47,356 nt of DNA from Pirellulales bacterium (GTDB taxonomy: Bacteria; Planctomycetota; Planctomycetia; Pirellulales; JAIMBC01), in the NCBI GenBank assembly GCA_023511675.1, contig JAIMBC010000009.1, positions 1-47,356 of the forward strand. Reading direction: 5' to 3'. Shown in pieces: positions 1 to 47,356 of the stretch (position 1 is the first letter of the stretch; each line of letters starts with the position of its first letter). Both the position numbers and the translations under genes were made by a program. The notes below the pieces were generated by a model that saw only the letters and a program-made list of their open reading frames with translations, had not been told where the DNA came from and did not search any database.

Positions 1-191
1 ACTAAAATAATTCGTGGCTACAAACTGCACATGGCAAAACGACATAATCCCTTGTCAGACAGGCCCATGCGGCGAAAGTGGCCTAAAAAATGGCGGAAAG
101 TTCGGCCTAGCGAGACACCACGCTGCTGGAGTGCGAGTCTCTGCGGCCCATGCGCGTGGCAAGGCCGCCAACCAGGTGCTGACCGGGATAG

Positions 192-220
192 TTGAGCAAA
201 GTTCGGCAACCGGTTATTCT
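192..220 (+). promoter_or_regulatory. candidate sigma70-type promoter upstream of fabI (TTGAGC-N17-TATTCT)
   Basis: Read directly: TTGAGC at 192-197, 17-nt spacer, TATTCT at 215-220; about 130 nt upstream of the fabI ATG. Confidence 0.4.
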
Positions 221-351
221 TCCCTGGCAGTTTTTCAGGCACTCGCGTTTCGGCCAGGTTCGGCACGTGAAAAAGAGTCGTGCTCAGGGGCCCATCGGCA
301 GGACCAGGCCGCGGGGCTGCCGCGGGCCACAACTGGAAGAAGGAGCATTTC

Positions 352-1179
352 ATGGGCCTGTTCGAGGGAAAAAGGGGGGTGATCCTTGGCGTGGCAAACG
401 ACCACTCCATCGCCTGGGCCATTGCGCATTTCGTGATGGCCGAGGGAGGGCTGTGCGGCTTCACGCATCTGCCCGACCGGCCTGACGACGAGCGGCAACG
501 CAACCGCCGCCGCGTTGCCCAGCTTACCGACCCCCAGCCGAACGCACGGTTCCTGTTGCCCATGGACGTCACCAGCGATGAGGACATCGCCCGCGTCGTG
601 CAGCAGGCGCGAGAGTCGTTCGGCACCATCGACTTTCTGGTCCACTCCATCGCCTACGCTCCTCTGGAAGATCTCAAGGCGGACACCGTGGATACCAGCC
701 GTGCCGGCTTCAAGCACGCCATGGAGGTGAGCGCCTACAGCCTGATCGCCGTGGTACGGGCTCTCCGGCCGCTGTTCCAGCAGGGTGGCAGCGTGCTCAC
801 GCTCACCTACTTTGGCGGCGAAAAGGCGGTACCGGGCTACAACGTGATGGGCATTTGCAAGGCCGCGTTGGACGCCATCGTGAAGTACCTGGCGTTCGAT
901 CTCGGACCGCAGGGCGTGCGCGTGAATGCGGTGAGCGCCGGCCCCTTGCGCACTCTCGCCGGCCGGGCGGCAGGCGTGGACGAGATGTTGCTGTTGTACG
1001 AGAAGATGGCGCCCCTGGGCCGTAACGTCACGCACGAGGAGGTCGCGCGGGCCGCGGCATTCTTGCTCTCTGACCTGGGAAGCGGCATCACGGGCGAAAT
1101 CCTGCACGTCGATGCGGGTTACAACATCATGGGCTCTCCGGGACGCCTGCTGGAGGCTCATCGCAAGGCTGGGTCCTGA
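352..1179 (+). CDS. fabI: enoyl-[acyl-carrier-protein] reductase (NADH), FabI type
   Basis: MGLFEGKRGVILGVANDHSIAWAIA N-terminus and the YNVMGICKAALDA (Y-x6-K) active-site region are typical of FabI; ATG at 352 preceded by AAGGAG. Confidence 0.93.
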   Translation: MGLFEGKRGVILGVANDHSIAWAIAHFVMAEGGLCGFTHLPDRPDDERQRNRRRVAQLTDPQPNARFLLPMDVTSDEDIARVVQQARESFGTIDFLVHSIAYAPLEDLKADTVDTSRAGFKHAMEVSAYSLIAVVRALRPLFQQGGSVLTLTYFGGEKAVPGYNVMGICKAALDAIVKYLAFDLGPQGVRVNAVSAGPLRTLAGRAAGVDEMLLLYEKMAPLGRNVTHEEVARAAAFLLSDLGSGITGEILHVDAGYNIMGSPGRLLEAHRKAGS

Positions 1180-1306
1180 GCGAGGTGCCGGGCCATACCG
1201 CTTGCGCTGGCTGGTGTGCGGCTGGAGATGAATTGCACGTGTTTGCAACAACAAGCTTCCAGCGGCCGGGGCAGCATCCGCCGGTCACCGAGGGATCGCA
1301 CAGAGC

Positions 1307-1738
1307 ATGGTACAGCCGGAGCCGGAGGTACGCTCGCCGCGCAGGTTGATTGCCGTGGCCGTGGTCGAGCACGAAGGAAGGTTCCTGATCGGCCGGCGGC
1401 CGCCCGGCACGCCCCTGGAGGGCTACTGGGAGTTCCCTGGCGGCAAGGTGCAGTCCGGAGAGACCGCGGCCCAGGCCGCGATCCGAGAATGTGCCGAGGA
1501 GACCGGCCTCGATGTGACCATATGCGGCGAATACCCCTCTGCCCTGTACGACTATCCACACGGCCAGTTGGAATTGCGGTTCTTCGCTTGCCGCCTTTCG
1601 CATACGCCGCAGACACCACGAGCACCCTATCAGTGGGTTGCTGCCCATGAGCTGGCTCAGTACACGTTTCCGCCCGCCAACGCCTCTCTGGTTGCTCACT
1701 TGATCACGCAGCTAGGCATGACAGGCGCACAGCCGTAA
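1307..1738 (+). CDS. Nudix hydrolase, MutT-like (8-oxo-dGTP diphosphatase type)
   Basis: Nudix box GKVQSGETAAQAAIRECAEETGL preceded by GYWEFPGG; small single-domain protein. Confidence 0.88.
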   Translation: MVQPEPEVRSPRRLIAVAVVEHEGRFLIGRRPPGTPLEGYWEFPGGKVQSGETAAQAAIRECAEETGLDVTICGEYPSALYDYPHGQLELRFFACRLSHTPQTPRAPYQWVAAHELAQYTFPPANASLVAHLITQLGMTGAQP

Positions 1739-2299
1739 ACCGTCCGTGCTGCGGCCTGAAGGGGATGTTGTGGTCTGGTGCCGGCCTGACGTGCCGTGCG
1801 CGCATGGCCTCTCCCCATGGTTGATGATGCCGCTGTTCGACATTGCAGCCGTTCGATAGCGCGTGTCCTGGCTCTCCGCGCGCACCAGATAAGTGGGGAG
1901 TGATTGCGGCCCAGCCGGTGCGCTCGCCCGGCCGCGACGGAACGCGTCCCTCCAGGCCACAGATCGAGCGCCGCGCGATGCCGCCGAGATCGTGCCGCGC
2001 GCGGTGCGCGTCGGCCAGCGCACGACGTGGACCGAGGTTGCCAAGACAGGCATCGGGCTTGGGCCCTGTGCGCCCGGCATGCGCCCAGCCGTAGGCAGGG
2101 CAGCGGGCGCCAACCGTGTTCAGGCCGGAAGCGGCCAGGCGGCGTGAAGCCGCAGGAGCTTGTTGCTAAAGTAACAAGAGCGCCCGCCCGCGCCGCCATG
2201 CAGTGGTTGCATCGCCGGCAGGGCGGCTCCGAGCTATCTCCCCACGGCACCATGGCTGAGTCGGACCATTTCCAGCGATCCCGCCGCCGCTCCGAGGGC

Positions 2300-3184
2300 A
2301 TGTCCAACGGCGTGTTCCCAGCAGAGGGAGAGCATGCGGCTGTGCCCTGCGCCGACGTTGCGAACCGCATGCCCGGCCTTTCAGACGCGGCATCGCATGC
2401 CGTCGTGCTCGAGCACAATCGCCGGCGGTGGGATGAGTTGGCCGCCTGTGGCCATCCCCTCACCCGGCCGGCGACCAACGAGCAGGTACACGACCCGCTC
2501 GCCAGCCTCGACCTCTCCTGGATCGATGGCGGCGTATCGGGCAAACGCATCCTGTGCCTGGCGGGTGGGGGGGGCCGCCAGAGCGTGTTGTACGCCGCCG
2601 CGGGGGCCGAAGTCACCGTGGTGGATCTTTCGCCCGCCATGCTCGCCCTCGACAGGCAAGTCGCTGCCTGGCACGGCCTGAATCTCCGCACCATCCTCGC
2701 CTCGATGAACGACCTCTCGATGCTCGGCCCGGAGTGCTTCGACGTGGTCCTCCAGCCCGTCAGCACCTGCTACGTGCCGGACGTGAAAGCCGTGTTCGAG
2801 CAGGTGGCACGCGTGCTCGTGCCCGGCGGACTGTACATCAGCCAGCACAAGCAGCCCGTGAGCTTGCAGGCCTCCGTCTCCCCCGGCCCTGAGGGATACG
2901 TGTTGCAGGTTCCCTACTATCACAGCGGTCCGCTGCCGCCGGTGAGAGACAGCCCGCATCGGGAGCACGGCACGCTCGAGTACTTGCACCGCTGGGAACA
3001 ACTGCTGGGCGGACTGTGCCGTGCCGGCTTCGTGATCGAGGACGTGGCCGAACCCCTGCATGCGCGGGCAGACGCCTCCTGGGGCAGCTTTGCTCATCGC
3101 AGCCTGTACGTCGCACCTTATGTGCGCATCAAGGCCCGCCGCACCGGCAGCCCAGCCAAGCGCGTGTGGGTACCGGGGTCATAG
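2300..3184 (+). CDS. class I SAM-dependent methyltransferase
   Basis: ILCLAGGGGRQSVLYAAAGAEVTVVDLSPAML (motif I/II) and FDVVLQPVSTCYVPDVKAVFEQVARVLVPGGLYI; likely start MSNGVF at 2300 within a longer ORF. Confidence 0.8.
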   Translation: MSNGVFPAEGEHAAVPCADVANRMPGLSDAASHAVVLEHNRRRWDELAACGHPLTRPATNEQVHDPLASLDLSWIDGGVSGKRILCLAGGGGRQSVLYAAAGAEVTVVDLSPAMLALDRQVAAWHGLNLRTILASMNDLSMLGPECFDVVLQPVSTCYVPDVKAVFEQVARVLVPGGLYISQHKQPVSLQASVSPGPEGYVLQVPYYHSGPLPPVRDSPHREHGTLEYLHRWEQLLGGLCRAGFVIEDVAEPLHARADASWGSFAHRSLYVAPYVRIKARRTGSPAKRVWVPGS

Positions 3185-3387
3185 AGCCGCACCGCAGCAG
3201 GCGCCCGTGCCGGCAAGGGGGCGCGTGCTGCAACTCCTGCCGCATGAGGTACCGCAGCATGCCGCACGTCAACGCCATCAGCTTTCGCGAGGGCCGCAGT
3301 GTCGGGAGAATCTGCCATCTGGTGCGCGCGTGGTGGTGGCCGTGGGGAAACAAAGCAGTGGCGGCTGGCGGCTGCCGCAACGGAGGT

Positions 3388-3546
3388 ATGGCCGACGCGG
3401 CGGATGCGCTTGCATGGCTTGCGCGCGGGCAGCTCCGGCCCGTGATCGTCGCGCGCTTTGCCTTGGAGCAGATCAACAAGGCGTTCGAGCTTGTGCGCAG
3501 CGGCGAGGTCGTGGGATGCGTGGTGATGACGATAGCCGATCAATAG
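3388..3546 (+). pseudogene. remnant of the C-terminus of a zinc-dependent alcohol dehydrogenase
   Basis: ALAWLARGQLRPVIVARFALEQINKAFELVRSGEVVGCVVMTI resembles the last ~45 residues of MDR/zinc ADHs (xxGKLxPVVxxRFPLEEINEAFELLRSGEVVGRxVL); no Rossmann or catalytic domain upstream in any frame that I could recognise. Confidence 0.55.
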
Positions 3547-3931
3547 AGCGAGCGTCAGGCAAGGATACGGTGTGGCCCGCGTGCGGCTGGTCGCACCGGG
3601 CGTAGCGAGCGCGGCGTACTGTGGGCGACGGGGACAATCGCGGCGCAAGGAACTGCGTCTGGCCCGCGCGGGCAGCGTACTCCGGGCGGCGGGGCCAAGC
3701 ATGCCCCAGCTATGCAGGCTAGCCATGCAACTGGTAGACTGACTGCCATGACGGCAAGGCGTGACGCCCGTACCTAGCCCGGCGCGCGGCTTGATCGCCG
3801 CGTGGCCGTCCCATGGTCCTCCGGCGGAGGGACGCGCGCGCATGTCCGAGCATGCACGATCCGCCCCAGATCGCTTGGCCGCCTTCTAGCTGATCCGTGT
3901 GCGGTGTGTTATTACGTGCGGGAGGCAAGCC

Positions 3932-4927
3932 ATGACGACAACCAAGTTTGAGGTGAAGAAGCACGGCTTTCACTTTGACAATGGCACGTTTCGCACTTCG
4001 GTGGGGCCGTTCCCGTGCAGCGTGCTGTGCGGGGGCATGTCGTACTCGGCCCTCGATTACTTCAAGTGCGGTATCAGGGTGCCCGAACTCACCAAGGCCC
4101 CGGCAGAAGGCAATCCGCTGGAAAAATATCTCTACCGCCGGCAAATGACGGCGCACTACTACACCTGGCACCTGTTTCTGGCGGCCTGGTCCGCGCCCAT
4201 CCCCCTGCTCGGCGTGACCAGCAGCCTGGTGCAAGGGAGCATGAAGGAACTCGATTACTACCTGTCCAGCGAGGGGCCGCTGGTGATGTGCCTGTTCGAG
4301 AACATGGGTACCGGCCACCACGTGCTCGCCATCGGCTGCGACAAGGCGAAACAGCGCATCGAGCTGTACGACAACAACCATCACGACCGCAACTGCAACC
4401 TGACGTACAAGAACGGCATCTGGCAGCATTCTCTCTCGAGCACAAAGTGGAAGGGTTGGTTTCTGGATTGGGGCCATTACACCGACGGCACGCGCCTGCC
4501 GCCCCTCTCCTGGCGGTTCTGCAAGAAATGCCACAGCCTGGTGACCACGAGCTTTGGCCAGACCGGCAAGTGCCACGCCGGCGGCTCTCACTCACATAAT
4601 CTGGTGTTCGAGTACTTTCTGCCCTGCTTCGTCAACGAGGGGGAGCGCGGCTGGCGCGTGTGCAGCAAGTGCCAGGCCCTGTTCTACAGCCCCAGCGGCC
4701 AGGCCACGGGCTGGTGCGCAGATAGCAACAACCACACGCCCATGAGCCTGGGTAAACAGCTCCTCGAGTTCGGCGTCGATTCCAGCGGGCAGGGAGAGAA
4801 GAAGTGGCACATGTGCAAGCTCTGCTTCGGCCTCTTCTGGGCTGGCAGCGGCAACGGTACCTGCACCGTCGGCGGCACGCACGAACGCTCCAGCAAGCAA
4901 TACGTGGTGGCCCATCGTACGGTGTAG
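3932..4927 (+). CDS. putative papain/C39-like cysteine peptidase-like protein with three C-terminal WxxCxxC zinc-ribbon-like repeats
   Basis: N-terminal GPFPCSVLCGGMSYSALDYF (candidate Cys), GTGHHVLAIG (candidate His), LYDNNHHD (candidate Asn/Asp); C-terminal repeats WRFCKKCHSL..., WRVCSKCQALF..., WHMCKLCFGLF... Confidence 0.65.
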   Translation: MTTTKFEVKKHGFHFDNGTFRTSVGPFPCSVLCGGMSYSALDYFKCGIRVPELTKAPAEGNPLEKYLYRRQMTAHYYTWHLFLAAWSAPIPLLGVTSSLVQGSMKELDYYLSSEGPLVMCLFENMGTGHHVLAIGCDKAKQRIELYDNNHHDRNCNLTYKNGIWQHSLSSTKWKGWFLDWGHYTDGTRLPPLSWRFCKKCHSLVTTSFGQTGKCHAGGSHSHNLVFEYFLPCFVNEGERGWRVCSKCQALFYSPSGQATGWCADSNNHTPMSLGKQLLEFGVDSSGQGEKKWHMCKLCFGLFWAGSGNGTCTVGGTHERSSKQYVVAHRTV

Positions 4928-5320
4928 TTCGTTGGGGGCAACTTGGCCAGAGGCACGCCCAGCCGCACATCGCCTGGCCAAGAACGTCGATTCCGTCGCC
5001 GCTTTCCGGGCCGCACCAAGCCGCGCGGGACGGGTTCCGCTGGAGGTCGAAGGTCCGGGCCCTGGCCGGGTGCGTACTCGAAGAGAAGCGGCATACTCGT
5101 GCTGGCCGTCGGTTGCGGCGGGCAAGCGCATCCGTGACGCGGGCGGCGCACGAGGATCGAGGGCAACTCCCATCGCCCTAAGCGCCCGGCGATCCCGCAG
5201 GCGGCGGCACCGCTTGCCCCTCAGCCGCCAACACGGCTTGGTCCCTTTCGCGTGGGTACCGGCGGCCATCGTGGCGGAGAGGGGCGAGCGGACCGCAGCC
5301 AGCCTGCTCGATGAAAGGGG

Positions 5321-6751
5321 CTAGATGTCGAAGTACAAGCAGAACTCGTAGGGATGCGGCCGCAAGCGCATGGCATCCACTTCCTTCTCGCGCTTGTAGC
5401 TGATCCAGGTGTCGATCACATCCTTGGTGAACACGCCGCCGCGCAGCAAGAACTCATGGTTGGCTTCCAGGGCATCCAGTGCCTGGTCGAGCGAACCGGG
5501 CGTCTTGGGCACCTTGGCCAGCTCTTCCGGCGGCAGGTCGTAGATGTCCTTATCCAGCGGCTCGCCCGGATGGATCTTGTTCTGGATGCCGTCGATGGCC
5601 GCCATGAGCATGGCCGCAAACGAGAGATAGGGGTTGCAGCTCGGGTCCGGGCAGCGGAACTCGACCCGCTTGGCCTTGGGACTGGCGCTGTACATGGGAA
5701 TGCGGCAGGCCGCGGAACGGTTCCGCTGCGAATAGGCCAGGTTCACGGGCGCCTCATAGCCCGGCACCAGGCGCTTGTAGCTGTTTGTGGTGGGGCAGGC
5801 AAAGGCCAGGATCGACGGCGCATGCCGCAGCAGCCCGCCAATGGCGTACAAGGCCATGTCTGACAGGCCGGCATACCCGCTGCCGGCAAACAGCGGCTCG
5901 CCCCCCTTCCACAGAGAAAAGTGCGTGTGCATGCCAGAGCCGTTGTCGCCAAAGATCGGCTTCGGCATGAAGGTCACCGTCTTATTGTACTTCTTGGCCA
6001 CGTTCTTCACGATGTACTTGTAGAGGCACATCGCGTCGGCCATTGCCACCAGGTCCAGAAACTTCAGGTCGATTTCGGCCTGACCTGCCGTGCCCACCTC
6101 GTGATGCTGCGCCTCGACGCTCAGGCCGCACTCGACCATCGTCAGCATCATCTCGTTGCGGATGTTCATCATCTGGTCGGCCGGCGGCACGGGGAAGTAC
6201 CCCTCCTTGTGCCGCAACTTGTAGCCCAGGTTGGGATTCTCCACGCGGCCCCGGTTCCATTCCCCCTCGATACTGTCGATATGGTAGTAGCCCTCGTGGG
6301 CACGCTGGTCGTACCGCACGTCGTCGAAGATGAAGAACTCGGCTTCGGGGCCCACGTAACAGGTGTCGGCAATGCCTGTGCTCTTCAGGTAGTTCACCGC
6401 CTTGCGGGCCACGTTGCGCGGGTCGCGGGTGTAGTCCTCGCGGGTGATGGGGTCCTGGATGTTGCAGATCATCCCCAGGGTGGGGATGGTGGTGAAGGGG
6501 TCCACGATGGCGGTTTCAGGCACGGGCACGAGGATCATGTCGCTTTCGTTGATGGCTTGCCAGCCGCGAATGCTGGAGCCGTCGAACCCCAGGCCGTCTT
6601 CAAACACGCCCTCGTCGAGCTTGTCGACCGGAATGGTGAAGTGCTGCCAGATGCCGGGAAAGTCCATGAACCGCAAATCGACGGCCTTGATGTTCTTTTC
6701 CCGGCACAGAACGAGGACCTCTTTGGGAGTCACTGCGAATCCCCTTTCCAA
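5321..6751 (-). CDS. glnA: glutamine synthetase, type I
   Basis: [76 protein letters not shown]: canonical GlnA motifs. Confidence 0.96.
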
Positions 6752-6904
6752 TTGAATGACACGGTTTCCAGAAGGACGTACGGATGGTCAACCCCCCGCG
6801 CAGCGACACGGCTTGCAGCCGCGAGCGACAACGCGACGGACCTACCAGAGCCAAACCAGACTCGTCGGCCAAGCAAACTCGATGCCGGGGCGCGTAAAGA
6901 CGGC

Positions 6905-6932
6905 ATCATAGCGCATAATCCAAGAATGGCAA
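6905..6932 (-). promoter_or_regulatory. candidate sigma70-type promoter for glnA (TTGCCA-N16-TATGAT on minus strand)
   Basis: Plus strand ATCATA 6905-6910, 16-nt spacer, TGGCAA 6927-6932; implies a ~145-nt leader. Confidence 0.35.
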
Positions 6933-6984
6933 TGGGTTTGCGAAAAAACGCCTTGTCGGCCCAAAGCCAAGCTTTGCACTAGGT

Positions 6985-9768
6985 TTAGGCATTGCTTGCA
7001 GGCAAACTGGGCAGTTCGGCGGCAACCTGCTCCGGCACTTCCTCCTCAAGGGGCTGCTGTGCCTGCCGCTTGGCCTCATACTTTTCGCGCCACTGGTAAA
7101 CCAGCGCCAACAGCGCTGGTACCAGCACCGTGCGGACCACGAAGGTATCCAGGAGCACTCCCAGGGAGAGCGCAAACCCCAACGCGCGAATGCCGCGCAG
7201 GCTGCCGGTGAGCATCGTGGCGAAGGTGCCGGCCATGATGACGCCACAACTCGTGATGATCCCTCCCGTGTGGACCAGAGCCCGCTGTAAACCCTTGAGC
7301 CGGCCGTGGCGGGGCTGCTCTTCCAGCACCCGCGTCACCAGGTAAATGTTGTAATCCTGCCCTACGGCAACCAAGATCACAAACAAGAACAGCGGCAGCT
7401 TCCAGTCGATGCCCGGGGTGCCGGCGTGCCGCGCGCCAAAGACCAGGGCCGTGGCTCCCAGCGTGACGAAGTAGCTGAACAACACCGAGAACATCAGGTA
7501 GAGGGTCATCCCCGTGCGGCGCAAGATGAGCAGCAGCACGGCCAGCACGGCCAGTGTCGTTAGCCGTTGGATCAAGACCTGGTCGGCTTGAGTTACCAGC
7601 CGCAGGTCACGGCAGCCGGCAGTGGTTCCCGCCAGGTGGAACTGTGTGCCGTACCATGCCGAGTTGGGATCGGCCGCCACGGCCTGCACGCGAGCTTGCA
7701 GCAGATCCAGCAACTGCACTGCCTCCAGCGAGAAGGGATCGTAACGCAACACGAGTTCGAACCGCGTGACTCTGCCGCGCAACTCTCCGGCCTGGCTGAC
7801 AAAGTAGGCCCGCGTGCGCGGATGCCGTAGCACGCTCAGCTTGCGGCGCCCCTGCGAAGAGAACGCGTTGGCCAGACCCGGACGGTCTCCCAGCGGCTCG
7901 GTCAGACTGCGCACGCTCGCAATGGGCCTGGCGGCCTGCACCTCTACACCGGAGGGCAGCCGCACCACCTGCTGCCAGCGCGCGGCCGTAAACGGTGCCA
8001 GCAAGGGCTCCACCTGCTCCGCGAGCGACTCCGGCCGCAGGGCAAGCAGCCGCTGTGCCTCGGCGGCGGCCCTGGCATTGCCGCGTTCAGGCGGCAAGAC
8101 GGTATACACCACTGTCTCGTAAAGCGCCCTTGTCAGCAATGCGATCGCGCGGCGGCCCGCTCGCGAATCGTAATGCTCGATCCGGCCCGCAGCCGCAATC
8201 CGGCCGGGTGCCTGCCCATCGGCAGCATGCGTGTTGCGCACCTCGGGCGACGTGCTGCGCCCGCCCGACTGCGGGCCGGCGGGGGTACCCGGCTCGCGTG
8301 CCGAGGGGCCTGGCGGATTGCTTGGCGTGCCGGTCATGGTGGCCACAAGCGTAACAGGGCCCGTCTCACCCGCGAAAAAATGGCGCCTCAGAAGCTGAGT
8401 GCCCTGAACGCTTGGTCGGGAGGCGTCCAGCTCTGCCAGCAGGTCGTAATTCGCTGGCACATCCAGGCCATACCACGCGAAGGGCGTGAGGATCGCCAGG
8501 GCACATCCCAGGATCAGGGCCGGGCGGCGGATGATGCCGCGCGCAAGATTGGGCCAGAGGTTTTCCAGGCCAGCGGGCCGGGATGTGGTGTCCGCCGGCT
8601 GGTCCTCCCGGCGTGCAAATGGGTGGAGGCGGCCCACGGCTTGGGGCGATCGGTCCTTCCGTGCCGCAGCGCCCCATGGCCAGAACACGGCATGCCCAAA
8701 GACACGCAGCAGGGCCGGCGCCAGCGTCAGCGACGCGGCCAGCGCCACCACCAGGCAAACCGCGATTGCCGGCCCGCTGTGGCGATACTTGCCAAACGCC
8801 GCAAAGGCCATGACCGCCAGGCCAGCAATGGTGGTCAGTGCGCTGGCCACCAGCGCCTGGCTCACCTTGCCCAGGGCCGTGCCTGCCGCTTCGCGCGGCG
8901 CAAGCCCCTTGGCTAGCTCCTCGCGATATCGAGCGATGAGAAACAAGCAGTAGTCTGTGCCGCAGCCGAACAGCAGCACGACGATGAAGATGCGCGTGGT
9001 GGTGAACACGCGCAGCCGCAGCCAGGAGAGCCACCAGGGCAGGTCGGCTCCGGCCAGCCAGGCCACCAGCTCGAGCGCGACAATCCCCGATACCGCAATC
9101 GTGGCCAGCGGCACCGCTGCCAGCAAGGGCGCCCGATAGACCAGCAGCAGGATGGCCAGCACGGTGAGCACGGTCGCTAGTTCCGTGTTTTGGATGCTCT
9201 CCTTGGCTGCGGTCAACATGTCTCCGCCGATCGCAGCCGAGCCAGTGATCCCCAGCCGTAGAGAAGGGGGCACGGACTGTTCGTGCCGAAAGCGGTCCAG
9301 ATGCCGGCGCATCTGCTGCAAGGCCTCAATATTGCTGGTGGCCATGAACTCCCGCTTGAGGATCACGACCACCAGCGCGGCGCGGCCGTCTGGGCTGACC
9401 AGCTTGTCTCCTACAACGGCAGAGCGTGGCGTCCACACATCCGCCACGGGCAGGCCGCTCGTACGCAGCTTTTCGATGCTCTGCCCCAGGCGCTCAACCA
9501 GGTCGCGGTCGGAAGGTTCCAGGCGGCCCTCCTCGCGTGCGCATACCAGCACAAACTGGCTGCGGCCCTGATGCTGCGGGAATGCCCGCGCCAGCAGCCG
9601 CTCCGCTTGCACGCTGGTCATCTCATCCGGCAGATACGCCAGATCGCCATCGCGAGCCACAGACTGCCACTCGGGCGCGGCCAGGTGCAGGCCCAGCGCT
9701 ACGGCACCCCAGCCGACGATCGCCCACACCCAGTGACGCGAGACGAAACTTCCCAATCGCTCGTACAT
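6985..9768 (-). CDS. MMPL/RND-family transporter (two MMPL domains)
   Basis: MYERLGSFVSRHWVWAIVGWGAVALGL start, FGCGTDYCLFLIARYREEL and VAVGQDYNIYLVTRVLEE motifs, two multi-TM halves; ATG at 9768 chosen within a longer ORF. Confidence 0.85.
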   Translation of the reverse strand: MYERLGSFVSRHWVWAIVGWGAVALGLHLAAPEWQSVARDGDLAYLPDEMTSVQAERLLARAFPQHQGRSQFVLVCAREEGRLEPSDRDLVERLGQSIEKLRTSGLPVADVWTPRSAVVGDKLVSPDGRAALVVVILKREFMATSNIEALQQMRRHLDRFRHEQSVPPSLRLGITGSAAIGGDMLTAAKESIQNTELATVLTVLAILLLVYRAPLLAAVPLATIAVSGIVALELVAWLAGADLPWWLSWLRLRVFTTTRIFIVVLLFGCGTDYCLFLIARYREELAKGLAPREAAGTALGKVSQALVASALTTIAGLAVMAFAAFGKYRHSGPAIAVCLVVALAASLTLAPALLRVFGHAVFWPWGAAARKDRSPQAVGRLHPFARREDQPADTTSRPAGLENLWPNLARGIIRRPALILGCALAILTPFAWYGLDVPANYDLLAELDASRPSVQGTQLLRRHFFAGETGPVTLVATMTGTPSNPPGPSAREPGTPAGPQSGGRSTSPEVRNTHAADGQAPGRIAAAGRIEHYDSRAGRRAIALLTRALYETVVYTVLPPERGNARAAAEAQRLLALRPESLAEQVEPLLAPFTAARWQQVVRLPSGVEVQAARPIASVRSLTEPLGDRPGLANAFSSQGRRKLSVLRHPRTRAYFVSQAGELRGRVTRFELVLRYDPFSLEAVQLLDLLQARVQAVAADPNSAWYGTQFHLAGTTAGCRDLRLVTQADQVLIQRLTTLAVLAVLLLILRRTGMTLYLMFSVLFSYFVTLGATALVFGARHAGTPGIDWKLPLFLFVILVAVGQDYNIYLVTRVLEEQPRHGRLKGLQRALVHTGGIITSCGVIMAGTFATMLTGSLRGIRALGFALSLGVLLDTFVVRTVLVPALLALVYQWREKYEAKRQAQQPLEEEVPEQVAAELPSLPASNA

Positions 9769-9967
9769 GGTGCAAGGCGGCCGACGCACGGCGGCGTTTG
9801 GCTCGCGAGGGGCGCCAAGAAAGACTAGCAACCCGCTCGATGGTACCCCGCTCGCCGCTGGCTGTGAAGCATGCCCTGGCCTGCTGGCCGCCCTCACTGG
9901 TTGTGGCAGCCCCGCAGCCGCCTTGGCCGGCGGCTGCGCGTCGCGGCGGCTCAGCGGGCGAAGCCGG

Positions 9968-11647
9968 TTAGGGGCTGCGAGCCACCCCCGTGCGCGGCGG
10001 GGCCAGCCGGCGTGCCTCGCGAATGGCTGCCTCGAGCGCCGGGTCGCCCACGCGCGGCACGTTGCCGGCCGCATCAGGCCGGGCCACAACCTGCACTTCC
10101 ACGTCCGGCTGGACCCCGACCTCGTTGTAGGGATGGCCGTGGGGAGAGTAGAAGCGTGCCGTGGTCAACCGCAAACCGGCATTGGAGGCGTTGAGGGGAA
10201 AGATTCCCTGCACCGAGCCTTTGCCGTAACTGCGGCTTCCCACGATGGTACCACGCCGATGATCGCGGATCGCCCCGGCGAAAATCTCGCTGGCGCTTGC
10301 GCTTTCTCCGTCGATCAGCACCACCAGGGGAGTACGCCACGTGCCGGAAGCGTGCGCGCTATAGCTGAAGTCTTCCTGGCGGTTGCGGCCGCGGGTGGAA
10401 ACGATCACTCCCTGGGAAACGAACTTGTCTGCCACCTCCACGCTGGTGGTCAACAAGCCGCCCGGATTGCCGCGCAGGTCGATGATCAGGCTGCGCATCC
10501 CGGCGCGGTGCAGCTTCCACAGCGCTGCGTCCAGGTCCCGCGTGGTGGTCTTCTGAAAGCAGGTCAACCGCAGATAGGCCACGCCGTGCGCACGGTCGAT
10601 GATACGTGCCTCGTCGATGCTTGGCACCTCGACCTCCTCCCGGCGGATCTGCACGGCGCGCGCGGCCCGTCCGGGAGAGGCCACCAGGATCTCCACCAGC
10701 GTGCCTTCTGGACCTTGCAGCAGGTTGGCCGCCTCGTCGGCTGACATTTCCCGCGTGCTGCGCCCGTCGACCGCCACGATGCGATCTCCGGCTTGCAGGC
10801 GGGCACGCTGGGCAGGGCTGCCGGGAATCACCTTGACAATCTGCAAGGCTCCCTCGGCGGCCTTCAATTCGATGCCCAATCCCACGAAATTCCCCTCGAT
10901 CTGCGCATACACCTCGTCAAGCTGGCCAGCCGTGAGAAAGGTGCTATATGCGTCCAGGGCCCCCGCCGCGCCACAGGCGTATTCCAGTACGGTGACGGTT
11001 TCGGGCAGCCCCAGGCTGTCATACGCCAGGCGTGCCAGACGGCTCACGCACTCGCGAGCAGCCTGCCGGCTGGTAGGCTGCAGATCGGCCGCGTGGCTGC
11101 GCAAGTCCCGGCGGAAGCGGTGAATGCGGGCAGGGACGACGTCGGACAGATGGCTCTCGAGAAACAGAGGGTCTTCCAGGGCGATCTCCAGGGCGCGCGT
11201 GCCGTGTTGGACCAGGGAGGTCCATGCTGGAGCGTCCACGTAATGGGCGTGAATCTTCAGCAACACCTCGGAGTACAGGTCCAGGGCGGCCTCGGGCGTC
11301 AGCTCCTTGAGGCTCTGCAAAAAGGTCCGATCATGGTAGCGCCGGCCAAGGTCGTAGTGGATGCGGCTGACCTGCATCCGCTCCGCCAGGTCGCGATCGT
11401 GCGGGTAGCTGCGGAGCGCCTCTTCATAGAGCGTGAGCGCCTCTCCCCAGCGCCGTTGGGCCTCCAACGCCTGACCGCGCGTAAGCACGCCCGCCAGCTC
11501 ATCGGACACGCTGGACTGCGGTCCTATCTCTTCCTGGGCCGTGCCAGCCGAGGGACTGAAAGAGATCTGCGCCCACGCGGATCCAGCGCCAACGACCGCG
11601 GCGAGGACAACCAGGTGGCTCAGCTTTCGCATGACCCAACGACGCAT
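9968..11647 (-). CDS. carboxy-terminal processing protease, S41 family, with PDZ domain and signal peptide
   Basis: VIPGSPAQRARLQAGDRIVAVDG (PDZ), LIIDLRGNPGG, ESASASEIFAGAI and SYGKGSVQ (Ser/Lys dyad); N-terminal hydrophobic leader; start could also be at 11683 or inside the leader. Confidence 0.9.
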   Translation of the reverse strand: MRRWVMRKLSHLVVLAAVVGAGSAWAQISFSPSAGTAQEEIGPQSSVSDELAGVLTRGQALEAQRRWGEALTLYEEALRSYPHDRDLAERMQVSRIHYDLGRRYHDRTFLQSLKELTPEAALDLYSEVLLKIHAHYVDAPAWTSLVQHGTRALEIALEDPLFLESHLSDVVPARIHRFRRDLRSHAADLQPTSRQAARECVSRLARLAYDSLGLPETVTVLEYACGAAGALDAYSTFLTAGQLDEVYAQIEGNFVGLGIELKAAEGALQIVKVIPGSPAQRARLQAGDRIVAVDGRSTREMSADEAANLLQGPEGTLVEILVASPGRAARAVQIRREEVEVPSIDEARIIDRAHGVAYLRLTCFQKTTTRDLDAALWKLHRAGMRSLIIDLRGNPGGLLTTSVEVADKFVSQGVIVSTRGRNRQEDFSYSAHASGTWRTPLVVLIDGESASASEIFAGAIRDHRRGTIVGSRSYGKGSVQGIFPLNASNAGLRLTTARFYSPHGHPYNEVGVQPDVEVQVVARPDAAGNVPRVGDPALEAAIREARRLAPPRTGVARSP

Positions 11648-11724
11648 GGTGTGTTCCAGAGTCAGGTGGGGGAGTGGGGCCACGGCGCGGCCGAGAAGGA
11701 GGGCTCAAAATCCCCGGCCTCTGC

Positions 11725-11753
11725 AATATAGGCCACGATTTGGCCGTAGTCAA
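11725..11753 (-). promoter_or_regulatory. candidate sigma70-type promoter upstream of the S41 protease (TTGACT-N17-TATATT)
   Basis: Plus strand AATATA 11725-11730, 17-nt spacer, AGTCAA 11748-11753; near-consensus boxes with optimal spacing. Confidence 0.6.
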
Positions 11754-12088
11754 AAAGCGGCAGGCGAGGGCCTGTTTCTCTGCTCCTACAAGTGCTACGA
11801 CCGTTACCACCAGCCCTTGGCCGGCAGCACGGCGGAACCGGTAAGAGCGGCATGGCGGCCTGCCCAAAAAACTTCTGCTATCCCGGCGGGTCTGAACCTT
11901 CCTACGGCTGCAATGGTCCCAAAGTTCGGGCGATCCTGCCCGCCGCGGCTGCCACAGCGGCTCAAGCCGTCTCTGGGCCGGCCGCATGTGGGCGATTCTT
12001 CACCGACTTCCGCGCGCAGCGAGCACGCCGCGGACGAACACCTGGCACGTGCGTTCGGCCATGGCATGCCGGCTCCGCGTCCCAGCCG

Positions 12089-12142
12089 CCAATCGAGCCA
12101 TGGCGGCCAGTGGAGCCATGCCGGCCAATCGAGCCATGCCGG
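12089..12142. repeat. 18-bp tandem repeat, 3 copies (CCAATCGAGCCATGSCGG)
   Basis: CCAATCGAGCCATGGCGG / CCAGTGGAGCCATGCCGG / CCAATCGAGCCATGCCGG read directly, intergenic. Confidence 0.85.
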
Positions 12143-12369
12143 CCATGTGCGGGGCCGGCCCGTGCGCATGGAACGTGCGGGAGCCCTTCGTCAGCCATGC
12201 CGGTCACGCGCTGGGCCAGGCGCCCCAGCCCCTTGCGGTCGGGCGCTGCTTGCGCGCCGGTCAGACCGCCCCTCCACGCTTTGAGTGGACTCGCCCCGCT
12301 GCCTTCGTCGCGGCTGTTGGGGTACGGCGGGCCCCGCTCTGCAACAGGCGTCTGCGTCGCGCGTGGGTC

Positions 12370-14838
12370 CTAAGAGTGGCAAGGCGTACCGGGGCCGATG
12401 TGCTGTGCGATGGCCTCCTGCAACTGCTCCTCCTCCGTGCGGGCATAAGGCAGGCGGTGCAGCCAGGCCAGAAGAACACAGCCCGCCAGAAAGCCCGCCA
12501 GCACCGTTGGCCAGTTGTAGACGCAACTGCCGCCGGGGGTGCGGCTGACAAGCCACCCCAACAGGGGGGCCTCGGCCGCACGTGCCGCCAACTCGCTGGA
12601 GAACAGGGCCAGCCCGTTATGTACCGCGTGATAGCAGACCGCGGGCAGGAGGCTGCCGCTTTGCACCGCAAGGTAGCCGATCACCAGGCCTACCAGAGCA
12701 GCCACCAGAGACTGTTGGAAGAGGCCGTGGCTCACGCCAAAGAAAAAGCTGGCGGCGGCGATGGCCCACCATTTATGCCCCAGGTGTCTCAGTCCGGAGA
12801 GGATGAAGCCGCGGAAGGCCAGTTCCTCGCAGATGGCTGGCAGGAGGGCCAGCACGAGCAACAGATGCCAGGGAGAGGGTGCCTGGGAAACGTAATGGCC
12901 CAGCGAGGCTGCCAGGCGGTCGTCCAGGTCGTACAGTTCGGTTACGACGACATTGAGACGCATCACGACGGGGTGCAGGGCCACGGCGAGCAGCACGGCG
13001 GCGGGAAGGCAGGCGGGGTGCGGCAGGCGCAGCAGCAGCGTGCTACGGGGGCTGCGGGTGAGCATCACGGTCATTAACAGGGGGGGTGTTGCGACCACGG
13101 CGAGTTGGATGACGACGGCGGCGCGGGCAAACTCTCCGAAGGACTGCGGCGTGGGCAGGTGCAGGCTGACGTAGAACTGCAAGATGAGGATCAGCACGCC
13201 GCAAAACACGGCGGCCGGCGCGCTGGGGGTGTCATGGCGGTCTCGCAGGAGCTGTCGGAACCAGAGACCGAGGTGCAGCCGCTCGCTTTCTCGGAACAGC
13301 ACGCTCTCTCGATTGAACTGGTCGATGGCCCAGCGCACAGCCAGCAAGCAGCAGGCTGTCGTCACACCGACCACAGGCGCGAGGTACCGCAGGGCTTCGA
13401 GGTAACTTCCTTGCAAGAGAGCGTGCAGCAGCAGCACCACGCCCGTAACGGGAATCAGGCTGTTGCCCAGGTTCAATTCCACGCTGGGCGCCAGGGGGAG
13501 GATCATCAGCGGCATGATGACCATCACCAGCGGCATCAGATAGTACTGCCCTTCCTTGGTGCTGCGTGCAAAGGCAGCCAGCGCCAGGCACAGCGCGCTG
13601 AACAGGGCGGACATGGGCAGCAGCGCCAGCGCCAACCAGAGGGGCGTAAGCGGCGGCGGCGGGCCCACGTGGGGCAGATAGCTCATCAGCAACGAGCCCG
13701 TCAGCCCGATGGAGAGCACGTTCAACAAGGCAGTAAACACGCTGAACAACATGACCGTGCAGAGCTTGCCCCAGACAATCTCGCTGCGCTGGGCAGGGCT
13801 GGAGAGGAGCGTTTCCAGCGTGCCACGCTCTTTTTCGCCCGCACACAGGTCGATGGCTGGATAAAAGGCACCGGTGAGCGCCCAGATCAGCAGCAAGAAC
13901 GGCAGCAGATTGGCCCACATGCCGGCACTACGGTGGGCGGGGGGCGCCACGTCGTGCTCCGAGATTTCAAAGGGCCGCACTGCCTGTGCGGGAAGCTGGC
14001 GCGCGGCGAGATTGCGGCGGGCGACCTCTTCTCGCCACGCTTGCAGCACCGGCGCAAGCCGGACCTCGTAGGTGAGCGTCGACTTGTCATCCGCCGTGTT
14101 GTAGTAGATTTCAAAGCGCGGCAGCTCCCCCGCCTCTGGCAGCGTGGCAGCGGAGCTTGGGGCAGCGGCCTGTGCAGGGCTAGCGCGGTGTGCGGTGTTC
14201 GTGCCGACAGCAGCGGCGTCCGCGGAGGCGCGTTCTTCCGGGGGGGCAGCGGCATCGCCTGCGATCCGCGCCCGGGAGACGGCAGACGGCTGGGGTGTTT
14301 CCGCGCCGTCCCGGGCCGAGCGGCTCTGCGAAGAAGGAGCGCGCCCAGCGGCAGCAGCCTGCTGGGGAAGAGCTGGCTCCCGCCGGCTCGGCTCCTCGAC
14401 GGGGCAAGAAGCTGCCAGGCGTTCGCGCATGGCCGCCAGCCGTTTACCGAAGCCCGGCGGAAAGCAGACGACCACGTGCGCCGTTCCTTCTGCCAGTGCG
14501 CGTTGCGCCTGCACGGCGGTCGGCACGCTTGGGGCGGATGCCAGTTCCACACGCAAGAGCTGGCTGGCCGCCGTCCGCTCCGCTGGATCGCCGGCGAACA
14601 GATCGCGGGCAAAGCGGCCGTTCTCGATGAGCGGCGGTTCGTCGGGAAGTTCCTCCGCGCCCAGAATCAGTACCCGCGTCGGCCGCTGGCGCACGAATTG
14701 CAGCAACTGCAACAGGCTCATGCCCAACAGCGGATACAGCAGCAGCGGCAGCACGGCGATCATGAACAGCGTCCGCCTGTCGCGAAGCTGATCCCGCACC
14801 TCCCGGCAGAAAATCAGGCGTACGTTCGACCAGCTCAT
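12370..14838 (-). CDS. ABC-2 / Na+-efflux-type (NatB-like) permease fused to a C-terminal CPBP intramembrane metalloprotease domain
   Basis: N-terminal [28 protein letters not shown] and [27 protein letters not shown] (ABC-2); C-terminal [39 protein letters not shown] (CPBP EExxxR, FxxxH, HxxxN motifs). Confidence 0.88.
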
Positions 14839-15635
14839 GGCCCCGCTCCTGCCAGAGCCCTGGCGGTATGCTCGGCATCCGCTTGCCGCGTCTCGCCCGC
14901 ATCATGAGCCGAGATCAACCGGAAGAACAGTTCCTCCAGATCCCGCTCATGGTACACGTCCCGCAGTTCCTCGATCGTGCCCTGAGCCAGAATCCGGCCG
15001 CGGTGCATGATGGCCACTCGGTCGCACAGCTTCTCCGCCTCGCGCATGATGTGCGTGGAAAACACAATACACTTGCCACAATCGCGCAGCTCCGCCACCG
15101 TACGCAGCAAAGCCCGCGCTACCAGCACGTCCAACCCGCTGGTCGCCTCGTCGAAAATCAGCACCGGCGGATCATGCACGATCGCCCGTGCAATGGATAC
15201 TTTCTGCCGCATGCCGGTAGACATCTTGGCGCCCAGCAGATCGCGGATCTCTTGCATCTGCAAACGGGCAAAGAGTTCCTCCATCCGCTGGCGCAGCTCC
15301 TCGGCCTCCAGGCCGTACAGCCGGCCGAAGTACTCGACCATCTCCCAGGCCGTCATCCGGTCGTAAACGCCCGTGTTGGCCGACATGAACCCGATCTGGT
15401 AGCGGACCTGCGCAGCCTGTGTGACCACGTCGTAACCGTTGATGCTGGCAGTTCCGCGCGTGGGGCGGAGGACGGTCGAAAGGATCCGCAGGGCGGTGGT
15501 CTTGCCCGCCCCGTTGGGCCCCAGAAGACCCAGAATCTCTCCGGCGTACGCGTCCAGGTTTACGCCGTCCAGGGCCACCAGCTTGCCGCGCCGCAGGTCG
15601 GCGTACTCCTTTGTAAGCTGGCACACGTGGATCAT
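14835..15635 (-). CDS. ABC transporter ATP-binding protein (NatA-like)
   Basis: [17 protein letters not shown] (Walker A), [33 protein letters not shown] (signature/Walker B); stop overlaps the permease start (ATGA, 14835-14838). Confidence 0.92.
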
Positions 15636-16009
15636 GCTGGTGGCGCAGGGGCTGCGGACTGTACGGTTTGGGCGGAAGCGGAAAGCTGGTGAGCTGGCCA
15701 CGGGACCTGGGCCCCGCTGCCCTCCACGCATGTACGATGAAGTCTAGCTTAGCCCAGGGCATACACAGGGGCGGGCCGCCTTACAGGCGGCATGGGCCGC
15801 AGGCTCGCGCACTGCCCGAGCTGTCACCCTTCGGTTCGGTGTCTTTCTGACGCTCACCCGGCAGTGGCATGGCCCGTAAGCACCTGCTAGGCGGCCTGCC
15901 TTGCCATGGCTGCTGCCTCGCAGCACTCGCCGGCAGCGGCTTCTGGCAGGCGCCACGGCCACGGCTTTATAATAAGAGCGTAGCCCATTTGGCCCCCTGG
16001 GTGCGATCT

Positions 16010-16414
16010 ATGCCCGTGCAGATGAAGTTGTCTCGGATCGTCATCAACGAAAGCTCCGAACATCAGTGCATCTACTTGCGGGAGGCGGAGGGCTCCCGCA
16101 GCTTTCCGATCGTGATCGGCATTTTCGAGGCCACCAGCATCGACCGGCGCGTAAAACGCCTGACCTCGCCTCGCCCCCTGACCCACGACCTGATCGTGAG
16201 CGTGGCGGATAACCTGGGCGCGGAGTTGCAGAGCGTGCTTATCAGCGAACTGAAAGAAGGCACCTATTATGCCCGACTGCGCCTCAAGCGAGACGGCGAG
16301 CTGGTCGAGGTCGACGCACGCCCGTCAGACGCCATCGCCGTGGCCGTGACCTGCGATCCCCCGCTGCCCATCTACGTGAACGAAGAGGTGCTCGACGAGG
16401 CCTTGCGCCCCTGA
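16010..16414 (+). CDS. bifunctional nuclease (BFN) / DUF151 family protein
   Basis: IYLREAEGSRSFPIVIGIFEATSI...RPLTHDL...VDARPSDAIAVAV typical of DUF151; TATAAT at 15968-15973 upstream. Confidence 0.87.
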   Translation: MPVQMKLSRIVINESSEHQCIYLREAEGSRSFPIVIGIFEATSIDRRVKRLTSPRPLTHDLIVSVADNLGAELQSVLISELKEGTYYARLRLKRDGELVEVDARPSDAIAVAVTCDPPLPIYVNEEVLDEALRP

Positions 16415-16514
16415 GCCGCAAGCCCTCTGGGTGCGACCGAACAGATTCCGCAGGTCCAGCCGCTTCGGCCGCCGGCGGCCGTGGCGATGGGAGGAAGCCG
16501 CTGCCACGCCGCCT

Positions 16515-17579
16515 TTACCGCACCAGGCCCGCAACCGGCGCGTTGGCAGCTTCTAGTTCAAGCAGCCGCTCCAACGGTGCAATCACCAGAATGGTGTCGT
16601 GCCCCTGCAACACCACGTCGTGGCTCGGGTTGACGTTCACGCCTTGGGCACCGCTATGCATCACGATGTTCACCAGGGCGTCGGCCTGAATCTGGCCCAC
16701 CCGCTTGCCCACCAATCCGCCGCTGGGGCAGATGGTCATGTCGACCATGTGGACCGGCCGCCCCGCTAGCTCAAAGCCCTGATACACCTTCCGCCCGGTG
16801 GCTGCGGCAATGAATGCCGGCGCGGCAACGCGCGCTGTGGAGATGGCGGGCATGGAAAACGCCCCGCCGAACTTGCTGGCCAGGGTGTCATCGAACAGCC
16901 GCAGCACGACCTTGAGTTTGGGGTTCAGGTCGCGCGCTGTGAGGGCGGAGTCGAGGTTGGTCAGGTCATCGCTGGTGGCGGCGATGAACGCTCGGGCGGC
17001 CTTGACGCCGGCCTGCTCGAGGACCTTCGCGTTGCGTCCATCGCCATGGATCACAGGCACGCCCAGGTCGGTCACTTCGTCGAGGAAAGGCGTCTCCCCC
17101 TGTTTTTCGACTGCTACGACCGCCTCGCGCAGGTCGAGCAGCCCGCGTATAATGCGATACCCCACCTTGCCGACGCCAACCACCACCACGTGGTCTCGGT
17201 GCAATGAGGCTACCATGCGATGCCACTCCTGGAGTTTGCTTTTCTGCGTGAATACGAGATATGCCAGCCGCACGACGGAATCTGCCACCGCTCCCAAGCC
17301 GACCAGCGGCAGCAAGAAGAACAGCGGCTGCAAGTACCAGTGTGCGTCATCAGGAAACTGCACTTCGTTGGGCGTTTCCATGAAGATCAACAAGAACGCG
17401 GCATGGCAAGCGGCGGGAAAGCTGGGCTTCTCGACCGCAAGGAATCGCAGCATCATGCCCCCGAGCAGAACCATGGACGTGAACACGACCAGCGGCCAGC
17501 GGAATTCCCAGAGCAGATAGCGAACGTAGCGGAGGTGGATCTGCCAGTGATGAGGCCGTGGCATGGTCGGCGTTTCCAC
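16515..17579 (-). CDS. ion-channel-like membrane protein with TrkA-N (RCK) domain
   Basis: N-terminal TM segments, then HVVVVGVGKVGYRIIRGL...GVPVIHGDGRNAKVLEQAGVKAARAFIAATSDDLTNL (TrkA-N) and a TrkA-C-like tail; start may be MPRPHHW (17564). Confidence 0.8.
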   Translation of the reverse strand: METPTMPRPHHWQIHLRYVRYLLWEFRWPLVVFTSMVLLGGMMLRFLAVEKPSFPAACHAAFLLIFMETPNEVQFPDDAHWYLQPLFFLLPLVGLGAVADSVVRLAYLVFTQKSKLQEWHRMVASLHRDHVVVVGVGKVGYRIIRGLLDLREAVVAVEKQGETPFLDEVTDLGVPVIHGDGRNAKVLEQAGVKAARAFIAATSDDLTNLDSALTARDLNPKLKVVLRLFDDTLASKFGGAFSMPAISTARVAAPAFIAAATGRKVYQGFELAGRPVHMVDMTICPSGGLVGKRVGQIQADALVNIVMHSGAQGVNVNPSHDVVLQGHDTILVIAPLERLLELEAANAPVAGLVR

Positions 17580-17730
17580 AGTGCGCTGCTGAGGATGCGC
17601 TGCCGAGCGGCCTGCCGAGAGTGGACCCTGCCGCCTGCGTCCTGCGGCAGTCCGGCCGGCGGCCCTATCATACGCGGCGGCGTGCCGCGGCTCAAATCAG
17701 CCCGCTTGGGAGCCGGGCGTGCCCGCCCCG

Positions 17731-18699
17731 TCACGTCGCCGCCGTATCACGGTACCAGTCCACGTAGGCACGCACTCCCTCTGCAAAACCGATCTGCGGT
17801 CGATAGTTGAGCAGTCGCTGGGCCTTGCTTAAGTCGGCACACGTGGCCGGCAAGTCCGCGGGCGAACCAGGCCGCAGCTCGATCTGGGCCGCCTTGCCGA
17901 GTGCCTGAGCCACCAGCTCGATCACCTCGCGGATGGCGATGGGCTCTGCGTGGCCCAGATTCACGGCTTCTCCCACAGCCGCCTCACATGCCAACGCAGC
18001 CAACAGACCCCGGCACACATCGCTGACGTGTGTGAAATCGCGTTGCACGCTGCCGTCTCCGTACAGGGGGATGGGCTGCCCGCGCTCGATGGCACGCGTG
18101 AACACGGCCAAGGCCAGGTCGGGACGCAGCCGGGGCCCATACACGCTGAACAACCGCGCGCACACGGCCGGTACGCCATGCACGCGCCAGTACATCAGGC
18201 AGAGCAGCTCCGCCGCCCGCTTGGAAACGCCGTACGGAGATAGCGGCACGCCCAGCGGACCGTCTTCCAAAAACGGTACCGGCGCCCCCCATCCGTACAC
18301 GGTCGACGAAGAGGCCAGCAGAAACCGCTCCAGCGGCCGACCGCGCACCGCCTCCAGCAGCGCCAGCGTCCCGCCCACATTCACCTGCTCGTACCGCCAC
18401 GGATCGGCCAGACTTGCTCGCACGCCGGCATGGCCCCCCAAATGGGCCACGTACCTGATGGCCTCCTCCGCAACCAGTCGCTGCATGAATGCTGCGTCGC
18501 AAAAGCTATGCTCGATCAGCCTGACGCGCGGATGCGCTACAAAGCCGGCCACGTTGGCCCGCTTGCGGGCAACATCGTAGCTGGGATTGAAATCGTCCAG
18601 GCATACCAGCCGGCAGTTCGTTTCTTCCAGCAGCAGCTCGACCAGGTGGCTGCCGATGAACCCGGCCGCACCCGTCACCAGCACGGTGCCGTCGATCAC
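17731..18699 (-). CDS. NAD-dependent epimerase/dehydratase (nucleotide-sugar 4-epimerase type)
   Basis: VLVTGAAGFIGSHLVELLL, SSSTVYG, SPYGVSKRAAELL (YxxxK), GDGSVQRDFTHVSDVCRG: extended SDR motifs. Confidence 0.9.
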   Translation of the reverse strand: MIDGTVLVTGAAGFIGSHLVELLLEETNCRLVCLDDFNPSYDVARKRANVAGFVAHPRVRLIEHSFCDAAFMQRLVAEEAIRYVAHLGGHAGVRASLADPWRYEQVNVGGTLALLEAVRGRPLERFLLASSSTVYGWGAPVPFLEDGPLGVPLSPYGVSKRAAELLCLMYWRVHGVPAVCARLFSVYGPRLRPDLALAVFTRAIERGQPIPLYGDGSVQRDFTHVSDVCRGLLAALACEAAVGEAVNLGHAEPIAIREVIELVAQALGKAAQIELRPGSPADLPATCADLSKAQRLLNYRPQIGFAEGVRAYVDWYRDTAAT

Positions 18700-19406
18700 T
18701 TCTCGCTCCTTATGCTAAAGGAAGCCGGTTCGCCCGCTGTTTGCCCATACACCATACGCCGCGCCTGGCGTGCGGGCACGCGCACGTCTCAGGCCAGCCT
18801 GCTGGATCGACTTTTACCATGTCGGCTGGCCGGCAGCCATGAACTCCACTGCGTATCTCGTTGCGGCAGCCCGCAGGCCACAAGGCGGTCCACACGTCTG
18901 GCCCAAGCAGCATCAGCGGCTGGGGAGCATGGCCAGACGGCGCTTGGGCGGTTTCCGATCCTCGGTCCCCCCCCGCCACCTATCTTCATTTTCTGGCCAT
19001 GCGTGACCGCCGTTCGTGGACCCTCCTTCATAGGCACACTTGCCGCCAAGCTGGTCACGACGACGCGTGGTGGCGGCGATGTGCTGCCCCGTGGGGCGGC
19101 GGGGTGCGGCGGCGACGTCCGTCGTCTCTTGGCCGTCCGTCTTTCCCATCTTGCTCACGTGGCCGGCAAGGGCTCGCGGCGACTGCCATATGGTACGAGG
19201 CGTCATCTGCCTGGTGCGTACAGGTGCGGCAGGGCGGGCCGGAGCGATCGCGGCCGTGTGGCATATGCCATGCTGGCGGCTTGGCGGCCGAGAGGGGTCA
19301 AGTCGAACTTTACGCCGTCCGAGGCGGCGCGAATAATGTGGGCGTGGGGCGTGCCACGGAAGGAAGAACCAGGGGCCGACAGGCTCCAGGCGGGAGAAAA
19401 GCCGGC

Positions 19407-21824
19407 ATGAAGGATTGCAAGCACACAAGGCGAGCGGGGGTGGACTGCAGTGGGTGGTGGTGCGCCGTTTGGATCATGGCGGCGTGCGTGGCCGGTTGCG
19501 GCCGTTCAGAGAGCGGCGCTCCCGCCGCGCCGTCGCTTACAGCCATGGAGGTGCTGCAACGTATGCAGCAGGCCTATCGGCAGGCCAAGAGTTATGCCGA
19601 CAATGGCCGGCTGATCCATCAATTCCGTCAGGGCAAGGAGCGGGTACACGACCAGGTCGATTTCAGTGTGGCCTTCGTGCGCCCCAACAAGCTGCGGCTG
19701 CATGTCTATCAGGCTACAGTGGTGTGCAACGGGCAGCAGCTCTGGGCGACGATTGGCGATCTGCCGCATCAGGTGCTCAAGGCGGATGCGCCAGCCGCAA
19801 TCGAGCTGGCGGATCTCTACGAGCGGCCCGTGTTGGGCGAGGTGCTGCGCGGGGGCATTGTGGGGCCAGCCATCCAACTGGCCCTGCTGCTGGATGACGA
19901 CGTGCTGGAGCAGATTCTGGAAGGCGCAGAACCGCCCGAGTTGCGAGGTTTCCAAACGGTGGAGGGGGCAAGCTGCTATCGCGTGTTGCTGAGGCGGCCG
20001 GACGGCGAGTTGAGCCTCTGGATCGACCAGCAACACTTTGTGCTCCGCAAGATCGCGTTTCCCGTGCGCGAGTATCGCAAGGCCCTGGAAGCAGGCGGCC
20101 GGCCGAAGGTAGAGGGGCTGGTGCTGGCGGTCGAGTTCAAGGGAGCACGACTGAACGCTCCGCTGGACGAGGCGGCCTTCGCCTATCAGCCGCCTCAGGA
20201 GGCCAGGCTTGTTAGCGAGTTCGACCTGGCCAGTCTCGCTCCTCCGCCCGTACCTCCCTCCAAATTGCTGGGGCAGGCGGTGCCCGACTTTACGTTTGTC
20301 GGTCTCGACGGGAAGCAGTACACGCGGGAGAACTGTGCCGGCCGCATTCTCGTGCTGGACTTCTGGGCGACCGACTGCCTCCCCTGCCGGGACGTGATGG
20401 GCTTGCTGGAGCGGGTCCGTGCCGCTCAGCCCGCCGAACAGGTGCAGTTTCTAAGCGTGAGCATCGATCCGGCCAGCGTGCCGGACAGCCAGCTCGAGCA
20501 GTACTGCCGCGACGCGGGCGCGAAGCTGCCGATTGCTCGCGATCCCCGGCTGGCAGCGCGCGATGTTTTCGGCGTCGAGGCGATTCCCGCCTTGTTTGTG
20601 ATCGATGCTCAGGGAATCGTGCAAGTGAGCGAAGTGGGGTTGAACCCAGCGCTGGACAGAGTGCTGACACGCCGCCTGGAGAAGCTGCTGGCGGGAGAAA
20701 GTGTGCATGAGGAGGTGCTGGCAGAGTACCAGCATCGCCAGGCCGAGTATGAGAAGTCGGTGGCGCGCTCCCAGCAGGCGGCTGCGGCCGGTGAGATCCC
20801 GCTGGGTGAAATCAAGCCCGCCAGCGAGCCGGAAACCCTCCATGCCCAACGTCTCTGGTCCACGCTCGATGTGCCACGGCCGGGCAATTTTCTGCTGGTC
20901 CCGCAGAGCGAGGGCCACCGCGTGTTCGTGGCGTCTGGTTGGGATGCCGTGGCCGAACTCGGTCCGCAAGGGCAAGTTCTCTCTCGGCACAGCCTGTCTC
21001 TCCCGCCCGGTCCGGAGGAGCCGATCGTAAGCTACTTCCGCACGGCTGCCGATGCGCAGGGACGCCGCTGGTACGTCGCCTGCGCACCAAGCCAGCAGCG
21101 GCTCCACCTCTTCGACGAGGCGTGGCAGCGCGTGCTCACCTTTCCTGCGGAGGGAACGCACGATGGCATCTCGGATGTGCAGTTTGACGATCTCGATGCC
21201 GATGGCGAACCCGAATTGCTGGTGGCCTACTACGGCGTGGTGGGCGTGCAGTGCGTCGATCTCTCGGGCCGCCGCCGCTGGAGCGTGCGTTCTCTGGAGA
21301 ACGTGTTCAACATGGCCGTTATCGGTACGCAGAGCGGGGCGCCCAGGGCGATCCTTTGCGCTAACCAGCTTGGTACCCCCGTGCCCATCACGGCCCAGGG
21401 CCAAGCAGGCCGGGCAATCGAGGTCCCGGGACGTTTCTTCCGGCTCGTCGTGGCCCGCGACCTCGATGACGACGGCGAGCCTGACCTGTGCGGACTTGCC
21501 GTGACCCGCGCGGGGGACGACACGGCCGTCGGCTTCAATCTGCGCGGGCAAGAGCTGTGGAGCTACACGCTCCCCTTGGGAGTCCACCGCAACGCGGCGC
21601 TCGAACCCGTCACAGCGGGAAACCTGCTGGGAGACGCAACCGCCCAGTGGGTGTTTGCGGGCGCCGACGGCACCATCCACATCCTGTCGCAGCAGGGCGA
21701 GCTGATCGACCATTTTGCGCTCGGAGCGGCACCGAGTGGCCTGGCCGTCGCGAGCCTGGACGGCCGCTCCGTGCTGCTAGTTTCTCTTGGAGATCGCGTC
21801 GAAGCGTGGCAGTTGTCTCCGTAA
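19407..21824 (+). CDS. lipoprotein with thioredoxin/TlpA-like domain and C-terminal FG-GAP/beta-propeller-like region
   Basis: Lipobox-like ACVAGC; VLDFWATDCLPCRDVMGLLERV (TlpA-like CxxC); C-terminal DVQFDDLDADGEPELLVAYYG and ARDLDDDGEPDLCGLAV (FG-GAP/VCBS-like). Confidence 0.8.
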   Translation: MKDCKHTRRAGVDCSGWWCAVWIMAACVAGCGRSESGAPAAPSLTAMEVLQRMQQAYRQAKSYADNGRLIHQFRQGKERVHDQVDFSVAFVRPNKLRLHVYQATVVCNGQQLWATIGDLPHQVLKADAPAAIELADLYERPVLGEVLRGGIVGPAIQLALLLDDDVLEQILEGAEPPELRGFQTVEGASCYRVLLRRPDGELSLWIDQQHFVLRKIAFPVREYRKALEAGGRPKVEGLVLAVEFKGARLNAPLDEAAFAYQPPQEARLVSEFDLASLAPPPVPPSKLLGQAVPDFTFVGLDGKQYTRENCAGRILVLDFWATDCLPCRDVMGLLERVRAAQPAEQVQFLSVSIDPASVPDSQLEQYCRDAGAKLPIARDPRLAARDVFGVEAIPALFVIDAQGIVQVSEVGLNPALDRVLTRRLEKLLAGESVHEEVLAEYQHRQAEYEKSVARSQQAAAAGEIPLGEIKPASEPETLHAQRLWSTLDVPRPGNFLLVPQSEGHRVFVASGWDAVAELGPQGQVLSRHSLSLPPGPEEPIVSYFRTAADAQGRRWYVACAPSQQRLHLFDEAWQRVLTFPAEGTHDGISDVQFDDLDADGEPELLVAYYGVVGVQCVDLSGRRRWSVRSLENVFNMAVIGTQSGAPRAILCANQLGTPVPITAQGQAGRAIEVPGRFFRLVVARDLDDDGEPDLCGLAVTRAGDDTAVGFNLRGQELWSYTLPLGVHRNAALEPVTAGNLLGDATAQWVFAGADGTIHILSQQGELIDHFALGAAPSGLAVASLDGRSVLLVSLGDRVEAWQLSP

Positions 21825-21828
21825 CGCC

Positions 21829-22707
21829 TCAACTGCTCGCGCTGCGGTATGCCGCCAGCGCCCGGTGGAAGAACCACCGGGAACTCGCCAGGCAGGCCAG
21901 CGTCGCCGCCAGCGTAAAGAGCGCCAGCGGCCAGTATTGGGCTTCCAGCGGCCAGGCGAGCAGCCGGGCAGGCACATTGACCACGACCAGCACCGGAACC
22001 ACGAACGTAAAGAGCTGCCGCAACGGCGTTCCGTAGCGGCCGGTGTAAATCTCCATGGGATATCGGGAAAAGGTCGTCAGGTAGAACCAGAAGTCGTACA
22101 GGCTCTGATTGCGGCCGAGCCAAACGCTCATGCTCGCCAGCACGATCATCAGGCTGTACAAGATGCCCACGCCGCAGAGCACATAGAGCGGATACAGCAC
22201 CATCGCGACCAGCCCCGGCCGTGTGGGTAAGTGGACCAGCGAGTAACCCAAAAGCCCCAGCGCGAACACGAAGTTCGCCAGAGAAGACCACTCGATCCGC
22301 CGTAGCGACAGCAAGAACTGCGTGTCAATCGGCTTGAGCAGGGCAAAGTCCAGGTTGCCCGTGCGGATGAGTTCGCCCAGTTCATCAGCGTTGGGCATGA
22401 AGAACGCCTGCACCAGGCTGTTGACAAACAGCGTGGTGGACAGAAACACGAAGAACGGATACTTGCTCCAACCGGTTTGCCAGCCAATCTCGCTGGTGTT
22501 GTTGAAGATCAGGATGTAGAAACCCAGATTCATCAGCACCCAGGAGAGCGAGGCCGCGCAATCGAGCAAGAAATTGGCGCGAAATGCCATTTCTCGCTGC
22601 AGGCTGTAGCGGGCAAACGCTACAAAGAGCCGCAGATAACTGGGACGGCTGGCCTCCCTCCGCGTTGCAGAGGGCAGCTTTGCATCTGGTTGGGCAGCAG
22701 CTTTCAT
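21829..22707 (-). CDS. ABC-2 family transporter permease
   Basis: FRANFLLDCAASLSWVLMNLGFYILIFNN, ELGELIRTGNLDFALLKPIDTQFLLSLRRI: typical of the ABC-2 permease subfamily with PF06182-like features. Confidence 0.8.
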   Translation of the reverse strand: MKAAAQPDAKLPSATRREASRPSYLRLFVAFARYSLQREMAFRANFLLDCAASLSWVLMNLGFYILIFNNTSEIGWQTGWSKYPFFVFLSTTLFVNSLVQAFFMPNADELGELIRTGNLDFALLKPIDTQFLLSLRRIEWSSLANFVFALGLLGYSLVHLPTRPGLVAMVLYPLYVLCGVGILYSLMIVLASMSVWLGRNQSLYDFWFYLTTFSRYPMEIYTGRYGTPLRQLFTFVVPVLVVVNVPARLLAWPLEAQYWPLALFTLAATLACLASSRWFFHRALAAYRSASS

Positions 22708-23423
22708 GTTGGCAGGCGAGCCTCAGCCGCACGCACCGCCGCCAGGGCCGCCTCGGCATCCACCGCCGCTCGCAGCTCCTCAAGAAACTCCGGCTGCGAA
22801 AGCATCCGGCTGAGACGTGCCAGGATCCGCAGGTGCCCCCGATCGTCTGTCGAAAGGATCAAGAAAAACACGTCCGTCAACACGCCACGGCTGCCGCCAA
22901 ACGGCACCCCGCGCTCACACCTCCCCAGAGCCAACATCGCCTGCGCCAGCAGGTGCGGCATCGGCCGCCGAGGGTGCAGCAAAGCCACGCCCACGTCCAG
23001 TGCCGTAGGGTGCATCTCTTCTCGTGCCAGCACCGCCGCCGCCATGGCCTCCGCATCCCACAACAAGCCCGTCCGCGCCGCAACCTGGCACATCTCATGG
23101 ATCACCGAATTGCGCGTCTTGGCCGCCAGTGGGATTTGTATGGCCTCCGGCAGCAGCAGCTCGCTCGCCGTGAGGGCAGGCTCCAGCTCCGCCCGCGTGG
23201 GCTGCATGGCCTCTTCCACGCGGGCCAGCTCTGCCTCCTCGGACAGGCCAATGCGATCCTCCAGCCAGCGATGAATCTCGGCCGGCGAGAAGCGCCACTG
23301 CCCGCCCACACGGCGGCCAGGCAGCCTGCCCCGGTCTGCTAGCCGCTGCACCTGTTCGGGCCGAAGGTGCAAATAGGCCGCCAGGCTTTCGACGCTGAAG
23401 TCTCCGTCAACCATAAACGCCAT
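22704..23423 (-). CDS. PTS EIIA-like (PtsN/fructose IIA-type) protein with N-terminal excisionase/MerR-like helix-turn-helix
   Basis: FSVESLAAYLHLRPEQVQRLADRGRLPGRRVGGQWRFSPAEIHRWLEDRI (excisionase-type HTH) followed by EIIA-like ...EEMHPTALDVGVALLHPRRPMPH... and FFLILSTDDRGHLRILARLSRML. Confidence 0.78.
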   Translation of the reverse strand: MAFMVDGDFSVESLAAYLHLRPEQVQRLADRGRLPGRRVGGQWRFSPAEIHRWLEDRIGLSEEAELARVEEAMQPTRAELEPALTASELLLPEAIQIPLAAKTRNSVIHEMCQVAARTGLLWDAEAMAAAVLAREEMHPTALDVGVALLHPRRPMPHLLAQAMLALGRCERGVPFGGSRGVLTDVFFLILSTDDRGHLRILARLSRMLSQPEFLEELRAAVDAEAALAAVRAAEARLPT

Positions 23424-23580
23424 TCTCAGGTGCGTGGTAGACGGTGTCCAGACCAGCCCTTCACTGAATCGCGTGGGCAGCGTTCGCCGGCCCCGACAGG
23501 CAACTGCCCCCCCCGTAATGCGGGGGTTCGGGGCTGCGCCGAACCAGCGCCGGCTACACATGCCCGCCAGCTAGGCTGCA

Positions 23581-23673
23581 TGGCTGCTACACGCGGGGGC
23601 TGCCGGGTGCGGGGAATCTGCCGACTGCTGGTCGTGGGGCTGGCCGCTACACCCGGGGGCATGCCGGGCGCGG
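23581..23673. repeat. imperfect direct repeat, two copies 60 bp apart
   Basis: 23581 TGGCTGCTACACGCGGGGGC-TGCCGGGTGCGG vs 23641 TGGCCGCTACACCCGGGGGCATGCCGGGCGCGG. Confidence 0.7.
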
Positions 23674-23896
23674 CCTCAGGTACCGCGTGCATGCCAAGGT
23701 CCCTGCCGGTACGGCATGTGTGCCTGGTCTGGCCGAGGTTCCCGGGTGTGCGTCCCCTCATTTCTTGCGGAGAGGTGGCCCCTCGTGCGGCCGGCCTCCG
23801 CTAGCAGAGATAGGGACGACGCACATCCCCCGTTGCGGGCGGAGCCGGCCGGTTGCGTGAAGGGATTCGCCCCACGATTTCCGGAGCGAAGGAGAC

Positions 23897-24652
23897 ATGC
23901 ATATGAACGAGTCTGGAAGAATCCGCCAGCTTCTGCGCATCACCCCGCTTGTGCTGCTGGGCCTGCTACCGCTCACGGCAAGCAACGCCGAGGCAGAGCA
24001 TGACTGGCCAGCGGAAGCCGAGCCGGCACTTGCCCAGGCAGGCGCGTTCGGCTGCCCGTGCCCGCTGGACTTGGGGCTAAGCGGCCATGTCGAGTGGGGC
24101 CTTGGGTTGGTGGTCGAGTGCGTGCCGCCCTGCACCCTGGCCGCTCGCCTGGGGCTTGAGCCTGGCGACGTGATTGTGCGGATCAACGGCCGGCGCATCC
24201 GCTGTGAGGCCGACTATGCACGAGGGTTGGCAGAGGCGGCTCGCTGCGGCGTGCTGCGGCTGGTGGTGGTGGACGTCCGTACGGGCGGGCCGCTACCGAT
24301 CGTCTACCGGCTGCCAGGCGGCCGAGTGCGCCGCCGGCCCAGTGCCCCGGCATTTCCCGGAGGGCCCTGGGGGCCGGGTGTGGGGCTACCGTGGGGTGGG
24401 GCGGGCGGCCGCGGCCATCTCGGCGACCTACCTGACCCTTACGGCTTGGGCGGTGCTGCGTCATTCTGGGGCACTGTCCCCCTTGAAGGAGGCGATGCTG
24501 GGGCATCCTGGCAAGATCGCAGGGCGTGGGGTGGTGCGCGGCACTGGCCGGCAAGCGAGCCTGGCGGCGATGCCACCGATGCCGGCCGCGGCTGCCTTAG
24601 GGGCCAGCCCTTTCTAGGGAGAAGCCTGCCGCACGGGTGGGACCTGCCCTAA
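23897..24652 (+). CDS. secreted PDZ-domain protein (3' portion of reading frame uncertain)
   Basis: Signal-peptide-like N-terminus; GLGLVVECVPPCTLAARLGLEPGDVIVRINGRRIRCEADYARGL is PDZ-like; GGAG upstream of the start. Confidence 0.6.
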   Translation: MHMNESGRIRQLLRITPLVLLGLLPLTASNAEAEHDWPAEAEPALAQAGAFGCPCPLDLGLSGHVEWGLGLVVECVPPCTLAARLGLEPGDVIVRINGRRIRCEADYARGLAEAARCGVLRLVVVDVRTGGPLPIVYRLPGGRVRRRPSAPAFPGGPWGPGVGLPWGGAGGRGHLGDLPDPYGLGGAASFWGTVPLEGGDAGASWQDRRAWGGARHWPASEPGGDATDAGRGCLRGQPFLGRSLPHGWDLP

Positions 24653-24913
24653 ATGCCTCCCCCCACGGATGGTGCCGACGGTGTGCCTTTGCCGCGTAGC
24701 CGCGGGCGGCCGCGCACCACGCCTCGCTGAGGGACGCCGCGTTTGGCCGGGCTGCGGCGTCCCTCTCGGCAGAGCCGCGTGTGCAGCCCATTGCGCCGAC
24801 CAAGTCTGTCTTTCCGCCGCAGGGGGATTTCAGTAACCTCTTGCTCCCATGTCGCGGCCAGGGGCACGCCTAAGTGGGCGAGCGGCCCGCTGCCGCAACC
24901 AAAAGGTGTACCC

Positions 24914-26176
24914 GTGAGTAGCGCGCCGCGCCCATCACGCCTCCCTGTTGCTATCACTGGGATTGGTCTGGTTGCCTCGGTGGGCTCAGACCGCGAATCG
25001 GTGTGGCGCGCTGTGCAGCGCGGCCAGAGCGGCGTGCGGGTGCTGCGCCGGCTGCGCGGCATTCCAGACGGCATGATGCTTGGAGCCACAGTGGAGCTAG
25101 AACCCGAGCAGCCAGGGCAGCTCAAGGTTGTGGCACTTGCCTTGCGCGCGGCAGCAGAGGCGATGGCAGATAGCCGGATTGGCTGGAGCGGCGTGGATTA
25201 TACCCGTTTTGGCTGTGCGGTCGCTGGGCACATGGGAGACACGGCCGGCCTGGAGGAGAAATGCGGCCTTCCGCCGCGGAGCAATGATGCCGTTCCCTGG
25301 TACCATCAGTGGCTGCCCAACAGTGCCTGCCACTACGTGGGCAGGCGTTTCGGACTGTTGGGACCGAGGCTATGCCACTCCACGGCGTGCGCCAGCGGCC
25401 TGATCGAGGTGCTGGCGGGGATGCGCGCCATACAGGACGGGCGCTGCGACGCCGTGCTGGCAGGCAGTGCCGAGGCCATCCATCCCCTGTTTGCTGCGGG
25501 CTTTCATGCTATGCGTGTGCTGGCATGGCACGAAGATCCGGCGCAGGCGTGCCGGCCCTTCGACAGCAGGCGCAACGGATTTGTGATGGGTGAAGGCGCG
25601 GCAATGTTCGTGCTGGAGAGACTGGACCATGCTCTGCAGCGCGGGGCACGAATCTACGCAGAGATCCTGGCAGGGAAAATGCTGGCCGAAGCCCACCACG
25701 TCACGGACCTGGATCTCGAGAGCGAAGCTCTCCGCCGGCTGATCATTGGCGTGCTCCAGCGTGCACACCTGCCGCCCGAGGGTTTGGACTATATCAATGC
25801 CCACGGCACGGGCACACAGCAGAACGATCCCATGGAGGTGCGCGGCATCCGCCGGGCACTGGGGGCAGCCGCCGACCGCATCTGCGTCAGTTCCACCAAG
25901 TCGATGCTCGGCCACCTGGTGAATGCAGCCGGCAGCGTCGAGCTGGCGATCACGGTGCTGGCGCTGAGAGACGGCTACGTGCCTCCCACGGCGAACCTTA
26001 CGGATCCTGACCCGCGCTGCGATCTCGACTGCATCCCGCTGGTGGGGCGCGAGGTGCGTTGCCAGCACGCCTTGAAGCTCTCCGTAGCCTTCGGAGGGCA
26101 CCTGGCTGCCGTGGTGTTGCGGCGGTGGAACGATGCGTCCACGGGCTTTGCCTATCCCGTCCAGCGTGCGGCGTGA
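24914..26176 (+). CDS. beta-ketoacyl-ACP synthase (KAS I/II family), GTG start
   Basis: STACASGLIEVLAGM (Cys), NAHGTGTQQNDPME (His), STKSMLGHLVNAAGSVE (His): Cys-His-His triad of KAS enzymes. Confidence 0.88.
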   Translation: MSSAPRPSRLPVAITGIGLVASVGSDRESVWRAVQRGQSGVRVLRRLRGIPDGMMLGATVELEPEQPGQLKVVALALRAAAEAMADSRIGWSGVDYTRFGCAVAGHMGDTAGLEEKCGLPPRSNDAVPWYHQWLPNSACHYVGRRFGLLGPRLCHSTACASGLIEVLAGMRAIQDGRCDAVLAGSAEAIHPLFAAGFHAMRVLAWHEDPAQACRPFDSRRNGFVMGEGAAMFVLERLDHALQRGARIYAEILAGKMLAEAHHVTDLDLESEALRRLIIGVLQRAHLPPEGLDYINAHGTGTQQNDPMEVRGIRRALGAAADRICVSSTKSMLGHLVNAAGSVELAITVLALRDGYVPPTANLTDPDPRCDLDCIPLVGREVRCQHALKLSVAFGGHLAAVVLRRWNDASTGFAYPVQRAA

Positions 26177-26452
26177 GCCAGAGAGGACGCCCGCAAGCGT
26201 CCTGCGCCGGCGGCTGCGGGGCGAAGTGTTGTCATCGCCCGGCGCTCACTTCGGCGTGCTGGCAAGCTGTGGCGCCATGGGGAGCTATCCATCGAAGTGC
26301 AAAGAGCGCTTCGCGCGGCCCACGGCAGCCTGAGGCTGCCGGGAGATCTGGCCGGCATCGAGGCTACAAAGGTGCGTCATGAGGCGTGGCGCCCAGCCGG
26401 GCTGCTGACTGCCGGCGGGGCTGCTGGCTGCCGGGCCTGCTCATCAGGTGCT

Positions 26453-29188
26453 TTAGCGTACATAGCGGCGGCGCCAGTACCACCGGGCGCTGGCGGGGGG
26501 TGGGGCAGGGGCCAGCGCCAGGCCGAGCCAGCCGTCTTGAAACACAAGCTGTGTCACTTCCAGCCCGGCCAGCCGCGGGTCTTGCAGGAGCCGCTCGGGC
26601 ATGAGTTCCACCGGCTGGTCGGCGGGAAAGATCTTGACGAACACGCCGCGCAGTGCGATCAGCATGCGGCCGCTGAGGCGAGGGCCCGTGAGCTGTATGG
26701 CTCCGTCTCGCACCAGTTGGGCGTGCAGGCCGTTGCACTGGGGCCGAAAGAAAACCTTGGCAGAAATGTCTCGCCAGCTCTTGGCGGGCGTGCGAATCTC
26801 GGCCAGGTTGAGCTGCAATGCCACCTTCTCCTGGTCGAATCGCAGATAGACGGCATCCTGGGGTGCGAAGGTGACGCGTAAATCGTCGCTGTAGTTGGTT
26901 GACAGGGCCTGGGCGGGAAGCTGGAATCGCTCGCAAATACGTGCTTGCAGTTCTGGCACCGTGCAGCTAAGGCCGTTCAGCTCCAGACGCTCCACCAGAT
27001 TGTTCAGCAGCGATTCGTGGAGCTGCAAGCTGGCAAGGCTATGAGAGGGGGCCAGCGGCCGTGGCGTGTGCGCGGCGAGCTGCAAGGGGCCGGCCAACCT
27101 CGCGCGCACGGTGGCTCGCTCGGCGGTGGTGCGCAGCTCCACCACCTCCGGCCGCAACTCCAGCGCGGCCAGCGGCTCCAGCAGGCGGCCCTCGATGCGC
27201 GACGCCAGGGCCTCGATGCGTTCTCCAGCCGTGGCATCGAGCTGTTGACTTACGCGGGCCACTACCTTGCGCCGTGCCTCGCTGCGCAACCGCGCCCGAC
27301 TCTGCTCATGCCGAGAGCGGACGATGCCCTGGATCAGCCTGTCCAGAATGGGAACGCCGTCGAAGTCGGTCTGCACCCCGCGTAGACGCATCGCGCTATC
27401 TGCCTGGGCGCTGGCGGGCGCGAGCATCAGTCCCTGTGCGGTCACGGCGATCTCTTTGCGCGCCACAAAGGGAGACTGGCTGGCGTTGAACAGGGTTGCC
27501 AGCCCGGCCGACGAACTGGTGCGTGCGGCCACGACCCCCTCTGCCACGAGATGCAGCCGCACGCAGTGAGGATCGGGAACGAGGCGGACGCGCACCTGCG
27601 TGTTGGTGGTACTCCAGCCACGGGTAGGAAGGCCCAGCACGCGCTCATTCACGGGCAGCTCGATGGTCGGCTGTGGGGGGACGAAGCGATCCAGCAGTCG
27701 AGCGTGGACAGCCAGGCGCAGATTTGGGCCCCTGTAGTACGTGCTCACATGGCTGTCGAGCCGCTCTCGGCCTGGCCAGGCCTCTCCGGCAAGGGCCACG
27801 GTTTCGCTGACCAAGGCTCGAGCCAGGCTGGGCAGCCGCTGCTCTTCGTAGGCCAGAATGGCATCGGCCCAGCGGTCGCGCGCCACACGCCAGCGCTCGA
27901 GTTCCTGCTGGGCGGCCAGGCTGTCTGCCAGTTTTGTTCGATCCGCGTGCCGCGAGGCCAGGCCGGCGGCCGAATCCGGCAGCGGCGCCACAAGTTCCCA
28001 GGCTGCTAACAGCCGCCGCATGGCCGCCGCAAGGTGCAACACCGCCATGGCGTCCGGGGCGCCCCTCGCGGCCTCGGCCTCGGCTCCCACAAGCACCGGA
28101 TGCCGCTCGTCGAGCAATTCGGCCAGATCTGCCAGCAGCGCAATGGCCCGTGCCGGATGGGCATCGGCTGCCGCCGCCAGCTCCCGGACGCATGCTTGCA
28201 CCAGGCGGGCCCATTCAGAATACGCGCCGTCTCTCGCCAGCGAATCCAGGCTGGCCGCCAGCGAGTCGGGCAGCCGCCAGGGGCCGCGTGCAGCCCTGAC
28301 CTCCTCTGTCGGCAACGCCGGCTGCGCCCTCGACTCGCCGACCTGCTCCTCCGCTGTTGCCTGGGGCATCGCTGCGGCAGGCTGCGTCGTGGGTGCCTCC
28401 GCGGCATTCGCCACAGGGGGAGAAGGTACCATCGCCACCCAGCCGCCCGCCGGCTCATCGACCGGTCGGAAGCGGCACAGCGGGGCCGGCTCGGGCGGCT
28501 GAGGGCAAAGGTACACGTCCCCAATGCCCGGTACCTCTCGCTCTAATGAGGCCGGCGGTGCCGACGGCCCTCTCGACGGCACAGAGGGCGTTTGGCAGAA
28601 CGTCGGTGGCGGCACAAGCCACGCTGAGCCGCATTCGGGCAAGGACAACTCAGCCTGAGTCCACGCCGCCGTTACGGGCACGACCGCCTCCGACCCGCAA
28701 GGCGGGGCAACCTCGCCCGGTTCAAGCGGATTCTCACCACCACCGCCCAAGGCCAAGGCAGGCGAGTTGGGGCTGGAATCGGCATAGAGCGAAGTCTTCG
28801 GCTCTGCAACAACAGAGCGCGCCACATGGGAGGCGGCGGGCGGCTCATGCTCCGCAGCTTGCCCCAACGCGCCAGATACCCCTTCCTGCCGAGACGGTAC
28901 GTTCGTCAGCGGCTGAGGTCCCTCTGCGGTCGGCATGGCCGTCCCGGCCGAGGTTGCCGACGAAACACGCACCCCCGCCTGTTGCGCGCCAGACGCTGCA
29001 TGGGCCCGCCGCTGAGCAACCTGTGGCTTCGGCACTGGCCGCTCGTGCAGCGGCATGACCAACCGAGGCCCACGTGCTTGCGGCTTGAGCAGCCGCTGCC
29101 AACGATTCGGCGAGGCAACACTAACCACAAACAGCGTGGAGAGCACGACCAGGAAGACCCAGGTGCCTTGCGCTTCGTCGCGGTTCAT
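26453..29188 (-). CDS. hypothetical membrane-anchored protein, 911 aa, with Pro/Ala-rich linker and large C-terminal region
   Basis: Single N-terminal TM (TWVFLVVLSTLFVVSVA), low-complexity residues ~40-300, then an ordered-looking C-terminal ~550 aa; uninterrupted long ORF. Confidence 0.7.
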   Translation of the reverse strand: MNRDEAQGTWVFLVVLSTLFVVSVASPNRWQRLLKPQARGPRLVMPLHERPVPKPQVAQRRAHAASGAQQAGVRVSSATSAGTAMPTAEGPQPLTNVPSRQEGVSGALGQAAEHEPPAASHVARSVVAEPKTSLYADSSPNSPALALGGGGENPLEPGEVAPPCGSEAVVPVTAAWTQAELSLPECGSAWLVPPPTFCQTPSVPSRGPSAPPASLEREVPGIGDVYLCPQPPEPAPLCRFRPVDEPAGGWVAMVPSPPVANAAEAPTTQPAAAMPQATAEEQVGESRAQPALPTEEVRAARGPWRLPDSLAASLDSLARDGAYSEWARLVQACVRELAAAADAHPARAIALLADLAELLDERHPVLVGAEAEAARGAPDAMAVLHLAAAMRRLLAAWELVAPLPDSAAGLASRHADRTKLADSLAAQQELERWRVARDRWADAILAYEEQRLPSLARALVSETVALAGEAWPGRERLDSHVSTYYRGPNLRLAVHARLLDRFVPPQPTIELPVNERVLGLPTRGWSTTNTQVRVRLVPDPHCVRLHLVAEGVVAARTSSSAGLATLFNASQSPFVARKEIAVTAQGLMLAPASAQADSAMRLRGVQTDFDGVPILDRLIQGIVRSRHEQSRARLRSEARRKVVARVSQQLDATAGERIEALASRIEGRLLEPLAALELRPEVVELRTTAERATVRARLAGPLQLAAHTPRPLAPSHSLASLQLHESLLNNLVERLELNGLSCTVPELQARICERFQLPAQALSTNYSDDLRVTFAPQDAVYLRFDQEKVALQLNLAEIRTPAKSWRDISAKVFFRPQCNGLHAQLVRDGAIQLTGPRLSGRMLIALRGVFVKIFPADQPVELMPERLLQDPRLAGLEVTQLVFQDGWLGLALAPAPPPASARWYWRRRYVR

Positions 29189-29577
29189 CCGTTTGCGTCT
29201 CTGCTCCGATGGTGCTCATGCACGTTGTTTGTCCATTGCAAAGAATCGGTTAACTGCACAGGGCAAGTGGAATGGCGAGCGGGCGAAGGATGGCAGGACC
29301 CTGGTTCGAGTGCCTTCCAGGCGCATTGGGTAAACTTTGCTGGCTGCCAGGTCAGCCCTCAAGTCACGGGCAAAGGGCCCGCGAGCAGCCGCAGCGGCCG
29401 GGCAGCCAGCTTGCAGCCTCTTGATGGCCACGGACGCACGCCTGGCTCGGGTACAGGCACATTGCTGAGCCTTGCCTGCCGTTGGGCTGGGTCATAGACT
29501 CGTGCCAATGCTCGGGCCTCCGTGGCGCGCGTGCGGCCATGGGCGAGCGCCCGGCCCATGCGTACTTAAGTCCTGTG

Positions 29578-30573
29578 ATGGCGCGAGTTCTGGTAACACC
29601 TTATCTCTTGCGAAATGCCGCCGGCCCCTACAAGGACGTTCTCGAAGGCGCTGGCTTTGAAGTCGTCTGGCCCAGGACTACGCTCTCTGAATCGCACCCG
29701 GAGAGCGAAAAGCTGCTGGCGGAGCTACAGGGGATTGATGCCGTCTTGGCAGGGAGCGAACGCTACACGGGCGAGGTGCTCGCCGGCTCTCAATTGAGGG
29801 CCATCGCCCGCATGGGGGTCGGCTACGACGCCATAGACATGGCGGCGGCCACGCAGCGGGGCGTTGTGGTGACGATCACACCAGGCGCCAACGAACCATC
29901 GGTGGCAGAAACCACTCTGGCCCTGCTGCTGGGTGTGTACCGTGGGTTCCCCGCTCGCGATCGGGAGGCCCGCAGCGGCATCTGGACACGCAAGGTTCTT
30001 CCTCGCCTGGCCGGCCGCACGCTAGGGCTGGTCGGACTGGGCCGCATCGGCAAGGCCGTGGTTCCCAGGGCCCAAGGGTTGGGGCTGCGCGTCATCGCGC
30101 ACGATGTCCAGCCAGATCAAGCCTTTGCCCAGGCCCACGGCGTCCGCCTCTGTTCCTTCGACGATCTGCTGGCCGAAGCCGATATCGTCAGCCTCCACAC
30201 TCCTTGCACCCCTCAGACGCGGCATCTGATCAACCGCCAGACCCTCGCACGCATGAAAAAGGGGGCCGTGCTGATTAACACCGCACGTGGCGGCCTGGTA
30301 GACGAACAGGCGCTGGTCGAGGCCCTGCAAAGCGGGCATCTGTTCGCGGCGGGACTGGACGTGTTCGAGGTGGAACCTCTGCCTGCTGACAGTCCGTTGG
30401 CCCAACTTGATAACGTCCTCCTTTCGCCCCATGTGGGCGGACTGGACCACGACTCTCAACTCGCCATGAGTGTGATGGCCGCTCAGTCTCTGGTAGACCT
30501 GTACCAGGGCCGCTGGCCAGAAGGCTGCGTGGTCAACGACGGGCTGCGCAACGGCTGGCGGTGGAAGCGGTAG
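29578..30573 (+). CDS. D-isomer-specific 2-hydroxyacid dehydrogenase (phosphoglycerate dehydrogenase-like, no ACT domain)
   Basis: GRTLGLVGLGRIGKAVVPRAQGLGLRVIAHD, SLHTPCTPQTRHLINRQTLARMKKGAVLINTARGGLVDEQAL, SPHVGGLD. Confidence 0.9.
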   Translation: MARVLVTPYLLRNAAGPYKDVLEGAGFEVVWPRTTLSESHPESEKLLAELQGIDAVLAGSERYTGEVLAGSQLRAIARMGVGYDAIDMAAATQRGVVVTITPGANEPSVAETTLALLLGVYRGFPARDREARSGIWTRKVLPRLAGRTLGLVGLGRIGKAVVPRAQGLGLRVIAHDVQPDQAFAQAHGVRLCSFDDLLAEADIVSLHTPCTPQTRHLINRQTLARMKKGAVLINTARGGLVDEQALVEALQSGHLFAAGLDVFEVEPLPADSPLAQLDNVLLSPHVGGLDHDSQLAMSVMAAQSLVDLYQGRWPEGCVVNDGLRNGWRWKR

Positions 30574-30895
30574 CGCGGCCTGAACGGGGCGGCGGGGCGG
30601 CACGGCGGCACGCCGTTCTGCATTCTTATGGTGCGGCGGGAGCGGCGCCACTGCCACGCTATGCTTTCGACTCCCGTTACAAGGCTGCCGAAGGCCAAGG
30701 GGCATCCCTGGCCGCTGCTGTTGCGAACTGCTCGAGGGGCTGAGGCAGGCCGCGACAATCCCTCGCCCACTAGCAGCTCCAGCAGCGCAGGCACCTTTCG
30801 CTGGCAAGCCCTCCACCGGTAAGGGCCGTGTTGGGGCGCAAAGTGCGGGGCGGCGAAGCGCTTTGCGTACCGCTTGGCCAGAAGCTTGTCCCTGC

Positions 30896-31747
30896 TCAGG
30901 CGGCAGCGGCACGGGCTGCGGCAGCGCTTGAGCGCAGCAGCAGCCGGCACAGTCTGCGCGAGACCTGAATCGCAGTGCCGGCTGCCTCGCCGTGCGTCTC
31001 CGTTGTTCCCGCTGTGTGATGCAAGGGGGTTACCATTCGCTGTACGGCTGCCAGACCGGACTCGGCGAAGAGCTGCTGGACCGCGTCCATGGTGAATGCC
31101 CACAACTGGCCGGTTGCCGCCGGCACGCGCGTGGCACGTCGGCCAATGCCATCCTGTGGATCTTGCAAGGCAACCTCCAGCCACACCACGCCATGCGGCG
31201 CCAGCACACGGCGCGTCTCGGCGAGCACGCGCTGCGGATCCGCAGCTTGCTCCAACGCGCCGCACAGCAGCACCACATCAAACGCACCGGAGGCAAGCGG
31301 CAGATATTCCGGGCTGCCGGCCACCCAACGCACAGGACCAGCCCGTAGCAAGCCATGTGCGGCCAGCGCGCCCGCCAGGGGATCCACCCCGTACCGCAGC
31401 CCACAGCGGAACCCTTCCAGCCGTGCACTGCCGCTACTGCCCAGTTCCACCAGCCGCGTGCCGGACACGATCTGCACATGCGGCCTCAGCCATTCCTCGA
31501 TCCGCCGGCCCATCTGGCGGTTGGCCTGCGGGTCGCGCCCCCCTTCTGCCGCGCGTATCGCCAACTCATCCAACCTCGCTTGCTGCGCTGCCCGCCAACA
31601 TGGCAGCTCATCGGCCGGGAATATGTGCGGCATGGCATCGATCACCGGGAAGCCTCTCCCGCACTGAGCACAGCTCAACCAACCGCGGCTGCGCTCAAAC
31701 CTCCCGTGGTCCTCCGGACAGGCCAGTTCGTCCCACATACTCAGCAT
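30896..31747 (-). CDS. SAM-dependent methyltransferase with N-terminal Trm112-like zinc domain
   Basis: LACPEDHGRFERSRGWLSCAQCGRGFPVIDAMPHIFP (Trm112-like) plus FDVVLLCGALEQAADPQRVLAETRRVLAPHGVVWLEV. Confidence 0.78.
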   Translation of the reverse strand: MLSMWDELACPEDHGRFERSRGWLSCAQCGRGFPVIDAMPHIFPADELPCWRAAQQARLDELAIRAAEGGRDPQANRQMGRRIEEWLRPHVQIVSGTRLVELGSSGSARLEGFRCGLRYGVDPLAGALAAHGLLRAGPVRWVAGSPEYLPLASGAFDVVLLCGALEQAADPQRVLAETRRVLAPHGVVWLEVALQDPQDGIGRRATRVPAATGQLWAFTMDAVQQLFAESGLAAVQRMVTPLHHTAGTTETHGEAAGTAIQVSRRLCRLLLRSSAAAARAAAA

Positions 31748-32059
31748 CCTTGCAGCACGATGTTCGCGGGCACACGGTACACGACGGCCAAGTTGGCTCG
31801 CCGTGCGACGGGCCGAAGTATGCCACAGACGTGCCGGCCGGTAAACCGCAGCTTGCACACAGCCCCGAAACGCCCCGCCCCTCCCCTAGCGGCACCAGCG
31901 ATACCAGGGCATCTGGCAGCTCGCTCCCAGCTCCCGGTCGGCTGGCACGCGAACCCGCGTTGGGCCGTATCAGGCCAGTCGGTCTCAGTCGGCCGGCAGG
32001 CCCCAGGCCGCTGCTACGGCCGGAGCAAGAACCGCCGCCATGTGCCAGACCAACCCGTG

Positions 32060-32989
32060 CTAGCAGCGGCCCGCCAAACGAGTCATGACGTGCTCGGCCG
32101 CCGCGGGCGATAGCCATCCCCGCCACACACGCCGCCCGGCCGGACCGGTAACAACCAGCAGCACCGGGCCGCAGCCTCCCACACATGAGATTACCTGCAC
32201 GTGTGCCGAATCGGGCGGCCCCGCTACACTCTGTCCGAGACCCGCTGCCAATTCAGCCACGGCATCGCTCCCCAGCCGGCCAGCGCGTATGGTTCGATAC
32301 CAGGACTCGCAACGAGGACAGTACGGCCAGCGTGCAAACCAGCGGGTGCCCCAGGCGGCGGCACCGGCCAAGAGCAGCGCGTCAATTGCCCACCAGAACC
32401 AGGCCCAGGGTCCACGCGCCCGCCATCTCCACAAGGGCCGGCCCACGCGTGCCTCGCCTTGCATGAACTCCCACAGGCTGCCAGGCGGCTCCACGAGCAA
32501 CTCCCCGATGCCGACTACCGCCCCACGTCCCTGGCGGCCTATCTGGCGGGCAGCCTCTGCCTCGGCCTCGATTTGCCTTCGCTGCGCTCGCACGACAGCG
32601 CTGCGGTAGGCCCACAGGTGCTGTCCCGCGGCCGCCAGCAATCCTGCACACAGCGCCACGCCCATCGCCGTGCGTACATGGGTCAGGCGGCATGCCCGCA
32701 GCGACAGGCCCAGCAGGCCGGCCAGTACCAACCCCACCGCCAGCGGGAAGACCACCAGCGGCGCCGCCACGGCCTCGGCGCGAGCCGCAAGCCATGACAG
32801 CCCCACTGCCCATGGCACCGCCAGGCAAGCAAAGACCGCGCCGCGCCGCAACTGGAAGCGGGCCGGTTCGGGAGGCTGAGCGATAGATGTGGCAGGTGGG
32901 CCGCTCACGTCTGTAATCCTACCGGCAAACATGGCGGAAGGCGTGCCTGCGGCTGAGGGAAGGCATGGGGCGCGTAGGACGGCGTACAC
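32060..32989 (-). CDS. hypothetical multi-TM membrane protein with CPRC motif
   Basis: Several hydrophobic segments, RWPYCPRCESWYR, C-terminal VISCVGGCGPVLLVVTG; start codon uncertain. Confidence 0.55.
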   Translation of the reverse strand: MYAVLRAPCLPSAAGTPSAMFAGRITDVSGPPATSIAQPPEPARFQLRRGAVFACLAVPWAVGLSWLAARAEAVAAPLVVFPLAVGLVLAGLLGLSLRACRLTHVRTAMGVALCAGLLAAAGQHLWAYRSAVVRAQRRQIEAEAEAARQIGRQGRGAVVGIGELLVEPPGSLWEFMQGEARVGRPLWRWRARGPWAWFWWAIDALLLAGAAAWGTRWFARWPYCPRCESWYRTIRAGRLGSDAVAELAAGLGQSVAGPPDSAHVQVISCVGGCGPVLLVVTGPAGRRVWRGWLSPAAAEHVMTRLAGRC

Positions 32990-33056
32990 GTACGGCAGCA
33001 GCCGCTGCTCTCTGTAGCGGCGCCTTAATGGTCATCCGTACCGTAATGTCGCACAT

Positions 33057-33141
33057 GTTTCCCCGGTGGCAGTGGCTGGCCGCAATCATTCACGCTTCGG
33101 CAGCCGATCATTGCCAGGTTTCGCCGGTGGCAGTGGCTGGC
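33057..33141. repeat. 24-bp direct repeat, two copies, 61-bp spacing, in a divergent intergenic region
   Basis: GTTTCCCCGGTGGCAGTGGCTGGC (33057-33080) and GTTTCGCCGGTGGCAGTGGCTGGC (33118-33141), 23/24 identical. Confidence 0.9.
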
Positions 33142-33300
33142 TGGCACATCCGGCATCTCAGCTATTGCCCTGGCTTCTTGTGGCACAGGCTGGCACGGCC
33201 GGGCCGCTTTGCCGGCACGCAGGCCGGGCGTCCAGATGGCTCCCCCTTTAGAAACCGGGCCAGGAGGGTAAATGCGTTGAACGACGAGTGACACAGGCAC

Positions 33301-33957
33301 ATGGTCAAGGCCCACTGCCACACGGCAGCCATGGTGAGTACCATGGTGCGCATGCGTACTGCCCCCGCCTTCCCGGTTTTCTCAGGCAAGCTTGCAGCCA
33401 CAGGCTTGTTGGCACTGGCATTGGCGGCAGCCCTGGGGGCCGGCTGGTACTACTACCGCTTGCAGCGGCGGCCGCTGCGTCTTTGGGGCACGGCCAACAT
33501 GCGGCTGATCGTGCTTGCACCACGCGTGTGGGCCACCTGCCTGGTCGAGTTGCCTGAGAGGGAAGGCCCGGCAGAGCGGCCGCCGCGCCCCCGTGAGGAA
33601 CTTCTCACGCTGGAAGGGCAAACTTACATCACGAGCGGCTGGAAAGACATCAGCCGGGCGCGCGGCCTGTCGAACGTGCGGCATCTGTTGCTCAACGATC
33701 ATGCCTACGATTGGGCCCGCGCACCAACACAGGGGGCCCCTGTCTGGCGTTATGCCCTGCGCTTCGCGAGCGGCCGAGAAACCTGTACGTTGGTGGTGGA
33801 TTCTCGCGGCGAATTCGTGAGATTGGCGCCCTCTGGGAAGAGCGTTTGCACGGCCCCCGCCGCGGCAGGTTTGCTTGCCTTCCTCGAGGAGCAGTTGGGG
33901 CAACCTGACCACGAACCGGCCGAAGCGGCTGGCACGCGCAGGCACGCTCCGCCGTGA
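33301..33957 (+). CDS. hypothetical protein with N-terminal TM anchor
   Basis: LAATGLLALALAAALGAGWYYY TM segment followed by a ~150-aa soluble region; alternative starts at 33331/33343. Confidence 0.55.
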   Translation: MVKAHCHTAAMVSTMVRMRTAPAFPVFSGKLAATGLLALALAAALGAGWYYYRLQRRPLRLWGTANMRLIVLAPRVWATCLVELPEREGPAERPPRPREELLTLEGQTYITSGWKDISRARGLSNVRHLLLNDHAYDWARAPTQGAPVWRYALRFASGRETCTLVVDSRGEFVRLAPSGKSVCTAPAAAGLLAFLEEQLGQPDHEPAEAAGTRRHAPP

Positions 33958-34016
33958 CGTGCGCCAGCGCCACTCGCCGCCCGAACGGCAGGCAGGGCGG
34001 GCGCCGGCTCCTCGCA

Positions 34017-34579
34017 TGTCTAGAGCAACCCTGACCCTGCCCCTCATGAACCAATCCCACCCGCCCACGGCATCCTTGAGAGAAGTTGAATCAGAAGACT
34101 CGCCGCGCTTGCTGGAGCTAGCCAGGGCGGCGGGAGTGTTCAGGCCGTCCGAGATCCAAGCGCTGGAGGAGGTGCTGGAGGAGTACTTTTGCCGCCGCCC
34201 GGCACGTCATCATGCGCTGGCATGCGAGGCGGAGGGTGCGGTGCGCGCGTTTATCTACTACGCCCCGGCGGCCATGACCGAAGGAGGCTGGTACCTGTAC
34301 TGGATCATCACCGAGCCAGCCTGGCAGGGCCGCGGGCTGGGCACCCTGCTGGTGCGTCACATGGAACGGGAGCTGCAGCGCCAGGGTGCCCGCCTGCTGC
34401 TGATCGAGACCTCCACTCTGCCGCGGTATGCGGCGACGCGGCGGTTTTACACGCGGTTAGGGTATGAACGTGCCGCAGTCCTCCCCCATTTTTACGCTCC
34501 CGACGACCACCTGGTGGTGTTCGCCAAGCGGTGCGAGTGCCACCCCGGCACAGCGTATGACTCGGGCCGGTTGGTGTAA
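34017..34579 (+). CDS. GNAT-family N-acetyltransferase
   Basis: YLYWIITEPAWQGRGLGTLLVRHMERELQRQGARLLLIETSTLPRYAATRRFYTRLGYERAAVL; start MSRATL (34017) or MNQSHP (34047). Confidence 0.88.
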
Positions 34580-34763
34580 AAGGCCTGGCCCCCTACGGCG
34601 CTGCACTGGCTGAAGTACGAGGTACAACGGCAAGGCAGCGCTTGCTTGGCCTCGCAGTACGCGACTGGGTGGCTGGGGGTTCGATCTCGCATTTGGTAGC
34701 CGCGCGCGGCTCTTTCTGCGGCCCTCGTACCCCGCTTGCCGCTTTGTGTTGGCCATGTTCGGC

Positions 34764-34791
34764 TTGCACGACGGAGCCAGCCGCGTATACT
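34764..34791 (+). promoter_or_regulatory. candidate sigma70-type promoter of the rpmB-gatCAB cluster (TTGCAC-N16-TATACT)
   Basis: TTGCAC 34764-34769 and TATACT 34786-34791, ~48 nt upstream of the rpmB ATG. Confidence 0.55.
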
Positions 34792-34839
34792 GGACGGTTT
34801 GCATTGTTTGCAGATGGATGGATTGCGGAGTGTCGGCGC

Positions 34840-35178
34840 ATGGCGCGGGTGTGCGAGATTTGCGGAAAAGGGCCCCAGGTGGGAAATCATGTTACGACCC
34901 GGGGCAGGGCCAAGTACCTGGGCGGGGTTGGTACCAAGATCACGGGGATCACACGCCGCCAGTTCAAACCGAATTTGCAGCGCGTGCGGGTGACGCAAAA
35001 CGGCACGAACAAGACGATGCGTGTGTGCACCCGGTGCATTCGCAGCGGCGCCGTCACGAAGCTGGTGCGTGCCAAGCCTTTCCGCCTGCCGGCGGATGCG
35101 GCGGTCGTCAAGGGCGGCGCTGCCGCGCCGGCCGCCAAGGGTCGCAAGGGCAAGTCAGGCAGGGCGTCCGGCGGTTAG
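34840..35178 (+). CDS. rpmB: 50S ribosomal protein L28
   Basis: MARVCEICGKGPQVGNHVTTRG...KPNLQRVRV...KTMRVCTRCIRSGAVTKLV; two CxxC pairs (zinc-binding form). Confidence 0.92.
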   Translation: MARVCEICGKGPQVGNHVTTRGRAKYLGGVGTKITGITRRQFKPNLQRVRVTQNGTNKTMRVCTRCIRSGAVTKLVRAKPFRLPADAAVVKGGAAAPAAKGRKGKSGRASGG

Positions 35179-35252
35179 CGCCCCGTACGGCTTCCCTACA
35201 CACCTGCCTGGGCTGGCCACTCCCTGCAAGCCGTTGACGAGGATCCTTGCCC

Positions 35253-35543
35253 ATGAGTCTGACACGCGAGGAAGTCGAAAAAGTCTCGCTGCTAGGCCGC
35301 CTGCGGTTAACCGAGGAGGAGCTGGCGCTGATGACGGCGCAACTTGGCCAGATCGTGGAGTACGTGCAACTGCTCTCCGAGCTGAATACCGACGACGTGG
35401 AGCCGATGGCCCACGCGGTGGAACTCTCGAACGTGTTTCGGGACGATGTGCTCGTGGCCAGTTATGACCGGGCGGAGATGCTTGCCAATGCCCCTCGCTC
35501 GGACGGCGAGTGTTACCTGGTACCCGCCGTACTAGGAGAGTAA
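35253..35543 (+). CDS. gatC: Asp-tRNA(Asn)/Glu-tRNA(Gln) amidotransferase subunit C
   Basis: [56 protein letters not shown]...FRDDV. Confidence 0.93.
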
Positions 35544-35545
35544 GC

Positions 35546-37078
35546 ATGTCTCTGGTGGAGCTGGGTGCCACCGCCCTGCTAGCCGAGTTGGAAGCAGGCC
35601 GCGTCAGCTCCGTGGAGGCAGTGCGGGCTTACCTGGAGCGTATTGACCGGTACGACGGCGAGATTGGGGCGTTCTTGAGAGTCGATCGAGACGGGGCTTT
35701 GGCCAAGGCGGAAGAGGTCGATCGCCGTCGGCGAGCGGGGCAGGCTGTGGGTCGGCTGGGCGGCCTGCCCGTGGCGGTGAAGGATATTCTGTGCGCTCGG
35801 GGAGAACTCACTACCTGCGGCTCGCGGATGCTCGCCAACTTTCGGCCGCCTTACGATGCGACGGTGGTGTCCCGGCTCCAGGCGGCAGACGCCGTGCTCA
35901 TTGGACGGACCAACCTGGACGAGTTTGCCATGGGGGGTTCGACGGAGAACTCGGCCTTTCAGAAGACGCGCAATCCCTGGGATTTGGAGCGGATTCCGGG
36001 CGGTTCGAGCGGAGGGGCGGCGGCCTGCGTGGCGGCGGACATGGCGCCGCTTTCCATCGGCACCGATACGGGCGGCTCGATCCGTCAGCCGGCGGCCCTG
36101 TGCGGCATTACGGGGTTGAAGCCCACGTACGGCCGCGTCAGCCGTTTCGGGTTGGTGGCATTCGCCAGCAGTTTGGACCAGGTCGGCCCCCTGGCGCGTG
36201 ACGCGCAAGATACGGCCCTGTTGTTGGAGGTGATTGCAGGCCACGATCCCAGAGATAGCACCAGTGTCGACCGCCCCGTGCCGCCCTATCACCAACTGGT
36301 CCGTCAGCCGCTCAAGGGGTTGAGCATCGGCCTGGTGCGAGAGCACTACGCTGCCGGCCTCGAACCAGAGGTGGAGGCGGCGGTGAGGGAGGCGGCGCGG
36401 GTATTCCAGTCTCTGGGCGCCACGGTGAAAGAAGTCTCCATGCCGCACAGCAAGTATGGCGTGGCAGCGTATTACATCATTGCCCCCAGCGAGGCCTCCA
36501 GCAATCTGGCACGCTACGACGGCGTGCACTACGGCTATCGCACCGATGAACAGGCCATGCTCGCCGAACTGGCCGCCGAGCAAGCGCTTTACCAGTCGGC
36601 CGGTACCAGCGCTGCGGAGCCGGACAGCCCGCTGGTACGCCTCTACCGCCGCACCCGCAGCGAGGGTTTCGGCCCCGAAGTCAAACGCCGCATCATGCTG
36701 GGTACCTACGCACTCAGCGCCGGCTATTACGATGCCTACTATTTGAAAGCGCTCAAGGTACGTCGGCTGATTCGGCAGGACTTCGACCAGGCCTTCGCAC
36801 AGGTGGACATGGTGGCCGGCCCCGTCACAACCGCTCCCGCCTTCAAACTGGGAGAGAAGGTCAACGATCCGCTGGCCATGTATCTGGTCGATTTGTACAC
36901 CGTGAGTGCCAATCTGTCGGGAATAGCCGGCCTGGCTTTCCCTTGCGGCTTCTCGCGCGGCCTGCCCATCGGCTTGCAGTTGCAAGGGCCCCCCTTTGCC
37001 GAGGAGCGGCTGCTGGCAGCCTGCTACATGTACCAGCAAGTTACGGACTGGCACTTGCGAAGGCCCTCCCTCTCATGA
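35546..37078 (+). CDS. gatA: Asp-tRNA(Asn)/Glu-tRNA(Gln) amidotransferase subunit A
   Basis: Amidase signature [63 protein letters not shown]. Confidence 0.96.
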
Positions 37079-38556
37079 CCACGCGGTACGAACTGATTAT
37101 TGGCCTGGAGGTGCATGTCCAGCTCCTCACGCGCACCAAGCTCTTCTGTGGTTGCAGTACGCGCTTCGGGGCGCCGCCCAACACCCAAACCTGCCCCGTG
37201 TGCGTTGGCATGCCAGGGGTACTGCCCGTCATGAACCGCCGCGCGTTCGAACTCGCTCTGAAAACGGCGGTCGCCTTGCGTTGCCAGATCGCGCCCTTCA
37301 CCAAGTGGGACCGCAAACAGTATTACTACCCCGACTTGCCCAAGGGCTATCAGATCAGCCAGTACGACCTGCCCTTCAGCTCCGATGGCTGCCTGGAAAT
37401 CAGCGATCCCAAGGGGAGGTTTGAACGGAAGCGGGTGGGGATCATCCGCGTGCATCTGGAAGAGGATGCGGGTAAGAGCATGCACGATGAGGCCCATGGT
37501 CGCGCAGACAGCCGCATCGATCTCAACCGCGCCGGTGTGCCGCTGCTGGAGATCGTCTCGCAGCCCGACATGCGTTCACCGCTGGAGGCCAAGGCGTATC
37601 TCACGGAACTCAAGCTGTTGCTTTCCTACCTGGGCGTATCTGACTGCAACATGCAGGAAGGCAGCCTGCGCGTCGATGCGAACGTGAACCTGCACGTGTA
37701 CACGCCGGACGGCCATCTGGTGCCCACGCCGATCGTGGAAATCAAGAACATGAACAGCTTTCGGGCCGTGGAGCGCGCCCTGGCCTACGAGGCCGAACGC
37801 CAGTTCAAAGTCTGGCAAGAAACGGGCCAGAGGCTGGGAGACGTGCCCAAACAAACTCGCGGCTGGGACGACGTTGCCAACATCACCCGCCCCCAACGAC
37901 ACAAGGAAGAATCCAGCGATTATCGCTACTTCCCCGATCCCGACCTGGTGCCCGTCATCGTCTCGGAAGCCGAGGTCGAGGCCGTACGTCAAAGCCTGGG
38001 CGAGCTGCCCGCAGAAATGCGCAATCGGCTGGAAGTCGCCTACAACATCAGCCCCTACGATAGCGACGTGCTGGTGAACCAGGGCCAGGCGCTCGTCGCC
38101 TACTTCGAGCAGGTGGCTCAGCAGTGCGGAGACGGCAAACTGGCCAGCAACTGGATCCAGCAAGACGTGCTGCGTACGCTCAAGGAGCGCACCATCGGCA
38201 TCGATGAGTATCCGGTTTCTGCACAGCGGCTGGCAGAACTGCTGCGGGCCGTTCGTGCGGGCCGCGTCGATACCATGCGCGGCCGCGAGGTCTTGGCCCG
38301 CATGCTCGACACAGGCCGTACCGTAGACGAAACCATGGCAGAACTGGGCATTGCACAGCTCGACGAGGCCCAACTGATGGCACTCTGCAAGGAACTGGTT
38401 GCAGAGAACCCCAAGCTGGTCGCCGACGTGCGTGCTGGAAAGCTCCAGGCCGCGGGCGCCTTCGTGGGGCAGGCGAAGCGGAAGAACCCCAACGTGAACC
38501 CCGCCCGGGTGCGCGAACTGGTGCTGGAGCTGATCCAGGGCCAGTCCGAGGGATAA
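37075..38556 (+). CDS. gatB: Asp-tRNA(Asn)/Glu-tRNA(Gln) amidotransferase subunit B
   Basis: [23 protein letters not shown]...[15 protein letters not shown]...[24 protein letters not shown] overlap with gatA. Confidence 0.96.
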
Positions 38557-38593
38557 ACGCCAGGGCAGGCAGCGCGTTCTTTCCGGGGACGTG

Positions 38594-38680
38594 CTGCCAG
38601 CCCCGCTGGCCCGCGGGCCGGTGAGTCGTTCTTGCGCAAAGAGTAAGCCAGCACTGCCAGCTCCGCTGGGCCACGGGCCG
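38594..38680. repeat. 27-bp imperfect direct repeat, two copies 60 bp apart, downstream of gatB
   Basis: CTGCCAGCCCCGCTGGCCCGCGGGCCG (38594-38620) vs CTGCCAGCTCCGCTGGGCCACGGGCCG (38654-38680); first copy contains the GGCCCGCGGGCC palindrome. Confidence 0.75.
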
Positions 38681-39061
38681 CCGCGCCAGCAATTCGCGGG
38701 CCGCATGGCAGGCCTTTCAGGCCGCACCGCTCGAAGCATCCTTGGGCCAGCTTTTGCCCGATCCAGTGCCGGCGTGACGAGCGCCCCAGTCGAGTGTGAC
38801 TTCCACGGCGCGGACTGCGTCTATCTGGGGGGCAAGCCGGACACTTGGCTTGCGCCCCGGCGGAGCTGTTACTACCGGAGCGCAGCGGCTGCGGCCGATC
38901 CTCCCGTGCATCCAGGCGTGCTGACCGGTTTCTCTTCTTTGGCCGCCGCGGCAGCGCTTGCGTTGGCGGCCAAGATGCGCCAGAATGGCCCCCTTAAGGA
39001 TTCCCTGCGCGGCTGCGTTGCTGCGCGGCAGCCTATCCAGCCAGCGTTCTTAAGGCCAGCG

Positions 39062-40093
39062 ATGGTTTTTGAGCACATCGAAAAACTAAAGCGAGAATAC
39101 ACAGATCAGTACGTGGTCGTCGATGAATCTCGGCCCGAGCTGGCGCGCTTCAAGGGCTATACCGGGCAGGTGAAGACCGTCAACATGTCGGGCCGCGCGC
39201 TGGTGCAGTTCCTCGATTACCACAACAACATCGCCTGGTACGATATCGACCTGTCGTTTCTGCGCGTGGTGGACAAGCCCGCGCCGCCCGCCGCTGAGAA
39301 GAAGGGCCGGGAGCATGCCGCACCGGCCAGGGGCGCAGCCGCCGCAGCGAAGCCAGCCGCGGCCGAGAAGGCAGAGGCCGCTCCTTCCGCGGACAGCAAG
39401 CCGGCCGCGGGCAAGAAAACAACCGCTGAGATCCTGGCCGCCGCGCGGGCGGGCAAGGCGGCAGCGGCGCCGCAGCCCACTACGCCTACCGAGCCGGCTG
39501 CCGCAGGGCAGGCTCCTGCACCGGCACCATCTCCTGCTGAAGTAGCAGGCCAGAAGCGTAAGCTGAGCACGGCAGAAATCCTCGCTGCTGCGCGAGGCAA
39601 AGCCGTCTCGCCGGCTGGGGCAGCAGGAGCGCAGGCCGCCGCGGGCCAACCGGCCAGTGGCTCCCCGCCGGCCCCGTCCGCCGCACAAACGCCGTCTCCT
39701 CCGCCAGCCCCTTCCGCCACGGGGGGAGAGAAACGCAAGCTCACAACCGCGGAGATCCTCGCTGCCGCGCGAGGCAAACCCTTGCCGAAGGTGACAACCG
39801 CCGTTGAGGCACCGGCCGCTGCTACCGCCACTTCTCCGCAGCAGGAGCGATCCGCTGCCGAACTGCTGGCGGCCGCTAGGCGGCCTAAAGCGTCTTCAGC
39901 CGCCGCTGCCCCACAGCCGGCCCAGCCCCAGCCAGCCGAATCCGTGGCGCCCACTCCAGGCCCGTCCTCTGAGGCCCCCTCTGAGGCGGCACAGTCGGCG
40001 ACCTCGGCCTCTCCCATGGTTTCCGCTGGCAAACCCACCACCACGGCTGAAAAGATCGCCTGGTGCCGACGCGTGGACGCCAAGAAGTCGTAG
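39062..40093 (+). CDS. protein with conserved N-terminal domain and Ala/Pro-rich tail containing repeated TAEILAAAR motifs
   Basis: MVFEHIEKLKREYTDQYVVVDESRPELARFKGYTGQVKTVNMSGRALVQFLDYHNNIAWYDIDLSFLRVVD; tail with KKTTAEILAAARAGK, KRKLSTAEILAAARGK, KRKLTTAEILAAARGK, ERSAAELLAAARRPK. Confidence 0.75.
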   Translation: MVFEHIEKLKREYTDQYVVVDESRPELARFKGYTGQVKTVNMSGRALVQFLDYHNNIAWYDIDLSFLRVVDKPAPPAAEKKGREHAAPARGAAAAAKPAAAEKAEAAPSADSKPAAGKKTTAEILAAARAGKAAAAPQPTTPTEPAAAGQAPAPAPSPAEVAGQKRKLSTAEILAAARGKAVSPAGAAGAQAAAGQPASGSPPAPSAAQTPSPPPAPSATGGEKRKLTTAEILAAARGKPLPKVTTAVEAPAAATATSPQQERSAAELLAAARRPKASSAAAAPQPAQPQPAESVAPTPGPSSEAPSEAAQSATSASPMVSAGKPTTTAEKIAWCRRVDAKKS

Positions 40094-40170
40094 TCCGTGG
40101 CAGTGGCGGCCGGGGCGGTTGTTATGCCCCACGCCCGCCTACGGGCCGCCCTGACGGAGCGTGAGCAATC

Positions 40171-40656
40171 ATGGCATTCAGCCCGGAAGAGTACGAACGC
40201 TTCAGTGCCGAGCCTCCGCCTCCGCCGCCGCGCCGCCGCAGCAACTGGGTGTGGGTGATCGTGCTTGGCGTAGGCCTGTTCGCGGCGCTGCCGCTTTGTT
40301 GTTGCGGCGGCATCTTCTGGTTCAGTTTCAGCGCGCTTGCCAACAGCGAGCCCTACCGCATGGCATTCGAGCAATTGTCTGAGGACAGGGGAGTGCAGGA
40401 TCGCTTGGGGCGGCCGATCCGCCGCCGCGGCCTCGTCTCGGGAAGCCTCGACGCACGCAATGGCCGCGGCAACGCCCGCTTGCAATTCACCATCACCGGT
40501 CCCAAGGGCGAGGCAGATGTGGAAACCAAGGCCGTGCGCGTGGGCGGCCGCTGGATCCAGAGGGAATTGCGCATCCGCTACCCAGACGGCGAGCAAGTTA
40601 TCGTGGTGCGAGGGGGAGAACGCGTGGAGGTGCTGCCTGAAGCGCCTGAGGAGTAG
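40171..40656 (+). CDS. single-TM protein, cytochrome c oxidase assembly factor Coa1-like
   Basis: Pro-rich N-terminus, one TM, then VQDRLGRPIRRRGLVSGSL...GNARLQFTITGPKGEADVETKAVRVGGRWIQRELRIRYPDG, which resembles the Coa1 family. Confidence 0.6.
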   Translation: MAFSPEEYERFSAEPPPPPPRRRSNWVWVIVLGVGLFAALPLCCCGGIFWFSFSALANSEPYRMAFEQLSEDRGVQDRLGRPIRRRGLVSGSLDARNGRGNARLQFTITGPKGEADVETKAVRVGGRWIQRELRIRYPDGEQVIVVRGGERVEVLPEAPEE

Positions 40657-41075
40657 GCTTCGGCGCAGCCTGTGCGGCCCGGGCAAGCGTTCATGCGCCA
40701 CGCCCCTCGCCAACCGGCCGTTTGCCCCCTCGGCCGCAACGGGGCCGGCAACAAGCTGAGGCAGGGCAGCATGGACAAAGGCTTAAGGGCCGCGAGTCCC
40801 TCCCTCGGCGCCAGCGGAGACTTTCCACCGCTGCCACCCGCCCCTGGCCGGGACCGATTCCATACCGTTGCGCCCTGAGGGCGTGCAGGGCTGCCGTTGC
40901 CCCTTGCCGGCTGACGGCGTACGATGCACGCTTAGCGGCGGCGCGTGCAGGCGCCGCAGACGCCAACCACGCGCCGGGTTGTGGCGAAGCGTATGCACTG
41001 CACTGTTGTTGCGTGCAGGCGCCCTCGCCCACGAACAGGGGCGGCACAAAGCCCACTCCCAGGCAGATCCACACC

Positions 41076-42197
41076 ATGCAGCACAACGGCCCCAGCCCTG
41101 CCGTTCGCCGCCTGTTGGACAGTTTCTCACCGCGGCTTGCCGTCGAGGAGGCAAGAACGCCGCCTGCCCTGTGGTATATCGACCCCGAGTTCTTCGCCTG
41201 GGAATGCTACCGCCTGCTCTGTACATGGCAGCCGGCCGCCAGATTGTCCTGTTTGGAAAAGCCGGGGGCCTACGTGGCCGGCCGCTGGTTGAATCTGCCG
41301 TACGTGGTGGTGCGGGACGAGAAGGGTACGTTGCGCGCCTTGGCCAATGTATGCCGGCACCATGCAGCGGAGGTGGCAGTGGGCACGGGCTGCGCGGCAG
41401 AGTTGGTATGTCCCTATCATGGCTGGAGCTATCACCTGCACGGGGGACTGAAACGGGCACCGGGGCTGGGACGCGCAGCAGGTTTTCGGGTTGAGGAGCA
41501 TGCCCTGCCGCCTTTGCATGTGGAGTGCTGGGGGCCCTGGGCATGGATCCATGGCGGCACGCCAGAGAGGTCTCTGCGCGAGGCGTTGCAGCCGCTTTAT
41601 CTGCGGCTGGCAGGCATGGAATTCGAGTCGCTGACCCATGTGGCACGCCGCGAGTATGAGCTGGCGTGCAACTGGAAGGTGTTTGTGGATAATTATCTGG
41701 ATGGCGGCTATCACGTGGCCAGCGTGCACGCCGGCCTGGCAGGAGGGCTGGACCTCTCTCAGTATCGCAGCGAGATCCATGAGAGATTCTCCATTCAGTC
41801 GTGTCCCGCGGCGGCAGAGCACACGCCATCCGGCGTGGAGTTCGCTGAACGGCTGGAGGGCACGGCCTGCTATGCCTGGATCTACCCCAACTTCATGATC
41901 AACCGGTACGGTCCCATGATGGATACGAACTGGGTGGTGCCATTGTCTGTGAACCGTACGCGGGTGGTGTTCGATTACTTCTTCGCAGCATCGCACGCCG
42001 CGGATGCCGCCTTTGTGGAGCGCAGCCTGGCGGCCAGCCACGTGGTGCAGATGGAAGACACGGCGGTGTGCGAGAGCGTCCAGCGCGGCCTCGCCTCGGG
42101 CTGCTATCAGCAGGGACCGTACGCTGCCGCCGAGGCGCCCATGTTCGCCTTCCACCGCCTGCTGTGGGCAGAACTCAGGGGGCAGAGCGGTGTGTAG
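41076..42197 (+). CDS. Rieske [2Fe-2S] aromatic ring-hydroxylating oxygenase, alpha-subunit family
   Basis: CRHHAAEVAVGTGCAAELVCPYHGWSYHLHGGLK (Rieske CxH...CxxH) and NWKVFVDNYLDGGYHVASVHAGL (mononuclear iron site). Confidence 0.88.
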   Translation: MQHNGPSPAVRRLLDSFSPRLAVEEARTPPALWYIDPEFFAWECYRLLCTWQPAARLSCLEKPGAYVAGRWLNLPYVVVRDEKGTLRALANVCRHHAAEVAVGTGCAAELVCPYHGWSYHLHGGLKRAPGLGRAAGFRVEEHALPPLHVECWGPWAWIHGGTPERSLREALQPLYLRLAGMEFESLTHVARREYELACNWKVFVDNYLDGGYHVASVHAGLAGGLDLSQYRSEIHERFSIQSCPAAAEHTPSGVEFAERLEGTACYAWIYPNFMINRYGPMMDTNWVVPLSVNRTRVVFDYFFAASHAADAAFVERSLAASHVVQMEDTAVCESVQRGLASGCYQQGPYAAAEAPMFAFHRLLWAELRGQSGV

Positions 42198-42334
42198 GCA
42201 GACCGCTCGCTGCACCAGGAAGACTGCCCAGGCCTCAACGCAGAGCCGAGCGTCCAGAGGCAGCACAACGGCCAGGCACGGAGCAGCCGAACAAGTAACG
42301 CGCAACCTCGCGGCGCGGGCGTGGCTGTGGCACG

Positions 42335-44359
42335 TTAAGAGACCCGGCCCGGGGCAAACTCGTTGAGGCCGTAGCGGCGGATCTTGCGGTCGAGTGTCGA
42401 GCGTTCGATTCCCAACACCTCCGCCGCCTTGCTCTTGTTCCAAGAGAACAGGCGCAGTGTGGCGAGGATGTGGCGGCGTTCCATTTCCTCTAGCTTCATG
42501 GGCTTGAACTCGGCTGGGACGAGCATGGCCTCGGCCGTATCGCCCAGGGTGGGTAGCTTGGAGAGCATCAGGTCGTGGGCGTCGATGTACTCGCCCTCGC
42601 AGAGCACGACGGCGCGCTCGACCACGTTTTTCAACTCGCGTACGTTGCCGGGCCAGCGGTAATTGACCATCTGTTCCATGGCGCGCGGCGTGAAACCGCG
42701 GATGCGTCGGCCCGTCTCTGCGTTGTACTTGTTCAGGAAATGATAGGCGAGTTCGGGGATATCCTCCGGGCGTTTGCGTAGCGCCGGCACGAATATTTCG
42801 ACGACGTGCAGGCGGAAATACAGATCGCGGCGGAAACGCCCCTCGGTTACGTCTTTTTCCAGATCACGGTTCGTGGCGGCGATCACGCGCACGTCAACCT
42901 TGACGGGGTCGCTGCCGCCGACGCGCTCGAACGAATGTCCCTCCAGCACGCGGAGGAACTTGGCCTGGATGGTGGGGCTCATCTCGCCGATCTCGTCCAG
43001 CAGCAGCGTGCCTTGATGGGCTGCCTCAAACTTGCCGATCTTGCGGCTGACAGCGCCGGTAAATGCGCCGCGCTCGTGGCCGAAGAGTTCGCTTTCCAGC
43101 AGGCTTTCGCTAAGAGCAGCACAGTTGACGCAGACAAAAGGCCCCTTACGCCTCGGGCTGGCGAAGTGTACGGCGCGGGCCACCAGCTCCTTGCCCACGC
43201 CGCTCTCTCCCCGAATGAGCACGGTGGCGGAGGTTGGGGCGGTCCGCGCGATCTCCTCAGAGATCTTTTCCATGATGCGGCTCTTGCCCACCAATTCGCT
43301 CTCCACCCCCAGCCGCTCGCGGAGCTGCAAGTTCTCGTCGCGCACCTGGCTGAGGTTTTCGGCCAGTTCCTGGCGGCGGTGCAGGTTGTGCAGGGCCAAG
43401 GCCAGGGTCTCGGCCACGGCCAGCGTGAACTCCAGGTCGTCGGGATCCGGCACACGCTCGGGCCGCGTAGAGTAGAGGTGGACCAGGCCGAACACCCGCT
43501 TGCCCCGCCGGATGGGGGCACAGATCACGCTGGTAGCGTGCATCTCACCCTGGCTGTCGCGGCTGCTGAGCGTGCTGTCGCCCATCACGTTGCGGGCCAT
43601 CACCGCCTCCCCCTCGCGGAGCACCGTGGCCGCCAGGAAGGGAGAGAGGCGGTGGTAGGGCAGATCGGTGTCGGTACGGGTGGCCACCAGCTCCAGATCG
43701 CTGGAAGTCGGTTCGCCGCTTACTCCTCGCCGCACTAACAGCACGGCGCCCCCGTCCACGGCCGTGCCGTCAAACAGGCCGTCCAGCGCGGTCTTGGCCA
43801 GCACCGACGCGTCCTGGCCCTTTGCCAGTTCGAACGCCAACCGGCACAGCTTGGCTGCCGCCAGGCCGATCTTCGAACCCCCGCCCTCCTCATCCTCCAC
43901 CGGCCTGAGAAACTTCGTCTGGCCGCGGCGGTGCGTGATGGTCGTGGGCTCCTGTCCCGCCAGCACGCCGCTGTCGCCGCTGGCCGGAGGCGGCACATAG
44001 TCGATCGTGGAAACGTTCCCCTCGGCACGCACGGCGCCCCCTGCATCGGTGAAGGCCTGCGAATAATCATGCACAAACGCAAGCTGCGAACCGCCGATGC
44101 GGATAATCTGCCCAGGACTGAGCGGATGGTCGCCCCGAATCAGCGCGTCGCCCACGGCCGTGCCATTGCGGCTGTCGAGATCCCGCAGCGTCCAGTGCCC
44201 GTCCGAGTAAAACACCTCAGCGTGATGCCGGCTGCACCGCTCATCCTTGATCACAATCTGATTGGTGGGCGCACGCCCGATCGTCACGGCCTGCCCAGGG
44301 ACAAGCGGGAACACGTCAGCCCACTTCGCCCCCTCTCGAATTACCAGATAGGCCCGCAC
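42335..44359 (-). CDS. FHA-GAF-AAA+ sigma54-dependent transcriptional activator (Fis-type HTH), GTG start
   Basis: [28 protein letters not shown]...[13 protein letters not shown] region; [29 protein letters not shown]-terminal [36 protein letters not shown]. Confidence 0.92.
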
Positions 44360-44599
44360 GTCGGCATCACCTCTCGAGTGGCCTGCACTCCCGTGGTCAT
44401 TTGCACCCAGCGACCGGCCGGCAGGTTTCAACCCCCTCGCACTCCACGCCTCTATTATTACCTTAGACGCTCGCGTGTCGAGCCCGCAAGTGGCTCCCCA
44501 CTCGTTCCCCTCCGTGCCTCCGCATCCCTGCTTGGGCCGGCTGCCGCGGCCCTCCCCCCCAAACTTCCAGCACCCAAATCGTTGTGTTAGCATGCGGCC

Positions 44600-47251
44600 A
44601 TGTCGCTCACGCCCATGATGCAACAGTACCAAGAGGCCAAGGCAGCCTGCCCGGACGCCCTGCTGCTGTTCCGCATGGGGGACTTCTACGAGCTGTTCTA
44701 CGAGGATGCCAAGACGGCGGCCCGCGTTCTCAACCTGGCCCTCACCAGCCGCGAAAAGGGAGAGAACGCCGTGCCCATGGCCGGTTTCCCCCACCACCAG
44801 CTCGAAAGCTACCTGGCCAAGATCCTCGCCGCCGGCCTGCGAGCCGCCGTCTGCGAACAGGTCGAAGACCCGCGCGAGGCGCGCGGCCTGGTCCGGCGAG
44901 AGGTCACACGGGTCGTCAGCCGCGGCACCATCACCGACGAAGCCCTGCTCGACCCCCGCGAAAGCAACTACCTGTGCGCCGTTCTCGTCGCGGATAGCGC
45001 TCCCCCCCCGCAGGGCCGCCCCATGAAAAGCGGCTCCCTCGCCGGCCTGGCATGGGTCGACCTCTCCACAGGCCGCTTCCTGGCCGCAGCGGTGGCCCCC
45101 GATCGCTTGGCCGATGAATTAGCCCGCATCGCCCCGGCTGAATGCCTCCTGCCACAAGACGCCCCCCCGCCGCCCATCGACCCGCAACGTACCACCCTGA
45201 CACGGCGGCCCCCCTGGGCCTTCGCCACCGAGCAGGCCCTGCAGGTCCTCAGCCGCCAGTTCGGTACCCACAACCTGGAGGGCTTCGGCTTCGGCTCCGC
45301 CGATACGCCCGCCTTACGCGCCGCAGGCGCCGTGCTCGACTACCTGCTCGAGACCCAGAAGGCGTCGCTCGCCCATGTCGACACGCTGCTTCCCTACCGG
45401 CAGGGAGACACGCTGGAAATCGACGAGGCGACACGGCGCAGCCTCGAGATCACGCGCACGCTGCGCGAGGGCCGCCGCGAAGGATCGCTGCTGTGGGTGC
45501 TGGACCGCACCATCAGCCCCATGGGATCGCGTTTGCTGGCAGAGTGGGTAGCGGCGCCGCTGGCGGCCCGGGAGCCGATCGAAGAACGGCTGGAAGCGGT
45601 CGAGCAGTTCGTGCGGCAGCCCTCCCTGAGCCAGACGCTGCGCACCGCCCTCCGCCAGGTGTACGACGTGGAGCGCCTGCTTGCCCGCGTGCACACGGGC
45701 CGAGCCACGCCTCGAGACCTGGGCATGCTGTGCCGCACGCTGCGTGCCTTGCCTGAAATCAAAACCGCCTTGGCGGACGCCACGGCCGCCCTGCTGCAAC
45801 GCCTGCACGCGCAGCTCGATCCCTGCGCAGACCTCGAGCACGCGCTGGCCGATGCCCTCGCTGCCGGGGAACTGCCGCTCGCCAGCCGAGAGGGAGGCAT
45901 CATCCGCTCCGGCTACCACCCTGAACTCGACCGCTTGCGCAGCCTGATGCACGGCGGCAAGGAGTGGCTCGCACGCTATCAGGCCGAGCAGAGTTCGGCC
46001 ACAGGCATTCCCAATCTCAAGATCGGTTTCAATCAGGTGTTCGGCTATTACTTGGAGGTGACCAACCCGCATCGCGACAAGGTGCCGGCGCACTACGTCC
46101 GCAAGCAAACGATCAAAAACGCCGAGCGCTACATTACCCCGGAACTGAAGGAGCATGAAGAGCGCGTGCTGAAGGCCGAAGAGCAGGCCAAGTTGCTGGA
46201 ATACGACCTCTTCTGCCAACTGAAAGACCTGGTGCAACAGGCCAGCCCGCGCCTGCGTGCCTCGGCCGCCGCGCTCGCTCAGCTCGACGTGCTGGCCGGC
46301 CTGGCAGAACTGGCACGCCAGCGCGGCTACTGCCGCCCCCGGCTGGTCGAGCAGCCCGTGCTGCACGTGGTCGAGGGCCGCCACGCCGTGCTCGATGCCG
46401 TGATGGAACACGGCCGCTTCGTACCCAACGATACCATGGCCGGCCCGGACGACGGCCTGATCCTGCTCATCACCGGCCCGAACATGGCCGGCAAGAGCAC
46501 CTACATCCGCCAGGTGGCGCTGTTGACCATCATGGCGCAGCTCGGCAGTTTCGTCCCCGCCAAGGAGGCCACGCTGGGACTGGCTGACCGCATCTTCGCC
46601 CGCATCGGCGCCAGCGACGAACTGGCACGCGGCCAAAGCACCTTCATGGTCGAGATGACCGAGACGGCCCGCATCTTGCACAATGCCACCCCACGCAGCC
46701 TGGTGATCCTGGATGAAATCGGCCGCGGCACCAGCACCTATGATGGCGTCTCCCTGGCCTGGGCCGTGGTCGAATTCCTGCACGACCGCAACGGCTGCCG
46801 CACGCTCTTCGCCACGCATTATCACGAGCTGACGGAGCTGGCCCGCTCCCTGCCCAAGGTGCGCAACCTGAACGTGGCCGTACGCGAATGGCAGGATGAG
46901 GTGATCTTCTTGCACAAGATCGTGCCCGGCGCGGCCGACAAGAGCTACGGCATCCATGTGGCCCGTCTGGCAGGGGTGCCGCGCGACGTGCTGGAACGTG
47001 CCAAGGAGATCCTGGCCCGGCTCGAGCAGGAACATCTCGATCCGTCGGAACAGCCCCGCCTGGCGCGCAGGCCCCGCATCCGCCGCCGTGAGGTCCAGCT
47101 CACGCTGTTTGCCGCCGCGGAACACCCCGTGGTAAATGCCTTGAAAGGCCTCGACGTCAACCGGCTTACGCCTCTGGAAGCCCTCTCGCTGCTCAAACGT
47201 CTGCAAGAGCAGGCCGTGACTCCCAACGGCGAGGCGGCCAGCACCACCTAA
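44600..47251 (+). CDS. mutS: DNA mismatch repair protein MutS
   Basis: [104 protein letters not shown]. Confidence 0.97.
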
Positions 47252-47356
47252 CAGACGGCAGCCGACTCCCCTGCCGACCAAAGCAACGCATCAAGTTGCC
47301 CGCACGCGGCTCCCCCACCCCACTACGCCCCCCTCACCCTTTGCATCCCTTTGTAC

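What the first reader, a model, noticed from the sequence alone, without database searches (positions are those of the whole stretch)
3932..4927. Putative cysteine peptidase-like domain fused to a triplicated WxxCxxC zinc-ribbon-like module
Seen directly: the N-terminal half has a candidate catalytic Cys in CSVLCGGMSYSALDYF (nt ~4028), a candidate His in GTGHHVLAIG (nt ~4316) and LYDNNHHD after it. This Cys-His-Asn/Asp order resembles papain/C39-like folds. The C-terminal half has three repeats starting with WRFCKKCHSL (~4511), WRVCSKCQALF (~4652) and WHMCKLCFGLF (~4805), each with CxxC, an aromatic-rich stretch, G-x-C and a downstream His. No signal peptide is obvious. Inference: an enzyme plus binding module, perhaps a toxin/effector or self-processing protein. 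It sits beside an eroded ADH fragment and long non-coding spacers, consistent with an acquired locus.
Basis: partly seen in the sequence, partly recalled or inferred. Interest (0 to 1): 0.72.

Follow-up and report, generated by a model that had tools for sequence, protein, structure and literature searches.

The report
Papain-like enzyme with triple-zinc module
This is a real bacterial gene for a papain-type cysteine enzyme joined to three tandem Cys-Cys-Cys-His (probably zinc-binding) repeats; it belongs to a widespread family absent from the family libraries searched, whose other members carry the same enzyme domain joined to sugar-binding modules.

Summary
The gene (3932-4927, 331 aa) has no Pfam, NCBIfam, PHROG, PADLOC or PDB sequence match, yet it is not an orphan. 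Its N-terminal domain (about 1-190) belongs to a family found in at least nine bacterial phyla. C33, H129 and N149 are identical in 62 of 62 aligned members, and D147 in 59. AlphaFold2 models the domain confidently with C33 opening a helix and H129 on the next sheet. Its best structural matches are mostly papain-like enzymes, but none reaches E 0.001. Relatives weakly match Peptidase_C39_2. The C-terminal half is a separate mobile module: 34 of 34 repeats from 11 proteins keep CxxC...C...H. The unit is three repeats; a six-repeat protein is a duplicated triplet. Three other genomes have the same enzyme-plus-triplet architecture. Other relatives carry ricin-type, mannose-binding, tectonin, PLL-like or LysM modules instead. 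The best reading is a papain-like hydrolase aimed by an exchangeable binding module, working like the fungal chimerolectin MOA. A role against predators or competitors is inference only. Codon usage is host-like and there is no conserved neighbour or immunity gene. Zinc binding, the triplet's fold and the substrate remain untested.

The parts
3932..4927 (+). Gene for a 331-aa protein: papain/C39-like domain plus three-repeat CxxC..C..H module
   Evidence: three other genomes encode the same full architecture
3932..4501 (+). Papain-like (C39-like) cysteine hydrolase domain, residues 1-190
   Evidence: 62-member alignment; AlphaFold2 with block pLDDT mostly 88-97; Foldseek; PF13529 weak matches in 23/62 members
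3962..3982 (+). N-terminal family signature HGFHFDN (residues 11-17)
   Evidence: G12 and N17 invariant among rows that cover them, F15 60/62
4028..4030 (+). Candidate nucleophile C33 in CGGMSYSALDYF
   Evidence: C33 G34 G35 M36 D42 Y43 invariant in 62/62; C33 opens helix 33-45 in the model
4316..4318 (+). Candidate catalytic H129 in GHHVLAIG
   Evidence: 62/62; on strand 128-137
4370..4378 (+). Candidate third catalytic residue: D147 or N149 in YDNN
   Evidence: D147 59/62, N149 62/62; the C39_2 profile match ends at about this motif in relatives (alignment not printed)
4511..4927 (+). C-terminal triple-repeat module
   Evidence: same module with other partners in L003, L004, L005, L092, L107, L110
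4511..4651 (+). Repeat 1: W194, C197, C200, C214, H220
4652..4804 (+). Repeat 2: W241, C244, C247, C262, H268
4805..4924 (+). Repeat 3: W292, C295, C298, C311, H317

Best explanation
The protein is a two-part hydrolase. The N-terminal domain is a papain-like (C39-like) thiol enzyme using C33, H129 and D147/N149, most likely a peptidase. The C-terminal domain is built from three tandem repeats, each probably holding one zinc with CxxC..C..H, and most likely binds or anchors the protein to a surface or polymer, as the lectin modules do in its relatives. It would thus work like a chimerolectin: the binding half chooses the target and the thiol enzyme acts there. Status of the steps: conserved triad and fold, shown by computation; modular swapping with lectin-type domains, shown; zinc, inferred from ligand conservation; binding role of the triplet, inferred from module exchange; an outside target such as a predator or competitor, speculative (about 0.3). 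Approximate likelihoods: papain-like enzyme domain 0.9; three metal sites 0.75; enzyme-plus-targeting-module logic 0.6.
For: C33/H129/N149 identical in 62/62. AlphaFold2 is confident on the N-domain. Foldseek's best matches include AvrPphB, AvrRpt2, GtgE, cathepsin S, PCAT1 C39 and phytochelatin synthase. 23/62 members match Peptidase_C39_2, best E 7.8e-5, over the half that should hold His and Asp. Fusions to RicinB_lectin, B_lectin, Tectonin, LysM, PAN, Fascin/MIR and DUF346. 34/34 repeats keep W, CxxC, C and H. Same full architecture in L052, L065 and L109. Block duplication of the triplet in L107. The module occurs apart from the enzyme beside an NHL propeller, a matrixin metalloprotease and a Tat signal.
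Against: No activity data. No Foldseek match below E 0.001, and TM-scores are low because the query includes a poorly modelled C-terminal half. The module fold is unresolved (pLDDT 56). P0001, L052, L065 and L109 show no obvious signal peptide, so an outside target needs another route of release. The family also has 17 catalytic-domain-only members under 270 aa, so a binding module is not always needed.
Confidence: 0.6

Rival explanations
1. Papain fold but not a peptidase: a transpeptidase, amidase, transglutaminase or acyltransferase using the same Cys-His-Asp/Asn site.
For: Foldseek also returns phytochelatin synthase, glutathionylspermidine amidase and Tse1. PMC10318531 places BtrH_N acyltransferases and phytochelatin synthase close to C39/C70.
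Against: The weak sequence match is to Peptidase_C39_2. Many of the top structural matches are peptidases.
Confidence: 0.3
2. Antibacterial polymorphic-toxin-like effector with cognate immunity.
For: Papain-like toxin domains occur in such systems; Foldseek lists a papain-like toxin/immunity pair (9l5u) and a CdiA-CT (8ssm) among its hits.
Against: No conserved neighbour beyond same-lineage synteny; the flanking intervals of P0001 have no family-supported small gene and then housekeeping genes; no delivery domain found; no PADLOC match.
Confidence: 0.12
3. Intracellular enzyme with a triple zinc-finger nucleic-acid or protein-binding tail; not secreted, not directed outward.
For: No signal peptide in P0001, L052 or L065 by a crude scan, or obvious in L109. 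Zinc modules often bind nucleic acids or proteins.
Against: The same module sits behind a Tat-type signal (L005), an extracellular-type NHL propeller (L003) and a matrixin (L004). Relatives carry lectins and about 33 of 81 have signal-peptide-like starts.
Confidence: 0.25
4. The repeats are not metal sites but disulfide-bonded units.
For: Three Cys per repeat could form disulfides if exported.
Against: Three Cys plus an invariant His per repeat is an odd number for disulfides and fits a four-ligand metal site (34/34).
Confidence: 0.15

Closest known systems
Marasmius oreades agglutinin (MOA) type chimerolectins (PMC8408931, PMC4764322, PMC8244254)
   Same: Papain-like thiol protease joined in one chain to a threefold binding domain (ricin-type beta-trefoil); toxicity of MOA needs both parts.
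   Different: MOA is fungal, has the lectin first, and is Ca2+/Mn2+-dependent. P0001 has no sequence match to any Pfam trefoil or MOA family and bears CCCH repeats.
Peptidase_C39_2 (PF13529)
   Same: Same order Cys..His..Asp; 23 of 62 members give weak matches, over the C-terminal half of the profile in those inspected.
   Different: P0001 itself has no match, and the members scanned one by one lie below the 24-bit cut-off.
C58/C70 effectors AvrPphB and AvrRpt2, and GtgE (structures 1ukf, 6hqz, 5kdg)
   Same: Best Foldseek matches of the model; papain-like enzymes.
   Different: No sequence similarity detected; those are type III effectors, and nothing in this locus suggests type III delivery.
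Zinc-ribbon families (Zn_Ribbon_1, AccD zinc ribbon)
   Same: WxxCxxC knuckle; L004 matches Zn_Ribbon_1 above cut-off.
   Different: Only one CxxC knuckle per repeat, followed by C and H; matches cover about 11-13 residues; the two planctomycete AccD hits were false positives.

Membership tests
Papain-like cysteine peptidase superfamily (clan CA) | Catalytic Cys at the N-terminus of a helix, followed by His on the sheet and Asn/Asp on the next strand, in that order | tested here: met
   C33 opens helix 33-45, H129 on strand 128-137, D147 just after strand 142-146; residues conserved. Atom distances not available.
Papain-like cysteine peptidase superfamily (clan CA) | Overall fold match to solved members | tested here: inconclusive
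   Top Foldseek hits are mostly papain-like, but best E is 0.013 and TM is low with the full-length query
Papain-like cysteine peptidase superfamily (clan CA) | Thiol-dependent hydrolase activity | not testable with these tools
   needs purified protein
Peptidase_C39_2 (PF13529) | Score above the Pfam gathering cut-off | tested here: not met
   P0001: no match at E 10; relatives scanned one by one reach 13-21.8 bits against 24
MOA-type chimerolectin | Ricin-type beta-trefoil lectin domain | tested here: not met
   No trefoil match in P0001; some relatives have RicinB_lectin. Whether the triplet is a trefoil is unresolved
MOA-type chimerolectin | Papain-like domain with intact catalytic residues | tested here: met
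MOA-type chimerolectin | Ca2+/Mn2+-dependent proteolysis | not testable with these tools
   biochemistry needed
Classical zinc ribbon | Two Cys knuckles (CxxC...CxxC) on a beta ribbon | tested here: not met
   Pattern is CxxC...C...H in 34/34 repeats
Polymorphic toxin | Adjacent conserved immunity gene and delivery region | tested here: not met
Anti-phage defence protein (PADLOC) | Match to a known defence family | tested here: not met

The most novel reading that the evidence does not exclude
The triplet is a new threefold-symmetric, zinc-pinned binding domain (a metal-stabilised counterpart of the beta-trefoil lectin), and P0001 is one branch of a large bacterial class of chimerolectin-like peptidases that use interchangeable binding modules against predators or competitors.
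Probability: 0.22. Interest if true: 0.75.

Novelty: new variant of a known kind. Interest (0 to 1): 0.5.

Why it matters
Neither half is described in the curated libraries searched here, although the enzyme domain occurs in at least nine phyla with an invariant active site, and the triplet module moves between quite different partners. If the chimerolectin reading holds, it would connect bacterial and fungal defence proteins built on the same plan and give a testable class of secreted or stored peptidases with swappable targeting domains. Proposing two new domain families (a C39-like CGGM peptidase and a CCCH triplet) would annotate many proteins now called hypothetical.

Tried and rejected
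Viral contigs gave no relatives of the enzyme domain, and the phage collection none of P0001 or the module; only two viral contigs carry the module, one of them a single repeat. PDB profile searches found no relative of the enzyme domain and only AccD zinc ribbons for the module. Two planctomycete module hits proved to be AccD. A five-member alignment was too divergent for the pattern search. The second AlphaFold2 job, on the module alone with five sequences, stayed at pLDDT 56 and was not used for fold matching. Neighbour clustering found only same-lineage synteny and common families. An antiphage role and recent acquisition by composition were considered and not supported. No paper describing either half was found among the papers searched.

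Full report
OBSERVATION. The reading frame 3932-4927 encodes 331 residues without a stop, and every landmark in the finding sits at the stated nucleotide. The three repeats begin at W194, W241 and W292. Shuffling the protein 100,000 times never gave two copies of the W..C..C...C...H pattern. Neither Pfam nor NCBIfam recognises the protein, and PHROGs, PADLOC and PDB sequence searches are also negative.

THE ENZYME DOMAIN. A first relative came from another planctomycete, then one from a Paraburkholderia plasmid. A three-sequence alignment was used to scan the genome collection and gave 80 loci from Bacteroidota, Pseudomonadota, Actinomycetota, Chloroflexota, Acidobacteriota, Planctomycetota, Armatimonadota, Bacillota and Myxococcota. 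In a 62-row alignment C33, G34, G35, M36, D42, Y43, R70, H129 and N149 never vary, and D147 is kept in 59 rows. The order Cys, His, Asp/Asn is that of papain and C39 peptidases. Peptidase_C39_2 is matched weakly by 23 of the 62 members; in the members inspected the match covers the C-terminal half of that profile and stays below its cut-off.

STRUCTURE. AlphaFold2 with this alignment gives high confidence over most of residues 1-190 (weaker at about 21-30 and 81-100) and low confidence beyond. C33 starts helix 33-45, H129 lies on strand 128-137, and D147 follows strand 142-146. The best Foldseek matches are mostly papain-like enzymes, among them AvrPphB, AvrRpt2, GtgE, cathepsin S, the C39 domain of PCAT1 and phytochelatin synthase. 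None reaches E 0.001 and TM-scores are low, which is partly explained by the poorly modelled second half.

THE TRIPLET MODULE. The same three repeats occur after an NHL propeller in Paraburkholderia terrae, before a matrixin metalloprotease in Spirosoma, behind a Tat-type signal in Streptomyces, after another domain on a contig in the viral collection, and in further genomes. All 34 repeats in 11 proteins keep W, CxxC, C and H. One gammaproteobacterial protein has six repeats, and each repeat matches the one three places later best (1-4, 2-5, 3-6), so the triplet duplicates as a block and is the domain. One viral-collection contig has a single repeat, which is a caution. The conserved ligands imply metal sites; the fold was not resolved.

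FULL-LENGTH RELATIVES. Three other genomes encode the enzyme followed by the triplet: a planctomycete MAG (L065), Thiorhodococcus minor (L052) and another genome from the class of a Pirellula MAG (L109). They share 37-39% identity with P0001, with all triad and ligand positions conserved. In a tree of the enzyme domain built before L109 was found, P0001, L065, L052 and L068, an alphaproteobacterial protein with a LysM tail, form one supported group, so tail domains have been exchanged. Other relatives carry ricin-type, mannose-binding, tectonin, fascin/MIR-like, PAN, LysM and PLL-like repeats. About 33 of 81 start with a signal-peptide-like segment by a crude scan; P0001, L052 and L065 do not, and L109 shows none by eye.

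CONTEXT. P0001 is the only copy in its genome and is absent from 39 close relatives. The triplet has no true match in the other planctomycete genomes of the phylum sample (with; one further weak hit, L096, contains stop codons). The gene lies between a truncated alcohol dehydrogenase remnant and glnA, with no conserved partner gene. Codon usage matches the host, so any transfer is old.

HOW IT PROBABLY WORKS. The triplet holds the protein on a target and the papain-like domain hydrolyses something there. This is inferred from module exchange: where P0001 has the triplet, many relatives have a sugar-binding module. The fungal protein MOA is built on this plan, and its nematode toxicity needs both halves (PMC8408931). 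P0001 is not a member of the MOA family by sequence. Whether its target is a predator, a competitor, a host or detached polymer is unknown.

VERDICT. The functional idea is plausible and unproven. Interest 0.5.

Noticed in passing
L012, L021, L037, L049 and others, C-terminal to the enzyme domain: 35 of 80 relatives contain a DDLRG motif, usually followed by GGDNW and RFTG; it looks like an uncatalogued domain of about 130-150 residues, often in two copies, for which one search reported no Pfam family.
   Followed up: partly
L064, L070, L071, L073, L079, L086, L088, L089: Short family members of about 210-235 residues consist of the enzyme domain alone, without an obvious signal peptide; most are from Actinomycetota and Chloroflexota.
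   Followed up: no
L107:1086-2114 (-): Six-repeat version of the triplet that arose by block duplication of three repeats.
   Followed up: yes
L006:3357-6701 (+): Paraburkholderia caribensis protein with the enzyme domain flanked on both sides by lectin-like propeller repeats; the gene is not annotated in the plasmid record.
   Followed up: no
window 12370-14838 (-): ABC-2 transporter permease fused to an Rce1-like (CPBP) membrane protease domain.
   Followed up: no
window 3379-3525 (+): Remnant of a zinc-dependent alcohol dehydrogenase C-terminus (PF13602 positions 83-133).
   Followed up: partly
one family member not identified: One relative matches Aegerolysin (E 6e-4), a family linked to membrane-active proteins.
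   Followed up: no
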